Of a stretch of 64,000 nt of DNA, positions 1-64,000 are shown piece after piece. Where the stretch lies: NCBI RefSeq assembly GCF_023573145.1, contig NZ_CP097635.1, positions 124,001-188,000 of the forward strand. The letters are read 5' to 3'. Each line of letters begins with the position of its first letter. Position 1 is the stretch's first letter. Both the position numbers and the translations under genes were made by a program. The DNA comes from Aquincola tertiaricarbonis (GTDB lineage Bacteria; Pseudomonadota; Gammaproteobacteria; Burkholderiales; Burkholderiaceae_C). The notes under the pieces were generated by a model. It was not told the DNA's origin and did not search any database. It saw only the letters and a list, made by a program, of their open reading frames with translations.

Positions 1-8
1 CGGTCTTG

Positions 9-1505
9 TCAGTGCTCACGGGTTCCGGTGGCATGGGCGATCAACTCCTCTTCGGTCAGGCCGCTGCCCTGCACCACCGCCATCAGGCAGCCCGCACGCA
101 TCACGGCCACGCGGTGGCACAAGCCCACCAGCTCCATCAACTCGGACGACACCACCACCACGCCGCGGCCCTGGCGGGCCAGTTGCTGCACCTGGCCGTA
201 GATGTCGCGCTTGGCGCCCACGTCCACGCCGCGGGTGGGCTCGTCCAGCACGATCACGCGCGGGTCGGGGTGCAGCACCTTGGCCAGCGCCAGCTTCTGC
301 TGGTTGCCGCCCGACAGCGACGAGGCCGGGATGTCCAGCGTGCCGGTGCGGATGCCGAAGTCCTGCACCGCCTGCTGCATCGCCGCGCGCTCGGCCGCCG
401 GCTGCAGCCAGGGCCGCGCGTAACGCGCCAGCGCCATCAGCGTGAGGTTCTCCTTCAGGCCGAAGTCCACGTGCAGGCCCTTGCCCTTGCGGTCTTCGCT
501 CAGGTAGGTCAGGCCCAGGCGCGCGGCCTCGCGCGGGCTGCGGATGCGCACCGGCCGCCCGGCCAGCTCCAGCTGCTGCACCGTGTGGGGCCGCAGGCCC
601 AGCAAGGCCTCGAACAGCTCGGTGCGGCCGGCGCCCACCAGGCCGGCAAAGCCCAGGATCTCGCCGGGCCGCACCTCGAAGCCGATGTCCTGCGCCCAGC
701 CCGGTACCGTCAGCCCCTGCACGCGCAGCAGCGGCGGTGTGTCGGCCGGCGGTGGCGGGTCCTTGGGCGGGTACAGGTCGGCCAGCTCGCGGCCCACCAT
801 CAAATTGGCCATTTCGCGGCGCGTCAGGCTGGCGGTGGGCGCGCGGGTGACGAAGCGTCCGTCGCGCATGACCACCACCCCGTCTGTCACACGCTCCACC
901 TCGTCCAGCTTGTGGCTGATGTAGAGGATGGTGACTCCCTCGGCCTTGAGCCGCGCCATCAGGTTGAACAAGGCCTCGGTCTCGCCGGGCGTCAGCGTGG
1001 CGGTGGGCTCGTCCATCACCAGCAGGCGGGCGCGGCGGGCCAGGGCCTTGGCGATTTCCACCAGCTGCTTTTCGGCCACGATGAGCCGGCGCACCGGCGT
1101 GTCGGGGCTCACGGCCAGGCCCACCTGGGCCAGCGCCTGCGCGGCCTCGGCCCGCATGGCCGCATCGTCCAGCAGCCAGCCGCGCTTTTTCTCGTGGCCC
1201 AGGAAGATGTTCTGCGCGATCGTCAGGTCTTCGGCCAGGTTGAATTCCTGGTGGATGAGCACGATGCCCGCGGCCTCGGCCTCGCGCGAGCCGGCAAAGG
1301 CCACCGGCTGGCCGCCGATGCGCAGCGTGCCGCCGCTGGGCTGCTCATGGCCCGCGAGGATCTTCATCAGCGTGCTTTTGCCGGCGCCGTTTTCGCCCAG
1401 CAGCCCCACCACGGTGCCGGGCTGCACCTCGAAGCTCACGCCATGCAGCACCTGCACCGGGCCGAAGCGTTTGGTGATGCCTTCGAACTGCACATGCAGG
1501 CTCAT
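9..1505 (-). CDS. Sugar ABC transporter ATP-binding protein (RbsA/MglA/XylG type)
   Basis: A 498-residue protein with two tandem ABC ATPase domains, the layout of ATPases that energise ribose/galactose/xylose-type importers at the cytoplasmic face of the inner membrane. The first half carries Walker A GENGAGKST (about residues 37-45), Walker B LLVMDEPTA and an H-loop (ILYISHK). The second half has an atypical Walker A region (GLVGAGRTE), signature LSGGNQQK and Walker B VIVLDEPTRGVDVGAK. Degeneracy of the second Walker A is normal in this family. The start overlaps the stop of the upstream ROK gene by 4 nt, so the two are co-translated. The permease and binding protein are not in the window; they probably lie beyond the left edge. 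The substrate cannot be told from this subunit. Confidence 0.93.
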   Translation of the reverse strand: MSLHVQFEGITKRFGPVQVLHGVSFEVQPGTVVGLLGENGAGKSTLMKILAGHEQPSGGTLRIGGQPVAFAGSREAEAAGIVLIHQEFNLAEDLTIAQNIFLGHEKKRGWLLDDAAMRAEAAQALAQVGLAVSPDTPVRRLIVAEKQLVEIAKALARRARLLVMDEPTATLTPGETEALFNLMARLKAEGVTILYISHKLDEVERVTDGVVVMRDGRFVTRAPTASLTRREMANLMVGRELADLYPPKDPPPPADTPPLLRVQGLTVPGWAQDIGFEVRPGEILGFAGLVGAGRTELFEALLGLRPHTVQQLELAGRPVRIRSPREAARLGLTYLSEDRKGKGLHVDFGLKENLTLMALARYARPWLQPAAERAAMQQAVQDFGIRTGTLDIPASSLSGGNQQKLALAKVLHPDPRVIVLDEPTRGVDVGAKRDIYGQVQQLARQGRGVVVVSSELMELVGLCHRVAVMRAGCLMAVVQGSGLTEEELIAHATGTREH

Positions 1506-2704
1506 GCTGTGGCCCCTTGCAGCATGGCCTGCTGCAGCGCCAGCGCGCCGGCGCCCACCACGCCGGCTTCGTCACCCAGCGGCGTGTACTGGATCTCCAG
1601 GTGCCGGGTGCTCAGCGCCAGGCTGCGGTGGTAGATGCTTTGCCGCACGCTGGCCAGGAACAGCGGCCCGGTGCGGGTGACGCCGCCGCCGATGAACACA
1701 TGGCTGGGGTTGAAGAAGTTGACGACCGAAGCCAGCATCTGCCCGATGAGGGCGCCGGCCCGCTGCACGATGGCATTGCTGGCCGCATCGCCCGCGCGGC
1801 TGGCCTGGGCCACGTCGGCGGGGGTCAGCACGCCGCGCTCGTCCAGCAGCTGCGCCAGCATCGGGCTCTTGCCGGCCTGCGCGGCCTCGGTGGCCATGCG
1901 GGCGATGGCGGGGCCGGCGGCCATGGCTTCCACGCAGCCCAGGTTGCCGCAGTGGCAGCGCGGGCCCTGGGGGTCGACGCAGATGTGGCCCACGTCGCCG
2001 GCCGAGCCGTTGACGCCCCGGTACACCTGGCCCTGGCAGACGATGCCGCAGCCGATGCCGGTGCCCACCTTGATGACGACGAAATTCTTCAGGCTGCGCT
2101 GCAGCCGCCACAGCTCGCCCAGCGCCATCAGGTTGACGTCGTTGTCCACGAACACCGGGGCCGCGTAGTCGGCGCGCAGATCGTCGCGGATCGAAAAGCC
2201 GTCCCACTCGGGCATCAGCGGCGGCGCCACCAGCTGCGCATGGTCGAAGTCCACCGGCCCCGGCACGCCCAGGCCGATGGCCAGCACCTGGCGCGGCGTG
2301 GCGCCACAGCGCGCCAGCAGCTCGCGCAGCAAGGCCCGCACGCGGCTGAGCACCAGGCCCGGGCCGCGGCGCACGTCCATCGCCTCGGCATGGCGTTCCA
2401 GGATGCGCAGGTCGGGCGTGAGCACCGCCACGTCCAGCCCGGTGGCGCCCAGGTCCACCGCCAGCACCACGCCCAGGGTGCGCGCCAGGCGCAGCGTCTC
2501 GGCCCGGCGGCCGCCGGTACTGGCCTGGGGGCCGGCCTGTTCCAGCAGGCCCTGCTCCATCAGCGAAGCGACGGCGGCATTGGCCCGGGTGCGCGACAGC
2601 TCGGCCCGGTGCGCCACGGCCTCGCGCGGCAGCCCGGTGCTCCACATCACGGCGTCCAGCACGGCCCGTTCACCGCCCGACAGGGTGGCCCAGGGATTCA
2701 GCAC
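1502..2704 (-). CDS. ROK-family transcriptional regulator
   Basis: A 400-residue protein with an N-terminal winged-helix segment (about residues 10-60, ending in RTRANAAVASLMEQGLL) followed by a ROK domain. The ROK domain opens with the nucleotide-binding-like stretch VLAVDLGATGLDVAVL and carries the zinc-site signature CHCGNLGCVEA near residue 245. The presence of a DNA-binding domain points to a NagC/XylR-like sugar-responsive regulator rather than a plain sugar kinase. It is the first gene of the visible unit and is coupled by ATGA to the sugar ABC ATPase, so it likely controls that transporter. The 192-nt gap to the divergent dienelactone hydrolase gene holds promoters for both; I found no convincing palindrome there. 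Confidence 0.9.
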   Translation of the reverse strand: MLNPWATLSGGERAVLDAVMWSTGLPREAVAHRAELSRTRANAAVASLMEQGLLEQAGPQASTGGRRAETLRLARTLGVVLAVDLGATGLDVAVLTPDLRILERHAEAMDVRRGPGLVLSRVRALLRELLARCGATPRQVLAIGLGVPGPVDFDHAQLVAPPLMPEWDGFSIRDDLRADYAAPVFVDNDVNLMALGELWRLQRSLKNFVVIKVGTGIGCGIVCQGQVYRGVNGSAGDVGHICVDPQGPRCHCGNLGCVEAMAAGPAIARMATEAAQAGKSPMLAQLLDERGVLTPADVAQASRAGDAASNAIVQRAGALIGQMLASVVNFFNPSHVFIGGGVTRTGPLFLASVRQSIYHRSLALSTRHLEIQYTPLGDEAGVVGAGALALQQAMLQGATA

Positions 2705-2896
2705 GGCCGGTCCATTCGTCTTGTCTCCTGTACTGCTGTGGCCGCTCTGCGTCGGCGCGGGGCCATGCTAGGCGGCCCACTTTCGCCTATCAACCACAAA
2801 CTTCAACCCGTTTCGGCTGGAAGTCGGCCTGTGCCGCAAGGGCTTTGCGGGCTGAACCACAATGGCCGGCAGACCAAGCCAAGCACAGGAGTACGC

Positions 2897-3601
2897 ATGA
2901 GCAGCCAATGGATCGACATCACCGCGCAGGACGGTGGCCAGTACGGCGCCTATCTGGCGCTGCCCCCGGCCGGTACGGGTCCGGGGCTGGTGCTGTTCCA
3001 GGAGATCTTCGGCGTCAACGAGCACATCCGCGCGGTGGCTGACCAGTACGCGCTCGATGGCTTCGTGGTGATGGCGCCCGACGTGTTCTGGCGCGATGCA
3101 CCGCGCGTGGAGCTGGGCTACAGCGGCGACGACTTCGACCGCGCCATCGCGCTGATGAAGGCCGCCAAGCCCGAGCAGCTGGCCGCCGACATCAAGACCA
3201 CCGTGGCCACGCTGCGCGCCCGCACCGAGGTGGACGCGGCCGGCGGCAAGGTGGGCGCCATCGGCTACTGCATGGGCGGCCGGTTGGCCTATCTCGCCGC
3301 GTCCGACCCCGGCGTGGACGCGGCCGTGGCCTACTATGGCGGCGGCATCCACGACCAGCTGCAGCGCAGCGGCAGCATCAGCTGCCCCATCCAGTTCCAC
3401 TACGCCGAGCAGGACCACGCCATTCCGCTGGACAAGGTGGAAGAGGTGCGCAAGGCATTTGCCGGCAAGCCCGCCGAGCTGCATGTGTACCCCGGCGCCA
3501 CCCACGGCTTCAACTGCTGGATGCGCGGCTCGTACCACCCCGCATCGGCCGCGCTGGCCCACGGCCGTTCGCTGCAGTTCCTGGCACGGCACCTGTTCTG
3601 A
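2897..3601 (+). CDS. Dienelactone hydrolase family protein
   Basis: A 234-residue alpha/beta hydrolase. Family features: FQEIFGVNEHIRAVADQYA near the N terminus, the nucleophile elbow GYCMGG (Cys about residue 122), an acid in YAEQDHAIP and the catalytic His in GATHGFNC near the C terminus. Cys in the elbow, instead of Ser, is characteristic of the dienelactone hydrolase family, which hydrolyses dienelactone to maleylacetate in chloroaromatic degradation; many members have other or unknown esterase roles. No ring-cleavage genes are nearby, so the substrate is open. The ATG at 2897 is chosen because AGGAG precedes it and the product begins MSSQWIDI; the frame is open much farther upstream, but that stretch is antisense to the ROK gene. 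Confidence 0.9.
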   Translation: MSSQWIDITAQDGGQYGAYLALPPAGTGPGLVLFQEIFGVNEHIRAVADQYALDGFVVMAPDVFWRDAPRVELGYSGDDFDRAIALMKAAKPEQLAADIKTTVATLRARTEVDAAGGKVGAIGYCMGGRLAYLAASDPGVDAAVAYYGGGIHDQLQRSGSISCPIQFHYAEQDHAIPLDKVEEVRKAFAGKPAELHVYPGATHGFNCWMRGSYHPASAALAHGRSLQFLARHLF

Positions 3602-3614
3602 TACGGCCACGCCC

Positions 3615-4763
3615 GTGGCCAAACGCAGCCTGCTCGGCGCCTGGACCCGCCTGCTCAACCGCAGCGGCCACGCGCTGGCACGGGCGGCGGTCAAGCAGCA
3701 GAAGGCGCTGCTGAAGTCGGCCGCCAAGCCCAAGGTCACGCCCAGGCGCAAGCCCGCGGCGGCACCGCTGCAGGCCACGGTCACGGCCAAGCCGAAGCCC
3801 AAGCCGCGGCGCGCGGCCAGCCGCGTGGGCCGCATCGTGCAGCCGGCCCTGAAGGCGCTGGCCGAGCAGCAGCGCTTTCCGCGCGCGCCGGGTGACTGGC
3901 TGCCCGGGCTGGCGGTGGGCCCGGCGGGCGCGCGGCGCTTCACGCTCTACCGGCCGGCGGCGCTGCGCGGCGGGCTGCTGGCACGGCTGGCACCCGCACC
4001 GCTGCTGGTGATGCTGCACGGCTGTGCCCAGACCGGCCGCGACCTGGCCTTCAGCAGCCGCATGCACCGGCTGGCCGAGCGGCACGGCTTTTTCGTGCTG
4101 TACCCCGAGCAGGACACGCTGGCCCACCCCCAGGGCTGCTGGCGCTGGTACGAGCTGCGCGCGGGCCACGCCCAGGCCGAGGCGCAGACGCTGCAGCTGA
4201 TGGTGGACCAGGTGGCCCTGCGCCACCCGGTGGACCGCCAGCGCGTGGCGCTGGCCGGACTGTCGGCCGGTGCCGGCATGGCCGCGCTGCTGGCCACGCG
4301 CGAGCCGCTGCGCTACGCCGCGGTGGTCATGCATTCGGGCGTGGCGCCGGGCAGTGCCCGCTCCACCGCCACCGGCCTGCAGGCCATGCGCGGCCATGGC
4401 CAGGTGGCGCTGCCCGAGGGCATGCTGCCGCCGCCGCTGCTGGTGCTGCAGGGGTCGGCAGACCGACTGGTTGATCCGGTCAACGGACGGAATGCCGTCC
4501 ATGCCTGGGCGCAAGCCCACGGTGCGCGCAGCACCGCCAGCCGCCGGGTGCAGCGCGGCCAGCGCCACGCGATGACGGTGACCGATCACCGCGGCCGCGG
4601 CCGGCGCCTGGTGGCCCGGCTGTGCGAGATCGACGGGCTGGGCCATGCGTGGAGCGGCGGCGCCGCCGGCCTGGCCCACAGCGACCCGGCCGGGCCCGAC
4701 GCCTCGGCGCTGACCTGGGGCTTCTGTGACGCTTGCTTTCGGCAAGTATCGGGTACTACGTAG
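3615..4763 (+). CDS. PHB depolymerase family esterase with basic N-terminal tail
   Basis: A GTG start 13 nt after the preceding stop gives 382 residues. The catalytic part (about 120-382) shows LLVMLHGCAQTGRDLA (oxyanion region), the lipase box GLSAG in VALAGLSAGAGMA, an acid in LQGSADRLVDP and His in GLGHAWSGG. These match the PHB-depolymerase/feruloyl-esterase-like hydrolases that cleave polyester or aryl ester bonds. Residues 1-90 are unusual: rich in Lys, Ala, Pro and Arg (KPKPKPRR and similar), resembling histone-H1-like tails; no signal peptide is evident, so a cytoplasmic role such as granule turnover is possible. The start is uncertain; GTG is favoured because upstream codons would overlap the hydrolase gene. 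Confidence 0.8.
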   Translation: MAKRSLLGAWTRLLNRSGHALARAAVKQQKALLKSAAKPKVTPRRKPAAAPLQATVTAKPKPKPRRAASRVGRIVQPALKALAEQQRFPRAPGDWLPGLAVGPAGARRFTLYRPAALRGGLLARLAPAPLLVMLHGCAQTGRDLAFSSRMHRLAERHGFFVLYPEQDTLAHPQGCWRWYELRAGHAQAEAQTLQLMVDQVALRHPVDRQRVALAGLSAGAGMAALLATREPLRYAAVVMHSGVAPGSARSTATGLQAMRGHGQVALPEGMLPPPLLVLQGSADRLVDPVNGRNAVHAWAQAHGARSTASRRVQRGQRHAMTVTDHRGRGRRLVARLCEIDGLGHAWSGGAAGLAHSDPAGPDASALTWGFCDACFRQVSGTT

Positions 4764-4855
4764 GACGTTCCTGCATGGTTCTTGCTGATACTCGGTGAAC
4801 CGGTTGTGGGCCACAGTATTTCGCCCCACCGGCGTGCCTATCAGGAGAACCCAGT

Positions 4856-6829
4856 TTGCCTACTTCCCTTCGTCGCGTGTTGATCCTCACGCCGCTGGCG
4901 GCCGCCAGCGCCTTTGCCCTCTCGGGCTGCTTCTTCAGCGATTCCGACGGCCCTGACACCGGCTGCGAAATCCTCAGCACCAGCGGTGGCACGGTGGTGG
5001 TGGGCTCCGGCCTGCCCGGCGACCCCGCCGCCCCCGAGCCCGCCAGCGGCTACCGCGTGGGCAAGAAAGTTGTCTATTCAAGCAAGTACATGGTGGCCAC
5101 GGCCAACCCGCTGGCCAGCAAGGCCGGCTGCGAGGTGCTCAAGAGCGGCGGCAGCGCGGTGGACGCGGCAGTCGCCGTGCAGGCCGTGCTGGGCCTGGTG
5201 GAGCCGCAGTCCAGCGGCATCGGCGGCGGCGCCTTCATGCTGCACTTCGATGCCAAGACCAAGGCCGTGACCGCGTACGACGGCCGCGAGACCGCGCCGG
5301 CCACCGCCACTGAGAACTACCTGCGCTACATCGACGACACCAGCAACCGCACCACCCCGGTGCCCAGCGCCCGCGCCAGCGGCCGCTCCATCGGCGTGCC
5401 CGGTGCGGTGAAGATGCTGGGCCTGGCCCACAGCGAACACGGCAAGAAGCCCTGGAAGGACCTGTTCCAGCCTGGCATCGATCTGGCGACCAACGGCTTC
5501 CCGATCAGCGGCCGCATGGCCGATGCCATCGCCGGCGCGGCCACCAACTTCCTGCGCGATGCCGAGGCCACCGCCGCCTACCTGAATGCCGACGGCACAC
5601 CCAAGGCACTGGGCACCACCTTCAAGCTGCCGGCTTATGCCGCCACGCTGAGCACGCTGGCCAGCGGCGGCGCCGATGCACTGTACAACGGCGCGCTGGC
5701 CCAGGCCATCGTCGACAAGGCCGGCCAGACGGTCGGCGCCAATGGCGCGCCCATCACGCCCAGCAAGCTCACGCTGAGCGACCTGTCGAGCTACCAGGCC
5801 AAGAAGCGCGAGGCCATCTGCACCACCTACCGCAGCGCCTACATGGTGTGCGGCATGCCGCCCCCGTCGTCGGGCGGCCTGGCGGTGGCGCAGATCCTGG
5901 GCATCGTCGAGAACTTCGACCTGGCGCAATACAAGCCCACCGACATCGACCTGGAAGGCGGCAAGCCCACGGTGATGGGCGTGCACCTGATGGCCGAGGC
6001 CGGCCGCCTGGCCTACGCCGACCGCAACAAGTACGTGGCCGACACCGACTTCGTGGTCCTGCCCGGCGGCTCGCCCGCCGCGATGGTGGACAAGGCCTAC
6101 CTGAAGAGCCGCTCGCAGCTCATCAGCATGACGCGCAGCATGGGCACGGCGCAGCCGGGCACCTTCGGCACCGCCACGCCCAGCGGCACCAGCAGCGCGC
6201 CCGAGGCTGGCACCACGCACATGACCATCGTGGACAAGGACGGCAACGTGGTGAGCATGACCACCACGGTGGAAGCGGGCTTCGGCTCGTACCACATGAC
6301 CAACGGCTTCATCCTGAACAACCAGCTGACCGACTTCGACGCGGCGCCGACGGACGCCACCGGCGCCCTGATCGCCAACCGCGTGCAGCCGGGCAAGCGC
6401 CCGCGCAGCTCGATGGCGCCGACGCTGGTGTTCAAGCTGGATTCCGCGGGCAAGGCCGGCGACTTCGCGATGGCCACCGGCTCGCCGGGCGGCGCCACCA
6501 TCATCCAGTACGTGGCCAAGACGGTGGTGGGTGCGCTGGACTGGGGCCTGGATGCCCAGCAGGCCACCTCACTGGTGGACTTCGGCGCTGCCAACAGCGC
6601 CACCACCAACGTGGGCGGCGAGCATCCCAACATCAACGCCACCAACAACGGCGCCAACGATCCGCTGGTTACCGGCCTGCGGGCGCTGGGTCACACCGTG
6701 AGCGTCAACGCCCAGAGCAGCGGCATCGGCACCATCATGCGCAGCACGGTCAATGGCCGCAGCGTGCTGGCCGGCGGCGCCGACCCGCGCCGCGAAGGCC
6801 TGGTGCTGGGCGACATCGTCACGCCCTGA
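4856..6829 (+). CDS. ggt: Gamma-glutamyltransferase (lipoprotein)
   Basis: A 657-residue Ntn-hydrolase precursor. It transfers or hydrolyses gamma-glutamyl groups of glutathione in the periplasm. The TTG start is supported by AGGAG 8 nt upstream. A signal peptide ends in the lipobox LSGC (Cys about residue 24), so the protein is probably membrane-anchored. Family blocks: GGSAVDAAVAVQAVLGLVEP and SSGIGGGAFML early; the self-cleavage/nucleophile Thr in TTHMTIVDKDGNVVSMT (about residue 453); PRSSMAPT and GSPGGATIIQYV in the small subunit. Length is near the usual 580-600 plus a longer N-terminal leader. It appears to be monocistronic, with convergent transcription against the next gene and only 9 nt between stops. 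Confidence 0.93.
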   Translation: MPTSLRRVLILTPLAAASAFALSGCFFSDSDGPDTGCEILSTSGGTVVVGSGLPGDPAAPEPASGYRVGKKVVYSSKYMVATANPLASKAGCEVLKSGGSAVDAAVAVQAVLGLVEPQSSGIGGGAFMLHFDAKTKAVTAYDGRETAPATATENYLRYIDDTSNRTTPVPSARASGRSIGVPGAVKMLGLAHSEHGKKPWKDLFQPGIDLATNGFPISGRMADAIAGAATNFLRDAEATAAYLNADGTPKALGTTFKLPAYAATLSTLASGGADALYNGALAQAIVDKAGQTVGANGAPITPSKLTLSDLSSYQAKKREAICTTYRSAYMVCGMPPPSSGGLAVAQILGIVENFDLAQYKPTDIDLEGGKPTVMGVHLMAEAGRLAYADRNKYVADTDFVVLPGGSPAAMVDKAYLKSRSQLISMTRSMGTAQPGTFGTATPSGTSSAPEAGTTHMTIVDKDGNVVSMTTTVEAGFGSYHMTNGFILNNQLTDFDAAPTDATGALIANRVQPGKRPRSSMAPTLVFKLDSAGKAGDFAMATGSPGGATIIQYVAKTVVGALDWGLDAQQATSLVDFGAANSATTNVGGEHPNINATNNGANDPLVTGLRALGHTVSVNAQSSGIGTIMRSTVNGRSVLAGGADPRREGLVLGDIVTP

Positions 6830-6838
6830 GCGGGCGGT

Positions 6839-9037
6839 TCAGCGCGCGGGCGCTGAACCGGCGGGCGCCGAGGCGCCTGCCGCCGGCCCCGCTGCCGTGC
6901 CGGCGGCGGGCCACCACCGTTCCACCACGCCCAGGCGCCAGGCCCCCACGCCCAGCGCCACCACCAGGGCTGCGGTGCCCATCACCCAGCCCCAGCCGTG
7001 CCGCTCGGCAAACGGATCGGGCCGGCGCACCGTGCCCGGCGGCAGGTGCGCCGTCTGCGACAGCGAAGCGCCCAGCCGCACATTGAGCTGCATGCGGCCG
7101 TTGATGGCCCAGCCGCTGGCGTCCAGGATGGGCCCCAGGCTGCGCTGGCGCAGCTTCAGCCACGCGATCAGCATGCTGGGCCCCGAGATGGACAGCACGA
7201 TGCCGGCCAGTGCCACCGGAATCCACCAGCCCAGGTCGACGAACTTGGTGAACACGCCCACCAGCACCGCGCTGATGCTGCCCAGCGCCACGCCCAGGGC
7301 GGCCACCGTGCCCACGTCGATGCGGCCCTTGGCGGCCGCCGCGTCCGTTGGCGCGGCCACGCCGGCCACCGGCGGCGACTTGTCGGCGGTGGCGATGCGG
7401 CCGGCCAGACCGCCCAGCTTGCCCTGAGAGGCGGTGTCGCTGGCGGCGGCACGCTTGGCCACCTGCTCCTCGATCATGCGCAGGAACTTCTTGTACGGCG
7501 ACAGGAAGGCCTGGCGGATGCTGATCGGGTTCTCGATCACCTTGACGATGCGGGCGTCCCAGTCGTGCCCTTCGCGGTCGTAGAAGAGGCCATTGCGGCC
7601 GACGAAGAGGAAGTCCACGTCACCCGCGGTGAAGGCGGCAGCGATGGTCATCTTCTGCGTGCCGCGGGTGCATTCGCAGTAGGCCAGGTAGGCCTTGGCC
7701 AGGCCGGCGATCACCGCGTGCTTGCCGGCATCGGCCACGTTCACCGTCAGGTCGCAGCTGCGGCCGTCGAGGAACAGCCGGCCGGCCTGGAACACCGCGC
7801 CTTCGCGCCGGTAGAAGGCCGCGAAGCTGACGAAGTTGCGCAGCAGCACCAGCAGGTCGCGCTGCAGCCGCAGCAGCTTTTCCAGGTCGTTCACATGGCC
7901 GTGCAGCGGCGCGGCGTCCTTGTCCTCGGCGATCAGTGCCAGCAGCCGGGCACGCGCGGCCGGCAGGTCGTGGCCCACCAGCGCCTGCAGGTCGTGGGCC
8001 GACAGGCCCGCCAGCGGCCCGGCCGGGCGCGCCGCCAGCCATTGCCGGCACGGCGCCACACGCGCCTTCAGGCGCTGCCAGCCGGCTTCGTCCAGCTCGG
8101 CCAGGTCGCTGCCCAGCAGCGGTTGCACCGCCTCGGCCCGCAGGCGCTGCAGCGCGGCCTGCCAGGCCGGGTTGGCGCCTTCGCCCAGCGGCAGCGGCTT
8201 GTGCGCGCCCACCGGCGCCAGCGGCAAGGCCTGCAGCGGGTCGGTGGCCAGCGACAGGCGCACTGCGGCCAGCTTGCGCAGCTCTTCCACCGGCGGGGCG
8301 TTCAGCGCCTCGGCGGCGGCGGGGTCGTAGCTGGCCAGCCGGCAACGGGCAAAGTAGTCCTCCACCTTGTCGTGCACCGCGTCCACCGCCTGGGCGGCCG
8401 GCCGCATGGGGCCGCAGTCGGCCTCACCCCGGGCGTGCCAGTCCAGCAGCGCCTGCACCGCGTCGAAGAAGGCGGTGGCACGGGCCTCGTCCACGCCCAT
8501 GGCGCCGCTGGCGTCGGCCACGCCGCCCTGGGCCTGCAGCACCTGCTCGATCACGGCCTTCAGCGCCGCGTCGTCGCCAGCGGTGTCGGGCGTGACGATG
8601 CCGTCGCCGTTCAGGCGCTCGGCGGCCAGGTGCTTCTGGCGCTCGGCAATCTCGTCCAGGCCGATGTCGGGGGCCTCGGGGTGGCCATGGCGCTCCAGCG
8701 TGCGACGGGCCTCCGCCAGCATCGCCGGGCCTTCGCCGCTCTCGGCCAGCGCGTCCAGCGCCAGGCGGTCGCCGCCGCGGATCAGCTGCTCGGGGTCTTT
8801 CAGGCGCTCGCAGGCCCAGCGGCAGGCGGCCAGCAGCTCGGGCGCGCGGATGCGGCCGTCGTGGTCGCTGTCGATGAGGTCCAGCGTGCGGGTGTCGAAG
8901 TCGATGCCCCGCGTGGGGCAGGCCAGGGCCACCCAGAGCTTTTGATCCAGCTCATGCAGGTGGGCGATGTCGGCGCCGGTGGCGATGACGACCTGGTCGA
9001 CACCGCCGGCGCGAAAGAACTGCCAGGCGTGGGCCAT
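6839..9037 (-). CDS. EF-hand-like membrane protein of unknown function
   Basis: A 732-residue protein from the ATG whose product starts MAHAWQFFRAGGVDQV; the frame extends 26 codons farther upstream, but that part looks like noncoding sequence. Near residue 55, LIDSDHDGRIRAPEL is a good EF-hand loop (D-x-D-x-D-G-x-I). A second, looser Asp/Asn-rich loop is at RLNGDGIVTPD (about 145). The middle is a long helical region without recognisable motifs, including FVSFAAFYRREGAVFQAGRLFLDGRSCDLTVNV. The C terminus has about three hydrophobic segments (residues about 575-640 and 690-710), so the protein is probably membrane-anchored with a large soluble N-terminal part. No enzymatic motif is seen. It may be a calcium-responsive scaffold; that is inference only. 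Confidence 0.75.
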   Translation of the reverse strand: MAHAWQFFRAGGVDQVVIATGADIAHLHELDQKLWVALACPTRGIDFDTRTLDLIDSDHDGRIRAPELLAACRWACERLKDPEQLIRGGDRLALDALAESGEGPAMLAEARRTLERHGHPEAPDIGLDEIAERQKHLAAERLNGDGIVTPDTAGDDAALKAVIEQVLQAQGGVADASGAMGVDEARATAFFDAVQALLDWHARGEADCGPMRPAAQAVDAVHDKVEDYFARCRLASYDPAAAEALNAPPVEELRKLAAVRLSLATDPLQALPLAPVGAHKPLPLGEGANPAWQAALQRLRAEAVQPLLGSDLAELDEAGWQRLKARVAPCRQWLAARPAGPLAGLSAHDLQALVGHDLPAARARLLALIAEDKDAAPLHGHVNDLEKLLRLQRDLLVLLRNFVSFAAFYRREGAVFQAGRLFLDGRSCDLTVNVADAGKHAVIAGLAKAYLAYCECTRGTQKMTIAAAFTAGDVDFLFVGRNGLFYDREGHDWDARIVKVIENPISIRQAFLSPYKKFLRMIEEQVAKRAAASDTASQGKLGGLAGRIATADKSPPVAGVAAPTDAAAAKGRIDVGTVAALGVALGSISAVLVGVFTKFVDLGWWIPVALAGIVLSISGPSMLIAWLKLRQRSLGPILDASGWAINGRMQLNVRLGASLSQTAHLPPGTVRRPDPFAERHGWGWVMGTAALVVALGVGAWRLGVVERWWPAAGTAAGPAAGASAPAGSAPAR

Positions 9038-9229
9038 AAAAGATGCGCCCGGCGACCGGGCCAACAACGAAAAGCGCGGGAGTATCGCCGCGCCAGGCCA
9101 ACGGGCGGGCAGCACAGCGGCGACAACCCCGGGTTTTCCCGTTAAAGCCGGGCAACCCGACAGCCGACATGGGTATCAGCCCTCCAGGCCGGCCGCACCG
9201 TGCCCTCGTGTGCATCAAAGAAGGACCCC

Positions 9230-10774
9230 ATGCGCACCAACCTGCCCGTCACCCAGCGTGAGTACCGTTTTGCCGATGGCATGACCATCGTCTCGACCAC
9301 CGACCTGGACAGCCGCATCACCTACTGCAACCCCGCCTTCATCGAGGTGAGCGGCTTCACGCAGGAGGAGCTGATCGGCCAGCCGCACAACATGGTGCGC
9401 CACCCCGACATGCCGGCCGAGGCCTTCCGCGACATGTGGGAAACGTTGCGCAGCGGCCACCCCTGGGTGGGCCTGGTGAAAAACCGGCGCAAGAACGGCG
9501 ACCACTACTGGGTGGAGGCCAACGTCACGCCGCTGATGCAGAACGGCGCCGCCGTCGGCTACCTGTCGGTGCGCACGCAGGCCAGCCCCCAGCAGGTGCA
9601 GCAGGCCGAGGCGCTGTACGCCCGCATGCGGGCCGAGGCCGCCGCCGGCCCCCTGCGCACCCGGCTGCGGCGCGGTGAACTGGTGCCCACCCCGGCGCAA
9701 AAGGCCCGGCTGCTGGGCCAGCGTGCGCTGCGGCTGGCGGCTGCCGCCGGCTCGGCCGCCACGGTGGCCGGCCTGGGCGCCTGGCTGGCCGGGCCGGTGG
9801 GTGCCGGCGTGGGCGCGGCCCTGGCCGGCGCCGCCATCGCGGCCCAGGCCCGCCGCGCGCTGATGCAGCGCGCCGACACCCTGGTGGTGGCGGCCAACCG
9901 GCTGGCGGCCGGCGACCTCTCGGTGCGCATCGACAGCAGCCGCTATGGCGCCTTCGGCGCGCTGGCGCGGGCGCTGAACCAGGTGATGGTGAACATGCAG
10001 GCCATCGTCAGCGACGTGCGCAGCCAGGTCACCGGCGTCAGCAACGCCAGCTGCGAGATCGCCAACGGCAACAACGACCTGGCTGCCCGCACCGAGCAGA
10101 CGGCGGCCAACCTGCAGCAGACGGCCGCCTCCATGGACCAGATGTCCAGCACCGTGCGCCACAACGCCGCCACCGCGGAAGAAGCCACCGCGCTGGCCAC
10201 CACCGCCTCGCAGGCGGCCGAACGTGGCGGCCAGGCCATGGGCGAGGTGACGCAGACCATGGGCGCCATTGCCGAGGCCTCGCACCGCATCGCCGACATC
10301 ATCGGCGTCATCGATTCCATCGCCTTCCAGACCAACATCCTGGCGCTCAATGCCGCGGTGGAAGCCGCCCGCGCGGGTGAACAGGGCCGCGGCTTCGCGG
10401 TGGTGGCCGGCGAGGTGCGCATGCTGGCCCAGCGCAGCGCCCAGGCCGCGCGCGAGATCAAGACGCTGATCGACGACTCGGTGAAGAAGGTGGACGACGG
10501 CACCCGCCTGGTGGGCGCTGCCGGGCAGACGGTGAGCGACATCGTGCGCCAGGTGCAGCACGTGAGCCAGCTGATCAACGCCATCGGCGACACCACGCGT
10601 GAGCAGACCGGCGGCATCGACCAGATCGGCCGCGCCGTGACCCAGCTGGACGAGATGACCCAGCAGAACGCCGCGCTGGTGGAGCAGAGCGCCGCCGCCG
10701 CCGAAACCTTGCGCGGCCAAGCCCGGGCGCTGGGCGAGGCGGTGGGCATCCTGCGCCTCGGTTGCAGCCGCTGA
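9230..10774 (+). CDS. PAS-domain methyl-accepting chemotaxis protein (Aer-like)
   Basis: A 514-residue receptor. Residues about 10-115 form a PAS domain with FAGF/Aer-like features ([33 protein letters not shown], then [23 protein letters not shown]), as in redox or oxygen receptors that bind FAD or haem. A short hydrophobic hairpin follows (about 165-205, Ala/Gly rich), then a HAMP-like segment and the cytoplasmic signalling domain with the conserved tip [28 protein letters not shown]. No periplasmic domain is present, so sensing is intracellular. The start ATG at 9230 is preceded by AAGAAGG; an upstream in-frame codon at 9200 has no better support. There are no other che genes nearby. Confidence 0.92.
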
Positions 10775-10852
10775 CGGCACGGCCCCCGGGCCCGCCACCG
10801 TTCCGGGGTAGGCTCTGCAGCCTTGCCGTGAAGCGGCACCCGCCGCCCGCCG

Positions 10853-13800
10853 ATGCTGCAGATCCACTTTGCCAACCGCCTTGAAACGCTGACGCTGCAG
10901 CTGCTGTCCCGCCTGCGGGCCGACGGCGAAACCGACCCGCTGGCGCCGGCCCAGGTCATCGTGCCCAGCGCCGCGATGCGCCGCCACCTGACGCTGCGTG
11001 CCGCCGATGCCCAGGGCGTGTGCGCCAACGTCGAGTTCACCTTCCTGGCGCAATGGCTGTGGCAGCAGATCGGCCGTGTGCTGCCCGGCGTGCTGCCCGA
11101 GTCGCCCTTTGCGCCCGACGTGATGGCCTGGCGGGTGTACGCCGCCTTCGGCGATGCCGACTTCGTGGCCCTGCATCCGCGGCTGGCCGCCTACCTGGCC
11201 GAGGCCGACCCGGTGATGCGCCTGGAGCTGGCCCGCCGCAGCGCCGGCCTGCTGGAGCAATACATCACCTACCGCGCCGACTGGCTGGCCCGCTGGGAAA
11301 GCGGCGAGCCGGCCGATTTGGGCCCGGTGGACGACAGCGCCCGTGCCGACGAAGCCTGGCAGGCCGACCTGTGGCGCCGCATCGTGGCCGAGCTGCAGCT
11401 GCAGCAGGACCCGGCGCAGCAGCTGATCAGCGTGCTGGAAGCGCCCGACGGCCCGGCGCTGGCCGCTGCGGCCGGCCTGCCGGCCAGCGCCCATGTGTTT
11501 GCGCTGCCGGCCATGCCGCCGCAGTACATCCGGCTGCTGCAGGCGCTGGGCCGCTGCATGCAGCTGCAGGTCTACGTGCTCAACCCCTGCCGCGAATACT
11601 GGTTCGAGGTGATCGACCGCCGCCGCCTGGCCCACCTGGCCGCCCGCGGCCAGGACGCGCTGCATGAAGAAGGCAACCACCTGCTGGCCGCCTGGGGCCG
11701 GCAGACGCAGGCGCAGATCGACCTGCTGGTGGAAGCAGCCGGCGAGCAGATGGTGGACGACGCCCTGTTCACGCCCGCCGAAGGCCACACGCTGCTGGCC
11801 GAGGTGCAGAACGCGGTGCTCGACCTGGTGGAGCTGGCACCGGCCAGCGTGGCGGCCGACCGCAGCATCGAGGTGCACCGCTGCCACTCGCTCACCCGCC
11901 AGCTGGAGGTGCTGCAGGACCAGCTGCTGGCGATGTTCACCGACCCCGACCTGCCGGGTCTGCACCCTTCGGACGTGCTGGTGGTCACGCCCGACCTGGA
12001 CGCCGCCGCGCCGCTGATCGACGCGGTGTTCGGCACCGCGCCGCCCGAGCGGCAGCTGCCCTTCAACATCACCGGCCGGCCGCGCAGCCGCATCAACCGC
12101 TGCGCACGGGCGATGCTGGACCTGCTGGCGCTGGTGGGCTCGCGCCTGCCGGCCAGCGGCCTGCACGGCCTGCTGCAGCAGCCGGTGGTGGCGCGCCGCT
12201 TCGCGCTGGACGCCGCCGCGCTCGACCAGGTGCAGCAAGACCTGGCCGAAGCCGGCGTGCGCTGGGCGCTGGACGCGGCTCACCGTGGCAGCTTCGGCGT
12301 GCCGGCCGAGCCGCAGCACACGCTGGACGACGGCCTGGCCCGGCTGTTCCTGGGCTATGCGCTGCCCACACGGGCCACGCTGCCGCTGGCCGGCCGCCTG
12401 CCGGCCGGGGATGTGGAAGGCGCTGCCGCCGACACCCTGGGCGCCTTCTGGCGTTATGCCCAGCTGCTGGGCCAGCTGCACCGGCGTTGCCGCCAGCCGC
12501 ACACGCCCGATGGCTGGCAGGCGCTGCTGCAGCAGGCGATGGACGACTTCATCGCGCCCGCGGAAGACGAGCTGGAAGACCTGCGCGAGCTGCGCCAGGC
12601 GGTGCAGGGCCTGGCCGATGCGATGAACCGCGGCGGCCTGGGCGAACCCAGTGCCGCGCCCCTGCCGCTGGCCGTGCTGCGCCATGCGCTGGAACAGGCG
12701 CTGGACGACCCCGCCCGCGGCGGCGTGCCGGGCGGTGGCATCACCTTCTCGTCGATGACCAGCCTGCGCGGCCTGCCCTACCGGGTGGTGTGCGCCATCG
12801 GGCTGGACGACGGCGCCTTTCCCAGCACGCCGCGCGAATCGGAATTCGACCTGATGGCGCTGCGCCCGCGCCGTGGCGACCGCCAGCGCCGCTTCGACGA
12901 GCGCAACCTCTTCCTCGACCTGCTGCTGGCCGCGCGCGACCGGCTGCTGCTGGCCTACACCGGCCGCAGCGTGCGCGACAACAGCGAGCTGCCCCCTTCG
13001 GTGCTGGTGGCCGAGCTGCTGGACACGCTGGCACCCGCGGTGGTGGGCGGCAGCCAGCTCTTGCGGGTGGCGCATGCGCTGCAGCCGTTTTCGCCGGAGA
13101 ACTTCCACCCCGGCACCGACCCGCGGCGCCGCAGCTTCCACCGCGAATACGCCGAGGCCCTGGCCCGGCAGGCCGCCGCGCCTGCTGCGGTGAGCAGTGC
13201 CTGGACCGAACAGCCGCTGCCAGGCGCCGACGGGGACGATAGGGACGATGCCGACCTGGACGAGGCCACGCCCGCCCTGCCCGCCACGCCGCTGTTCGCG
13301 CGGCCGCTGCCGCCACCGGGTGACGAATGGCGGCAGGTGTCCATCGGCCAGCTCACCGAGTTCTTCCGCCACCCCAGCCGGGCGCTGCTGCGCCGCCGGC
13401 TGGGCCTGGACCTGCCGCGCGCCGCCGAAGAACTGCAGGACGACGAACCCTTCGTGGCCGACCGCGCCGGCCGCCAGGCCCTGGCCGAGCGCCTGCTGCC
13501 GCTGCTGCTGGACGCGACCACCGCTGCCACGCTGGACGAACCCGCGCTGCAGGCCCTGGCCGCCGCCGGTACCGAATACCCGGCCGGTTCACTGGGCGAG
13601 CAGCAGCGCAGCGCCGAGCTGGCCCGGCTGCAGCAGTTCGCTGGCCAGGTGCGTGAGGCGCTGCAGGTGCCGCCGCTGCCCGCGCTGCATGGCCAGCTGC
13701 CGCTGGAGCTGGACGGCGAGGCCTGGCAGCTCAGCGGCAGCTGGGCCGACCTGCGGCCGGACGGCCTGGTGCGCTGGCGCTACGACGACACCCGGCCGGT

Positions 13801-14197
13801 GGACTACCTGCAGGCCTGGCTGCCCCACCTGCTGCTGAACGTGGCGCGGCCGGGCAGCCTCAGCCGCTTCATCTCGCGTGACGGCAGCTTCACGCTGCGG
13901 CCGGTGGCCGATGCGCCGCGCCACCTGCACACCCTGCTGCAGTTGTATAGACAAGGCCTGCAGCAGCCGCTGCACTTCTTCGCCAAGACCTCGTGGGCGC
14001 AGGCTACCGGCGCGCCGCGCAGCCAGGTGGAAGCCACCTGGCGCACCGGCCCCCGCCGTCCTTATGCGGAAGAAGCCGACGCCGCCCACCGCCTGGCGCT
14101 GCGCGGCCTGCCCGACCCGCTGGACGACACCTTCGAACAACTGGCCGAGGCCGTGTACCGCCCGCTCCTGGACCACCTGGACGACGCCCGCCTATGA
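10853..14197 (+). CDS. recC: Exodeoxyribonuclease V gamma subunit RecC
   Basis: A 1114-residue protein, the usual size for RecC. It begins LQIHFANRLETL, followed by the RecC-typical AQVIVPSAAMRRHL and NVEFTFLAQWLWQQIG. It is a nuclease/helicase-like fold without catalytic residues that recognises Chi in the RecBCD complex. It also contains PFNITGRPRSRINRCARAMLDLLAL and SSMTSLRGLPYRVVCAIGLDDGAFPS, matching RecC blocks. It is the first gene of recC-recB-recD; its stop overlaps the recB start (ATGA), so stoichiometric coupled translation is likely. Confidence 0.95.
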   Translation: MLQIHFANRLETLTLQLLSRLRADGETDPLAPAQVIVPSAAMRRHLTLRAADAQGVCANVEFTFLAQWLWQQIGRVLPGVLPESPFAPDVMAWRVYAAFGDADFVALHPRLAAYLAEADPVMRLELARRSAGLLEQYITYRADWLARWESGEPADLGPVDDSARADEAWQADLWRRIVAELQLQQDPAQQLISVLEAPDGPALAAAAGLPASAHVFALPAMPPQYIRLLQALGRCMQLQVYVLNPCREYWFEVIDRRRLAHLAARGQDALHEEGNHLLAAWGRQTQAQIDLLVEAAGEQMVDDALFTPAEGHTLLAEVQNAVLDLVELAPASVAADRSIEVHRCHSLTRQLEVLQDQLLAMFTDPDLPGLHPSDVLVVTPDLDAAAPLIDAVFGTAPPERQLPFNITGRPRSRINRCARAMLDLLALVGSRLPASGLHGLLQQPVVARRFALDAAALDQVQQDLAEAGVRWALDAAHRGSFGVPAEPQHTLDDGLARLFLGYALPTRATLPLAGRLPAGDVEGAAADTLGAFWRYAQLLGQLHRRCRQPHTPDGWQALLQQAMDDFIAPAEDELEDLRELRQAVQGLADAMNRGGLGEPSAAPLPLAVLRHALEQALDDPARGGVPGGGITFSSMTSLRGLPYRVVCAIGLDDGAFPSTPRESEFDLMALRPRRGDRQRRFDERNLFLDLLLAARDRLLLAYTGRSVRDNSELPPSVLVAELLDTLAPAVVGGSQLLRVAHALQPFSPENFHPGTDPRRRSFHREYAEALARQAAAPAAVSSAWTEQPLPGADGDDRDDADLDEATPALPATPLFARPLPPPGDEWRQVSIGQLTEFFRHPSRALLRRRLGLDLPRAAEELQDDEPFVADRAGRQALAERLLPLLLDATTAATLDEPALQALAAAGTEYPAGSLGEQQRSAELARLQQFAGQVREALQVPPLPALHGQLPLELDGEAWQLSGSWADLRPDGLVRWRYDDTRPVDYLQAWLPHLLLNVARPGSLSRFISRDGSFTLRPVADAPRHLHTLLQLYRQGLQQPLHFFAKTSWAQATGAPRSQVEATWRTGPRRPYAEEADAAHRLALRGLPDPLDDTFEQLAEAVYRPLLDHLDDARL

Positions 14198-17100
14198 CCC
14201 CGCTGGACGTGTTCCGCTGCCCGCTGGGCGGCATCAACCTGATCGAGGCCTCGGCCGGCACCGGCAAGACCTGGAACATCTGCGGCCTGTACCTGCGGCT
14301 GCTGCTCGAACGCGACCTGCCGGTGCAGCACATCCTGGTGGTCACCTTCACCAATGCCGCCACCGCCGAGCTGCGCGAGCGCATCCGCAGCCGGCTGGCC
14401 GAGGTGCTGGCCTGGCTGCGCGGGCCGCAGCCCGCGGAAGGCGCCGACCCCTTCATCACCGGCCTGCTGGCCGCGCTGCGGCAAGACGCCGGGCTGGACG
14501 ATGCCACGATGCAGCAGCGGCTGCACCTGGCGCTGCAGACCTTCGACGAAGCGGCCATCTTCACCATCCACGGCTTTTGCCAGCGGGCACTGGCCGATGC
14601 GCCGTTCAGCGCGCAGATGCCGCTGTCGCTGGAGCTGATGGCCGACGACACCGAGCTGCTGCACCAGGTGGCGGCCGACCTGTGGCGCCGCCACGTGGCC
14701 GCGCCCGGCCTGTCGCCGCTGCTGGCGGCGCAGCTGGCCGGCGCCGGTGACACGCCTGCCCGCTGGGCTGCGCTGCTCAAGCGCCGGCTGGCCAAGCCGC
14801 TGTCGGCCGTGCTGTGGCCCGAAGGCCTGGACGACGCACCCGATGCGCAGACCCTGGCCGCGCCGCTGCAGGCCGCGCACGACCACGCCCGCGAGCTGTG
14901 GACTGCCCAGCGCGAGGCCATCGTGCAGACGCTGCTGGACGGCCTGCCGCGGCTGAACGGCAGCACCTTCAAGGCCGAGGGCGTGCTCAACGCCGCGCAA
15001 GCCTGGACCACGGTGCTGGCCACCGCCGATGCGGCCGGCGCGCTGGCCCTGAACCCCAAGGGCCTGGAGCTGTTCGGCAGCCGCCGCATGCAGGAGCGTG
15101 GCAAGAAGGGCCAGACGCCGCCCGTGCATGCCTTCTTCGACGCCGCGCAAACCCTGCTGGACGCGCGGGCCGCCGCCCAGCAGGCGGTGGCGCTGCAACG
15201 GCTGGCGCTGCTGCGCCGCGTGCTGGAAGAAGGCACTGCGGCCGTGCGCGCCCACAAGCGCGAGCAGCGGGTCATCGCCTTCGACGACATGCTCACCAAC
15301 CTGCATGAGCGGCTGGCCAGCGCGCACGGGCCGGCGCTGGCCGCTTCGCTGCGGCAGCGCTTTCCGGCGGCGCTGATCGACGAGTTCCAGGACACCGACC
15401 CGCTGCAGTTCGCCATCTTCGAGCGGCTGTACGGCGACGGCACGCGGCCGCTGTTCTTCGTCGGCGACCCCAAGCAGGCGATCTACAGCTTCCGCAACGC
15501 CGACCTGCACACCTATCTGCAGGCCCGCTCGCATGCCACGGCCGAGTACACGCTGGCCGACAACCAGCGCAGCAGCGCCGAGCTGATCGGCGCGCTCAAT
15601 GCCTTCTTCGGCCGCAACCCGCGCGCCTTCCAGCTCAACGACCTGGTGTACCGGCCGGTGGGCGTGGGCGCCAAGCCGCGCACGCCCTTCGTGGACCACA
15701 GCCGGCCCGCCCGCGCGCCGCTGCACTGCTGGGCCCTGCCCACCGACGACCAGGGCCAGCCGCTGCTCAAGGCGCAGGCCCAGGCCCGCAGCGCCCAGGC
15801 CTGCGCGGCCGAGGTCTCACGGCTGCTGCGCGCCGCCCGCCAGGAGCAGGTGCAACTGGGCGGCCGGCCTCTTGCCGCCGGCGATATTGCGGTGCTGGTG
15901 CGCAGCCATGCCCAGGGCGCGCGCATGCGGCTGGCGCTGGCGGCGCTGGGCGTGGGCAGCGTGGAGCTGTCGCAGGCCAGCGTGTTCCACGGCACCGATG
16001 CCGAGGCGATGGAATGGCTGCTGGCCGCCATCCTGGAGCCCACGCGCGAGCGCCGGCTGCGCGCCGCGCTGGCCACCGAATGGATGGGGCTGGATGCCGG
16101 CGACATCGATGCGGTGTCGGCCGACGAAAACCGGCTGCTGGCCTATGTGCAGCGCTTTGCCGGCTACCGCAGCACCTGGGTGGACCGCGGCATCGGCGTG
16201 ATGCTGCGCCACTGGATGCAGGCCGAAGGCGTGAGCCAGCGGCTGCTGGCCCGGCCCGATGGCGAACGCCGGCTGACCAACCTGCTGCACCTGGCCGAGC
16301 TGCTGCATGCCGCGGCCGAGGAGCACGCTGCCCCGCCCGCGCTGCTGCAGTGGCTGCAGCGCCAGCGCAGCGAAGGCGCGGCCGACGAGGCGGCGCAGCT
16401 GCGGCTGGAATCCGACCGCAACCTGGTGCAGATCGTCACCGTGCACAAGAGCAAGGGGCTGGAGTACCCGGTGGTGTTCTGCCCCTTCCTGTGGGACGGG
16501 CGCAGCACCGTGGATGCCGGTGGCGACGCGGTGGAGTACCACGATGCCGAAGGCCGGCCGGTGCTGGACTTCCGCCTGCACGACAAGGCCGCGCTGGACG
16601 AGATCAAGGCCTTGCGCAAGCGCGATGCCGGCGCCGAGTTCCTGCGGCTGGTGTACGTGGCGCTGACCCGGGCCGTGCACCGCTGCTACCTGGTGACCGG
16701 CGCCTATGCGGTGCGCAACAGCGCCACCGAAGCCAACCGCAGCCTGCTCAACTGGCTGGCCGCAGGCGCACAACTGGGCCCCGACGACTGGGCCGAGCAC
16801 AAGCAGCCCACCGAATGGGTGAGCGCCGAATGGGCCACGCTGGCCGCCGAATGCTCGCCGCACATCGTGCATGAGCCCCTGCCCACCGAGCCCGGCCTGC
16901 CGGTGCCGCCGGCCGAGACCGATGCGCAGGCCCTGGCCGCGCTGCACCCGCCCGCGGTGCTGCCCACGGCCTGGTGGATCGGCAGCTACAGCAGCCTGGC
17001 TTCCGGCGCGCGCCACGAGGCCGCGGCGGTGGACCATGACCTGCGGGTGCAGCCCGTGCCGCCCCAGCCGTCACCCGCCGCGCGGACCCGGCTGGACGAC

Positions 17101-17874
17101 GACGACATCCTGCGCTTTCCACGCGGGGCGGCGGCCGGCGATGCGCTGCATGCGGTGTTCGAGGCGGTGCGCTTCGACCAGCCGGAGCAATGGCCCGACG
17201 GCATCGCCCGCGCGCTGGCCATGCATCCGCAGCCACTGTCGGCCGCGCAGCTCACCGGCGACGAACCACCGCTGCCGCCGATGCTGCAACGCATGCTGGC
17301 CGACGTGCTGAACACGCCGCTGCCCACCGGCGACGCGCAGGCCGGCCCGGTGCTGCTGGCCACGCTGCCACCGCGCCGCCTGCGGGTGGAGATGGAGTTC
17401 ACGCTGCCCGCGCCGCACCTGACGGCCGGCGACCTGACCGAGGCGCTGCGCACGCTGGGCTACCCGACGCCTTCGCTGGTGTTCGGCGGGCTGGAAGGCT
17501 ACCTGCGCGGCTTCATCGACCTGGTGTTCGAGCACGGCGGCCGCTACTACCTGCTGGACTGGAAATCGAACCACCTGGGCGACCGGCCCGAGGACTACGG
17601 CCGCGAGCGCCTGGCCGAAGCCATGGCCGAACACGGCTACCACCTGCAATACCTGCTGTACGCGGTGGCCCTGCAACGCCTGCTGCGGCAACGCCTGCCC
17701 GACTACCGGCATGAAGCGCACTTCGGCGGCGTGTTCTACCTCTTCGTGCGCGGCGTGCGCCCCGGCTGGCAGCAGCCCGACGGCACGCCCGCGGGCGTGT
17801 ACTTCCACCGGCCCGCCGAGGCCACGCTGCAGCGGCTGTCGCAGCTGCTGGGCGAGACGGAGCTGTGGGCATGA
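14194..17874 (+). CDS. recB: Exodeoxyribonuclease V beta subunit RecB
   Basis: A 1226-residue superfamily 1 3'-5' helicase plus nuclease. Walker A EASAGTGKTW lies at about residues 18-27; the Walker B/DEFQDTDP block is near residue 394; FVGDPKQAIYSFRNAD and the C-terminal helicase motif VTVHKSKGLEYPVVFCPFLW follow. The RecB nuclease domain is at the C terminus, with acidic residues and Lys in FIDLVFEHGGRYYLLDWKSN (about 1108-1127). All catalytic motifs look intact, so the enzyme should be functional in double-strand-break repair and degradation of foreign linear DNA. The ATG at 14194 is chosen because it overlaps the recC stop and gives the canonical short leader before Walker A. Confidence 0.95.
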   Translation: MTPLDVFRCPLGGINLIEASAGTGKTWNICGLYLRLLLERDLPVQHILVVTFTNAATAELRERIRSRLAEVLAWLRGPQPAEGADPFITGLLAALRQDAGLDDATMQQRLHLALQTFDEAAIFTIHGFCQRALADAPFSAQMPLSLELMADDTELLHQVAADLWRRHVAAPGLSPLLAAQLAGAGDTPARWAALLKRRLAKPLSAVLWPEGLDDAPDAQTLAAPLQAAHDHARELWTAQREAIVQTLLDGLPRLNGSTFKAEGVLNAAQAWTTVLATADAAGALALNPKGLELFGSRRMQERGKKGQTPPVHAFFDAAQTLLDARAAAQQAVALQRLALLRRVLEEGTAAVRAHKREQRVIAFDDMLTNLHERLASAHGPALAASLRQRFPAALIDEFQDTDPLQFAIFERLYGDGTRPLFFVGDPKQAIYSFRNADLHTYLQARSHATAEYTLADNQRSSAELIGALNAFFGRNPRAFQLNDLVYRPVGVGAKPRTPFVDHSRPARAPLHCWALPTDDQGQPLLKAQAQARSAQACAAEVSRLLRAARQEQVQLGGRPLAAGDIAVLVRSHAQGARMRLALAALGVGSVELSQASVFHGTDAEAMEWLLAAILEPTRERRLRAALATEWMGLDAGDIDAVSADENRLLAYVQRFAGYRSTWVDRGIGVMLRHWMQAEGVSQRLLARPDGERRLTNLLHLAELLHAAAEEHAAPPALLQWLQRQRSEGAADEAAQLRLESDRNLVQIVTVHKSKGLEYPVVFCPFLWDGRSTVDAGGDAVEYHDAEGRPVLDFRLHDKAALDEIKALRKRDAGAEFLRLVYVALTRAVHRCYLVTGAYAVRNSATEANRSLLNWLAAGAQLGPDDWAEHKQPTEWVSAEWATLAAECSPHIVHEPLPTEPGLPVPPAETDAQALAALHPPAVLPTAWWIGSYSSLASGARHEAAAVDHDLRVQPVPPQPSPAARTRLDDDDILRFPRGAAAGDALHAVFEAVRFDQPEQWPDGIARALAMHPQPLSAAQLTGDEPPLPPMLQRMLADVLNTPLPTGDAQAGPVLLATLPPRRLRVEMEFTLPAPHLTAGDLTEALRTLGYPTPSLVFGGLEGYLRGFIDLVFEHGGRYYLLDWKSNHLGDRPEDYGRERLAEAMAEHGYHLQYLLYAVALQRLLRQRLPDYRHEAHFGGVFYLFVRGVRPGWQQPDGTPAGVYFHRPAEATLQRLSQLLGETELWA

Positions 17875-19742
17875 GCGATGTTGTTGACGGCGCCACCGCC
17901 TGGCTGGCCCAGGGCCTGGGCGACTGGCTGCAGCGCTGGAGCCTGGAACAAGGCGCCGAGGCCGCCGATGCCGCCGTGGCCCGCACTGCCGGCCAGGCCT
18001 TGAGCCTGGCCACGCGGGAGGGCCATGTGTGCCTGCCGCTGGCGGCCCTGCAGACCGCGCAGGCCACGCCGGGGGACGACCCACCGCCTGCGCCCACCGC
18101 CCTGCTCCGCGACCAGGCAGCCTGGCGCGCCGCCCTGCTGCGCTCACGCGTCGTCGGCACCCCCGCCGAGCCAGGCGCCATGCCCCTGGTGCTGGACGAC
18201 GACGACCGCCTGTACCTGCATCGCTACTTCGACTACGAACGCCGGCTGGCCCGCCGCCTGGCGCTGAGCGCGCAGGCCGCACCCACGCTGCCCACGCCCG
18301 AGGTGGCCAAGCGCCTGCAGCAGCTCTTCAAGCCCAATGCCGCGCTGCTGGGCGGGCAGGCCGACTGGCAGCAGCTGGCCGCCGCGCTGGCGCTGCGCGG
18401 CAAGCTGGCGGTGGTGAGCGGCGGCCCCGGCACCGGCAAGACCACGATGGTGGTCAACCTGCTGGCCTGCCTGCTGACGCAGCAGCCCGATGCCCGCATT
18501 GCGCTGGCCGCGCCCACCGGCAAGGCCGCCGCCCGCATGACCGATGCGCTGCGCCAGCGCGCCGCCCACCTGCCCGCCGAGCTGCGCGACCGGCTGCCCG
18601 CTTCCGCCGCCACCATCCACCGGCTGCTGGGCGCCACGCCCGAAGGCTTTGCCCACGATGCGCAGAACCCGCTGCCCATCGATGCGCTGGTGGTGGACGA
18701 AGCCTCGATGCTGGACCTGGCCCTGGCCACGCGGCTGCTGGAAGCGGTGCCGCCGCAGGCCCGCATCGTGCTGCTGGGCGACAAGGACCAGCTGGCCGCG
18801 GTGGAATCGGGCGCCGTGTTCGCCGAGCTGAGCGCCGATCCCGGCCTGAGCGACGCCGCCCGCACCGACCTGGCCGCCCTCACCGGCACGCCGCCGCTGA
18901 TCATCGAGCCGCCCGAAGCGGCCCGGCCCAGCGCGCTGCAGGACAGCGCCGTCTGGTTCACCCGCAACTTCCGCTTCGCGGCCGACAGCGGCATCGGCCG
19001 CCTGGCCACCGAGATCAACACCGGCCAGTCGGCGGCGGTGCTGCGCCGGCTGCGCAGCGGCGAAGACGACGAAGTGCAGTGGCTGCACGACGACGGCCCG
19101 CTGCTGTCCGATGCCACGGTGGCCGCCGCCGCGGCCGGCTACCAGCCGCTGTGGCTGGCGCTGCAGGCCGCCCCGCACGACGTGGCCGGCGCCACCGCGG
19201 CCTACGAGCGCTTCCGGGTGCTGTGCGCGATGCGTGAAGGCCCGCGCGGGCTGCTGCGGCTCAATGAGCTGCTGACCCAACGCGCCCGCGCCGCCGCGCC
19301 CGGCGAGGCCCTGCCCGGCCCCTGGTACACCGGCCGGCCGGTGATGGTGCTGCGCAACGATCCGCTGCTGCGCCTGTTCAACGGCGACGTGGGCCTGACG
19401 CTGCCGGCCGAAGACGGCACGCTGCTGGTGTGGTTCCCGGATGCCAACGCCCCCGGCGGCTACCGCCCAGTGGCCCCGGTGCGGCTGCCGCCGCACGAAA
19501 CGGCGTACGCGATGACGGTGCACAAGAGCCAGGGCTCAGAATTCGACCAGGTGCTGGTGGTGATGCCCGCCCGCGCCAGCCGCCTGACCACGCGCGAACT
19601 GCTTTACACCGCCGTCACCCGCGCCCGCCGCCAGGTGCGCATCGCCAGCGCCGAAGAACCCCTGGCCGCCGCCATCCAGTCGCCCACTCAGCGCGATTCG
19701 GGTCTGCTGGCCCGGCTGGGGGAGGTGGTCAGGGCGGGGTGA
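17871..19742 (+). CDS. recD: Exodeoxyribonuclease V alpha subunit RecD
   Basis: A 623-residue 5'-3' helicase of RecBCD. Walker A VVSGGPGTGKTTMV is at about residues 180-193; ALVVDEASMLDL is Walker B; VLLGDKDQLAAVESGAVFAEL follows; the C-terminal YAMTVHKSQGSEFDQVLVV and LYTAVTRARRQV are the RecD/UvrD_C_2 signature. The ATG overlapping the recB stop is preferred to the GTG two codons upstream. The gene runs convergently into mazF with only 14 nt between the stops. Confidence 0.95.
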   Translation: MSDVVDGATAWLAQGLGDWLQRWSLEQGAEAADAAVARTAGQALSLATREGHVCLPLAALQTAQATPGDDPPPAPTALLRDQAAWRAALLRSRVVGTPAEPGAMPLVLDDDDRLYLHRYFDYERRLARRLALSAQAAPTLPTPEVAKRLQQLFKPNAALLGGQADWQQLAAALALRGKLAVVSGGPGTGKTTMVVNLLACLLTQQPDARIALAAPTGKAAARMTDALRQRAAHLPAELRDRLPASAATIHRLLGATPEGFAHDAQNPLPIDALVVDEASMLDLALATRLLEAVPPQARIVLLGDKDQLAAVESGAVFAELSADPGLSDAARTDLAALTGTPPLIIEPPEAARPSALQDSAVWFTRNFRFAADSGIGRLATEINTGQSAAVLRRLRSGEDDEVQWLHDDGPLLSDATVAAAAAGYQPLWLALQAAPHDVAGATAAYERFRVLCAMREGPRGLLRLNELLTQRARAAAPGEALPGPWYTGRPVMVLRNDPLLRLFNGDVGLTLPAEDGTLLVWFPDANAPGGYRPVAPVRLPPHETAYAMTVHKSQGSEFDQVLVVMPARASRLTTRELLYTAVTRARRQVRIASAEEPLAAAIQSPTQRDSGLLARLGEVVRAG

Positions 19743-19756
19743 CCCTGGCGATGGGC

Positions 19757-20131
19757 TCAGCAGTTGCAGATGCCGAACACGGCATCGAAGCGTTTCAACG
19801 CCGCGGCCAGCAGCTTCGTGTGGCCCGCACCCCAGGGATGCGGGCGGCCGTTGCGCTCGCGCCAGTCGAACGACTTGGGCTGATGCGTCAGCAGGTAGCC
19901 AGTCTCACCCTTGGCCCCCGGTGCAGGGATGGCGAACGGGTTGTCGGCATGGCGCTGGGCATGGGTCATCGGAAAGCCGACGACCAAACCTGTCCGCTCA
20001 TTGAACGCTTTGGTGGAGATCACCAGCATCGGATGGTCATCCGGGATCTCGTCGCCGACGGCAGGCGAGTACTGGATGAAGATGATCTCGGCACGCTCAG
20101 GCACCCACAGCGCCGATTTACGTGTCGCCAT
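19757..20131 (-). CDS. Type II toxin, MazF/PemK-family endoribonuclease
   Basis: A 124-residue protein beginning MATRKSALWVPERAEIIFIQYSP. The family core is visible: GDEIPDDHPMLVISTKAFNERTGLVVGFPMTH, corresponding to the PemK/MazF beta-barrel that cleaves mRNA at short sequence motifs, with the usual strand order and a late LLTHQPKSFDWRER. It overlaps the 3' end of the antitoxin gene by 14 nt, the standard antitoxin-first arrangement. The start at 20131 is chosen over upstream in-frame codons because those would lie deep inside mazE. Confidence 0.88.
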   Translation of the reverse strand: MATRKSALWVPERAEIIFIQYSPAVGDEIPDDHPMLVISTKAFNERTGLVVGFPMTHAQRHADNPFAIPAPGAKGETGYLLTHQPKSFDWRERNGRPHPWGAGHTKLLAAALKRFDAVFGICNC

Positions 20132-20378
20132 GGGCAAACGCCTCCTTGCCGACCGGCCGATCCGCCATGGCTTCGCCGCCGTGCTTCTTCGGGTCAAAGG
20201 CGGCCAGCATCTGGTCCAGCGTGGGCTCCACCTCGGTTTCAATGACGATGCGACCAGGCTCGACGGTGACGCGCACGGGCGATCCATCCGACACGCCGGC
20301 CGCCTTCGCCATGGGCTTGGTGAGCCGCAACGCCAGGCCGTTGCCCCAGGTGCTGATCTGTGCCGATGAAGTAGCCAT
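20118..20378 (-). CDS. Antitoxin, MazE/AbrB-type DNA-binding protein
   Basis: An 86-residue protein with an N-terminal swapped-hairpin AbrB domain: TWGNGLALRLTKPMAKAAGV, then DGSPVRVTVEPGRIVIE. The acidic, flexible C terminus (about 50-86) would bind and neutralise the toxin encoded next. GGAG sits 6 nt upstream of the ATG. The promoter and direct repeats upstream (separate entry) suggest autorepression by the antitoxin or the complex. Confidence 0.88.
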   Translation of the reverse strand: MATSSAQISTWGNGLALRLTKPMAKAAGVSDGSPVRVTVEPGRIVIETEVEPTLDQMLAAFDPKKHGGEAMADRPVGKEAFAHGDT

Positions 20379-20392
20379 CTACAACTCCGTTG

Positions 20393-20443
20393 GTTGACAC
20401 CAGTGTATCAACGCGGTCGAGGCGTATCAACGTCCGTATCAAC
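20393..20443 (-). promoter_or_regulatory. mazEF promoter and operator repeats
   Basis: On the plus strand GTATCAAC occurs three times (20405-20412, 20424-20431, 20436-20443). An imperfect inverted partner, GTTGACAC (20393-20400), faces the first copy across CAGT, making a 20-bp dyad. On the minus strand the middle copy supplies a -35 element TTGATA (20425-20430). 17 nt further is a -10-like TACACT (20402-20407) inside the dyad. Binding of MazE to these boxes would cover the core promoter. Promoter assignment is inference from sequence. Confidence 0.6.
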
Positions 20444-20553
20444 AGCAGGACGGGGCGACTCCATCCTCCACCTGCAAGCCCTGGACGCGCTGAAACGCGG
20501 GGCCGCCTGGCGCATCGGCTTCGAATGCGCCTGCGCCTGGACAAGGCGGGGCG

Positions 20554-21903
20554 TCATAAGTACTTCGCCGGCACCGCAGCGGCCTCCGCCGTGACCCGCT
20601 CCAACCACTGCGCCTGCTGTTGCACGAAGCCGGCCAGAGACTCGATGAAGGGGCGCTCAGCGTCTTGATAGCCCGCCCAGGCCGCTTGCGCGGCTGCGGC
20701 GCCGAGGGCCGCCTTGGCCAGCCGGCGGCCCTCGCGCTGCATCAGCTTGCGGTCGATGCCGCAGCGTCTGGCGAAATCGGCCAGCGGGAAGGCAGCCACT
20801 TCGGTGGGTGCGAAGACATCGCCGATCGCCATCGCCAGTTCGGTGTCCAGCTGGGGGTACTGGCGCACGCTCACCAGGTCGTACCAGGGCGCTGGGGCCA
20901 GCAGTCCGCCAGGCCCGACGAAGAAGGAGAAATTCTTGCCGTGGGCGTCGCTGTTGCCGATGAGAAGCTGGAACAGCGCCCAGCGCAGCAAAGTCAGGCG
21001 GGTGGCCGCCTTTTGCGTGGCGCCATTCACGCAGCCGAAAAGCCGCGGCAGGCTCATCCCGTCGCGGAAGTTCTGCAACTCGGGGGCACTGCCCAGGTGG
21101 CGCTCGTACTTGAAGCTGACCGGCAGATCGCAAGCCTGGCAGGCGTCGATCACATGAAGGCGCTTGACCTGCGGGCCGGTCGGGGTCACCTCTAACAACC
21201 GGTCGAAGCGGCGCACCACCAGCACTGGTCTTGGGGTGCGCAGCAGGTCCACCTCTGCGGCCGGCAGGCCCATGCGGTGGGCGAGCGACATGCAGAAGTG
21301 CTCGTTGATCGCGAGGTGCGGCGTACGCGGATGGTCCGCGTCGGGCTTGAGCAGGTGGGTGGACGCGAGCGGCTGGCCGTCCACCAGCCACAACCGACCG
21401 CCCTCCGACAGCGGCCGGTCGAGGTAGACCAGCAGCTTGTCCTGCAGACCCGCCACCGACATGCGCACCCGGCCGTCCCACACGTTGAGGGGCAGTTCGG
21501 CACGCTGGCCGATGCGGGCGTCCAGTTCCTGCAGCGGCAACTCACGTGGTGGTGCCGCTGCCAACGTCGGCGCGCCGTTCGCCTCGAAGCGCAAGGCACC
21601 GGCGGTCTCGGCGCCCAGCGCGCGGATCAGGCCAAAGACGTTGGATCGAGACAGGCCGTTGTAGCGCGCGGCCACGTCCAGCGCCGTGCCTTCGGGCAAC
21701 AGATGCTCGATGAAGCGACGTAGGGAGGCGGAGGCGTGCGCATGCGCCGGACGCTCCAGCGGCAGCACCGGCGACAGCGGAAAGGCCTGAGGATCGGTGC
21801 GCCAGTCATCGGCATATTGCAGCTGCCACTGATCCGCAGTTGCATCGTGGGTGATCACCGCCATGCGGCGGTCGCCGGCCCAGAGTTGCAGGTCGTGGCT
21901 CAC
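20554..21903 (-). CDS. HipA-family serine/threonine kinase toxin
   Basis: A 449-residue kinase toxin. It has an N-terminal HipA_N-like part (LQYADDWRTDPQAFPLSPVLPL), an ATP-site region MSVAGLQDKLLVYLD and THLLKPD. The catalytic loop is GNSDAHGKNFSFF (Asp and Asn of the H/N-x-D type, about residues 312-324), and a metal-binding Asp lies in YDLVSVRQY. HipA proteins phosphorylate a target such as glutamyl-tRNA synthetase and induce dormancy. The GTG start overlaps the hipB stop as GTGA and is preferred to an upstream ATG inside hipB. All kinase residues I can see are present, so the toxin looks intact. Confidence 0.9.
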   Translation of the reverse strand: MSHDLQLWAGDRRMAVITHDATADQWQLQYADDWRTDPQAFPLSPVLPLERPAHAHASASLRRFIEHLLPEGTALDVAARYNGLSRSNVFGLIRALGAETAGALRFEANGAPTLAAAPPRELPLQELDARIGQRAELPLNVWDGRVRMSVAGLQDKLLVYLDRPLSEGGRLWLVDGQPLASTHLLKPDADHPRTPHLAINEHFCMSLAHRMGLPAAEVDLLRTPRPVLVVRRFDRLLEVTPTGPQVKRLHVIDACQACDLPVSFKYERHLGSAPELQNFRDGMSLPRLFGCVNGATQKAATRLTLLRWALFQLLIGNSDAHGKNFSFFVGPGGLLAPAPWYDLVSVRQYPQLDTELAMAIGDVFAPTEVAAFPLADFARRCGIDRKLMQREGRRLAKAALGAAAAQAAWAGYQDAERPFIESLAGFVQQQAQWLERVTAEAAAVPAKYL

Positions 21904-22172
21904 GGCTGCTTGGCGGGCGCCTCGCGCGCCCAAGGATGCTCTTTCGGCAGCACCATCAAGGCCAGGCCGAGGCCATCCAGCACCGCCATCACCTTGTCCA
22001 GGCGCACGCTGCCCTGGCCGTTTTCCAGCCGGGACATCAGGTCGACCGAGACGCCCAGCAGCCCGGCTGCGTCGTCGATGCGCAGGGCTTGGGATTTGCG
22101 CTGGCTGCGCACCACAGGGCCGAGGTCGGAAGGTTGCTTCAGCACCTGCGATGAGACGGACGGTAAGGTCAT
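21900..22172 (-). CDS. HipB-like XRE-family antitoxin
   Basis: A 90-residue helix-turn-helix protein. The HTH core is LGPVVRSQRKSQALRIDDAAGLLGVSVDLMSRLENGQG (written in parts: scaffold VVRSQRKSQ, recognition SVDLMSRLE), followed by VRLDKVMAVLDGLGL, typical of HipB. It is expected to bind HipA and repress the operon. It precedes hipA and couples to it. Repeated TCCGAAAT boxes lie around and upstream of its start. Confidence 0.88.
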   Translation of the reverse strand: MTLPSVSSQVLKQPSDLGPVVRSQRKSQALRIDDAAGLLGVSVDLMSRLENGQGSVRLDKVMAVLDGLGLALMVLPKEHPWAREAPAKQP

Positions 22173-22287
22173 TTCGGACTTTCAGAAATCAGAGCTGGTG
22201 TGGCGCACTTCGCGAAAAGTTTCCGTTTTTCCGAAATTAGCACAGGATCGTTCAGCCCATCAAGGGTTATTACTGAAACTCCGAAAT
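22171..22287 (-). promoter_or_regulatory. hipBA promoter region with repeated TCCGAAAT boxes
   Basis: The octamer TCCGAAAT occurs at 22230-22237 and 22280-22287, and inverted (ATTTCGGA) at 22171-22178, where it overlaps the hipB start codon. A short dyad TTTCAGAAA sits at 22180-22188. A minus-strand promoter can be drawn with -35 TTGATG (22258-22263) and -10 GCTAAT (22236-22241) at 16 nt; this -10 overlaps the central box. The stretch is noticeably richer in A+T than flanking genes. HipB binding is inference. Confidence 0.5.
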
Positions 22288-22297
22288 ACGCAGTCAA

Positions 22298-23332
22298 TCA
22301 ACCCGCCTCGACCCTCCCCCCATATCCCGCCACCGCCGCCGCCAGCGCGCTGCGCACTTGCTGCAGCAGCAGGTCATCGCCCAACACCCGCACGTCGCCG
22401 CCATGGCGTAGCACGTCCATGGCCAGTTCGGTGGGGTCGGTGTAGGGCAGGCTCAGGCGGTAGCTGCCGTCGGGCAGGCGCTCGCCCTGCTGCTGCGGGT
22501 GCCACTGCTCATGCGCCACCCACTCGGCCGCCTCCGGCGTGAACAGCAGCGTGGCCTGGCGCAGCGCCTTGCCGCCGAACACGCCGTAGCCTGCGTCCAG
22601 CGCGGCTTCCACCTCGGCGATGGGCACCTCCTGCGCGGGCGTGTCCAGCAGGCGGGCGTCGCGCACCGCGTCCACCGCGAAGCGGCGCAGGCCGCCGCTG
22701 GCGTGGCACCAGGCATCGAGGTACCAGGTATTGCGGTGGTACATCAGCCGCTGCGGCGACACCGTGCGCCACGAGGCCTGCTGCCGGCTGCGCACGTAAT
22801 AGTTCAGCTCGGCCTGGCGGCGCAGCGAGATGGCGCTGCCCAGCAGCTCGAAGTGCCGCGGCGACACCGCCCGTCGCGCCGGGCTGGCGATGCGGATGCG
22901 CTTCATCAGTGCCAGCGCATCGGCCTCGCTGGTGCCCAGCATGCGGTGCAGCTTGTCCAGCAGCGGCTGCAGGTGGCGCGCCAGCACGCCGCCTTCGTCC
23001 AGGCCCTGGATCAGCTGGTGCATGGTCAGCAGCGCGTGGATCTCGCGCTCGCTGAACCACACGCCCGGCAGCTCGTGCGTGGTGGCGCCGCGGGCCGGCG
23101 AGTCACCTGCCCCGGCCGGTGCCGCGCCGCTGGCAAAGCGGTAGCCGTTGTGGAAGCGGTCGTACTCGATGGGCGCGTCCATGCGGCTGCGCAGGTACTC
23201 CAGGTCGCGCTTCAAGGTGGCGCGCGACACGCCCAGCTCGTCCATCAGCTCGTTGAAGCTCACCAGGCCCTGCTCGGGCCGGCGGTTGCGGATCAGCAGT
23301 TCGATCTTGTAGAAGCGCTCGGTACGGTCCAC
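22298..23332 (-). CDS. WYL-domain transcriptional regulator (YafY family)
   Basis: A 344-residue regulator. The N-terminal winged helix begins VDRTERFYKIELLIRNRR, continuing FNELMDELGVSRATLKRDLEYLR. A central WYL domain follows (YHRNTWYLDAWCHASGGLRRFAVDAV), then a C-terminal WCX-like part with a Trp/Pro-rich strand order. WYL domains bind ligands, often nucleic-acid-derived, in regulators of defence and stress genes. A GTG start is chosen because the family consensus begins at this residue; another GTG lies 14 codons upstream. It is divergent to the uncharacterised gene at 23467 with a 134-nt gap, which makes that gene a possible target. Confidence 0.85.
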   Translation of the reverse strand: MDRTERFYKIELLIRNRRPEQGLVSFNELMDELGVSRATLKRDLEYLRSRMDAPIEYDRFHNGYRFASGAAPAGAGDSPARGATTHELPGVWFSEREIHALLTMHQLIQGLDEGGVLARHLQPLLDKLHRMLGTSEADALALMKRIRIASPARRAVSPRHFELLGSAISLRRQAELNYYVRSRQQASWRTVSPQRLMYHRNTWYLDAWCHASGGLRRFAVDAVRDARLLDTPAQEVPIAEVEAALDAGYGVFGGKALRQATLLFTPEAAEWVAHEQWHPQQQGERLPDGSYRLSLPYTDPTELAMDVLRHGGDVRVLGDDLLLQQVRSALAAAVAGYGGRVEAG

Positions 23333-23466
23333 GGCGGTAGCAGCGCCCGGTGGCGGGCGGCCAGGAAAAAACACACGCAGCGTAGCGCAGGCTCACGCCT
23401 TGAGCCTGTGACCACCCAGACTGGTGTTGCCGGGGATGTCCCGGCGCCTACTGCAAAGACCCGACC

Positions 23467-24681
23467 ATGGCCCAAGCCGCCCTTGCCTTCGCTCCCGAAT
23501 TCGGTGCCGAGCCCTCGGCCGCCGGCCATGCGCTGCAGCCCGCCGGCGCCCCCACCACCGCCTTCGAGCGCAGCGGCTGGGACATCGGCCGCGACCACGC
23601 CCGCTACGGCCTGACGCCGCCGGCCGACCAGATGCTGTTCGGCCACCCGGTGCGCCAAGGCTGGGACGCCGGCCAACCCGCCTTCCGCCGCCGCACCCGC
23701 CCCGCCACGCCCGCCGTGCGCCAGTGGCTGGCGCTGCGGCTGCAGGCCTGGCTGCGCGGCGCGGCATTTGAAGACCTGCAAGTCACCCCAAACCTGCTGC
23801 GGCAGATCACGGTGAGCCACTGCCCCGTGACCGGCGAACGGCTGACGCAGCACACCGGCCACGCCAGCGACGGCGTGATCGAGCGCCTGAACCCGCAGGC
23901 CGCCTACGCGGCCGGCAACCTGGCCATGATCAGCCGCCGCGCCCAGGCCGCCCGCGCCGGCCGCGACGCCCAGGCCGCGCTGCTGACCGCCCGTGAGGCC
24001 GAGGCCCTGCCCGCCGACGACACGCTGGAAGGCCTGACCGCTGCGCAGTGGCTGCGGCTGGCGGTGCTGATCAGCTTTGCCACGCCGCTGCCGCATGCGC
24101 AGGCCGCCGCGCTGCCGCTGCTGATGCTGCCGCCCAACCGCGTGCGGGTGCTGAACCCGGTGCAGGCGCTGCAGGTGGTGTTGTCGCTGCCCTTCGCCGG
24201 CACCGCCGAGCTGCCCCGGCTGGCGCCGATCGCCGCGCTGGTGCCGGCCCGCGCCCGCCCCGCCTTCCACGTGTTCATGACCACGCTGCTGGCCCGCCGC
24301 GTGGCCGGCGGCCACCCCTGGGACGCCGCCGCGATGAAGACCGCGATGCTGGCCGCCTGGACCGACCCGCTGATGCAGCGTCGCTGGCAGCGGCTGTCGC
24401 TGGAGCTGACGACGGCAGAAGCCGACGCCGTGATCCACGGCGCCACCCGCGCCGGGCTGGACGGCACGCCGTGGCGCGACAGCAGCTTTGCGCAGGCGAC
24501 CGAGGGCTGGGGTCTGCCGGTGCCGCAGCCGGCGGCGGCGCGCGGCGCGCCTTCGGCGCGGACGGGGCTGATCGCCCTGCCGGGGGTGGAGCGGCGCGCC
24601 AGCGGTGGCAGCCGCGTGCGGGTGGGCGTGGCGCCGGCGATGGTGGCGGGGAAGGGACTGCGCGGGGTGCGGGTGGGATGA
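23467..24681 (+). CDS. Uncharacterised protein with HNH-like segment
   Basis: A 404-residue protein I do not recognise. Residues about 110-160 read ITVSHCPVTGERLT, then ASDGVIERLNPQAAYAAGNLAMIS. The second block mirrors the SIDRI-x-P-x-x-GY-x-x-x-N pattern of McrA-type HNH nucleases, but the catalytic His pair is not obvious and only one Cys is present, so activity is doubtful. The rest is helical and Ala/Leu/Arg rich (LPHAQAAALPLLMLPPNRVRVLNPVQ). The last 60 residues are basic and low-complexity. There is no signal peptide. It is divergent from a WYL regulator next to two toxin-antitoxin modules, which is suggestive of an accessory or defence role but is not evidence of one. Confidence 0.7.
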   Translation: MAQAALAFAPEFGAEPSAAGHALQPAGAPTTAFERSGWDIGRDHARYGLTPPADQMLFGHPVRQGWDAGQPAFRRRTRPATPAVRQWLALRLQAWLRGAAFEDLQVTPNLLRQITVSHCPVTGERLTQHTGHASDGVIERLNPQAAYAAGNLAMISRRAQAARAGRDAQAALLTAREAEALPADDTLEGLTAAQWLRLAVLISFATPLPHAQAAALPLLMLPPNRVRVLNPVQALQVVLSLPFAGTAELPRLAPIAALVPARARPAFHVFMTTLLARRVAGGHPWDAAAMKTAMLAAWTDPLMQRRWQRLSLELTTAEADAVIHGATRAGLDGTPWRDSSFAQATEGWGLPVPQPAAARGAPSARTGLIALPGVERRASGGSRVRVGVAPAMVAGKGLRGVRVG

Positions 24682-24990
24682 GATGTGGTCGGCTGCTGGC
24701 AACACCCTGCGCGGGCGGCGTCCATCCGATGCCAGCTCAGTCGTGACACCGCAACTGCGCTATCAGCGACGCATTGCCGTCCGTACTCATCCGGCTGGAT
24801 GACGTGCGCGGCGACTTGGGCGAGGTCAGACACCAAGGAGCAGGTCGATGAGCGCTTGCTTGCGGTCATTGGCTCTGCTCATGCCGAACAGATGGCGATC
24901 AGCGCCACGCGGGGTATTTCAGCAACGGCGGCAGAATGCCGCCCCTGCCCGTCCTTGGTTGACGGACGCTAGTGCCCGGCAGAAACCTTG
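24682..24990. other. Intergenic region, no supported gene
   Basis: About 310 nt with lower G+C and no third-position G/C bias in any frame. Short open frames exist on both strands, but none has a ribosome-binding site or a recognisable product. It may be degraded sequence left by earlier insertions in this accessory patch. Confidence 0.5.
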
Positions 24991-25350
24991 ATGACACAGT
25001 TGATCGCACTCATGATCCACGCGGCAGATCCAGCGGCCGCTCGGGCCTGGTATCAGAATGCATTCCCCGACGCCGTCCATGTCCAGACCGTCCCTGGCCT
25101 GGAAACGCTGCACCTAGGCGGCGTTCAGCTTGAGTTCGTACCCGCCGACGACAAGGTTGCCTCCGGTGCAGCCGGCACGGTGCCGTACTGGGAAGTTCCC
25201 GATTGCACCTCAGTGCTGGCTTGGTTGCAGTCACAGGGCGCCGTCCTGTACCGCGGTCCGATGGCGATCGAGAACGGCCGGGTCATGTGCCAAGTACGGG
25301 ATCCTTGGGGCAACTGCATAGGTATCCGGGGTGCGCAGCGTCCAGCCTGA
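24991..25350 (+). CDS. Glyoxalase/bleomycin-resistance (VOC) family protein
   Basis: A 119-residue single-module VOC protein. Visible features: an opening strand LIALMIHAADPAAARAWYQNAFPDAVHV, the middle LHLGGVQLEFVPADD, and a closing CQVRDPWGNCIGIRG, in which DPWGN is the common C-terminal VOC motif. The fold supports metal-dependent lyase, dioxygenase or antibiotic-binding activities; the reaction is unknown. The metal ligands are not clear (Glu in LEFVP is one candidate), so it may be a binding protein. The ATG is preferred over the TTG immediately before it. Codon bias is weaker than in core genes, compatible with acquisition. Confidence 0.8.
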   Translation: MTQLIALMIHAADPAAARAWYQNAFPDAVHVQTVPGLETLHLGGVQLEFVPADDKVASGAAGTVPYWEVPDCTSVLAWLQSQGAVLYRGPMAIENGRVMCQVRDPWGNCIGIRGAQRPA

Positions 25351-25368
25351 AGCCCGGCTGCAGTGCCC

Positions 25369-25695
25369 CTACCGCCCCACCGCCTCCAGCAACTCCTGCT
25401 TGTTCATCTTCGACCGCCCCTTGACGCCCTTGTGCTTGGCCTCGTTGTACAGCTGCGCATAGGTGCGCCCGCCCTCGCCGGTGTGGGAGCGCTGGCCGCC
25501 GCGGTGGCTGGGGGAGACGTCGTTGACGGAGGACTTGCTGCCGGTCTTGGATTCGCCGTGCTGCGCCCGCTCCTTGTTCACGGTGCGGGCGGCGATCTCC
25601 TCGGCCACCTTCGTCGGCTTGCCGCGTTCCTTCAGGCCGCTCTTGATGTGCTCGTACTGCCGCTCGCGCTTGGCAGACCAATCGGTGCTGGGCAT
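25369..25695 (-). CDS. Small Rho-N/SAP-like basic protein (plasmid-stabilisation type)
   Basis: A 108-residue, highly charged protein. The N-terminal half (WSAKRERQYEHIKSGLKERGKPTKVAEEIAARTVNKERAQ) and the Gly/Ser-rich middle match a group of small proteins often named plasmid stabilisation or Rho-termination-factor-like. The C terminus YNEAKHKGVKGRSKMNKQELLEAV is a Rho_N-like helix-extended-loop-helix, a nucleic-acid-binding fold. No toxin partner is adjacent. Function is unknown; it is probably nucleic-acid associated. Confidence 0.7.
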   Translation of the reverse strand: MPSTDWSAKRERQYEHIKSGLKERGKPTKVAEEIAARTVNKERAQHGESKTGSKSSVNDVSPSHRGGQRSHTGEGGRTYAQLYNEAKHKGVKGRSKMNKQELLEAVGR

Positions 25696-25716
25696 GGGGG
25701 CTCCTTCGCTTGAAAA

Positions 25717-26127
25717 TCAGATGCCGTCGGGCACGGAGTACCACTGGCGCAGCACGTTGATCTCATCGATCAACGCCGCCTTGCACTGCTCGCAGCTCAG
25801 GCCGCTCATCGGGCCGATGTTCCAGTTGCAGCCGGTGGCGTCGCGCGGGTGCTTGATGATGGCCACGTCCACCAGGCCGCCGCACTCGGCGCGGTGCCAG
25901 GCCACGCCGCGCACCAGCTTCTGCACATGGCTGGCCGGGATCTGCAGGTGGCCGCGGCTGTCCCAGCGGCCGGCCAGCTGCACCTGCAGGTCCTCGTGCG
26001 CCTCGGCCCGGGTGGGAAAGGCCACCAACGACACCTCCATCGTCGTCAGCGACCGCTGCTTGTCCGAGACCATCGCCCAACGCCACAGAAGATCCACGTC
26101 CTGGACGAGCTCGTATTGCCACTCCAT
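25717..26127 (-). CDS. Uncharacterised 136-residue protein
   Basis: I do not recognise this family. The start is decided by a GGAGGT 6 nt before the ATG at 26127; the frame is open farther upstream, but into glgX antisense sequence. The product starts MEWQYELVQDVDLLWRWAMV and has a basic/aromatic middle with HVQKLVRGVAWHRAE. Cysteines at the C terminus (TGCNW, LSCEQCKAAL) could form a small metal site. There is no signal peptide or membrane segment. It is 21 nt upstream, in transcription order, of the Rho-N-like gene and could be co-transcribed with it. Confidence 0.6.
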   Translation of the reverse strand: MEWQYELVQDVDLLWRWAMVSDKQRSLTTMEVSLVAFPTRAEAHEDLQVQLAGRWDSRGHLQIPASHVQKLVRGVAWHRAECGGLVDVAIIKHPRDATGCNWNIGPMSGLSCEQCKAALIDEINVLRQWYSVPDGI

Positions 26128-26188
26128 ATCGACCTCCGCTGCCGATGCATGCGCCTGCAGGCAGCGGGCAAACACCGTTCCCGCCCGC

Positions 26189-28309
26189 TCAGCGTGAGAC
26201 GAACAGCAGCAGCGACCGGCCCGCCATCTGGCGCACTTCGCCGCCCGCTGCCATGCCGCCGTCGGCGTCAGGCTGGGCGGTGTCCACCGCCAGGGCCCAC
26301 TGGCGGCCGTCTTCGGGCGGCGGCGGCAGCGTGAAGTCGATGGGCTCATGCCAGGCGTTGAACAGCATCAGCACCGAGGCATCGTCGGCCGGGCGTTCCA
26401 GGTGGCTGCGCGGCGCGCGGCCGTCCAGCATCAGGCCGAAGCACAAGGTGTTGCCGTCCTCCCAGTGGCCGGGCTGCATCTCCTGCCCATCGGGGGCCCA
26501 CCACACGGCGTCACGCAGGCCCAGCTCCTCGTGCGGCTGGCCGGTGAGGAAGCGCCCGCGCCGCAGCACCGGCAGTTCGCTGCGCAGCGCCAGCAGCCGC
26601 TGCACGAAGGCCTGCAGCGCACGGCCACGGTCGTCGATGGCCTCCCATTGCAGCCAGGAGATGTCGTTGTCCTGGCAATAGGCGTTGTTGTTGCCGTGCT
26701 GGGTGCGGCCGAACTCGTCGCCCGCCACCATCATCGGTGTGCCCTGCGACAGCAGCAGCGTGGCCAGCAGGTTGCGCTGCTGCTGCGCGCGCAGGGCGTT
26801 GATGGCTTCGTCGTCGGTCGGGCCCTCGGCGCCGCAGTTCCAGGAGCGGTTGTCGCCGTGGCCGTCGCGGTTGTCCTCACCGTTGGCTTCGTTGTGCCGC
26901 TCGTTGTAGCTCACCAAGTCGGCCAGCACATAGCCGTCGTGCGCGGTGATGAAGTTGACGCTGGCCCAGGGCCGGCGGCCACGGCGGTTGAAGGTGTCGC
27001 CGCTGGCGGTCACGCAGCCGGCCAGCGCGGCGGCGGTGCCAGGCTCGCCCTTCCAGTAGCTGCGCACGGTGTCGCGGAAGCGGTCGTTCCACTCGGCCCA
27101 GCCCGGCGGAAAGCCGCCCACCTGGTAGCCGCCGGGGCCGCAGTCCCAGGGCTCGGCGATCAGCTTGACGCTGGACAGGATCGGGTCCTGGCGGCAGGCG
27201 TCGAGGAAGCCGCCACCGTCGTCGAAGCCATGCGGCTCACGCGCCAGGATGGTGGCCAGGTCGAAGCGGAAGCCGTCCACCTGCATCTCGGTCACCCAGT
27301 AGCGCAGGCTGTCGGTCACCATCTGCAGCACCCGCGGGTGGCTCAGGTTCACGGTGTTGCCGGTGCCGGTGTCGTTGATGTAGTAGCGCGGCTGGTCGGG
27401 CATCAGCCGGTAGTAGCTGGCGTTGTCGATGCCCTTGAAGCTGAGCGTCGGGCCCAGTTCGTTGCCTTCGGGCGTGTGGTTGTAGACCACGTCGAGGATG
27501 ACCTCCAGCCCCGCCTTGTGGAAGCGGTCGACCATCTCCTTGAACTCGTCGACGCTGGGCTCGCACAGGTAGTCGGGGTGCACCGCGAAGAAGCCGATGG
27601 TGTCGTAGCCCCAGTAGTTCTTCAGGCCCTTGTCCAGCAGGAAGGGCTGGCTCAGGAAGGTCTGCGAAGGCAGCAGCTCGATGCTGGTGACGCCCAGCTG
27701 CTTCAGGTGCTGGATCACGGCCTCATGGCCCAGGCCCTTGAAGGTGCCGCGCTCGGCCTCGGGCACCTGCGGATGGCGCTCGGTCATGCCTTTGACGTGG
27801 GCTTCGTAGAACACGGTGCGGTCCCAGGGCACGCGCACGCGTTCACGCATCTTCCAGTCGAAGCTGCTGTCCACCACCACGCACTTGGGCACGAAGGGCG
27901 CGCTGTCGCGCTCGTCGAAGCTCAGGTCGGCATCGGGGTGGCCCACGGTGTAGCCGAACAGCTCGTCACGCCACTGCACCTCGCCCACGTGGGCGCGGGC
28001 GTAGGGGTCGAGCAGCAGCTTGTGGGGGTTGAAGCGATGGCCCTTCTCGGGCTCGTACGGGCCGTGCACGCGGTAGCCGTAGCGCTGGCCGGGCTGGATG
28101 CCGGCGATGTGGCCGTGCCACACCTCGTCGGTGTACTCGGGCAGCGCGATGCGCGCCAGCTCCTGCTGGCCGCTCTCATCGAACAGGCAGACCTCCACCT
28201 TGGTGGCGTTGGCGGAGAACAGCGCAAAGTTGACACCGTCGCCGATGCAGGTCGCACCGCGCGGGTGCGGCGTGCCTTCGCTGAGGCGGGCGTCGTAGGA
28301 AGTGGGCAT
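26189..28309 (-). CDS. glgX: Glycogen debranching enzyme GlgX
   Basis: A 706-residue GH13 isoamylase-type enzyme that removes short branches from phosphorylase-trimmed glycogen. An N-terminal CBM48-like part ([28 protein letters not shown]) precedes the barrel. Catalytic residues are visible: the nucleophile Asp in [11 protein letters not shown], the acid/base Glu in [16 protein letters not shown], and the transition-state Asp in [17 protein letters not shown]. Length is normal for GlgX. It stands alone, without glgA, glgB or glgP beside it. The start at 28309 begins [12 protein letters not shown]; 18 more in-frame codons upstream are possible but unlike the family. Confidence 0.93.
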
Positions 28310-28502
28310 GCGGGTCGTCCAGGCAGTACGGCGGTGGGGCCGGCAGTGCGCACAGGGGCGCACCGCCAGCGGGAGCCCCGATGCTCCGTGCCGCCTGTAC
28401 CGGCGTGTATCGGCGCGCCACGCCAGCGCGCGTCGGACAGCGCCGACGCCGCCGCCACAATCGACCGCCGCCCCACACTGCGCTTGCCCAGCGCGCAGCG
28501 GC

Positions 28503-28525
28503 GATAATTCACCAATAAGTTAACT
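28503..28525 (+). promoter_or_regulatory. TetR operator upstream of the tetR-like gene
   Basis: AATTCACC (28506-28513) followed after 4 nt by AGTTAACT (28518-28525) is a degenerate copy of the perfect dyad found upstream of the Bug gene. The left arm is identical; the right arm matches 5 of 8. A -10-like GATAAT (28503-28508) overlaps it. This suggests weak autoregulation by the TetR protein; no good -35 is seen. Confidence 0.5.
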
Positions 28526-28545
28526 GAGCCCCTCCGCCGCCCGCC

Positions 28546-29193
28546 ATGAGCACCGAGCCCACTCCCGTCACCGACGAACGCCTGCGCGATGCGGACCGTT
28601 CGCAGGCCACCATCCTGGCCGCCGCGCGCGACGAGTTCGCCGAGCATGGCCTGGGTGGCGCGCGGGTGGACCGCATCGCCGAGCGGGCGGGCCTGAACAA
28701 GCGGCTCATCTATTACTACTTCGCCGACAAGGAACGGCTGTTCCAGGCGGTGCTGGAGCAGGCCTACCGCGACATCCGCGCGGCCGAGCAGGCGCTGCAC
28801 CTGCTGGACCTGAAGCCCGCGGACGCCGTGCGGCGCCTGGTGGAGTTCACCTGGAACTACTACCTCGAGCACCCCGAATTCCTGACCCTGCTCAACAGCG
28901 CCAACCTGCACCGCGCCCGCCACCTGGCCGATTCGCAGCGCGCGCGTGAGCTGAACAGCCCGCTGATCGAGACGCTGGCCGAGATCCTGGAGCGCGGCCG
29001 GCGCGAAGGCAGCTTCCGCGGCGGGGTGGACCCGTTGCAGCTGTACGTGTCCATCGCCGGCATGGCGTACTTCTACCTGTCGAACAACCACACGCTGTCG
29101 GCAGTGTTCGGCCGCGACCTGATGACGCCCAAGGCGCTGCAGCAGCGCCTGTCGCACATGAGCGACGTGATCCTGGGTTACCTGCTGCCCTGA
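28546..29193 (+). CDS. TetR-family transcriptional regulator
   Basis: A 215-residue repressor. The HTH spans about residues 20-65 (ILAAARDEFAEHGLGGARVDRIAERAGLNKRLIYYYFADKERLF), followed by a ligand-binding helical domain resembling TetR_C members that control catabolic genes (PADAVRRLVEFTWNYYLEHPEFLTLL). It lies just upstream of, and on the same strand as, a Bug-type binding protein and three catabolic genes. Matching dyads occur upstream of itself and of that operon, so it most likely represses both until the substrate is present. Confidence 0.9.
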   Translation: MSTEPTPVTDERLRDADRSQATILAAARDEFAEHGLGGARVDRIAERAGLNKRLIYYYFADKERLFQAVLEQAYRDIRAAEQALHLLDLKPADAVRRLVEFTWNYYLEHPEFLTLLNSANLHRARHLADSQRARELNSPLIETLAEILERGRREGSFRGGVDPLQLYVSIAGMAYFYLSNNHTLSAVFGRDLMTPKALQQRLSHMSDVILGYLLP

Positions 29194-29279
29194 AGCCACC
29201 CTTCGGCCCAACCCGGGCCGCGACCGGCCCCGGGTAACTCCCAGCCCCATCGGGCTGTACGCCGCGCACGCCCCACTCC

Positions 29280-29306
29280 TAGAATCAATTCACCAACCGG
29301 TGAATT
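29280..29306 (+). promoter_or_regulatory. Promoter -10 and perfect TetR operator of the Bug operon
   Basis: The 20-nt dyad AATTCACCAACCGGTGAATT (29287-29306) has 8-nt perfect arms around AACC. It begins one nt after a -10-like TAGAAT (29280-29285), so a bound repressor would cover the transcription start. No strong -35 is seen 17 nt upstream. GAGGAG follows before the ATG at 29327. Confidence 0.7.
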
Positions 29307-29326
29307 AGAAGTTCGAGGAGACCGCG

Positions 29327-30334
29327 ATGAACGCTGTACGCCGCGCCGCCCTGGCGCTGTCCTCCACCGCCTTCGGCCTGGGCCTCGGCCTGCTGGCGGC
29401 CGCAGGGCCCGCCGCCGCGCAGGGACCGGGCGCCAACGGCTACCCCGGCAAGCCCATCCGCGTGATCGTGCCGTTTGCGGCCGGCAGCACCACCGACATC
29501 ATGGCCCGCGCCATCAGCGACAAGCTCAGCGCCAGCCTCGGCCAGCAGGTGATCGTGGACAACCGCGGCGGCGCCAGCGGCACCATCGGCCAGCAGATGG
29601 TGGCCGCCGCCCCGCCCGACGGCTACACGCTGCTCATCCACTCGTCGTCGCACACGGTCAGCCCCTGGACCTTTGCCAAGCTGCCGTTCGACACCCAGGC
29701 CGATTTCGCCGGCATCACGCCCATCGCGTCGCTGGCCAATGTGATGGTGATCTCGCCGGCCAAGGGCGTGAAGACGCTGCCCGACCTGCTGGCCGCGGCG
29801 CGGGCCAAGCCGGGCAGCTTCAACTACGCCTCGGCCGGCCAGGGCAGCGCCACGCACCTCAATGCCGAGAAGTTCAAGCTGGCTGCCCACATAGAAGCCA
29901 CCAACATCCCGTTCAAGGGCTCGGCCGAGGCGGTGAGTGAAGTGCTGGGCGGCCGGGTGGATTACTACTTCTCCCCCATCGCGCCGGTGATCGGGCAGAT
30001 CAAGGACGGCCAGCTGCTGGCGCTGGCGGTGGGCTCGCCCAAGCGCTCGGCCGCGTTGCCCGACGTGCCCACCACCGCCGAGGCGGGTGTGCCCGGCTCC
30101 GAGTTCAATTTCTGGATCGGGATGATGGCGCCGGCCAAGACCCCGCGCGAGATCGTCAAACGCCTGCATGACGAGGTGGCCAAGGCCCTGGCCTCGCCCG
30201 AGGTGAAGGAGCGCTTTGCCAAGCTGGGCGCCGACCCTTGGACGCTGCAGCCCGAGCAGTTCGACCAGTACATCCGGGACGAGATCGCGGCCAACGCCAA
30301 GCTCGTCAAGGCCGCCGGCCTGTCGCCCCAATAA
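29327..30334 (+). CDS. Bug-family periplasmic binding protein (TctC-like)
   Basis: A 335-residue solute-binding protein of the tripartite tricarboxylate transporter type. A signal peptide occupies residues 1-32 (ending AAAGPAAAQ). The mature part has the family blocks YPGKPIRVIVPFAAGSTTDIMAR, VDNRGGASGTIGQQMVA, PPDGYTLL, PLPDVPTTAEAG (here AALPDVPTTAEAGVPG) and a C-terminal LGADPWTLQPEQFDQYI. Burkholderiales carry many such proteins as orphans; the membrane subunits tctA and tctB are not next to this gene. It is followed by three catabolic enzymes, so the ligand is probably a carboxylated or sugar-acid compound broken down by them. Confidence 0.92.
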   Translation: MNAVRRAALALSSTAFGLGLGLLAAAGPAAAQGPGANGYPGKPIRVIVPFAAGSTTDIMARAISDKLSASLGQQVIVDNRGGASGTIGQQMVAAAPPDGYTLLIHSSSHTVSPWTFAKLPFDTQADFAGITPIASLANVMVISPAKGVKTLPDLLAAARAKPGSFNYASAGQGSATHLNAEKFKLAAHIEATNIPFKGSAEAVSEVLGGRVDYYFSPIAPVIGQIKDGQLLALAVGSPKRSAALPDVPTTAEAGVPGSEFNFWIGMMAPAKTPREIVKRLHDEVAKALASPEVKERFAKLGADPWTLQPEQFDQYIRDEIAANAKLVKAAGLSPQ

Positions 30335-30353
30335 ACCGAAGGAGTACTCGAAG

Positions 30354-31517
30354 ATGGCCACTCAAAGGCTCGGCATCGTGATGCATGGCGTCACCGGCCG
30401 CATGGGCATGAACCAGCACCTGATCCGCTCCATCGTCGCCATCCGCGCGCAAGGGGGCGTGCCGCTGCGCAACGGCGACCGGGTGATGCCCGACCCCATC
30501 CTGATCGGCCGCGACGCCGAGAAGATCGAGGCGCTGGCGCGGGCCCATGGCATCGCCCGCTTCGGCACCAACCTGGACGCCGCGCTGGCCGACCCGGCCG
30601 ACACCGTGTTCTTCGATGCCGGCACCACGCAGATGCGGCCGCAGCTGCTGGCCCGTGCACTGCGCGCCGGCAAGCATGTGTATTGCGAAAAACCCATTGC
30701 CACCACGCTGGCCGAGGCGCTGGAAATCGCCCAGGTGGCCCAGTCCTCGGGCCTGAAGCACGGCGCGGTGCAGGACAAGCTGTTTTTGCCCGGCCTGCGC
30801 AAGCTCGACATGCTGCGCCGCGCGGGCTTTTTCGGCCGCATGCTCAGCGTGCGGCTGGAGTTCGGCTACTGGGTGTTCGAAGGCGACCTGCAGCCCATCC
30901 AGCGGCCGAGCTGGAACTACCGCAAGGAAGACGGCGGCGGCATGATCCTCGACATGATGTGCCACTGGCGCTACGTGCTGGACAACCTGTTCGGCCAGGT
31001 CAAGAGCATCTCGTGCATAGGCGCCACCCACATCCCGCGCCGCTGGGACGAAGCCGGCCGGCCCTACGAGGCCACTGCCGACGACGCCGCCTATGCCACG
31101 GCCGAGCTGGTGGGCCACAACGGCGAGCCGGTCATCGCCCAGCTGAACATGAGTTGGGCCACCCGCGTGCGGCGCGACGACCTGGTGACCTTCCATGTCG
31201 ATGGCACCGACGGTTCGGCCGTGGCGGGCCTGTCCGACTGCCGCGCCCAGTCGCGCGTGACCACGCCGCGCCCGGTGTGGAACCCCGACGTCAAGCAGAC
31301 CATGCCCTTCTTCGACCAGTGGCAGGACGTGCCCGACACCCAGGTCTACGACAACGGCTTCAAGATCCAGTGGGAGCACTTCATCCGCCATGTCGTGGAA
31401 GACGCGCCCTACCGCTGGACGCTGCCCGAAGGCGCCAAGGGCGTGCAACTGGTGGAAGCCGCCACCCGCAGCTGGAAGGAACGCCGCTGGATCGACGTGC
31501 CGGCGCTGCAGGTGTAA
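30354..31517 (+). CDS. Gfo/Idh/MocA-family NAD(P)-dependent oxidoreductase
   Basis: A 387-residue dehydrogenase. An N-terminal Rossmann fold starts LGIVMHGVTGRMGMNQHL, with the GKHVYCEKPIATT motif that carries the catalytic Lys of EKP. A C-terminal Gfo-type beta-sheet domain contains EDGGGMILDMMCHWRYVLDNLFG. Such enzymes oxidise sugars, inositols or sugar acids. It lies 19 nt after the Bug gene behind GGAG and 4 nt before the DUF993 gene; this trio (oxidoreductase, DUF993, TIM-barrel isomerase) forms one operon. Confidence 0.9.
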   Translation: MATQRLGIVMHGVTGRMGMNQHLIRSIVAIRAQGGVPLRNGDRVMPDPILIGRDAEKIEALARAHGIARFGTNLDAALADPADTVFFDAGTTQMRPQLLARALRAGKHVYCEKPIATTLAEALEIAQVAQSSGLKHGAVQDKLFLPGLRKLDMLRRAGFFGRMLSVRLEFGYWVFEGDLQPIQRPSWNYRKEDGGGMILDMMCHWRYVLDNLFGQVKSISCIGATHIPRRWDEAGRPYEATADDAAYATAELVGHNGEPVIAQLNMSWATRVRRDDLVTFHVDGTDGSAVAGLSDCRAQSRVTTPRPVWNPDVKQTMPFFDQWQDVPDTQVYDNGFKIQWEHFIRHVVEDAPYRWTLPEGAKGVQLVEAATRSWKERRWIDVPALQV

Positions 31518-31521
31518 GCCC

Positions 31522-32736
31522 ATGGCCATCACCCTCAACCTGCCCACCGCCGACGGCGCGCTGCGGCCCTACACACTGCAGGCGTCGGCACCGCTGGCCA
31601 GCCCGGCGGGCCAACAGCCGGCCTTCAACCGCATCGCCTACTCGGCCGCGCACGTGGTGGCCGATCCACTGGCCGCCATCGACCCCTGGCTGCAGTGCGC
31701 GGTGGACTGGGACGCCACCATCGCCTACCGCCAGCGGCTGTGGCGCCTGGGCCTGGGGGTTGCCGAGGCCATGGACACCGCCCAGCGCGGCATGGGCCTG
31801 GACTGGCCCACCTCGCTGGCGTTGATCCGCCGCAGCCTGGACGCGGCCCGCGACCATCCCGGCGCGCTGGTGGCCTGCGGCTGCGGCACCGACCAGCTCT
31901 CGCCCGATGCGGTGCGCAGCGTGGACGACGTGATCCGCGCCTATGAAGAGCAGATGGAGGCGATCGAGGCGCTGGGCGGCCGCCTGATCGTGATGGCCAG
32001 CCGCGCGCTGGCCCGCGTGGCCCGAGGTCCGGACGACTATGTGCGGGTGTACGACCGCATCCTGCGCCAGGCCCGGCAGCCGGTCATCCTGCACTGGCTG
32101 GGCGAGATGTTCGACCCCGCGCTGGCCGGTTACTGGGGCGGTGGCAGCGTGGCCGCGGCGATGGACACGGCGCTGGGCATCATCGAAGCGCATGCCGACC
32201 AGGTGGACGGCATCAAGATCAGCCTGCTGGACAAGCAGCAGGAGATCGCGATGCGCCGCCGCCTGCCGGCCCGCGGCGGCCGCGATGGCCAAGGCGTGCG
32301 CATGTACACCGGCGACGACTTCAACTATGCCGAGCTGATCGCCGGCGACGGCCACGGCACTGCGCGCGTGCATGGGCACAGCGATGCGCTGCTGGGCATC
32401 TTCGATGCCATCGCGCCCGCGGCCAGCGCGGCGCTGGCGGCACTGGCCGCGGGCGACGAAGCGCGCTTCCACCAGATCCTGGCGCCCACGGTGCCGCTGT
32501 CGCGCCACATGTTCGCGGCGCCCACCCGCTTCTACAAGACGGGCGTGGTGTTCATGGCCTGGCTCAACGGCCACCAGTCGCACTTCACGATGGTGGGCGG
32601 GCAGCAGAGCACCCGCTCGCTGGTGCACCTGGCCGAGCTGTTTCGCCTGGCCGACGCCGCCCGCCTGCTGGACGACCCAGCCCTGGCCGCCCAGCGCATG
32701 CGCACGCTGCTGGCGCTGCATGGGGTCGACGCATGA
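31522..32736 (+). CDS. DUF993 / dihydrodipicolinate-synthase-like protein
   Basis: A 404-residue protein matching DUF993, a family related to class I aldolases/dihydrodipicolinate synthase but of unproven activity. Blocks: FNRIAYSAAHVVADPLAAIDPW, RQPVILHWLGEMFDPALAGYW, VDGIKISLLDKQQE (Lys candidate for Schiff base), VRMYTGDDFNYAELIAGD, and FKTGVVF-like YKTGVVFMAWLNGHQSHFTMV near the C terminus. Reaction unknown; a retro-aldol cleavage of the product of the preceding dehydrogenase and the following isomerase is the natural guess. ATGA overlap with the next gene. Confidence 0.88.
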   Translation: MAITLNLPTADGALRPYTLQASAPLASPAGQQPAFNRIAYSAAHVVADPLAAIDPWLQCAVDWDATIAYRQRLWRLGLGVAEAMDTAQRGMGLDWPTSLALIRRSLDAARDHPGALVACGCGTDQLSPDAVRSVDDVIRAYEEQMEAIEALGGRLIVMASRALARVARGPDDYVRVYDRILRQARQPVILHWLGEMFDPALAGYWGGGSVAAAMDTALGIIEAHADQVDGIKISLLDKQQEIAMRRRLPARGGRDGQGVRMYTGDDFNYAELIAGDGHGTARVHGHSDALLGIFDAIAPAASAALAALAAGDEARFHQILAPTVPLSRHMFAAPTRFYKTGVVFMAWLNGHQSHFTMVGGQQSTRSLVHLAELFRLADAARLLDDPALAAQRMRTLLALHGVDA

Positions 32737-33608
32737 GCAAGGTGATTCGCAGCTTCGAAGCCAGCCACCAGTGGCTGTCGATCAACACCGCCACGGTGCG
32801 CCGGCAATGGACGCTGGACCGCATCATCGACGAATGCGCGCGGCGCGAGATTCGCGCCATCAGCCCCTGGCGCGACCAGGTGCAGGCCGCCGGCCTGCAG
32901 GCCACGGCGCGGCAGCTGCGCGCACACGGCATGCAGTTGTCGGGCTACTGCCGCGGTGGCTTTTTCCCGGCGGCCGATGAGGCGGGCCTGCGCGCCGCGC
33001 TGGACGACAACCGCCACGCCATCGACGAGGCCATGACCCTGGGCGCGCCCTGCCTGGTGCTGGTGGTGGGCTCGCTGCCCGGCGCGCTGAACGGCCAGCC
33101 TGCCTATACAAGCCTCGCGCGCGCCCGCAGCGAGGTGCGCGATGGCATCGCGGCCACGCTGGCGCACGCGCGCCAGGTGGGCCTGCCACTGGCCATCGAG
33201 CCGCTGCACCCGATGCAGGCCGCCGAGCGCGCCTGCGTCAACACGCTGGCGCAGGCGCTGGACCTGTGCGACGAGCTGGACCCGCAGCGCAGCGGCGCGC
33301 TGGGCGTGGCGCTGGACGCCTACCACGTGTGGTGGGACCCGCAGCTGCAGGCGCAGATCGAACGCGCCGGGCGCGAGCGGCTGCTGGCCTACCACGTGTG
33401 CGACTGGCTCACCCCCACCCGCGACCTGCTGAACGACCGCGGCATGATGGGCGACGGCGTGATCGAGTTGCGGCAGCTGCGTGGCTGGGTGGAAGCCGCC
33501 GGCTACCGCGGCTTTGCCGAGGTGGAGATCTTCTCGGAGCACTGGTGGCAGCGCCCTGGCGAAGACGTGCTGGACACCTGCATCGCCCGCCACCGCAGCG
33601 TGGTGTAA
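32733..33608 (+). CDS. Sugar phosphate isomerase/epimerase (xylose-isomerase-like TIM barrel)
   Basis: A 291-residue AP-endonuclease-2/xylose-isomerase-like TIM barrel. Probable divalent-metal ligands: Glu in LAIEPLHPM, Asp in ALDAYHVWW, His in LAYHVCDW and Glu in AEVEIFSEHWW. Members isomerise or epimerise keto-sugars and inositol intermediates. It is translationally coupled to the DUF993 gene, and is the last gene of the TetR-regulated unit before a 75-nt gap. Confidence 0.9.
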   Translation: MSKVIRSFEASHQWLSINTATVRRQWTLDRIIDECARREIRAISPWRDQVQAAGLQATARQLRAHGMQLSGYCRGGFFPAADEAGLRAALDDNRHAIDEAMTLGAPCLVLVVGSLPGALNGQPAYTSLARARSEVRDGIAATLAHARQVGLPLAIEPLHPMQAAERACVNTLAQALDLCDELDPQRSGALGVALDAYHVWWDPQLQAQIERAGRERLLAYHVCDWLTPTRDLLNDRGMMGDGVIELRQLRGWVEAAGYRGFAEVEIFSEHWWQRPGEDVLDTCIARHRSVV

Positions 33609-33683
33609 ACCCCGGGGGTGGCCAGGGCAGGCATGGCAACTGCCGCGCGGGCGTCACAACAGCAGCACCCTGAGGAGAGCGCG

Positions 33684-35105
33684 ATGACCACCTCCACCGC
33701 CCCGGCCGCCGGCAGCGACAACCCCAAGGCCGAGCCCAGCCTGCACCGGGTGATGGGCCCGTGGCTGCTGCTGCTGTTCATCGTCGGCGACATCCTGGGC
33801 ACCGGCATCTACGCCCTCACCGGCCAGGTGGCCTCCCAGGTGGGCGGCGTGGTGTGGCTGCCCTTCCTGGTGGCCTTCGTGGTGGCGGTGATCACCGCCT
33901 TCAGCTACCTGGAGCTGGTGACCAAGTACCCGCAGGCCGCCGGCGCCGCGCTGTATGCGCACAAAGCCTTCGGCATCCACTTCATCACCTTCATCGTGGC
34001 CTTCGCGGTGATGTGCTCCGGCATCACCTCGGCCAGCACCGCCTCGCGGGCGTTTGCGGCCAACCTGTCGCAGGCCTTCGGGCTGGGGCTGGAGGGGGGC
34101 TTCGGTATCACCGCCATCGGCCTGGTGTTCATGGCGCTGGTGGCGGCCGTCAACTTCCGCGGCGTGGGTGAAAGCGTCAAGCTCAACGTGCTGCTCACCT
34201 GCGTGGAGCTGTCGGGTCTGCTGCTGATCATCGGCATCGGCCTGTGGGCCATCACCCAGGGCCAGGGCGACGTGTCGCGCATCACCCAGTTCAAGCCCAA
34301 CGTGGACGGCGGCATGTTCTGGTCCGTTATCGCGGCCACCACGCTGGCCTTCTTCGCGATGGTGGGCTTCGAGGACTCGGTGAACATGGCCGAGGAGTGC
34401 AAGGACCCGGTGCGCCACTTTCCCAAGGTGCTGCTGGGCGGGCTGATCATCACCGGCATCATCTACGTGCTGGTGTCCATCTCGGCCGTCACGCTGGTGG
34501 CGCCCGACAAGCTGGGCGAAGGCGAGACGCCGCTGCTGCAGGTGGTGCAGGCCGGCGCGCCGGGCTTTCCGATCGGCATCTTCGGGCTCATCACCATGTT
34601 CGCGGTGGCCAACAGCGCCCTCATCAACATGCTGATGGCCAGCCGGCTGGTGTACGGCATGGCACGCGAGCAGGTGCTGCCCGCCGCGCTGGGCAAGGTG
34701 CACAGCAGCCGCCGCACGCCTTACATCGCCATCGGCTTCACCACGCTGCTGGCCTTCGGGCTCATCGCCTTCGTCGGCGGCGTGCCGGCGCTGGGCGGCA
34801 CCACCGCGCTGCTGCTGCTGTGCGTGTTCACCGTCGTCAACGTGGCGGTGCTGGTGCTGCGGCGCGACAAGGTCGACCACAAGCACTTCCGCACGCCCAC
34901 GCTGCTGCCGGTGCTGGGCGCGCTGAGCTGCGCCTTCCTCACCGGCCCGTGGACGGGCCGTGCCGCGGTGCAGTACCAGATCGCGGGCGTGCTGCTGGCC
35001 GTCGGCGTGGGCCTGTGGGCGCTGACGGTGGTCTTACACCGCCGCACGGGCAGCCCTGCCGCTCAGGATGGCGCCGCAATGGCCGATAAGACACCGATGT
35101 CATGA
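33684..35105 (+). CDS. APC-superfamily amino acid permease
   Basis: A 473-residue integral membrane transporter with about 12 hydrophobic segments. TM1 carries the APC signature GDILGTGIYALTG; TM6 has FFAMVGFEDSVNMAEECKDPVRHFPK, the motif of basic/neutral amino-acid and polyamine transporters. Substrate is not assignable from sequence. The ATG at 33684 follows GAGGAGAG; upstream in-frame codons lack this. The stop overlaps the next gene as ATGA, coupling it to a diguanylate cyclase. Confidence 0.9.
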   Translation: MTTSTAPAAGSDNPKAEPSLHRVMGPWLLLLFIVGDILGTGIYALTGQVASQVGGVVWLPFLVAFVVAVITAFSYLELVTKYPQAAGAALYAHKAFGIHFITFIVAFAVMCSGITSASTASRAFAANLSQAFGLGLEGGFGITAIGLVFMALVAAVNFRGVGESVKLNVLLTCVELSGLLLIIGIGLWAITQGQGDVSRITQFKPNVDGGMFWSVIAATTLAFFAMVGFEDSVNMAEECKDPVRHFPKVLLGGLIITGIIYVLVSISAVTLVAPDKLGEGETPLLQVVQAGAPGFPIGIFGLITMFAVANSALINMLMASRLVYGMAREQVLPAALGKVHSSRRTPYIAIGFTTLLAFGLIAFVGGVPALGGTTALLLLCVFTVVNVAVLVLRRDKVDHKHFRTPTLLPVLGALSCAFLTGPWTGRAAVQYQIAGVLLAVGVGLWALTVVLHRRTGSPAAQDGAAMADKTPMS

Positions 35106-36853
35106 AACGCCGGGCGTGGCCCGCGTGCGCACGCCCGCCCATGTTCAACAGTTTCCGAGTTCGCCTGGCCTTCATCATGGCGACGCTGCTGGCCCTGACC
35201 ACCAGCAGCCTGTCATGGATGCTGGGGGCGGCCATGTCGCACCAGCTGGCCGCCGAGCAGGGCCGCGCGCTCGACAACCTGGCACGCGGCATCGCCGCGG
35301 TGATGGCCGAAGGCATGGACACACGGCTGGGCGAGATCGCCCGCGTGGCCCAGGGCGGCCTGCTGCCGATGGTGCGCAGCGACGGCAGCCTGGCCGTCAC
35401 CGACGCCGACCTGGACCGCATCGCCGCCAACCGCACGCACTACAGCTGGATCGGCGTGGCCAGGCCCGATGGCGTGGTGGTGGCCGCCACCGGCCACCTG
35501 CTGGTGGGCGCCAACGTGTCCGAGCGGCCCTGGTTCGCCCATGGGCTGCAAGGCCTGTACACCGGTGACGTGCACAAGGCCAAGCTGCTGGCGGCGATGC
35601 TCGCGCCTTCGGCCGATGGCTCGCCGCCGCGCTTCATCGACTTTGCCGCGCCGCTGACCGACCCTCAAGGCCGCGTGGTGGCGGTGATCGGCGCGCATGT
35701 GAACTGGGACTGGGGCCGCGAAGTGATCTCGCTGCTGCGCACCGGCGACGCCCGCCAGCAGGGCGTGCGCGTGTTCGTGGTGGATGCGGAGGGACAGGCC
35801 ATCCTCCACCCGCCGGATGCCGACCGCGCCCTGACGCCGGCCCTGGAAACGCTGCAGGCCGGCCCGAGGGTGCTGGAATGGCAGGACGGCACCGACTACC
35901 TGACCGCGGCCATCTCGGTGCATCCGCAATCGCGGACCAACCAGCTGGGCTGGCGCGTGGTGGTGCGTCAGCCGGCCGCGGTGGCACTGGCCGCCGCCTA
36001 CGAAGCCCAGCGCGTGGTGTGGTGGTCGGGCCTGGTGGTGGCCCTGCTGGCCGCGGCCGTGGCCTGGTGGGCCGCCGGCAGCCTGAGCCGGCCGCTCACC
36101 GCCATCCATGAGGCGGCGCTGCGCATCGGCGCCGGCGAGGCCGACGTGCGCCTGCCCACGCCCAGCGGCGCCAGCGAGGTGCGCGGCCTGGGCACCGCGC
36201 TGGCCGGCATGATGGCCACGCTGGCCGCGCGCGAGGCCTCGCTGCGTGAAGCCAACGAGACGCTGGAAGCCCGCGTGGCCGAGCGCACCCAGGCCCTGGC
36301 GCATGCCAATGCCGAGCTGAACCAGCTGGCACGGCGCGACGCCCTCACCGGCCTGCCCAACCGGCGCGCCGCCGACGAACGGCTGGCCAGCGAGCTGAGC
36401 CGCCACCGCCGCAACCACCAGCCGCTGACGCTGCTGGGCATCGACATCGACCACTTCAAGCGGGTGAACGACACCCACGGCCATGCCGCGGGCGACGCCA
36501 CGCTGGTGCAGGTGGCGCAACTGCTGCAACGCACGTTGCGCAGCACCGACTTCGTGGCCCGCACCGGCGGCGAGGAATTCCTGGTGCTGCTGCCCGAGAC
36601 CGACACCGAAGGCGGCCAGCAGGTGGCCGAGAAGCTGCGGGCGGCCGTCGAGGCGCTGACGCTGGAGACGGTGGGCTCGGTGACGATCAGCGTGGGCATG
36701 ACCAACCGTGCCCACACCTACCGCGATGGCGCTGCGGCCACCCATGCCGCCGATGTGGCGCTGTACGCCGCCAAGCGCGGCGGCCGCAACCGGGTGGTGG
36801 CCTTCGAGGACGCCTCGCGCATCACCGACAGCGTGCTCGACGCCTTCGCCTAG
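35102..36853 (+). CDS. dCACHE-HAMP-GGDEF diguanylate cyclase
   Basis: A 583-residue membrane receptor. TM1 (about 20-40), a periplasmic dCACHE-type sensor (about 45-290, with YSWIGVARPDGVVVAATG and GANVSERPWFAHG), TM2 (about 295-320), HAMP and coiled coil, then GGDEF (about 410-575). The catalytic signature is GGEEF, and an inhibitory I-site RSTD lies five residues before it, so product inhibition is expected. CACHE domains often bind amino acids; the gene overlaps the amino-acid permease stop, suggesting the pair senses and imports related ligands. An internal ATG at 35141 is an alternative start. Confidence 0.9.
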   Translation: MKRRAWPACARPPMFNSFRVRLAFIMATLLALTTSSLSWMLGAAMSHQLAAEQGRALDNLARGIAAVMAEGMDTRLGEIARVAQGGLLPMVRSDGSLAVTDADLDRIAANRTHYSWIGVARPDGVVVAATGHLLVGANVSERPWFAHGLQGLYTGDVHKAKLLAAMLAPSADGSPPRFIDFAAPLTDPQGRVVAVIGAHVNWDWGREVISLLRTGDARQQGVRVFVVDAEGQAILHPPDADRALTPALETLQAGPRVLEWQDGTDYLTAAISVHPQSRTNQLGWRVVVRQPAAVALAAAYEAQRVVWWSGLVVALLAAAVAWWAAGSLSRPLTAIHEAALRIGAGEADVRLPTPSGASEVRGLGTALAGMMATLAAREASLREANETLEARVAERTQALAHANAELNQLARRDALTGLPNRRAADERLASELSRHRRNHQPLTLLGIDIDHFKRVNDTHGHAAGDATLVQVAQLLQRTLRSTDFVARTGGEEFLVLLPETDTEGGQQVAEKLRAAVEALTLETVGSVTISVGMTNRAHTYRDGAAATHAADVALYAAKRGGRNRVVAFEDASRITDSVLDAFA

Positions 36854-36879
36854 GACTTCGCCTAGAACTTCGCTTAGGA
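36844..36879. repeat. Three 12-bp tandem repeats spanning a convergent gene junction
   Basis: CTTCGCCTAGGA (36844-36855), CTTCGCCTAGAA (36856-36867) and CTTCGCTTAGGA (36868-36879) stand head to tail. The first copy contains the TAG stop of the upstream plus-strand cyclase, the third contains the TAA stop of the minus-strand cyclase. Because the unit is 12 nt, it also creates three in-frame TAG codons in the plus-strand reading frame. Confidence 0.9.
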
Positions 36880-38124
36880 ACCCGCGCGGGCTGCTGCCGG
36901 GGCTTCCAGGTCGCCGTAGTTGCTGGCCTGGGCGCAGCGGTTGCGCCCGCGGTGCTTGGCGTCGTACAGCGCGGCATCGGCCGAGGCCATGAACGAATCG
37001 GCACGGCCATCGACGCTGGGCGAGCGCAACGCCAGCCCCAGGCTGATGGTGACCACGCCACGCTCGGTGGCGCCATGCGGCAGCGCCATCGCTTCCACCG
37101 CCTGCCGCAGCCCTTCGGCCACCCGCTGGCATTGCGCGGCCGAGTCGGCCTGCACCAGCACGGCGAACTCTTCGCCGCCGATGCGGCCCAGGAAGGCCTG
37201 CGGCGGCAGGTGCTCGCGCATGGCCTCGCCCACGCGCTTCAGGCAGGCATCGCCCGCCGGGTGGCCGTACAGGTCGTTGTACTGCTTGAAGTTGTCCACG
37301 TCGATCAGCACCAGCGCCAGCCAGCGGCGGGTCAGCGCCGCTTCCTGCCAGCGGCTGGGCATGGCCAGGTCGAAGGCACGGCGGTTGGGCAGGCCGGTCA
37401 GCGGATCGGTCTGCGACAGCCGGGCAAAACCGTCGGCCCGCCGCTCGGCGGCGCGGAAGGCCAGCGTTTCACGCAGCCGCAGCAGGTAGCTGTAGCGCGA
37501 GCTGCGCTCGATGCGGTAGCAGGCCTGCAGCGTGAACAGCGTGGTGCCGGCCATCAGGCCGATGGCGAAGATGCGCGCCTGCTCGGGCAGGCGCTCGTCG
37601 GTGCCCACGGACAAGGCGGTCAGCGGCAGCGTGATGCCGGACATCCACAAGGCCTGCCTGAAACGCAGCGGCAGCGAGATGTTGATGACCAGGAACGCGA
37701 GGCTGAAGACGAAGGGGTCGTACATCCGCATCTCGTTGCTGGTCAGGCGCAGGATCACGCAGGCGCACAGCATCACCATCGGCAAGGCGCCGGCCAGGAT
37801 CCATTCACGCGCGCGCGGCGACACCCAGTTGCGCCAGATGGCGGTCAGGATGCAGGCGCCGTAGGCCGTCATCAGCAGGCGCCAGGAGAGCACCGCGCCG
37901 AACTGGTCGTTGCGCATGAACCAGTCGTTGAAGACGAACAGGTTCCAGATCATCAGGCCCACCACGCCGCCGCGCACCAGCCAGCGCCGGCGCGAGGGGC
38001 CTTCGTCCTGCTCGTAGCGGGCTTCGACCTCGGGGTGGAACTCCAGCCGCCGGCGGCGCTTGAGTTCGAGCTCCTGCTTCACCAGCCCTTGCAGGCGCAG
38101 CTCCTGGGACAGGGGATTGGGCAT
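36874..38124 (-). CDS. Membrane diguanylate cyclase (GGEEF)
   Basis: A 416-residue protein. A charged cytoplasmic start (about 1-48) precedes about six hydrophobic segments (50-210) resembling a MASE-type membrane sensor, then a GGDEF domain with TDPLTGLPNRRAFD and GRIGGEEFAVLV. No RxxD I-site is present five residues before GGEEF, unlike the neighbour at 35102. AGGAGG lies within the 3' end of the upstream gene, and only one nt separates the two reading frames, so it is co-expressed with the GGDEF-EAL protein. Confidence 0.9.
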   Translation of the reverse strand: MPNPLSQELRLQGLVKQELELKRRRRLEFHPEVEARYEQDEGPSRRRWLVRGGVVGLMIWNLFVFNDWFMRNDQFGAVLSWRLLMTAYGACILTAIWRNWVSPRAREWILAGALPMVMLCACVILRLTSNEMRMYDPFVFSLAFLVINISLPLRFRQALWMSGITLPLTALSVGTDERLPEQARIFAIGLMAGTTLFTLQACYRIERSSRYSYLLRLRETLAFRAAERRADGFARLSQTDPLTGLPNRRAFDLAMPSRWQEAALTRRWLALVLIDVDNFKQYNDLYGHPAGDACLKRVGEAMREHLPPQAFLGRIGGEEFAVLVQADSAAQCQRVAEGLRQAVEAMALPHGATERGVVTISLGLALRSPSVDGRADSFMASADAALYDAKHRGRNRCAQASNYGDLEAPAAARAGS

Positions 38125-38125
38125 G

Positions 38126-40477
38126 TCACACCTCCTCGGTGGCGGCCGGCCGGACCGGGCGGTCCGGCGGCGTGCCGACGGGCGACGACAGAGCGTCGAC
38201 GGCGGCCTGGTCTTTCGGGCTGGGCAACGGACGGCCCAGCAGGTAGCCCTGCACTTCGGTACACCCCTCGGCGCGGGCGCACTCGAGGTGGGCCGGCGTC
38301 TCCACGCCTTCGGCCACCGTCGTCACGCCCAGGCGGCGGCCCAGCTCGGCCACCGCACGCACGACGGCTGCGCACTCGGGACGCTGCAGGGCATCGCGCA
38401 CGAAGGAGCCGTCGATCTTGATCTTGTCGAATGGAAAGCTGCGCAGGTGCGCCAGCGACGAATAGCCGGTGCCGAAGTCGTCCAGCGCCACACGCACGCC
38501 CATCTCGCGCAGCAGCCGCAGCTCGGCCAGCGCCTGGGCGCCGTTGAGCAGCAGCGCGGTCTCGGTGATCTCCACCTCCAGCCGGTCGGCCGGCAGCGCG
38601 GCGGCCTTCAAGGCCCGGCTCACGGCCGGCAGCAGCGTGCCGCGGCCCAGCTGGGCGGCCGACACGTTCACCGCCACGCGGGCGCCGTCGGTCCAGCCGG
38701 CAGCCTCCAGGCAGGCGCGGCCCAGCACGAACTGGCCCAGCCGGTCGATCAGCCCCGCCTCTTCGGCCACCGGCACGAACTCGCTGGAAGGAATCCAGCC
38801 GCGCGGCGGGTCGAACCAGCGCACCAGGGCCTCGCGCGCCGTGATGCGGCCGCTGGCCAGGTCGGTGATGGGCTGGAAGAACACGAAGAGGCCGCGCTGG
38901 CCTTCCATCGCGGCGCGCAGGCGGGCCTCCAGGTCCACCCGCTCCTGGATGCGGGTGAGCATCTCGCTGGTGAAGGTGCGCACGGTGGCGCGCCCGGCCG
39001 CCTTGGCGGCGTAGAGCGCGATGTCGGCCCGCGCCAGCAGCGTTTCGCTGTCGCGGCCGTGCTGCGGCGACAGCGCGATGCCCACCGAGGCGCCGATGCG
39101 GGTGTGGCGCTCACCCTCCAGCAGATAGGGTGCGCACAGCGTGCCCAGCAGGCCGTGGGCCAGCAGCTCGGCGGTGGCCGGGTCGCCGCCGGGCAGCAGC
39201 ACCGCGAACTCGTCGCCGCCCAGGCGCGCCACCGCCGTGGCCCGGCCGGCGCAGTGGGTCTGCAGCCGCGCCGCCACCTCGCCCAGCAGCGAGTCGCCGG
39301 CGCGGTGGCCCAGGGTGTCGTTCACCATCTTGAAGCCGTCCAGGTCGATCACCAGCACGGCCATCTCGCCGTCGCCGCCGCCCTCGCCGGCCAGGCGCTG
39401 CTCCACCTGCTCATGGAAGGTGTAGCGGTTGTGCAGGCCGGTCAGCGAATCGTGGTGCGCCAGGTGCAGGATGCGGCGCTCGGCCTCCACCTGCGCCGTC
39501 ACCAGCGCCAGCGTCACCATCACGCCCTGGTGCTCGCCGCCGCAATCGGTCACGGCCGCGGCCTGCAGCTCCAGGATCTCACCGCCGACGTGGCTGCGCG
39601 CGGTGTGCGGCAGGCGTGCGGGATCGGTCAGCAGCCGGCGCTGCTGCTCGGGCTGGTGGTGGAACACGTCGATGCTGGTGCCCACCAGCTGGTCGGCCCG
39701 GATGGGCAGCAGGTGCTCGATGCGCCGCACCAGCGACAGCGCGGCGCGGTTGGCGTAGTTGATGCGCAGGCTGACCGGGTCCGCCGTCATCACCGCGATG
39801 GGCAGGTCCTCGATCATGCCCAGCAGGCGCTGCTGTTCCTGCCCGCGTCGGCCCACCTCGGCCCGCGCCGCGATCATGCGGTTGAAGTCGCGGCCCTGGA
39901 TGCGCAGCACCAGCAGCGTGGCCAGCGTCACCAGCGCCATGTCGCTGGCCATGGCCGCGAACACCGGCACGCCGGCCAGGCTGAGGAACACCACGATGGG
40001 CAGGCCGGCAAAGGCGCCGATGAGCAGCGGCGCCGGCCAGGCATGCACCAGGCAGAACATGCTGCTGATCATCGTGAGCGAGAGGAAGAAGGCCACGTGG
40101 CCCTGGTCGTAGGCGTCGCCGTGCGGAAACAGCGCAAAGCCCCAGCCGGCCAGCAAGGCCCCCAACACGCTGGCCAGCACCGAACTCACCGCCAGCTGAC
40201 GACGCGCCTGATCCGGCGTGATGCTGCGCTCGCGCCGTTGCCACCAGCTCACCGTGCGCCAGACGAAGATGGCCCCGAAGCACAGCGCGGGATACAGCGT
40301 GAGGGAGACAGGCGCCTTCAAGCGGAAGGTGTACGCCAGCACCGACGCGTTGGCCAGCAGGATGAAGTACATCAAGGGCACGAGGCGCGACAGCGCGCCG
40401 AACTGCGCCTGGAGCAGTTCGGGGGGGTGGTCGGCGCTGTCGCCGCACGGTGTCGGATGTCGAAAGAAGGTACCCAC
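38126..40477 (-). CDS. GGDEF-EAL bifunctional c-di-GMP protein with membrane sensor and PAS-like domain
   Basis: A 783-residue protein. It has hydrophobic segments at about 30-190 and a PAS-like region (about 215-330, IEDLPIAVMTADPVSLRINYAN). GGDEF (about 345-510) carries intact RLGGDEF but no I-site. EAL (about 520-765) retains EALVRW, the substrate/metal ligands in VEITE, DDFGTGYSSL, KIDGSFV, EGVET and QGYLLGRP. Both active sites look competent, so it could make or degrade c-di-GMP depending on input. First gene of a two-gene unit with the cyclase at 36874. Confidence 0.92.
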   Translation of the reverse strand: MGTFFRHPTPCGDSADHPPELLQAQFGALSRLVPLMYFILLANASVLAYTFRLKAPVSLTLYPALCFGAIFVWRTVSWWQRRERSITPDQARRQLAVSSVLASVLGALLAGWGFALFPHGDAYDQGHVAFFLSLTMISSMFCLVHAWPAPLLIGAFAGLPIVVFLSLAGVPVFAAMASDMALVTLATLLVLRIQGRDFNRMIAARAEVGRRGQEQQRLLGMIEDLPIAVMTADPVSLRINYANRAALSLVRRIEHLLPIRADQLVGTSIDVFHHQPEQQRRLLTDPARLPHTARSHVGGEILELQAAAVTDCGGEHQGVMVTLALVTAQVEAERRILHLAHHDSLTGLHNRYTFHEQVEQRLAGEGGGDGEMAVLVIDLDGFKMVNDTLGHRAGDSLLGEVAARLQTHCAGRATAVARLGGDEFAVLLPGGDPATAELLAHGLLGTLCAPYLLEGERHTRIGASVGIALSPQHGRDSETLLARADIALYAAKAAGRATVRTFTSEMLTRIQERVDLEARLRAAMEGQRGLFVFFQPITDLASGRITAREALVRWFDPPRGWIPSSEFVPVAEEAGLIDRLGQFVLGRACLEAAGWTDGARVAVNVSAAQLGRGTLLPAVSRALKAAALPADRLEVEITETALLLNGAQALAELRLLREMGVRVALDDFGTGYSSLAHLRSFPFDKIKIDGSFVRDALQRPECAAVVRAVAELGRRLGVTTVAEGVETPAHLECARAEGCTEVQGYLLGRPLPSPKDQAAVDALSSPVGTPPDRPVRPAATEEV

Positions 40478-40651
40478 GCTGCTCGCCCCGGGACTGGCCC
40501 GTGACTCGATTTATCGGCGGCGTGGACAGGCGGCTTGAGCGGGCGCGGGGGGGCAGATTGGGTGCGTCACCCTTCAGGCTGGCGAAAAAACTGCCGATAC
40601 CAGCGCCACGCCACCAGCGCCTTCCGTGTTGATGTGACCGCCACCACCCCC

Positions 40652-40873
40652 ATGCCTTCCACCGACCCGGCAGACCCCGCCCCCACGCACGCGCCCGATG
40701 ACGGCGCGCCGCCGGTGCGCAGGCCTGCCGCCGAGGTGAGCACCTGCTGGTGGCGCTGCAGCCATTGCGGCACCAACCACACGCTGCGGCTGCCACGCCG
40801 CAACCCGGGCCATTGCCTGAACTGCTGCACCGCGTCGCTGGCGCCGGTGCTCGGGTTCGCCTGGGAACGTTGA
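40652..40873 (+). CDS. Possible small zinc-ribbon protein
   Basis: A 73-residue reading frame with a Pro/Ala-rich first half and a C-terminal zinc-ribbon pattern: CSHCGTNH, then HCLNCC, two CxxC-type knuckles about 16 residues apart. Third codon positions are G/C-rich as in real genes here. No clear ribosome-binding site is seen, and an antisense frame is also open, so the call is tentative. Function unknown. Confidence 0.5.
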   Translation: MPSTDPADPAPTHAPDDGAPPVRRPAAEVSTCWWRCSHCGTNHTLRLPRRNPGHCLNCCTASLAPVLGFAWER

Positions 40874-40918
40874 GGGCACCGCCGCATCCCGCGGCGGTCT
40901 TGCAGGATCAATCCCCGC

Positions 40919-41002
40919 TCAGAGCCAGGCCCAGAGCCAGCGCAGCCAGGCCGGCCGGCGATCGACGGTGGGACGATAGTGCTGACGCAGGGACGGATAC
41001 AT
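40919..41002 (-). CDS. SOS-controlled Trp-rich micro-peptide (candidate)
   Basis: A 27-codon ORF with a strong ribosome-binding site (AAGGAGG five to six nt before ATG). The peptide starts MYPSLRQHYRPTV and ends RPAWLRWLWAWL: a basic N-terminal part and a Trp/Leu-rich C terminus that could insert in or lie on a membrane. A near-perfect LexA box overlaps its predicted promoter (separate entry). This resembles SOS-induced small peptides such as TisB in size and control, but no sequence similarity is claimed. I do not recognise a family. Alternative: the real product is a regulatory RNA or a longer transcript running to the c-di-GMP genes. Confidence 0.55.
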   Translation of the reverse strand: MYPSLRQHYRPTVDRRPAWLRWLWAWL

Positions 41003-41004
41003 GA

Positions 41005-41024
41005 AAGCCTCCTTGTGGAGGCTT
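41005..41024 (-). promoter_or_regulatory. Inverted repeat enclosing the micro-ORF ribosome-binding site
   Basis: AAGCCTCC and GGAGGCTT are perfect 8-nt arms around ACAA on the minus strand, ending two nt before the ATG. The right arm contains the Shine-Dalgarno, so if transcription starts upstream of the left arm, translation would be masked. If transcription starts at the position predicted from the -10, most of the left arm is missing and the dyad would act at DNA level or not at all. Confidence 0.6.
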
Positions 41025-41025
41025 G

Positions 41026-41054
41026 ACTGTATGTTCATACAGTAGTTGTGGCAA
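41026..41054 (-). promoter_or_regulatory. LexA (SOS) box overlapping a core promoter
   Basis: ACTGTATGAACATACAGT (minus strand, 41043-41026) is an 18-nt dyad with 8-nt perfect arms, fitting the CTGT-N8-ACAG LexA consensus of beta- and gammaproteobacteria exactly. It sits inside a promoter: -35 TTGCCA (41054-41049), 17-nt spacer, -10 TACAGT (41031-41026), reading toward the micro-ORF at 41002. No other gene start is near on either strand. Confidence 0.75.
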
Positions 41055-41084
41055 GCCGCTTTTGTCGAGCGGCCGGGCCGGCGG

Positions 41085-42884
41085 TCAGAACGTGGACCAG
41101 TCGTCGTCGTTGGCCACCGCCGCGGCAGGCGCCGGGGCTGGGGCAGGCGCAGCGGCCTTGGCGGCTGCAGGCGCGCGCGCCGGAGCCGGTGCCACGGCAG
41201 CCGGTCGTGCCGCCTTGGCGCTGGTCGCCGCCGGCTTGCGTGCCGCGGCCACCGGGCGCGCCACACGGGCCATCGGTGCAGCAGCGGGCGCCGGGGCCGG
41301 CATGGCCGCTGCCGGGCGCGCGGCCACGGCCGGCGTCGCGGCGCCACCCGCCAGCTTGAACACCGCCACCGCCTGCACCAGCTGCTGGGCCTGCATCTTC
41401 AGGCTTTCGGCGGCGGCGGCCGACTCTTCCACCAGCGCGGCGTTCTGCTGCGTGGCCTGGTCCATCGCCGTCACCGCTTCACCCACCTGGGCCACGCCCG
41501 AAGCCTGCTCGCGCGAGGCCGAGCTGATCTCGCCGACGATGTCGGTGACACGGCGGATGGAGGTGACCACCTGCTCGATCGTGGCACCGGCCTGGTCCAC
41601 CTGGCGGGTGCCCTGCTCCACACGCTCCACGCTCTGGGCGATCAGCGTCTTGATTTCCTTGGCCGCCTCGGCGCTGCGCTGCGCCAGCGTGCGCACTTCA
41701 CCGGCCACCACCGCAAAGCCGCGGCCCTGCTCGCCGGCGCGCGCGGCTTCCACCGCGGCATTCAGCGCCAGGATGTTGGTCTGGAAGGCGATGCCGTCGA
41801 TGGTGCCGATGATCTCGGTGATGCGGTGCGAGCTTTCGCTGATGCCCTTCATGGTCTGCACCACCTGGTGCACCGCTTCGCCGCCCTGGGTGGCCACGTC
41901 GCTGGCGGCCTGGGCCAGCTGGTTGGCCTGCTGGGCGTTGTCGGAGTTGGTGCGCACGGTGGCGCCCAGTTGCTCCATCGAGGCGGCCGTCTCTTCCAGC
42001 GCCGAGGCCTGATGCTCGGTGCGGGCCGACAGGTCGCTGTTGCCCGAGGAGATCTCGGCCGATGCGGTGGCCACACCCTCGGCATTGGCGCGCACCTCGC
42101 CCACGATGTCGGCCAGGCGGGTCTGCATGTCCTTCAGGGCCGACAGCAGCTGCGCCGTCTCGGTGTTGCCGCTGGCGTCGAACTGCTTGCTCAGGTCGCC
42201 GGCGGCCACGCTGCGGGCCACGTCCACGGCCTGGTTCAGCGGGCGCAGCGTCGTGCGGATGATCCAGGCCGCGGTGGCGGCGGCCAGCAGCAGGCCGGCC
42301 ACGATCGCCAGGCCGACCGTCCAACGGGTGGTGGTGGCATGCGCCTCGGCCTGCTGGCTGGCGTCGTCCATCAGGCGGCCGCCCAGTTCCACCAGTTCGG
42401 TGACGGCGGTCATGTAGTCCTGCTGGCGCGGCACCACTTCAGCCACCAGCAGCTGCCGGGCTTCGTCGCGCTTGCCTGCCATCAGCAGCTCGATCAGCTT
42501 GTCGCGCGGGCCGCGGTAGGCCATGCGCGCGGCATTGAGCTTCGCGAAACCGGCCTTGCCCTTGGGCGTGGTCATCGAGGTTTCGAGCACCTTGAACTCG
42601 GCCGAGGTGCGCTTGCTGATCTCGTCGATCTCGGCCTTGAGCGCCTGCAGCTGCGCCGGCTCCGTCAGGATGAACATGTCGCGCAGGGCGCGCGACACCG
42701 TGGCATTGCCATCCCGGATGGTCAGGAAGCGCTTGATCTTGGGATACCGGTCGTCCAGCGCCAGGGTGAATTGATCGTTGATCGCCTGCACACGCTGCAA
42801 GGCGATGACGCCCAGGGCCGCAATGACCAGGGCCATGGCGGCAAAGCCCAGGATCAGGCGGGTGGAGATTTTCAGTTGCTTCAT
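41085..42884 (-). CDS. Methyl-accepting chemotaxis protein
   Basis: A 599-residue transmembrane chemoreceptor. TM1 is at about 10-31, a four-helix-bundle periplasmic sensor at about 32-187 ([22 protein letters not shown]), and TM2 at about 188-210. HAMP follows, then the signalling domain with tip [36 protein letters not shown]. The last about 90 residues are an Ala/Pro-rich linker ending DDDWSTF, resembling the NWETF-type pentapeptide that tethers CheR and CheB. Ligand unknown. Monocistronic. Confidence 0.93.
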
Positions 42885-42969
42885 GGGGTCCCGGTTGACG
42901 ACGGCTGTTCGTCAGGGCTATCGACCCCCGGCACCCTGCACTGAAGCAGGGATCGCCCTTGTTACAAAT

Positions 42970-45474
42970 TCACGCCGCCGCTGCTGCCTGCTCGGAAACC
43001 CATGCCGCGCCGCCCTCCGCCACCCGGTAGCGCCACACGCCGCCGTCATCGCCCAGGCGGAACAGGTGCAGCCAGCCGTGGTGCACCAGCTGCCGCACCA
43101 CCTCGTGGCCGGTGATCACCGACTCGATGGCTGCGGCCGGCGCCTGCACGAACACGCTGAGCCGCAGCGGCACATGGCGCCAGCCCTCGCCATCGTGCAC
43201 CGACTGCAGCGGCAGCCCGATGCGCAAGTCGCCGCCATTGCCCTCGAACACGCCCAGGTGGCCGCCCACCACGTTGTGCAGCAGCTTGTCGCCGCTGCCG
43301 TAGCGCTGGGGGTCGACGGTGGAGGCGTGGTACTGCGCATTGATCCACTGCGTGACCACCATCGGCGCGGTGAGGATCAGCGTGAGCACACGCCAGCCCT
43401 CGTCCTGCCGCCAGTCGTAGTCGTGCAGGAAGGCGCGGCCGCCCAGGTCCAGCCCGCGGGTGCGCTGGCGCGGCGCCACGATGAAGGCGGCGCAGCCGGC
43501 CAGGCCCCATTCGGGCCGCAGCTGCGCCCAGTCCTGGCTGCGCGACTGCAGTGCCTGCCGCAGTGCGGGCGCATCGCCCGCCAGGTGGCCCAGTCCCAGG
43601 CCGGGCGCGCGCTCGGCCCGGGCGCGGTCGCCGGCCTCGGCCAGCCAGGCCTGCAGCTGCGCCCGGTCGGGCGCATGGCTGGCGGGCAGCAGGTCGAGGT
43701 CGAACAGCCGGCACTCGTCGGTGGTGGTGTCGTGCAGGCCGGCCACGAACCAGGTGGTGGCCGGCAGCGCGATGCCTTGGGCCTGCAGGCCCTGGCGCAC
43801 CGCGGGGTCGTTGAGCAGGCCGGCCAGCAACCGGGCATTGACCTCGCCGGTCTGGCCGCCGCAGGCACCGCAGTCCAGGCCGGCCGCATGCGGGTTGTTC
43901 TGGCTGCTGCTGCCATGGCCAGCCAGCAGCACCAGCCGCGCCAGACCCTGCTTCAGGCCCATCGCGGTCAGCGCCTGGGCAGCGGCCTGCACCCGGGCGG
44001 GCAGGTCGCTGCCATCGGGCGCGGCCGGCCAGCGCGGGCGCAGGCGGGCCGCAGCATCGGCGGGCAGGCCGGCCTGCTCCACCGGCTGCGCCCGCCCGCC
44101 GCGGCCCAGGCCGCGCTGCAGCAGCGGCGCGGCCAGCGCCAGCCCGCACGACTCCACGAACGAGAAGCCCGAGCCTGCGCTGCCCTTGAAGGCCTGCCAG
44201 GCCTGGCTCCAGCGCAGGCGCTGGCGGCGGCGCCGGGCCAGCCACTGGCCCAGGCCCGGCTCGTCGCTGTCTTCGGTGGCGCACAACGCGGGCGCCAGCA
44301 GGCCGGGCAGCTGCGGGCGCTGCAGCTCGGTGCCCAGCGCCTGCCAGGCCACCGGCATCGCGAAGAAGCCGGCGAAGCCGCGGGTGTGCACCTGCGGGCC
44401 GGCCGCTTCCAGCGCGCGGCGGAACACCTCGGACCGCACGTCGATGCAGAACACGGCCTGCACCGCCGGGGCGGTCTCGGGCTGCGTGCCACCATGGGCC
44501 AGCGCCTCGCACAGCGGCGCCTGGTAGCTGCGCTCAAGCGCGTCCTGCCACAACCAGTCGGCGCGGGCTGCGCGGCGTGCCCCTGCCACCGCCTGCGCCT
44601 GGCGCTGCCAGCCGGCGGCCAGCCGGCTGGCCAGGTCGTGCGCAGCATGCCCCTGGTGCAGCAGCCATTCCCAGGCCAGGCGCACCGCCAGCAGCTGCAC
44701 CAGGTGGTCGTCGTCCTGCTGCTGCAGCCGCGCCTGCCAGCGCAGGTAGGCGCACCACGCCGCCCAGCCATTGATGCTGAGCAGCAGCGCGCCCAGGTAG
44801 GCCTCCTGCGCCTGAGCGGGCACCCGCAGCGCCTGCAGCGCCTGGGCGATGAGCGCCTGCGGCTCGCGCGGCAGCTGGGCCACGCGGCGGCTGAAGCCAC
44901 GGAACCCCATCAGCATGCCGGGGCCCAGGTCATGGGCCGACTGGCGCAGCCAGCAGGCATACAGGCCCCCGCTGCGGTCCGGGCCCCAGGCCGCCTGGGC
45001 ATCGTCGAAATAGGCGGCGCAGCACTGGCTGATGTGGTGGGTGACCGCATCGCGCCAGGCCACTGCATGGCGCAGGTCGCGGCCGGCGTCCAGCAGGTCG
45101 GTGACCAGCGGCAGCCGGGCCGGCGGTGGCGGGTCGGCCTGGCAGCGGCCCAGCAGGCTGGCCACCGTTTCATGGGAACCAGCGGCGTCGATGGCGGCCT
45201 GCAGGTCCGGCGCGCCCAGCGTGCCGGCCTTCCAGTGGCGCAGGAACTCGGCACGCGGCATCAGCAGCGGGCTGCCGGCCTGCACCGCCAGCTGGGCGGC
45301 GGCCTCCTCGATGGGCCGGTCGCGGTGGCCCCACCAGGGATTGACCGCGATGAAACGGTCCAGCGGCCAGGTGGGCGCGATGCGGTCGCAGGCGGCGCGG
45401 ATGGCCTGCCGCAGTACCTCGTGGTCAAGCGTCTCGTCGCGGGTGTCGGTCGGCGGGTCCAGCATCAGGCTCAT
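42970..45474 (-). CDS. dabA: DabA, inorganic carbon accumulation (DUF2309) subunit
   Basis: An 834-residue protein of the DUF2309/UPF0753 family. It is a beta-carbonic-anhydrase-like subunit that, with the membrane partner DabB, hydrates CO2 vectorially to bicarbonate using an ion gradient. Zinc and active-site residues are visible: Cys and Asp in FCIDVRSEV (about 341-343), His in LLAGHGSSSQNNPH (about 520) and Cys in GLDCGACGG (about 535). The start MLDPPTDTRDETLDHEVL and WPLDRFIAVNPWWG are typical. It lies 15 nt after dabB, so the two form an operon. In heterotrophs this system supports growth at ambient CO2; in autotrophs it feeds RuBisCO. Confidence 0.93.
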   Translation of the reverse strand: MSLMLDPPTDTRDETLDHEVLRQAIRAACDRIAPTWPLDRFIAVNPWWGHRDRPIEEAAAQLAVQAGSPLLMPRAEFLRHWKAGTLGAPDLQAAIDAAGSHETVASLLGRCQADPPPPARLPLVTDLLDAGRDLRHAVAWRDAVTHHISQCCAAYFDDAQAAWGPDRSGGLYACWLRQSAHDLGPGMLMGFRGFSRRVAQLPREPQALIAQALQALRVPAQAQEAYLGALLLSINGWAAWCAYLRWQARLQQQDDDHLVQLLAVRLAWEWLLHQGHAAHDLASRLAAGWQRQAQAVAGARRAARADWLWQDALERSYQAPLCEALAHGGTQPETAPAVQAVFCIDVRSEVFRRALEAAGPQVHTRGFAGFFAMPVAWQALGTELQRPQLPGLLAPALCATEDSDEPGLGQWLARRRRQRLRWSQAWQAFKGSAGSGFSFVESCGLALAAPLLQRGLGRGGRAQPVEQAGLPADAAARLRPRWPAAPDGSDLPARVQAAAQALTAMGLKQGLARLVLLAGHGSSSQNNPHAAGLDCGACGGQTGEVNARLLAGLLNDPAVRQGLQAQGIALPATTWFVAGLHDTTTDECRLFDLDLLPASHAPDRAQLQAWLAEAGDRARAERAPGLGLGHLAGDAPALRQALQSRSQDWAQLRPEWGLAGCAAFIVAPRQRTRGLDLGGRAFLHDYDWRQDEGWRVLTLILTAPMVVTQWINAQYHASTVDPQRYGSGDKLLHNVVGGHLGVFEGNGGDLRIGLPLQSVHDGEGWRHVPLRLSVFVQAPAAAIESVITGHEVVRQLVHHGWLHLFRLGDDGGVWRYRVAEGGAAWVSEQAAAAA

Positions 45475-45489
45475 GGCGGTGCTCCGGCT

Positions 45490-47157
45490 TCAGGTGGATT
45501 GCTGGGGCCGCACGTCGGCGTGCGGACGCGGCACGGGCAGGGTCGGCGGCGGCGGCAGGCGGGCCGGCCACAGGCGGAAGGTGAGGCGGGTGAACCACTC
45601 GTCCAGGTACAGCCCGCCGAACATCACCGGATACAAGCGGCGAGCCAACGCGCTGTGCGGCGCGGCCAGCACCACCGCCTGCAGGATGAAGAGGAGCGCG
45701 AAGCAGCCCACCACCCAGGCCACTAGCCCCGCCTGCAGCCACGCAGGCGCCGCGTGGCCGTGCAGGCTGACCGGGTGCGCGGCGGCCCAGGCACCTTCCA
45801 CCAGCGCATGCAGCCCCAGGTACAGACCGGCCACGCCAGCCGCCACCAGCAGGCCGCGCAGCGCAGCGCGCCCGCTGTGCGCCCGCACCATCAGCGGTGC
45901 CAGCGCCAGCCCCAGGATCACCGTCGCGGCCAGCAGCGGGCCCTGCGGCACCGCGCCCAGGCCCCAGGCCGCGGCGGCCAGGGCCGCCAGCCCCAGGCCG
46001 GCCACCGCGGCACCGGCCCAGGCCAGCGCACCAGGCCGCGGCGCGGGCGGCATCAACTGCCGCAGCCGGGCCTGCTGCACCGCACCCCCAGCCGACAGGA
46101 AGGCATGCGCCTTGTACAGCGAGTGGGCCACCAGGTGCAGCAGCGCCAGCGCATGCAGGCCCAGGCCGCACTGCATCAGCATGAAGCCCATCTGCGCGCA
46201 GGTGGACCAGGCCAGCGACACCTTGATGCTGATGCGCGTCATCATCACCAGCGCCGCCACCACCGCGGTGGCGCTGCCCGCCACCACCAGCAGCGCCTGC
46301 GCAGCCGGCACCTCGGCCACCAGGCCGCCCACCCGCAGCAGCAGAAAGCCGCCCAGGTTGACCACGCCCGCATGCAGCAGGGCCGAGACCGGCGTGGGCG
46401 CCTCCATCACCTGGATGAGCCAGCCGTGCACCGGCAGCTGCGCGCACTTGAGCAAGGCGCTGGCGGCCAGCAACAAGGCCGCGGCCTGCAGATGGCCGTC
46501 AGGGCCCGGGCGCTGCGCCAACGCGGCCAGCGCCGCGTCGATGTCCAGCGTGCCCAGCCGCAGGCCCAGCAGCGCCACGCCGCCCAGCAGGCAGAGGTCG
46601 CCCACGCGGCTGGCGATGAACTTCTTGTGCGCGGCGATCAGCGCCGCCGGCCGCTGGCGGAAGAAGGTGAGCAGCCCATGCAGCTGCAGGCTGGTGGCCA
46701 CCCAGGCCACGGCCAGCACCGCGAGGTTGTTGGTGCCCACCAGCAGCGCCACTGCGGCCAGGGTGCCTATCAGCCCACGCACGTAGCGCGGCTGGCCGTC
46801 CGCCCCTTGCAGGTAGGTGCGCGAGTAGCCGGTGATCACCCAGCCGATGAAGCACACCAGCAGCATCACCACGCCGCCCAGCAGGTCGCTGCGCAGGCCG
46901 GGGCGCACCGCGCCGGCTTCGCCCAGCACCACCAGCACCGGGCCATGCCAGATGCCGGCGCCACCGCTGACCAGCCCCACCAGCGACAGCAGCGCCGCCA
47001 GCAGCGCCAGGCCGATGGCCACACGCGCCAGGCGCCACAGCATGTCGACCTGACGGTGGAACAGCGACGCTGCCAGTGCCGCCAGGCCCAGCATCAAGGG
47101 AGGCAGGGCCAGCAAGGCCGCGCGCCAGGGCGCAAGTTCGGGCAGCAAGGTTTCCAT
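45490..47157 (-). CDS. dabB: DabB, NuoL/MrpA-like membrane subunit
   Basis: A 555-residue polytopic protein of the proton-translocating NADH-quinone oxidoreductase subunit L family. Key stretch: KCAQLPVHGWLIQVMEAPTPVSALLHAGVVNLGGFLLLR, with conserved Lys/His, and LVAHSLYKAHAFLSAG. It lacks the other Nuo subunits and sits directly before dabA, which identifies it as the cation-conducting partner. The start is uncertain: an ATG six codons upstream (47175) is also possible; neither has a strong Shine-Dalgarno. It is divergent from a LysR regulator. Confidence 0.92.
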   Translation of the reverse strand: METLLPELAPWRAALLALPPLMLGLAALAASLFHRQVDMLWRLARVAIGLALLAALLSLVGLVSGGAGIWHGPVLVVLGEAGAVRPGLRSDLLGGVVMLLVCFIGWVITGYSRTYLQGADGQPRYVRGLIGTLAAVALLVGTNNLAVLAVAWVATSLQLHGLLTFFRQRPAALIAAHKKFIASRVGDLCLLGGVALLGLRLGTLDIDAALAALAQRPGPDGHLQAAALLLAASALLKCAQLPVHGWLIQVMEAPTPVSALLHAGVVNLGGFLLLRVGGLVAEVPAAQALLVVAGSATAVVAALVMMTRISIKVSLAWSTCAQMGFMLMQCGLGLHALALLHLVAHSLYKAHAFLSAGGAVQQARLRQLMPPAPRPGALAWAGAAVAGLGLAALAAAAWGLGAVPQGPLLAATVILGLALAPLMVRAHSGRAALRGLLVAAGVAGLYLGLHALVEGAWAAAHPVSLHGHAAPAWLQAGLVAWVVGCFALLFILQAVVLAAPHSALARRLYPVMFGGLYLDEWFTRLTFRLWPARLPPPPTLPVPRPHADVRPQQST

Positions 47158-47263
47158 GGCGCGGCATCCATCCAATCACTGGCCGCCACTGTGCCCGCCG
47201 GCGTCACTTCCGTAAAATTCATTGTTGCTGACGAAACGTTCCACGAAAGCGAAGGATGCAGGC

Positions 47264-48166
47264 ATGTCCCGGTTGAACTTCCACCACCTGCACTACTTCT
47301 GGGCCGTCGCCAAGGAAGGCCACCTGACCCGCGCCGCGGCGCAGCTGCACGTGTCGCAATCGGTGCTGTCCACGCAGATCAAGCGCCTGGAAGATCAGCT
47401 GGGGCATGCCTTGTTCCAGCGCGTGGGGCGCAGGCTGCAGCTGACCGAAGCCGGCCGCATGACGCTCACCTATGCCGAGTCCATCTTCACCTCGGGCAAC
47501 GAGCTGCTGGCCATGCTGCGCGACGGCCGCTCGCAGGCGCTGCAGGTGCTGCGCATCGGCTCGGTGGCCACGCTGTCGCGCAACTTCCAGGAGAACTTCG
47601 TCAGGCCGCTGCTGGAGCGCAGCGACGTGTCGCTGGTGCTGCAGTCAGGCAGCCTGGAAGAGCTGCTGCAGCGGCTGCGCGTGCACACGCTGGACCTGGT
47701 GCTGTCCAACCGCCGGGTGCATGCCGATGCCGATCACCCCTGGCGCTGCCGGCTGCTGGCACGCCAGCCGGTGAGCCTGGTGGGCCGGCCCCGCGGCCGG
47801 CGCCGCGCCTTCCGCTTTCCGCAGGACCTGGCCGAGGTGCCGCTGCTGCTGCCCGGCCGCAGCAGCGACATCCGCGCCGGCTTCGACCTGCTGTGCGAAC
47901 AGCACGGCCTGCGCTGCCAGGTGCTGGCCGAGGTAGACGACATGGCGATGCTGCGGCTGCTGGCCCGCGACACCGGCGCCGGCGCCGTGGCCTTGCTGCC
48001 CAGCGTGGTGGTGCGCGACGAACTGGCCAGCGGCCAGCTGGTGGAGTACTGCGTGGTGCCCGATCTGATCGAAACCTTCTACGCCATCACCATCCAGCGC
48101 CACTTCGAGCCGCCGCTGCTCACGGCCCTGCTGCGGCGCGACGCCACCGACGTGCTGGGAAGCTGA
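47264..48166 (+). CDS. LysR-family regulator (NhaR-like) of the dab operon
   Basis: A 300-residue LysR protein. The HTH spans about 5-65: LNFHHLHYFWAVAKEGHLTRAAAQLHVSQSVLSTQIKRLEDQLG in parts, closest to NhaR-type regulators. The co-inducer domain follows. It is divergent from dabB with 106 nt between starts, the classic position for a LysR activator of the neighbouring operon. The signal could be CO2/bicarbonate or a cation level, given NhaR similarity and DabB ion coupling; inference. The ATG at 47264 follows GAAGGA. Confidence 0.88.
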   Translation: MSRLNFHHLHYFWAVAKEGHLTRAAAQLHVSQSVLSTQIKRLEDQLGHALFQRVGRRLQLTEAGRMTLTYAESIFTSGNELLAMLRDGRSQALQVLRIGSVATLSRNFQENFVRPLLERSDVSLVLQSGSLEELLQRLRVHTLDLVLSNRRVHADADHPWRCRLLARQPVSLVGRPRGRRRAFRFPQDLAEVPLLLPGRSSDIRAGFDLLCEQHGLRCQVLAEVDDMAMLRLLARDTGAGAVALLPSVVVRDELASGQLVEYCVVPDLIETFYAITIQRHFEPPLLTALLRRDATDVLGS

Positions 48167-48175
48167 GAACACCCC

Positions 48176-48231
48176 CAAGAGAACGATTCGCTTGCGGGGC
48201 CCCCGTGCCTACAGTGAGAACCATTCTCACT
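48176..48231 (+). promoter_or_regulatory. Fur-like palindrome(s) upstream of GNAT gene
   Basis: AGTGAGAA CCA TTCTCACT (48213-48231) is a perfect 8-nt inverted repeat. Its centre TGAGAACCATTCTCA matches the 7-1-7 Fur consensus TGATAATNATTATCA at 11 of 14 informative positions. A weaker copy (GAGAACGATTCGC core, 48179-48191) lies 37 nt upstream. The operator ends 22 nt before the TTG start, so iron repression of the acetyltransferase is plausible. Confidence 0.6.
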
Positions 48232-48252
48232 AGACACTTCAGGAGGCCCGCC

Positions 48253-48726
48253 TTGCAAGCGCTGATCCAGCACCGTGTGCAGCCCATCCGCCCCGTGCCC
48301 GCCCGGGAGCACGCCGAGCTGCTGCACATCTGGGAGAAAAGCGAGTTCGAGTTGCTGGGCCGTGCCAGCCTGGCCCCGCTCTACCGCTGCAACCACGAGA
48401 TCCGCCGCCTGCTGCTGGAGGTCTCGGGCGTGTATGCCTACCCCAGCTCGCGCGGTGCGCCGGTGGCCTTCGTCGCGGTGGCGGAAGAGCGCATCGCGCT
48501 GCTCGACGTGCTGCCCGACTACCGCTACCAGGGCATCGGCAGCGCGCTGCTGCGCTTTGCGGTGCAGCAGGCCGGCGCCCGCGAGGTGGAGCTGCCCGAC
48601 GCCTGGACCGAAGCCCAGGCCTTCTACCGCCACCATGGCTTCACCCGCAACGGCCCCACGGTGACCGGCCTGTTCCGTGGCAGCCGCCAGACGCTGGTGC
48701 GGCTGGCCTGCCCGGCGCACTGGTAG
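48253..48726 (+). CDS. GNAT-family N-acetyltransferase
   Basis: A 157-residue protein with a TTG start backed by AGGAGG 6 nt upstream. The acetyl-CoA-binding motif A is LDVLPDYRYQGIGSALLRFAVQ (QGIGSA), and motif B is YRHHGFTRNG. An N-terminal LLHIWEKSEFELLG precedes it. Substrate unknown; the closest layout is of small-molecule or protein acetyltransferases. The Fur-like palindrome hints at iron-linked expression. Its 3' end overlaps the end of the convergent minus-strand gene by 86 nt. Confidence 0.85.
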   Translation: MQALIQHRVQPIRPVPAREHAELLHIWEKSEFELLGRASLAPLYRCNHEIRRLLLEVSGVYAYPSSRGAPVAFVAVAEERIALLDVLPDYRYQGIGSALLRFAVQQAGAREVELPDAWTEAQAFYRHHGFTRNGPTVTGLFRGSRQTLVRLACPAHW

Positions 48727-49378
48727 GCGCCCCAGCGCCCTGCCCTGGCCCACCCGCCACCGCGGCCATGAAAGCCTGTGTGGCGGCGGTCAAGGTGTAC
48801 GCGCTGCCGTCCTGCCAGGCCTGGGCCAGGGCCCGCAGCCCGGCGCGGGTGTCGCGCGACAAGGCCCCGCCGATCGGATCGTCGGCCACCATGCACAGCC
48901 GCGCGGCATAGCCCTCACGAGCACGTTGGCTGCGCGACAGCAGCCCCAGCAGCTTGCCCAGCGAAGCGCTGAACGCCTCGCGCCGGTCGGCCACCGGGCC
49001 TTCGGCCTGGACGTACCAGGCGCACAGGTACTCCACCGGCCCCAGCGCCTGGCCGCCACGCCCGGCCGGGCCACCACCGGTCCACGAAGGCGGGGCGCCC
49101 CATGCCGGCCGCCGGCCGCTGGGCACGCGGCCGCTGGCCAGGCCGTCGACCAGGGCCTGGGCCACCGCGGCCTGGGCCGCGTCGGTGCCATGGGTGGCCA
49201 CCACGCACAGCACCTTGAGGAAGGCCGGGTACAGCTGGTCGCCCAGCGCATCGCACAGGCGTTCCAGCAGTTCGATGCGTTCGGCCGCACCATCGGCATG
49301 GGCACATCCGTCGATCAGCAACTGGGCCGCACCGGCCCAGTCGGGGGCTTCACGCAGTGTCAGGGCCTCAGCCTGCAT
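48641..49378 (-). CDS. Uncharacterised protein at the end of the type III operon
   Basis: A 245-residue protein I do not recognise. It is mostly helical, with ALTLREAPDWAGAAQLLIDGCAHADG, LCDALGDQLYPAFLKVLCVVATHG and LGPVEYLCAWYVQAEG, and repeated helical periodicity. There is no signal peptide or membrane segment. The last about 28 residues overlap the GNAT gene on the other strand and are low-complexity, so the true end may matter less than the N-terminal domain. The start overlaps the stop of the gene at 49368. Position after sctT suggests a secretion-associated chaperone, gatekeeper or effector; inference. Confidence 0.6.
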   Translation of the reverse strand: MQAEALTLREAPDWAGAAQLLIDGCAHADGAAERIELLERLCDALGDQLYPAFLKVLCVVATHGTDAAQAAVAQALVDGLASGRVPSGRRPAWGAPPSWTGGGPAGRGGQALGPVEYLCAWYVQAEGPVADRREAFSASLGKLLGLLSRSQRAREGYAARLCMVADDPIGGALSRDTRAGLRALAQAWQDGSAYTLTAATQAFMAAVAGGPGQGAGAPTSAPGRPAAPASGGCHGTGRSPWGRCG

Positions 49379-49622
49379 CGCCGGGCGAGCGGGTGAGCGC
49401 GGCCAGGAACTGCTGTTCCAGCGCATCGATGGCCAGCCGCGCCGAACGCGGGCCGGCCTGCAGCAGTGCGCCGCCCACGCCGTCGTCGGCCAGCAGCCAC
49501 GCCGCCGGGTCCGGCCCAGCGGCCGATGCGGCCGACGGCGGGCCCGCGACGGGCGACAAGCCCTGCAGGCGGGAGATGGTCGAGGCGTGGAAGGCCGAGG
49601 CGTGGAAGGCGGAGACGTTCAT
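49368..49622 (-). CDS. Small uncharacterised type III-associated protein
   Basis: An 84-residue protein beginning MNVSAFHASAFHASTISRLQG: a Ser/Ala-rich N terminus, as in type III substrates, with a duplicated SAFHA unit caused by a 15-bp tandem repeat. The C-terminal half (ARLAIDALEQQFLAALTRS) is a likely amphipathic helix. Overlaps the next gene start by 11 nt. No clear Shine-Dalgarno. The N-terminal MNV is shared with the DUF1521 protein next door. Function unknown. Confidence 0.55.
   Translation of the reverse strand: MNVSAFHASAFHASTISRLQGLSPVAGPPSAASAAGPDPAAWLLADDGVGGALLQAGPRSARLAIDALEQQFLAALTRSPGDAG
49582..49611. repeat. 15-bp tandem duplication within the 84-residue ORF
   Basis: GAGGCGTGGAAGGCC (49582-49596) is followed directly by GAGGCGTGGAAGGCG (49597-49611), 14 of 15 identical. 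It encodes the doubled Ala-Phe-His-Ala-Ser unit on the minus strand. Confidence 0.9.
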
Positions 49623-49680
49623 GGCGGCGGCGAAAGCAGGTGTTCAGGCTAGCCGCTGGCAGGTGCCCCGGCCCAGTCAG

Positions 49681-49709
49681 GGTGCACCCCAGCTGGGGTC
49701 GACCCCAGC
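49681..49709. repeat. Left 29-bp inverted repeat flanking the DUF1521 gene
   Basis: 29 nt that match the reverse complement of 50532-50560 at 25 positions. It abuts the stop codon of the DUF1521 gene. It contains the self-complementary core CCCCAGCTGGGG and an 18-nt perfect palindrome GCTGGGGTCGACCCCAGC. No T-run follows, so it is not a standard intrinsic terminator. Confidence 0.8.
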
Positions 49710-50468
49710 TCAATCCGCCTGCGCGCGGAACCAGCCTGTGGTCTCGCTGCGGGGGGTGAGCACGAAGGCCTGGCGCAGGCGGTCGCCGCTGCCGGCTTCC
49801 ACGCTGGCGGCCACGCTGCCGATGAAGAAGATGGACAGCAGGCTGCCCATCTGGCGGAAGGCGTCGGCGAACTGCGCCTGCAGCGCGCCGCCCTTCTTCA
49901 GGTCGGTCTCGTTGATGTACTGCTGGTCGACCTTGCGCACCTGGCCGGCGCTGTCCAGCGCCAGGAAGCCCTGGCCGAAGCGGTTCTCGTGCAGCACGTT
50001 GCCATCGTCCACCGCCAGGTCGGCCAGCCGGCCCCAGCCCTTGGCCTCCTCGAACTGCAGGTCGCCGCGGGTGTTGCTGTCGATGCCGCTGACGTGCACC
50101 GCATAGTCCTCGTTGGTGATGGTGACCTTGGACGACACCGTGGCCTCGGCATTGCCCTGCCAGGGCGTGGTCTCGATGGTCACCTTGGTGCCGTCGTCCA
50201 GCGCGAAGGTGGTGGTGCCCCAGAAGTCGAAGCTGTGCTTGCCGTCGATGTCCACATGCGGGTCGCCCCAGATGCGGTAGTCCTCGCCGGTGTTCTTGTT
50301 CTGGATGCGGACGGTGTTGTCGTCGTCCATCGTGATGCGGTAGTTGTCGTTCTCGAACTGCACCTTGCCACCCACCATGGTGGTTGCCGCGTTCGTCGGG
50401 TTGCCGGGGTCGGCGGCGCGGGTGGACAAGGCGCTGGTGGACAGCACCGCAGCAGACTGCACGTTCAT
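49710..50468 (-). CDS. DUF1521 (MIIA) domain type III substrate, NopE1-like
   Basis: A 252-residue protein starting MNVQSAAVLSTSALSTRAAD, a Ser/Thr/Ala-rich leader typical of type III secretion signals. Residues about 30-130 are the DUF1521 domain with GEDYRIWGDPHVDIDGKHSFDFWG. In Bradyrhizobium NopE1 this domain self-cleaves at the Asp-Pro bond of the GDPH motif when calcium is present; the bond here is Asp69-Pro70. The C-terminal part has no known domain and a hydrophobic stretch (SLLSIFFIGSVAASVEA). AGGAG precedes the ATG. The gene lies 123 nt after sctT and is bracketed by inverted repeats, so it may be a mobile or later addition. Confidence 0.88.
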   Translation of the reverse strand: MNVQSAAVLSTSALSTRAADPGNPTNAATTMVGGKVQFENDNYRITMDDDNTVRIQNKNTGEDYRIWGDPHVDIDGKHSFDFWGTTTFALDDGTKVTIETTPWQGNAEATVSSKVTITNEDYAVHVSGIDSNTRGDLQFEEAKGWGRLADLAVDDGNVLHENRFGQGFLALDSAGQVRKVDQQYINETDLKKGGALQAQFADAFRQMGSLLSIFFIGSVAASVEAGSGDRLRQAFVLTPRSETTGWFRAQAD

Positions 50469-50531
50469 GGGAAAGCTCCTGGTGGTGATCGTTGCGACCG
50501 CTACTTCAGCAGCAAGACCGCCGCGCCGCAT

Positions 50532-50560
50532 GCCGGGGTGTGCCCCAGCTGGGGTGCACC
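50532..50560. repeat. Right 29-bp inverted repeat flanking the DUF1521 gene
   Basis: Inverted partner of 49681-49709 (25 of 29 matches), lying in the 123-nt gap between sctT and the DUF1521 gene. Shares the CCCCAGCTGGGG core. Its position puts it in the 5' leader of the DUF1521 gene, where it could also form an RNA hairpin. Confidence 0.8.
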
Positions 50561-50591
50561 GCAACGGCCGACCGGAACTTGAACGCCAGCC

Positions 50592-51392
50592 CTAGCCCGG
50601 CGGGAACAGCCGGGCCAGCGTGGGCAGCACCGCCGCGATGCGGCGCGCCAGCTCGTCGGCGAAGCCCTGCACCAGCGTGCCCAGCAGCAGCAGCCAGATG
50701 GCGGTGGCCGCCAGGGCCTTGAGCGACATCGACACCGCGATGACGTTGAGCTGCGGCGCATAGCGGTTGACCAGGCCCAGCGACAGGTCGACCGCGAACA
50801 TCACCACCAGCGCGGGCGCGGCCAGCAGAAAGGCCAGCGCCATCAGCTCGTGCAGATAGCCCTCGAACACGCCCAGGCCCTGCAAGCGCGGCAGCAGGCC
50901 GGGCTGGGCCAGCGGCCAGGCGCGGAAGCTCTCGAGCAGCACGCCGATGAAGAGCATGAAGCCACCGCCGAACATGAAGAGAAAGCCGGCCAGCCGGCCC
51001 AGCAGCGCGCCGGTGACCGAGACCTGCTGGCCCGACATCGGGTCCATCAGCTGGCCGTTGCCCACCGCCACCTTGGTGTCGACGATCTGGCCCGCGGCCT
51101 CGAAGGCCCACAGAAAGGCGGCCAGGCCGAAGCCCAGCGCGAGGCCCAGCACCGCCTCACGCCCGAACAGCAGCAGCCATTGCAGCGCGCCGAAGCCGGC
51201 CAGCGCCACCGTGGGCTGCAGCGCCAGCGTCAGGCAGCCCAGCGACAGGAACATGGCATTGCGCACCAGGGCCGGCACCGTGTCGGGCGCCAGCACCGGC
51301 AGCAGCACGAAGGCCACCGCGATGCGGGTGGTGGCCAGGCCCACCAGCAGCGCCACGTCGCCCAGTGAGCCGATGGGGGCGAACAGGTCCAT
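50592..51392 (-). CDS. sctT: Type III secretion export apparatus protein SctT
   Basis: A 266-residue inner-membrane protein with about six to eight hydrophobic segments. Family blocks: GREAVLGLALGFGLAAFLWAFEAAGQIVDTKVAVGNGQLMDP and YLHELMALAFLLAAPALVVMFAVDLSLGLVNRYAPQLNV. SctT is part of the SctRST export gate core in the basal body. It is 3 nt after sctS. No sctU follows, which is unusual for this gene order. Confidence 0.93.
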   Translation of the reverse strand: MDLFAPIGSLGDVALLVGLATTRIAVAFVLLPVLAPDTVPALVRNAMFLSLGCLTLALQPTVALAGFGALQWLLLFGREAVLGLALGFGLAAFLWAFEAAGQIVDTKVAVGNGQLMDPMSGQQVSVTGALLGRLAGFLFMFGGGFMLFIGVLLESFRAWPLAQPGLLPRLQGLGVFEGYLHELMALAFLLAAPALVVMFAVDLSLGLVNRYAPQLNVIAVSMSLKALAATAIWLLLLGTLVQGFADELARRIAAVLPTLARLFPPG

Positions 51393-51395
51393 GCG

Positions 51396-51668
51396 CTAGC
51401 GCCGCACCATGCCGGCAAAGCCGCTCATCACCGTGTCGGTGTACTGCAGCAGCGTGCCACCCAGCAGCGAAGCGGTGAGGAAGATGGTGAGCACGATGGC
51501 GAAGAACTTGGCCGCGTACTGGAAGGTCTGCTCCTGGATCTGCGTGGCCGCCTGCAGGAAGGCGATGACCAGGCCGATGATGGCCGCCACGATGACCGGC
51601 GGTGCCGACAGCAGCAGCACCAGCCACAGTGCCTGGTAGGTCAGTTGCAAGGCTTCGCTCTGCATCAT
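51396..51668 (-). CDS. sctS: Type III secretion export apparatus protein SctS
   Basis: A 90-residue protein with two transmembrane hairpin helices: LTYQALWLVLLLSAPPVIVAAIIGLVIAFLQAATQIQEQT, then FFAIVLTIFLTASLLGG, the standard FliQ/SctS pattern. A second Met follows the first; either may be the start. It sits between sctR (19 nt upstream) and sctT. Confidence 0.93.
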   Translation of the reverse strand: MMQSEALQLTYQALWLVLLLSAPPVIVAAIIGLVIAFLQAATQIQEQTFQYAAKFFAIVLTIFLTASLLGGTLLQYTDTVMSGFAGMVRR

Positions 51669-51687
51669 GGGTGGGTTCTCCTCGGGC

Positions 51688-52341
51688 TCATGCGTAGGAC
51701 AGCACGAGGCCGTGCACCAGCTTGATCCAGCCGTCCACCAGCACGAACAGCAGCAGCTTGAAAGGCAGCGAGACGGTGGTGGGCGTCAGCATCTGCATGC
51801 CCATGGACATCAGGATGTTGCTGATCACCAGGTCGATCACCAGAAAGGGCAGGAAGATCAGGAAGCCGATCTGGAAGGCCGTGGACAGCTCGCTGACGGT
51901 GAAGGCCGGCAGCACCACGATGAAGTCGCGTTCGCTGACCTGCGCGGCGCGGTCGGCGCTGAGCGACTTCTGCGCGGTGCGGTGGAAGAAGGCCCGCTCA
52001 CGCGGATGCGAATGGCGGATGAGGAACTCGCGCAGCGGCTCCTTGGCGCGGTCGGCCGCGGCCAGCAGCGATTCGGTGCTGCTGCCCAGGCCCTGCACGC
52101 TGCCCACGCGCTCGGCCATCTGCTGGCCCACCGGGAACATCACGTACAGGCTGAGCACGATGGCCATGCCGTTGAGCACCACATTGGGCGGCACCTGCTG
52201 CAGGCCCAGCGCATTGCGCAGCAGGCTCAGCACCACGATGATCTTGGTGAAGGACGTGACCATCACCGCAACGAAGGGCGCCAGCGCCAGCACGATGACC
52301 GTGACCAGCGCCGACGAGGGCGTGAACTGGTTCAGGTCCAT
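51688..52341 (-). CDS. sctR: Type III secretion export apparatus protein SctR
   Basis: A 217-residue FliP/SctR protein. Signature stretches: TSFTKIIVVLSLLRNALGLQQVPPNVVLNGMAIVLSLYVMFPVG and IGFLIFLPFLVIDLVISNILMSMGMQML. It forms the pentameric core of the export gate. It overlaps the preceding gene by 10 nt. Confidence 0.95.
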   Translation of the reverse strand: MDLNQFTPSSALVTVIVLALAPFVAVMVTSFTKIIVVLSLLRNALGLQQVPPNVVLNGMAIVLSLYVMFPVGQQMAERVGSVQGLGSSTESLLAAADRAKEPLREFLIRHSHPRERAFFHRTAQKSLSADRAAQVSERDFIVVLPAFTVSELSTAFQIGFLIFLPFLVIDLVISNILMSMGMQMLTPTTVSLPFKLLLFVLVDGWIKLVHGLVLSYA

Positions 52342-53240
52342 GCAGGCTCCTCTGGCGCTGCCATGGCCACCGGCACCCAGGCCGCGCCCTGCAGCACCGG
52401 CACCACCTGGCCGAGCCGGTCCACGCCCGGGCCTTGCAGGCGGGCCAGACCGTCGGGCCTGAGGGGTGACGGCGCGGCCTCGCCATCGGGTGCGGGCCAG
52501 CCGAGCAAGGCGGGCAGGCTCAGCATCCAGGGCTCGGCCAGCACCACGCGCCAGGCCGGCTCAGCGTCCTGCGCGTCCTGGTGGTCCTGCTTGTCATCCA
52601 CCAGCGGCCTTGGTGAGGCAGGCGCCACCGGCGTGCCGGGTCCGCCCCAGGTGGCCGGCCAGGCCAGGCCCCAGCGTGGCGCGCGCAGCCGCACCGGCCA
52701 GCGCGCCTCGAAGGCACCGGGCAGCAGCAAGGCGCCCGGCGCCTCGCCGGCATCGGCGGGCAGCTGGTCGGCGGGGTAGCAGGCCAGCTCCACCTGCAAG
52801 GCCAGCTCAGGCACCTGCAGCAGGCCCGCGGGCGGCGCGGGTTGCGCGGCCAGCCAGGCCACCGGGCACCACAGCCGGGTGCCGGCCGGTGCCAGGCCCG
52901 CGGTGGCCGGCTCGGCGGCGATGGCGGCCAGCGGCTCGGAAGCGGTTTCGCCCGCCAGGCCATCGGCCGCTTGCGGTGCGCCGGCCCGCAGCAGGCCCGC
53001 GAACACCGCGCCAGCCGGCGCGGCTGGGGCTTCTGCCAGCGGCTGCGGGTCCAGCGGCTGGCCGCACCAGGCCTGCAGCGCGGCCAGCCAGGGTTCGGCC
53101 TCGGCCAGCCGCAGCGCCAGCGCCACGGCGTCGGGCGGGGCGTCGTCGGCCGGTGCACCGCCGGGAGGCGGCATCGTCAGCAGCAGGCGCCCGCCTTCCA
53201 GCGCGCAGGCGTATCGCCAGGGGGACGGCGGCGACGTCAT
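52332..53240 (-). CDS. Protein in the SctQ position, divergent
   Basis: A 302-residue Ala/Pro-rich protein, directly upstream of sctR where the C-ring/sorting-platform protein SctQ is encoded in nearly all type III clusters, and of similar length. The C-terminal 70 residues (MLSLPALLGW, LARLQGPGVDRLGQVVPVLQGAAWVPVAM) loosely recall a SpoA domain, but I cannot see the usual hydrophobic/Gly pattern clearly. The start overlaps the response regulator stop as ATGA. It is either a diverged SctQ or an unrelated insertion, with SctQ elsewhere. Confidence 0.55.
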   Translation of the reverse strand: MTSPPSPWRYACALEGGRLLLTMPPPGGAPADDAPPDAVALALRLAEAEPWLAALQAWCGQPLDPQPLAEAPAAPAGAVFAGLLRAGAPQAADGLAGETASEPLAAIAAEPATAGLAPAGTRLWCPVAWLAAQPAPPAGLLQVPELALQVELACYPADQLPADAGEAPGALLLPGAFEARWPVRLRAPRWGLAWPATWGGPGTPVAPASPRPLVDDKQDHQDAQDAEPAWRVVLAEPWMLSLPALLGWPAPDGEAAPSPLRPDGLARLQGPGVDRLGQVVPVLQGAAWVPVAMAAPEEPAWT

Positions 53241-53968
53241 GCCACCCGGCCGCTCACCACCATGGTGATGAGGTGCGTCACCGAGCTGGCCTGCAGCTTG
53301 TCCATCACGCGCTTGCGGTGCAGCTCCACCGTCTTGATGCTGATGCCCATGCGGTCGGCGATGACCTTGTTGAGCTTGCCCTCCACCACCCAGCCCAGCA
53401 GTTCACGCTCACGCGGCGTCAGGCGCGCCAGGCGCTGCTGCCAGGCCTGCCGGGCCGGCTCTTCCACAGCGGGCACGGCGGTAGCCCCCGGCGCGGTGGC
53501 CGGCACCGGCTGCATGGCCGCCGGCGGCACCGGCACCACGGCGGCGGCAGGCACCGCGCTGGCATGGAAGGCGCGGTCCAGCGCCTCTTCCAGCGCCTGG
53601 TCGGCGAACGGCTTTTCCAGGAAGCTCACCGCGCCGCGCTGCATGGCCTGCACGGCCAGCGGCACATCGCCGTGGCCGGTCATGTACACCACCGGCCAGG
53701 GCATGCCTTGCGCGCGCAGGCGGTCGTGCAGGTCCAGGCCGCTCATGCCGGGCATGCGCACGTCCAGCAGCACGCAGGCGGGGCCGCTGGGGCGGGCGTT
53801 GCACAGGCCGGCCAGGGCCTCGGCGGGGTCGGCGAAGTCCACCACCTCGTAGCCGGCGCCGGCCAGCCACCAGTGGGCCGAGCTGCGGAAGTCGGCGTTG
53901 TCGTCGACGATGAAGATGGTGCGCGTAGAGGCGTCGGTCGGGTGGCCAGGTTGGGGGGCGGTGTTCAT
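53237..53968 (-). CDS. FixJ/NarL-type response regulator in the type III operon
   Basis: A 243-residue regulator. The receiver domain spans about 15-130, with the acidic pair in FIVDDNADF, phospho-acceptor Asp69 in CVLLDVRMPGMSG, Thr in VYMTGHGDV and Lys in FLEKPF. A Pro/Ala linker follows, then a LuxR-type HTH (about 178-240, LTPRERELLGWVVEGKLNKVIADRMGISIKTVELHRKRV in parts). Receiver and output look like FixJ. It is coupled on both sides by 4-nt overlaps, to the kinase upstream and the sctQ-position gene downstream, so its amount is tied to secretion gene expression. Confidence 0.93.
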   Translation of the reverse strand: MNTAPQPGHPTDASTRTIFIVDDNADFRSSAHWWLAGAGYEVVDFADPAEALAGLCNARPSGPACVLLDVRMPGMSGLDLHDRLRAQGMPWPVVYMTGHGDVPLAVQAMQRGAVSFLEKPFADQALEEALDRAFHASAVPAAAVVPVPPAAMQPVPATAPGATAVPAVEEPARQAWQQRLARLTPRERELLGWVVEGKLNKVIADRMGISIKTVELHRKRVMDKLQASSVTHLITMVVSGRVA

Positions 53969-55242
53969 GTCGTTCTCCCGGGGGCGTTGGGCGCTTCGGC
54001 CGGCAGCAGCGGCAGCGCCAGGTGGAAGCTGCAGCCGCGCTCGGGCTGGCCGTCAGGCCCCTCGTTGCGGCTGAACCAGAGCCGGCCTTGATGCAGCTCG
54101 GCGAACGATCGGCAGATGTTCAGCCCGATGCCCATGCCGTTGGGCTTGCTGGACTGGAAGGGCACGAACAGCTGGGCCGCGTCGTCGCTGGGCAGGCCGC
54201 AGCCGTTGTCGCGCAGGCGCAGCACGGCTTCACGGCCGGAGCGTTCCACGCTCAAGCGCAGCGCCAGCCGGCGCGGCACGCGGCCATGGGCATCGGGCGG
54301 GTTGTCGCGCATGGCCTCGATGGCATTGCGCATCAGGTTGACGAAGATCTGCTGCAGCATCACCTCGTCGCCCTGCACCGGGCAGGGCCGCGGGGCCAGT
54401 TCCAGCTGCACCTCGATGCCGTCGCGCCGCACCTCCCAATCGAGCAGCGCCAGCGATTCGCGCACCACCTGGCCCAGCTCCAGCCGCTGCAACCGCGGGC
54501 CGCGGGCCTGGGTGTACTCGCGGATGCGGGCGATGATGCGCGAGGCGAACAGCGCCTGGTCCAGCGCCAGCTGCACGCCGGTCAGCAACTCTTCGCTGCG
54601 GGCGGCCGGGCGTTCCAGCCGCATGCGCAGGCCGCGCAGCACGTTGGCCACGGTGCCGATGGGCTGGTTGAGTTCATGCGCCAGGGTGGAAGCCATCTCG
54701 CCCACCGACAGCGCGCGGGAAGTGAACAGCAGCTTCTCGCGGTCTTCCAGGTGGCGGCGGGCGGCTTCGGCCTGCTCGTCGGCGGCCGAGTGCGGCAGGG
54801 GCGCAGGCTCGGCCGGCGCCGCCACCGCGGGCGCCGTGTCGACGGGCATGGCTTCGGCGGACGCCGCGGCTTCATCGCGGGTCCACAGCAGGCGCACCGC
54901 GGCCAGGCCGGGGCGCACCAGCGTAGCCTGGGCATACAGGCCTTCGGCCAGGCGATCGGCCGGCAGGTCCAGCCGCAGCGCGCTGCCGCGCACCAGGCGC
55001 ACCAGCAAGGCGGTGAGGCCGGGCAGCCGGGGCTCCAGCGCGGCCAGCGGCGCCTCGGCCTGCACGCAGCAATGGCTGCTGAAGGCGGGGCTGCACCAGG
55101 GCAGCCGGCGGTGGGTCAGGTCGACCAGCGCCAGGCCGCAGTCGAAGGCGTCCAGCGCCAGCCGCATGGCCTCCTGCTCGCGGCGGCGCGCATCGTCCAG
55201 CGCGGTGGCGGCGCGGTGGCGGGGGGTGCGCAGCTCGGTCAT
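53965..55242 (-). CDS. FixL-like sensor histidine kinase in the type III operon
   Basis: A 425-residue soluble kinase. A PAS-like N terminus (about 25-125, DAFDCGLALVDLTHRRLPWCSPAF) is followed by an Ala/Pro linker. The H-box LAHELNQPIGTVANVLRG holds His189. N-box FVNLMRNAIEAMRDNPPD, G1 LRDNGCGLP and G2 NGMGIGLNICRSF complete the ATPase. There are no membrane segments, so it senses a cytoplasmic signal, perhaps a secretion-related one. It overlaps both neighbours by ATGA. Confidence 0.9.
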   Translation of the reverse strand: MTELRTPRHRAATALDDARRREQEAMRLALDAFDCGLALVDLTHRRLPWCSPAFSSHCCVQAEAPLAALEPRLPGLTALLVRLVRGSALRLDLPADRLAEGLYAQATLVRPGLAAVRLLWTRDEAAASAEAMPVDTAPAVAAPAEPAPLPHSAADEQAEAARRHLEDREKLLFTSRALSVGEMASTLAHELNQPIGTVANVLRGLRMRLERPAARSEELLTGVQLALDQALFASRIIARIREYTQARGPRLQRLELGQVVRESLALLDWEVRRDGIEVQLELAPRPCPVQGDEVMLQQIFVNLMRNAIEAMRDNPPDAHGRVPRRLALRLSVERSGREAVLRLRDNGCGLPSDDAAQLFVPFQSSKPNGMGIGLNICRSFAELHQGRLWFSRNEGPDGQPERGCSFHLALPLLPAEAPNAPGRTT

Positions 55243-56480
55243 GCGGCCAGGCCCTCGGGCTCCACCAGCAGCAGCAGGCTCCATTGGCCGGCCAGCCCGC
55301 GCAGGAAGCGGCGCGGCTGCGCCAGAGACAGGTGGGCATGGGCCGGGTCGGGCAGCGCGGGCACATCGCCAAAGCCGATGCGGCAGCCGATGACCGGTGC
55401 CGTGCCCGCGGTGCCGGGGGCCGGCGGGCGGCTGCGCAAGCCGTCCAGCGCACCGCCTGTGGTGCGGTGCAGCCGCCACTGCGCGGGCAGGCCGAGTGGG
55501 GCCGGGGCCACCCAGCGGGCGGGCAGAGCCAGCACCGCGTGCTGCGGGCCCCCCAGCAACCAGGCCGTCGCACGCCGGCTCGGTTCACCGGCCACCGCGG
55601 GCTGTGGGCACACCAGCAGGATGTACCGGCGCAGCTCCAGCTCACGCAGCAGCGGCTGGTGGCCGGCCTGCTGCAGCCGCGCCCGCCAGGCCGCCAGGTC
55701 CGGCGGCGCCGCGGGAGCGCCGAGCACCGGTGCATCGGCTTCCTGGGCCGATGCCCCGGTGGCGGCCAACGCCGCGGGGTCGGCGGCGTCGGTCTCCTGG
55801 GGGTGATCTTCGTCGGCCGCTGCGTCCTGGCCGGCCGGGGCGTCATCGCCCAGCGGGTGCACACGGCGCACCGGCGGGTGCAGGCGGGTCGGCAATGCGG
55901 GGCGGCGCGGCAGCGGCGACGGCGTGGTGAACAGCGGCGACAAGGTCACCGGCACCTGCACGGTGTCCGCAGTGGCCACGGCGCTGCGCGCACCGGCGCC
56001 GTGGCTGGCGGAGGGCTGGGCCAGCGCGGCGGCGGTGGCGGGCGCCGCCAGTCCGCCCGACGCGGTCGTGGGCTCCGCAGCAGGGGTTGCGGGACGGCCC
56101 GGGGAAGGCGCCGAGGGAGCCGCCAAGGCCGCTGACGCGGGGCCTGGCCAGCCTGCCGTAGCCTGCGCAAGGCCCGCAGCCACCACCGCCTGACCGGCCT
56201 GCGCCATTGCGGGTGCCGGTGGCAGGCCGCTGAGCAGCGCTGAGGGGCTGACCGCCGTGCCGGGGCCGGTGGTCGGCAGGCGGTGCGCCGCATCGGCCAC
56301 AGCCTGTGACCCCGTCGCACCGGCGCCTTCCTGCGTGCCGGTGGAGGCCGATGCTTCACCCGGCTGGCCAGCGCCTTCGGCCGGCTGCGCCACGGCGGCG
56401 GCCACCTGCTGCCAGCGCTCGGCCAGGCTGCCGACGCCGGACTCGCCGCCGCCCAAGGGCGTGATCGCGTCCGCGCTCAT
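55239..56480 (-). CDS. Uncharacterised Pro/Ala-rich protein of the type III operon
   Basis: A 413-residue protein I do not recognise. Residues 1-245 are low-complexity Ala/Pro/Thr-rich, as in needle-length rulers or secreted substrates. Residues about 245-413 form a compact region: WRARLQQAGHQPLLRELELRRYILLVCPQ, WLLGGPQHAVLALPARWV, and a C-terminal RFLRGLAGQWSLLLLVEPEG. It is coupled to the histidine kinase and to the gene upstream by 4-nt overlaps. It could be a second SctP-like ruler or a regulator partner. The frame extends far upstream, but those codons lie antisense/overlapping in the coupled gene. Confidence 0.6.
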   Translation of the reverse strand: MSADAITPLGGGESGVGSLAERWQQVAAAVAQPAEGAGQPGEASASTGTQEGAGATGSQAVADAAHRLPTTGPGTAVSPSALLSGLPPAPAMAQAGQAVVAAGLAQATAGWPGPASAALAAPSAPSPGRPATPAAEPTTASGGLAAPATAAALAQPSASHGAGARSAVATADTVQVPVTLSPLFTTPSPLPRRPALPTRLHPPVRRVHPLGDDAPAGQDAAADEDHPQETDAADPAALAATGASAQEADAPVLGAPAAPPDLAAWRARLQQAGHQPLLRELELRRYILLVCPQPAVAGEPSRRATAWLLGGPQHAVLALPARWVAPAPLGLPAQWRLHRTTGGALDGLRSRPPAPGTAGTAPVIGCRIGFGDVPALPDPAHAHLSLAQPRRFLRGLAGQWSLLLLVEPEGLAA

Positions 56481-57139
56481 GCCTGGCCGGCCGCCTTCAG
56501 CGCCTCGGCCAGCGGCTGCGCCGGCAGGCGCAGGGTCAGGCCGTGGTCGCCCAGGTGCAGGTGGTCGGGCTGCAGGCCCAGCAGCTGGCGCAGGTAGCCG
56601 CGGGCGGCGTTTTGCACGTTGACGCGAGCGGCCGGGCCCTGGCGGCGGGCTTCGTGCTGGCTTTCGCCCACCAGCATGCCCAGCACCGCGAACTGCTCGA
56701 ACAAGGCCTGGCGTTCGGTGGCCGCTGCCTGCGCCCAGGCCGGGTGCTGGCCCAGCAGCCGGCGCATCTGCCGTTCCACCAGCGCCAGCTGGGCAGGGCT
56801 GACGTCGATCTGCTGCAACGCAGCCACGCAGGCCAGCACGAAGTAGGCAGCCGCCTGGCCGACGTCGTCTTCGGGCAGGCCCGACTGCAGGCGCTGCCGG
56901 TAGTGCGCCAGGCAGCGGCGGTACAAGGCCAGCGCCTGCTGGCGCGCGGCCGGGCCGCCGGGGTGCGCCGCCGCCAGCTGCTGTGGCGCAGTGGCCTGGG
57001 CGGCCGGCAGCACCGTGAGCGGGGCCAGGTCGTCGGCATCGGTGGCAGCGCCGCCCATCAGCAGCTCGCCGAAGCTGGCGGCCAGGCGGTCGGCCAGTGC
57101 GGCGGCGCGCAGGTCGGTGGGGGAAGAGGTCGAGGTCAT
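56477..57139 (-). CDS. DUF6683-like protein of the type III operon
   Basis: A 220-residue helical protein. The C-terminal part (FEQFAVLGMLVGESQHEARRQ, then VNVQNAARGYLRQLLGLQPDHLHLGDHGLTL) resembles DUF6683 proteins as I know them; this is a recollection-based match and needs a profile search. No signal peptide is present. It is linked to sctP and to the next gene by ATGA overlaps. A chaperone or gatekeeper role would suit the position, but there is no direct evidence. Confidence 0.6.
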   Translation of the reverse strand: MTSTSSPTDLRAAALADRLAASFGELLMGGAATDADDLAPLTVLPAAQATAPQQLAAAHPGGPAARQQALALYRRCLAHYRQRLQSGLPEDDVGQAAAYFVLACVAALQQIDVSPAQLALVERQMRRLLGQHPAWAQAAATERQALFEQFAVLGMLVGESQHEARRQGPAARVNVQNAARGYLRQLLGLQPDHLHLGDHGLTLRLPAQPLAEALKAAGQA

Positions 57140-57840
57140 GGCTGGGCTTCTTCTTGGGGTCCGTCGTCCAGATGGGCCGCATGGCGGGCCAGGCGCCCGC
57201 GCAGGCGCTCCAGCGCCTCGGGGCTGGTGGTGGCCGTGGGTTGCACCTGCACCCCCAGCCGACCGCCCGCGCTGCGCTGCAGCGCCACGGCCTGCGCGGG
57301 CCCGGCGCCATCGGGCAGCAGCAGCCGCCACTGCGCACTGGGGCCTTCGCTGGCCTGCGCCGAGCGCTGCAGCGCCAGCCAGGTGGCGCTGGGCGGCGCC
57401 GGCGGTGCGGGGGGCGCGGCATCGGGGGGTGTCACCACCCCTTGGAAAGCAGTCGCGGTGAATGGCAGGCCGCAAGAGGTGGCCAGGGCGGACTCGGCGG
57501 GCCGGGGTGATACGACGTCGTCGGCAGGGGCGTCGGCAGGGGCCGCGCGGAGCGGGCGCGTCGGGGGTGCCGCAGGGCTCATGCGGGGCAGATCGCTGCG
57601 CGGTGCCGCCTCCGGATCTGGCTGCGGGGCCGGCGTGCAGGTCTGCGCCGCGGCCATGGCACCCAGCGGCGAGCGGTCCGGGTCCACGCCGTCGTCCGTC
57701 GGTTCAGGTTCACGGCCCTGCTCCGCCCGCCGCAGCGCGTGCTGGAAGCGGCGGTGCGCTTCGCTGCCTGCATCCTGTGGCCGGGAGACGGCCGCCGCCT
57801 CGGGCGGCCGCGGCGCAGGCTGGCGTTCGGTCGTCCTCAT
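57136..57840 (-). CDS. sctP: Type III secretion needle-length/substrate-switch protein SctP (HpaP-like)
   Basis: A 234-residue protein. A Pro/Ala-rich disordered first part (to about 150) precedes a C-terminal FliK_C/HpaP-like domain (WRLLLPDGAGPAQAVALQRSAGGRLGVQVQPTAT, then a helix ALERLRGRLARHAAHL). The gene order sctN-sctO-sctP is conserved in Ysc-type clusters. Overlaps sctO by 4 nt. Assignment rests mainly on position and composition. Confidence 0.65.
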   Translation of the reverse strand: MRTTERQPAPRPPEAAAVSRPQDAGSEAHRRFQHALRRAEQGREPEPTDDGVDPDRSPLGAMAAAQTCTPAPQPDPEAAPRSDLPRMSPAAPPTRPLRAAPADAPADDVVSPRPAESALATSCGLPFTATAFQGVVTPPDAAPPAPPAPPSATWLALQRSAQASEGPSAQWRLLLPDGAGPAQAVALQRSAGGRLGVQVQPTATTSPEALERLRGRLARHAAHLDDGPQEEAQP

Positions 57841-58331
57841 GCCCAGGCTCCGGTCAGCGGATGGCGGCGCTGCGGCTCCAGTTCACGTTCCAGCTTCTGG
57901 TCCTGCAGCCGCAGCAGCCGGCGGCGGGCATCGTCGCGCAGGTCCTGCACCGCCTGGCACTGGGCGCTGCAGCGGCGCAGCGCGGCCTCGGCTTCGGCCA
58001 GGCGGGCCTCGGCCGCCTCCAGCGCGTCTTCGTCGTCGATCAGCGCGTACTCAGCCCGCTCCAGCCGGTCGTCCAGCCATTCGCGGTGAGCGGCGGCGAT
58101 GCGACCCAGCTGCGGCAGCGCGCTCGCGCCTTCGCCGGCCAGGTGGCGGGCCTGGGCGGCGATGTCGCGCCGCAGCTCATGGATGGTCTGCTGGCGCCGG
58201 GCGATGGCCACCCGCGCTTCGTCGCGGGCCTGGCGCAGGGCCGCGCACTGGCGGCGGGCCGCTTCCTCGCGCAGCTGTCGCAGGCGCTGCAGCTGGCTCA
58301 GGTCGTGCAAGTCGTGGGCAGGTGCGTTCAT
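57837..58331 (-). CDS. sctO: Type III secretion central stalk protein SctO
   Basis: A 164-residue, almost wholly helical, Arg/Glu/Ala-rich protein with heptad-like patterns (RQLREEAARRQCAALRQARDEARVAIARRQ). This is the coiled-coil character of SctO/FliJ, which links the ATPase hexamer to the export gate. It lies 24 nt after sctN behind GAGGAA and before sctP. Confidence 0.82.
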   Translation of the reverse strand: MNAPAHDLHDLSQLQRLRQLREEAARRQCAALRQARDEARVAIARRQQTIHELRRDIAAQARHLAGEGASALPQLGRIAAAHREWLDDRLERAEYALIDDEDALEAAEARLAEAEAALRRCSAQCQAVQDLRDDARRRLLRLQDQKLERELEPQRRHPLTGAWA

Positions 58332-58355
58332 CGGGGTTCCTCGTGCGGCGGCGGG

Positions 58356-59720
58356 TCAGCCCACCGCCTGCTGCAGCTGCTGCAGGGTTTCGTCCCAGGC
58401 GCTGGCTTCATCGGGCCGCTGGCGCAGCAGCGCCTGGATGTCGGGCCAGCGGGCGATGGCCTCGTCGGCCAGCGCATCGGCGCCGCGCTGGTATTCGCCC
58501 ACCTGCAGCAGCAGCCGGATCTCGGCCTGCTTGGCCATCAGCGCGCGCAGCCGAAGGGCGGCCGCCTGGTGGTCGGGCTGGGCCACGCGGTTGAACACGC
58601 GGCTGGCGCTGGCGGGCACGTCGATGGCCGGGTAATGGCCGGCCTGCGCCAGCTCGCGCGACAGCACGATGTGGCCGTCGAGGATGGAGCGCACCTCCTC
58701 GGCCACCGGGTCGCTGCCGTCTTCGTCTTCGGCCAGCACGGTGTAGAACGCGGTCATCGAGCCATGGGCGTCGTTGCCCGCGCGTTCAAACAGGCGCGGC
58801 AGCTCGGCGAACACCGAGGGCGGGAAGCCCCGGCGCACCGGCGGCTCACCCACCGACAGGCCGATCTCGCGCAGCGCACGGGCATAGCGGGTGACGGAAT
58901 CCATCAGCAGCATCACCCGCGCGCCCTGGGCGCGGAAGCCCTCGGCGATGGCGGTGGCCGCCTGCGCCGCGCGCAGCCGCTCCATCGCCGGGCGCTCCGA
59001 CGTGGCCACCACCACCACCGAGCGGGCCAGGCCGGCGGCGCCCAGGCTGTCGTCCAGGAACTCGCGCACTTCGCGGCCACGCTCGCCGATCAGCGCCACC
59101 ACGTTGACATCGCTCTCGGCCTGGCGGGCCAGCATGCCCAGCAGCGTGCTCTTGCCGCCGCCGGCGGTGGCGAACACGCCCACGCGCTGGCCTTCGCCAA
59201 TGCTGAGCGCGGCATCGATGGCCTTGACGCCGGTGGCGAATACCTGCTGCACCGGCAGCCGCTGCAAAGGGTTGGGCGCGGGCGCCTGCACCGGCCGCCA
59301 GGCCAGGCCCTGCGCAGGCAGCGGCTGGCCGTCCAGCGGCTGGCCGAAGGCGTCCAGCACCCGGCCCAGCAGCACGCTGCCGCAGGGCACGGCGGGCGCA
59401 TCGGACACCACCTCCACCCAGGCATCGGCGGCCACGTCGTCCAGGCTGCCCAGCGGCACCAGGATGGCTTCGCCATGCGACAAGCCCACCACCTCGGCCG
59501 GCAGCCGCGCGCCGCGGGCGTCCCACACCAGGCATTGCTGGCCGATGCGGGCCTGCAGGCCGCTCACCCGCAGCGTGGTGCCGAAGGCCTGCACCACCCG
59601 GCCACGCTGGCCCAGCGGCCGGCCATGCTGCAGCGCCTGCCACACGGCGGGGCCCAGCAGCGTGGCGGCCTGCGCGCCATGGGCCACCGGATCGACTTGT
59701 CTAGACAGGTTACCAGTCAT
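58356..59720 (-). CDS. sctN: Type III secretion ATPase SctN
   Basis: A 454-residue F1-type ATPase. Walker A ATAGGGKST is at about 184-192, preceded by GVKAIDAALSIGEGQRVGVF; Walker B is VMLLMDSVTRYARALREIGLSVGEPPVRRGFPPSVFAELPRL in parts, the highly conserved type III/flagellar block. It unfolds and releases chaperoned substrates at the cytosolic face of the export gate. It overlaps sctL by 4 nt. Confidence 0.96.
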   Translation of the reverse strand: MTGNLSRQVDPVAHGAQAATLLGPAVWQALQHGRPLGQRGRVVQAFGTTLRVSGLQARIGQQCLVWDARGARLPAEVVGLSHGEAILVPLGSLDDVAADAWVEVVSDAPAVPCGSVLLGRVLDAFGQPLDGQPLPAQGLAWRPVQAPAPNPLQRLPVQQVFATGVKAIDAALSIGEGQRVGVFATAGGGKSTLLGMLARQAESDVNVVALIGERGREVREFLDDSLGAAGLARSVVVVATSERPAMERLRAAQAATAIAEGFRAQGARVMLLMDSVTRYARALREIGLSVGEPPVRRGFPPSVFAELPRLFERAGNDAHGSMTAFYTVLAEDEDGSDPVAEEVRSILDGHIVLSRELAQAGHYPAIDVPASASRVFNRVAQPDHQAAALRLRALMAKQAEIRLLLQVGEYQRGADALADEAIARWPDIQALLRQRPDEASAWDETLQQLQQAVG

Positions 59721-60349
59721 GCCACCTCCTGCGCCGCGGCGGCCTGCAGCTGCCCGCCCAGGCGCTGCAGCTGCTGCGGCAGGCCGGCGATCAGCTGCCC
59801 GGCGGGGGTGTCGAACACGCAGTCCAGCGGCGCCAGCGTGGCATCGGGCCGCAGCTGCAGGCGGCTGCCGTCGGCCAGGCCGGGCAGCGCACTGAGGGCC
59901 TGCGCCACCTCGGGGTGCAGACGCAGCACCGCCGGCTGTTCCGGCGCCAGCGCCTCGGCGGCGCGGCGCGCCAGCGCGGCCACCACCTCGGCCGGCGCCA
60001 GTTCGGCGGTGATGCGCTCGACGATCTGCAGCGCCAGCGCCACCGCGGCCTGGCGCAGCTCGGCCGCCTGCAGCACGGCATCGTCGGCGGCCTGCTGCCA
60101 GGCCTCGGCCAGTTGCGGGCCCGCCTGGCGCAGGGCTTCGGCGCGGCCTTCGGTCAGCCCTTGGGCGTGGGCCGCATCACGGGCGCCTTGAAGCTCCGCC
60201 TCACGCCGGGTGGCCAGGCTTTCCAGGCGCGCCAGCAGCGCGGTGGCGCTGTGGCAGGCGGTCAGCTCGTCGGCCGACAGCCAGGCCCGGCCCAGGCTCA
60301 GGCTGCCCAGCGCGCTGCGGTGCACCGCAATGAACCCAGGCGCCGTCAT
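59717..60349 (-). CDS. sctL: Type III secretion stator protein SctL
   Basis: A 210-residue FliH/HrpE/YscL-type protein. It has a short start motif GSLSLGRAWLSADEL, a coiled-coil helix (ATRREAELQGARDAAHAQGLTEGRAEAL), and a C-terminal domain with LALQIVERITAELAP and VLRLHPEVAQAL. It regulates SctN and links it to the sorting platform. It is coupled both ways by 4-nt overlaps. Confidence 0.88.
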   Translation of the reverse strand: MTAPGFIAVHRSALGSLSLGRAWLSADELTACHSATALLARLESLATRREAELQGARDAAHAQGLTEGRAEALRQAGPQLAEAWQQAADDAVLQAAELRQAAVALALQIVERITAELAPAEVVAALARRAAEALAPEQPAVLRLHPEVAQALSALPGLADGSRLQLRPDATLAPLDCVFDTPAGQLIAGLPQQLQRLGGQLQAAAAQEVA

Positions 60350-60870
60350 GGCCGTGCCTCCACGTGACCCGCGGCCGCCACGGCCCCCACCGCCGCGGCA
60401 GTGTCGATGGCCGGCAGCGGCGCCAGCGTGTCGGGCCAGAAGGCTTCGCGCAGCATCAACCGCAGCACCGGCGAAGGCACTGCGGCCAGCGCCGCCTCCC
60501 GGCCGGCCTGGGCCAGCAGCGCGGGCAGCGTGGTGGCCGTCCAGGGGGGTGCGTGCGGGGCTGCGCTGGCGCCGGCATCGTCACCGGCCTGCAACAGCCG
60601 CGTCGCTTCGGAACTGCCGATCAAGGCCTGCAGCTGCTGCAACACCCGGCCGTCGATGCATTGCCGCAGCGCGGCGGCATGGAACCAGGCGCCGACGGCG
60701 CACAGCCAGGTGTCGCGCTCGGCCGCGGGCAGTTGGGCCCAGGCGGGCCAGGCCGACAGGTCGGACCAGCCGAGCTGGGCCCGGCGCGGCGCATCGGCCA
60801 GCACGCGTGCGGCGGCGGCCCGACGGGCGCGGGCAGTGGTGGCGGCTTCCAGCAATGCGGGGTTCATCAT
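60346..60870 (-). CDS. sctK: Type III secretion sorting-platform protein SctK
   Basis: A 174-residue protein in the SctK place between sctJ and sctL. Family-like features: a start MMNPALLEAATTARARRAAAARVL, then a helical domain with LSAWPAWAQLPAAERDTWLCAVGAWFHAAALRQCIDG. Sequence conservation in SctK is low, so position is the main support. The start (two Met codons) lies 2 nt after the sctJ stop. Confidence 0.75.
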   Translation of the reverse strand: MMNPALLEAATTARARRAAAARVLADAPRRAQLGWSDLSAWPAWAQLPAAERDTWLCAVGAWFHAAALRQCIDGRVLQQLQALIGSSEATRLLQAGDDAGASAAPHAPPWTATTLPALLAQAGREAALAAVPSPVLRLMLREAFWPDTLAPLPAIDTAAAVGAVAAAGHVEARP

Positions 60871-60872
60871 CG

Positions 60873-61718
60873 TCAGGCCGCGCGGCGCAGCGTGGGTGGA
60901 GCCGCCGTGGGTGCAGCGGCCTCGACCGGCTCGACGCCGGTGCCCGCCACCGGCAGCCCGGGCAGGCGCGCGGCCCTGCGCGGCCGGTGCCACAGCCACC
61001 AGCCGGCGATGCCGCTGAGCAGCGCCACGCCGCCCAGCACACCGGCCAGCACGGCCCACGGCGAGCGACCGTCGGCCGCCCAGCCGGCCAGGCCCTCGGG
61101 CGCTGCGGCCCGCAGCGGCCCCGGCTCGGCCGGGAACAGCGCCACGGTCACGTTGTCATAGGGCAGGCCTTCGATGGAATTGACCACCAGCGCCTTGATC
61201 TGCCCCAGCCGGCCGCTCATGTCGACCTGCGGGCGGTGCTTGATGAAGACCGAGGCCGAGGCCGGCGGCGGCTTGTCGGCCAGCAGGTCCTTCTCGGGCA
61301 CCGCCAGGTGCACCCGCGCCACCACCACGCCATCGATGCTGTGCAAGGTGTTGGCGATCTCCTGCGACAGCGCGTAATTGAGGCGCGCGCGTTCTTCCAG
61401 CGGCGACGAGACGAAACCCTCCTTCTTGAACACCTGGCCCAGGCTGTCGAAGCCGTCGCGCGGGTAGCCGCTGGCGTTGAGCGTGGCGATGGCCCGCGCA
61501 AAGCTGTCCTTCGGCGCGGTGACGGCGAAGCTGCCGGCCTCGCGCCCGGCCTTGTCGGCCTCGATGCCGGCCTGGCGCAGCACCGACACCATCTCGTTGG
61601 CCTGCCGCTCGCTCAGGCCGCCGTACAGCTCCTGCTCGCCGCAGCCGGCCAGCAAGGCGGCGGCCAGGGCGCAGGCCAGCGCGGCACGGCGCGGGGAAGA
61701 AGGCATGGGAGGTCGCAT
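60873..61718 (-). CDS. sctJ: Type III secretion inner-ring lipoprotein SctJ
   Basis: A 281-residue YscJ/PrgK-type lipoprotein. The signal peptide ends in the lipobox LLAGC (Cys about 26). It continues QELYGGLSERQANEMVSVLRQAGIEADK and SVFIKHRPQ, with the hallmark VFIKHR. A C-terminal TM helix (about 222-245) is followed by a Pro/Ala tail. It forms the inner-membrane ring with SctD. AGGAG lies 9 nt upstream. Confidence 0.95.
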   Translation of the reverse strand: MRPPMPSSPRRAALACALAAALLAGCGEQELYGGLSERQANEMVSVLRQAGIEADKAGREAGSFAVTAPKDSFARAIATLNASGYPRDGFDSLGQVFKKEGFVSSPLEERARLNYALSQEIANTLHSIDGVVVARVHLAVPEKDLLADKPPPASASVFIKHRPQVDMSGRLGQIKALVVNSIEGLPYDNVTVALFPAEPGPLRAAAPEGLAGWAADGRSPWAVLAGVLGGVALLSGIAGWWLWHRPRRAARLPGLPVAGTGVEPVEAAAPTAAPPTLRRAA

Positions 61719-61745
61719 CGCAAAGGTCTCCTGCGCGGGCCGGGG

Positions 61746-62171
61746 TCAGGCCTGCTGGCGGAACAGCTGCTGCAGCCCGTCGGAGGTGCGGTTGGCCGCG
61801 TTCGACATCAGCTGGCAATGGAACATGAACTCATGGCAGCGCACGGTGAGCTGCACCATCTGGCCGGGCGACATCGGCTGGCCGCCGGCCACCGCTGCGT
61901 CGGCCGCCTGCTGCAGGCCGCTGGCCTGGGCATTGATGGCTTCCAGCGGCTTGAACAGCGCTTGCATGCCGCGGCCCGGCGCCTGGGTGTGCGCGGCCGG
62001 CTGCACCGTGACTGGCGAGCCGGCGGCCGCGCCCTGCGCACGGCTCATGGCCTGCGCAAAGGCGCCCACGTCGGCCAGCGACAGGCCATAGCCTGCCCGC
62101 AGCGCCGGCGTGGCGCCGCCCATGCCGGCAGCGTCGATGCCCGGCAAGGAAGCGAAGGAAGCATTCAGCAT
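61746..62171 (-). CDS. sctI: Type III secretion inner rod protein SctI
   Basis: A 141-residue protein whose conserved C terminus reads LTVRCHEFMFHCQLMSNAANRTSDGLQQLFRQQ in parts (key: FMFHCQL and NRTSDGLQQLFRQ). This is characteristic of SctI/HrpB-type inner rod subunits that connect export gate and needle. The first 80 residues are variable and Ala/Gly/Pro-rich. It lies between the needle candidate (10 nt) and sctJ. Confidence 0.85.
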   Translation of the reverse strand: MLNASFASLPGIDAAGMGGATPALRAGYGLSLADVGAFAQAMSRAQGAAAGSPVTVQPAAHTQAPGRGMQALFKPLEAINAQASGLQQAADAAVAGGQPMSPGQMVQLTVRCHEFMFHCQLMSNAANRTSDGLQQLFRQQA

Positions 62172-62181
62172 CGCCGCCCCG

Positions 62182-62487
62182 TCAGTTCTTCTGCGCCATG
62201 GTCTTCAGCGCTTCACCGGCCGAGGTGATGGTCGAGTGCGAGCTGGTGGACAGGAAGCCCATCTGCATGGCCTGCGTGCTCAGCATGGTCACGGTGGCGG
62301 GCTTGTCGTCGCCGTCGATGATGCGGCCCGAGATGGACTCCAGGTCGGCGGCCTTGCGGTCCAGCGTCTGGCCCCAGGCGGTGGCCATGGCCTCGTACCA
62401 GCTGCCCTCGCGCGATTTGCCGCCACTGCTGCTGGTGCTCAAGGGCGCCAGGGCCACCATGCCCATGGGATCGATGGAATTGCTCAT
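62182..62487 (-). CDS. Type III secretion needle protein SctF candidate
   Basis: A 101-residue protein located where the needle subunit gene is found, between sctD and sctI. It has a Ser/Gly-rich start, WYEAMATAWGQTLDRKAADLESISG helix, and a C-terminal helix with STITSAGEALKTMAQKN. Size and small-helical-hairpin character match the needle subunit, but the typical C terminus is not obvious, and it could be a different early substrate. It has GGAG behind the stem-loop at 62508. Confidence 0.6.
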   Translation of the reverse strand: MSNSIDPMGMVALAPLSTSSSGGKSREGSWYEAMATAWGQTLDRKAADLESISGRIIDGDDKPATVTMLSTQAMQMGFLSTSSHSTITSAGEALKTMAQKN

Positions 62488-62507
62488 TGCTTGCTCTCCT
62501 GCATGTG

Positions 62508-62521
62508 CCCGCTGAAGCGGG
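62508..62521 (-). promoter_or_regulatory. Stem-loop between sctD and the needle candidate
   Basis: On the minus strand CCCGCT TC AGCGGG is a 6-nt stem with a 2-nt spacer, beginning 6 nt after the sctD stop and ending 20 nt before the next start. No U-run follows, so it is not an intrinsic terminator; it could stabilise or allow processing of the downstream needle mRNA. Confidence 0.4.
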
Positions 62522-62527
62522 GGTTTC

Positions 62528-63709
62528 TCAGAACACGAGCGGCGTCACGGCGCCGTCCCGATCCAGCAGCACGCGGTGCCGCTCGATGCCGGCGATGCGA
62601 TGCCCCGTGGGCAGCAGCGCACCTTCGAAATAACGGGTGCCGTCGGCGGTGACGACATAAGGCGGCTCACCCGGCACGATGGACGCGAGCCGCTTGCCGG
62701 GGTCGTCCACCACCGGCACCGGGCCGGGTGGCGCCGGCGGCGGCAGGTTGCGCGCGTCGATCGCGGCCAGGCCGGGCACGTCGCGGCGGGCGGCATCGCG
62801 CACCCGCTCCAGGCGGCTGGCATCGGCCTCCCGGGTGGTGACGGCCACCGCGCCCTCGCCCACCGCGCGGGCCTGCGCCGGCACGCCGTTGATGCGGTAC
62901 ACGTCGGCCACCGCATCGGCCACCTGCTGGTTGACATGCACCTGCCAGCGGGCCGGCAATGGCTGCGCGGCCAACAGCTGCTCGGCCTGCGCGCGCTGGG
63001 CGCCGGTGTCCAGGTAGCCGGTGACCAGCAGGCCATGGCCTTCGGCGTCGGGCCGCACCCGCAGCTGACCCAGCCCGGCCGCCTGCAGCGTGGCCTGCGC
63101 CTGCTGCGCCAGCGGCTCACGCGCCGGGGCCGCGGCCGGCTGGGTGTAGGCCGAGGCCAGCATGCCCACCGACACCGCGGCCAGCGCACCACCGCCGGCC
63201 ACCAGGGCCTGCCAACCGCGACGGCCGGCCCACCACGGCGTGCGGCGGGCCGTCGCGCTGGGCGCCAGCACTTCATCGGTGGCCGTGGCCAGCGGTGGCC
63301 AAGCGCCGTCAGGGGTCTGCGCGGCGGCCTGGCGAGCCTCGGGCTGCGGCTGGTCCGCCGCGTCCATCGCCCGCACCAGGCCGACGCGCACCGGGCCCAG
63401 CACCAATTCGGCATCGGGCGCGCAATGCGTGCTCTGGCCTGCGGACAGCGACTGGCCGGCCACCTGGGCCCGGCCTTGCAGCACTTGCACCGACAGCGCC
63501 TGCGGCTGCAGGCACAAGCGCAGCGCCAGCGGCAGGCCGGCCAGGCCCCGCAGCACGATGTCGCAATCGGCACTGCCGCCCAACGTGAACGGCAGCCCCG
63601 GCGGCACCGGCGCGCAGGCGCCGCGTTGCGGGCCGGCCAGCACCTGCAGTTGCAGGCCGTGGCTGGCCGCGTCGGCCAGCGGCAGATCGGATTCGACGGG
63701 CGGGTGCAT
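62528..63709 (-). CDS. sctD: Type III secretion inner-ring protein SctD
   Basis: A 393-residue bitopic protein. N-terminal FHA-like cytoplasmic domain (about 18-110: LQLQVLAGPQRGACAPVPPGLPFTLGGSADCDIVL), a single TM helix (about 165-190: ALVAGGGALAAVSVGMLASAY), and a periplasmic BON-like ring-building region (LGQLRVRPDAEGHGLLVTGYLDT). It ends with IAGIERHRVLLDRDGAVTPLVF. Starts 2 nt after the secretin stop. Confidence 0.88.
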   Translation of the reverse strand: MHPPVESDLPLADAASHGLQLQVLAGPQRGACAPVPPGLPFTLGGSADCDIVLRGLAGLPLALRLCLQPQALSVQVLQGRAQVAGQSLSAGQSTHCAPDAELVLGPVRVGLVRAMDAADQPQPEARQAAAQTPDGAWPPLATATDEVLAPSATARRTPWWAGRRGWQALVAGGGALAAVSVGMLASAYTQPAAAPAREPLAQQAQATLQAAGLGQLRVRPDAEGHGLLVTGYLDTGAQRAQAEQLLAAQPLPARWQVHVNQQVADAVADVYRINGVPAQARAVGEGAVAVTTREADASRLERVRDAARRDVPGLAAIDARNLPPPAPPGPVPVVDDPGKRLASIVPGEPPYVVTADGTRYFEGALLPTGHRIAGIERHRVLLDRDGAVTPLVF

Positions 63710-63711
63710 GG

Positions 63712-64000
63712 TCAGCGGGAGGTGGGCGTCGGGGGCAGCGGCTGCTCGGGCGGCAGCCCACCAGGGGCCACCGGGGCGGTGACGGCGGGCGGGGCGGGCA
63801 CCGGCGGCGCCGGGGGCACCGCCGCCCTTGCCTGCCGGCCGGCCGACAGCCGCGGCGAGATGAGGAACATGCGCTCCACCCGGCTGGTGCCCTGGCTGGT
63901 GTTGCGGAACAGGTTGCCGAGCACCGGCACGTCGCCCAGGCCCGGCACCTTGGTCACGCCGTCGTTGCTGGACTCGCGGGTGATGCCGCCCAGCAGCAGG
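63712..64000 (-). CDS. sctC: Type III secretion secretin SctC (partial, 5' end outside window)
   Basis: Only the C-terminal about 96 residues are in the window. They begin LLLGGITRESSNDGVTKVPGLGDVPVLGNLFRNTSQ, the end of the secretin beta-barrel domain with the VPxLGDxPxLGxLF signature, and finish in a Pro/Ala-rich tail. The outer-membrane pore is probably the first gene of the operon; its start and promoter lie beyond position 64000. Confidence 0.92.
   Translation of the reverse strand, partial: LLLGGITRESSNDGVTKVPGLGDVPVLGNLFRNTSQGTSRVERMFLISPRLSAGRQARAAVPPAPPVPAPPAVTAPVAPGGLPPEQPLPPTPTSR

Follow-up and report, generated by a model that had tools for sequence, protein, structure and literature searches.

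Locus and genomic setting

The window analysed here is a stretch of 64,000 nucleotides of the genome of Aquincola tertiaricarbonis (Burkholderiales), in which a first-pass annotation had described an exact LexA box fused to a promoter (TTGCCA, 17 nt, TACAGT) that reads through a Shine-Dalgarno sequence into a 27-codon ORF. On re-reading the sequence, every one of these elements was found exactly where it had been placed (Table 1). The encoded peptide carries four Trp among its last nine residues. The LexA box lies within a perfect 8+2+8 dyad of 18 nt (ACTGTATGTTCATACAGT, 41026-41043), which reads ACTGTATG-AA-CATACAGT on the minus strand (41043-41026) and is the sole A+T-rich one among the seven perfect 8+2+8 dyads in the window.

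Table 1. Features of the micropeptide locus (positions are those of the window)
Feature	Position	Strand	Basis
Micropeptide ORF, 27 codons, MYPSLRQHYRPTVDRRPAWLRWLWAWL	40919..41002 (stop codon included)	-	Sequence; 76 loci; purifying codon selection
Shine-Dalgarno AGGAGG, 5 nt 5' of ATG (41002)	41008..41013	-	Sequence; SD-like stretch in most relatives
8-bp hairpin AAGCCTCC-ACAA-GGAGGCTT, overlaps Shine-Dalgarno	41005..41024	-	Sequence; here and at few other loci only
-10 element TACAGT, within 3' half of LexA box	41026..41031	-	Sequence; promoter geometry in relatives
LexA box CTGT-N8-ACAG	41027..41042	.	Pattern search; kept in relatives
-35 element TTGCCA, 17 nt from -10	41049..41054	-	Promoter geometry in relatives
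Chemotaxis receptor gene (Pfam MCPsignal); the micro-ORF lies between its end and the 112-aa ORF	41085-42884	-	Pfam
112-aa ORF, convergent with the micro-ORF, without family	40535-40873	+	Domain search

The two flanking genes had no match at the other loci of the peptide or of its partner gene (described below), except for one receptor-like gene, 57% identical, at a partner locus (L163). An Rfam scan of the window returned no family at gathering score, and the window holds no tRNA. A gene for DabA (PF10070) and an adjoining gene for a proton-antiporter-type subunit (42970-47175, minus strand) together encode a predicted inorganic-carbon pump.

Taken as a bare pattern, the LexA box is not beyond chance. 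CTGT-N8-ACAG was found once in the window with 0.61 occurrences expected of this 8-base pattern, and at least once in 45 of 100 shuffles; the whole genome holds 18 such sites against 16 of a reversed control pattern, which is no enrichment. These counts would suit a chance ORF standing behind a chance LexA-like palindrome. The box nevertheless exceeds chance because it is conserved: at 67 of 76 loci that were found through the peptide, a copy with no more than one mismatch lies 100 nt or less from the start. With 76 loci that keep the reading frame, mostly boxed and many with the same promoter geometry, a chance origin is scarcely credible.

The window gene has its operator overlapping the promoter, as expected of a member of the LexA regulon, and the same operator stands at known SOS genes of this genome. 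In six other box regions of the genome that we examined, a likely SOS gene begins at the box in three cases, namely imuA (NF033429), a DNA-modification/repair radical-SAM gene (TIGR03916) and a gene for a 374-aa radical-SAM protein named by eye; no obvious SOS gene was seen in the remaining three.

Relatives, operator and coding evidence

Relatives were gathered by peptide sequence alone, and the box played no part in their selection. A search with the single peptide against 399 genomes of the same family matched 46 genomes at E <= 0.05, and a profile of 29 members (A1) matched 67 of the 399 at E <= 0.01, of which 64 were retained after inspection. Inspection covered every A1 row with E <= 6.4e-4 and one weaker row; two rows with E above 0.006 lay outside it, as did the weak rows of the single-peptide search that the profile did not repeat. 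Matches in G027, G050 and G142 (loci L110, L112 and L120) were dropped because there was no such ORF, and L182 was dropped too. The resulting 76 loci include the window's own and some that are closely related, with eight named loci left out of the counts because their contigs are as long as those of unnamed loci. A broader profile (A4) matched four of 74 other sample genomes, one match being spurious and three real (G054, G305 and G317, with four loci, all of them preceded by a LexA box of at most one mismatch); these four loci came later and stand outside all 76-locus counts. The carrier count of 64 + 3 genomes is a lower bound.

Named carriers include Rubrivivax, Rhizobacter, Ideonella, Aquabacterium, Azohydromonas and Piscinibacter (17 loci), and the other genome of the same genus in the sample (G001) has a diverged copy of the peptide (L081) with its own exact box. 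Given that most genomes of the family do without the peptide, it must be dispensable. Nothing convincing was found outside the family among 300 order-level and 185 class-level genomes: of three matches in the order sample, two belong to the family itself and the third, a short one in G504, is by eye another protein; the class sample gave the genome itself and one spurious match. The locus in G504, a genome from another family of the order, holds a small ORF at bases 77-187 (L168) with an RQHYxP-type start like that of the peptide and a hydrophobic tail, and no LexA box was seen by eye in the 76 available bases 5' of it; this ORF is possibly a phage protein or a chance match. A mobile or phage origin of the peptide was considered and rejected, as searches with a sensitivity for close relatives found none in IMG/VR, plasmids or phage records and none of a second subtype in plasmids. 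At the same sensitivity, the partner had no relatives in IMG/VR or plasmids.

The first-pass annotation had proposed two comparisons, one for the same box and frame in related genomes and one of synonymous with non-synonymous changes, and both favoured a LexA-controlled, translated gene. Within 100 nt upstream of the start, an exact CTGT-N8-ACAG box was found at 56 of the 76 loci, in addition to those with a single mismatch that bring the count to the 67 given above, while 12,036 random stretches of the same loci contained an exact box in 0.12% and a box with at most one mismatch in 1.5% of cases. The other nine loci comprise seven in which the ORF lies directly behind the partner gene and two (L099 and L119) whose exact box lies farther upstream, at 176 and 164 nt. 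At 39 of the 67 boxed loci the spacing between a TTG and the -10 element of the box is exactly 17 nt, and at three it is 18 nt; other spacings reached 2.3%. Across relatives, the promoter, which is of the sigma-70 type, is built into the operator, the box itself supplying the -10 element.

Several loci carry more than one box. Under a looser criterion of up to two mismatches, the distance between successive boxes was 18 nt in 21 of 28 pairs, and such tandem arrangements precede the micro-ORFs of L033, L043-L046, L049, L051 and others. The -35 element (TTGC.. or TTGT..) then comes from the upstream box, with the -10 element (TACAGT) in the downstream one, so judging by the arrangement LexA bound to tandem boxes could cover both.

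The reading frame itself is under selection. Over 20 disjoint pairs, pN/pS was 0.24, indicating purifying selection, with the choice of pairs at >=70% amino-acid identity favouring a low value. In 21 pairs picked by nucleotide identity of the ORF, changes at codon positions 1, 2 and 3 numbered 71, 47 and 138, and nucleotide identity was 85% within the ORF (high by choice), compared with 58% for the preceding 20 nt and 41% beyond the stop codon. Synonymous changes thus outnumber non-synonymous ones, as in translated genes. The relatives are 25-40 residues long, with exactly 27 in 35 of 76, and their chain nearly always ends in W-x-W-(L/F/C). R6, Y9, P11, P17, W19, W24 and W26 are invariant in an alignment of 29 rows; in one of 47 rows R6, P17 and W19 remain invariant and Y9, P11, W24 and W26 are kept at >=90%. 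Two parts are conserved, an N-terminal (L/F/Y)RQxYRP and a C-terminal amphipathic PxWLRRxWxW(L/F) at the chain end.

These results bear on a further reading, that of a LexA-controlled regulatory RNA, as raised in the first-pass annotation, or of a leader peptide, in which the ORF is incidental or only the act of its translation matters. The window does have a perfect 8-bp hairpin over the Shine-Dalgarno sequence, with an ACAA loop, and similar hairpins occur in a few relatives (L043, L046 and L049). Yet it is the amino-acid sequence that is conserved, with changes piling up at third codon positions. Sequestration of the Shine-Dalgarno sequence as a family-wide switch was also rejected, since its mean accessibility across 62 leaders was 0.39 compared to 0.33 in shuffles. 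There is furthermore no widely common downstream gene other than the partner (14 loci), and the window is without an Rfam match. A regulatory RNA or leader peptide is therefore a very improbable explanation, and on sequence grounds an RNA or a chance ORF can be regarded as practically excluded. Were transcription in the window to begin 6-8 nt past the -10 element, part of the hairpin's 5' arm would not be transcribed. The hairpin could be a relic, or it could serve as a terminator in both directions between the convergent genes. Given the relatives, the conserved boxes and the purifying codon evolution, the ORF almost certainly represents a real family of LexA-controlled micropeptides.

A frequent neighbour with a clamp-type motif

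The only widely common neighbour of the peptide across the 76 loci is a gene for a protein of about 70 amino acids, here called the partner. It lies within 1 kb of the peptide at 21 of the 76 loci, always on the same strand, and is missing within this distance at the other 55. With peptide and partner masked, each of the other neighbours was common to at most four loci, some loci being shortened by contig ends. The peptide comes first at 14 loci, with the partner 40-209 nt downstream, and the partner comes first at seven, where it ends 2-72 nt upstream (counted from the end of the profile match) of a peptide ORF that has no box of its own. At four of these seven (L028, L086, L090 and L092) a box with at most one mismatch lies near the start of the partner; at L091 the box is 267 nt away, and L053 and L118 have none.

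Seven loci with an adjacent peptide gene supplied the sequences for the partner profile; of the 21 adjacent cases, five or more (L124, L125, L129, L131 and L137) had no share in it. At E <= 0.001 the profile matched 36 of the 399 family genomes. Of the 64 peptide genomes it matched 22, an odds ratio of 12 with P 7e-11, in a test biased by the origin of the profile from peptide-neighbouring loci and by the separate counting of related genomes. Half of the 30 partner loci that we examined (15) have no adjacent peptide, and 12 of these 15 have a LexA box of at most one mismatch within 140 nt. Among loci L138-L167, most of them with a LexA box and often without the peptide, the partner shows a core of the form YVWxSRFGxMLIEV (e.g., L148, L149, L150, L158 and L167). 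Partner matches with internal stops at L159 and L162 (G252 and G375) are apparently decayed copies.

Intact partners are 62-96 residues long, and three members had no Pfam or NCBIfam family. A match of two of 28 partners to phrog_10360 (best E 0.0034) was judged to be chance. The structure model combines a low-confidence N terminus with a small three-stranded sheet (pLDDT 70 overall). Preceding the sheet is a hexapeptide Q/E-x-x-L-P-L, in forms such as QLDLPL and QASLPL; among 28 members its Q, L, P and L are kept in 20, 27, 21 and 26, respectively, with E in seven and P in one at the Q position. The partner thereby contains a QxxL(x)(F/L) motif of the type found in ligands of the sliding clamp. 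The accessible part of PMC12309361 gives the general clamp-binding consensus as QxxLF and reports a KD of ~280 nM for binding of the Hda motif QLSLPL to E. coli DnaN. The QxxLPL of the partner has the form of this Hda motif; the protein differs from Hda and other clamp ligands in its size of about 70 aa, its low-confidence N terminus and its small beta sheet. An excerpt of PMC9690074 describes SocB as a bacterial toxin that blocks the clamp through such a motif. From this motif, we infer that the partner may bind the sliding clamp.

The window peptide itself has no QxxLPL-type motif by eye, and its genome appears to be without the partner: a larger partner profile found none at E <= 0.1 in this genome and 14 others. 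The peptide thus does not need the partner. Since this genome has no partner at that cut-off and 55 of the 76 loci have none within 1 kb, any link between the peptide and the clamp is indirect.

Candidate functions of the peptide

The chemistry of the peptide limits how it could act. Across the 76 members the mean net charge is about +4.6, and the amphipathic C-terminal ten residues include about three Trp. The best 19-residue Kyte-Doolittle mean averaged -0.51 and reached at most +0.42 in these members; the usual threshold for a transmembrane segment is ~1.6, and no membrane span is thus predicted. For one 35-residue member, AlphaFold2 modelled a single helix at residues 26-34 (block pLDDT 81 and 86, overall 72, pTM 0.25), which points, with moderate confidence, to just a short C-terminal helix. 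The window peptide matched no Pfam family at E <= 1 and nothing in PADLOC, three members gave no worthwhile match in Pfam or NCBIfam, and the peptide profile matched no family in the PDB. Two weak hits were judged to be chance, namely Pfam Mso1 (E 0.061) and phrog_30075 (E 0.011), each for one of three peptides, and among the domain searches a match to a portion of GAPDH in the PDB (E 0.021) was discounted likewise.

The first-pass annotation had likened the peptide to TisB. In E. coli, TisB is an SOS-controlled toxic transmembrane peptide with an antisense RNA, and DinQ is described as toxic too, a peptide with one transmembrane segment and antisense RNAs. The likeness is that of SOS-controlled small peptides without an enzyme domain, and SOS control, size, positive charge, the C-terminal Trp residues and the amphipathic C terminus would all suit a toxin or persistence peptide that acts on membranes as a cationic Trp/Arg-rich surface-active helix. 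In contrast to TisB and DinQ, the window peptide is cationic and has the seven invariant residues of the 29 aligned members, and none of the 76 members offers a 19-residue stretch hydrophobic enough for the membrane. Conservation of the RQxYRP motif is close to that of the Trp part, and a membrane disruptor would not need this motif. Sequestration of the Shine-Dalgarno sequence is a common safety catch of toxins, yet was not enriched in the 62 leaders. A membrane-active toxin is thus improbable and fits less well than a division checkpoint. Of the earlier interpretation, the LexA operator on the promoter and the selected micropeptide stand, while the TisB-type analogy and the regulatory RNA found no support; the pairing with a second SOS gene, seen in other genomes, lay beyond the reach of that annotation.

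The main rival to the reading that we favour is such a checkpoint, in which the peptide restrains division during DNA damage in the place of SulA. As described in the accessible part of PMC4211646, SidA and DidA of Caulobacter are small, damage-induced transmembrane proteins that act on FtsW/I/N, and SidA, with 29 residues and LexA control, shares the size class and the control of the window peptide. Compared by description, the likeness extends to small size and damage induction; unlike SidA and DidA, the peptide has no transmembrane segment, and no hydrophobic stretch was found in any of the 76 members. Nor does the window peptide contain the SulA domain (PF03846).

To follow this question across genomes, we tested a set of 80, composed of 40 of the 64 peptide genomes (our own choice) and 40 random genomes free of both peptide and partner. 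PF03846 matched only three, one of 40 with the peptide and two of 40 without, and this genome was not among them. Two of the matches (G034, C16 and G275, C61) lie inside ImuA genes and the third (G057) has two stops, leaving no intact separate SulA in any of the 80. This absence speaks for a substitute. SulA is equally absent where the peptide is absent, however, so there is no complementary pattern; replacement of SulA by complementarity found no support (1/40 compared to 2/40, with two of the three matches being ImuA genes). The common neighbour, moreover, points to the clamp and not to the divisome. Taken together, we consider a division checkpoint rather unlikely.

ImuA showed a different distribution. 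It was found over cut-off in all 40 peptide genomes and in 24 of the 40 others (P 5e-6); limiting the peptide-free set to genomes of >=3.5 Mb reduced the difference to 40/40 compared to 20/23 (P 0.045), so that genome size explains part of the association. This genome has two ImuA genes over cut-off (G000:C2:1700518-1701060 and C2:3798661-3799194), and G200 and G313 also have more than one.

The boxed partner with its Hda-like QxxLPL motif and the presence of ImuA in 40 of 40 peptide genomes make it a possibility, tentatively held, that the target of the peptide lies in the replication or translesion machinery. The reading that we favour as a whole, a LexA-repressed mini-cistron for a functional micropeptide with its target in the machinery of damaged replication or translesion synthesis, is plausible at somewhat less than even confidence. 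In this scheme, LexA on its box would cover the -10 element and repress the mini-cistron, and DNA damage would remove LexA, upon which the peptide would be made from a short message, as sequence conservation and the known biology of LexA suggest. The peptide would be a soluble or membrane-surface molecule that docks on a protein, and probably not a membrane pore. Contact with a protein of the replication or translesion machinery would be made by its Trp helix and RQxYRP motif. In the presence of the partner, that protein would sit on the sliding clamp; in genomes that lack the partner, this one included, the peptide would have to act alone on a resident target.

Few SOS micropeptides are known, the most familiar being those of E. 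coli and Caulobacter, and ORFs of 27 codons are usually overlooked by gene callers. Within the open PMC library, we found no paper on the peptide, the partner or their sequence strings. For the SOS regulon of Betaproteobacteria, the accessible part of PMC3323433 lists hypA and hypB as hypothetical genes with predicted LexA control, hypB being limited to Burkholderia. Known to us by description and not by sequence, they resemble the peptide and partner in their predicted LexA control in Betaproteobacteria.

More speculatively still, and with a probability that we place somewhat below that of the favoured reading, the peptide and the clamp-motif partner might form an undescribed SOS-induced module of replication control in a lineage where SulA is not recognisable. 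In this module the partner would occupy the clamp and the peptide would add a second, Trp-based contact to a polymerase, the mutasome or a division protein; during damage the module would thereby hold or re-route replication, mutagenesis or division. The frequent neighbour gene gives the peptide named candidate targets, the sliding clamp and the ImuA-ImuB-DnaE2 mutasome. Seven of its positions are invariant among the 29 aligned members, and owing to the LexA operator on the promoter its induction is easily tested. The peptide also bears on the question of which SOS gene, if any, stops division where no intact SulA is seen.
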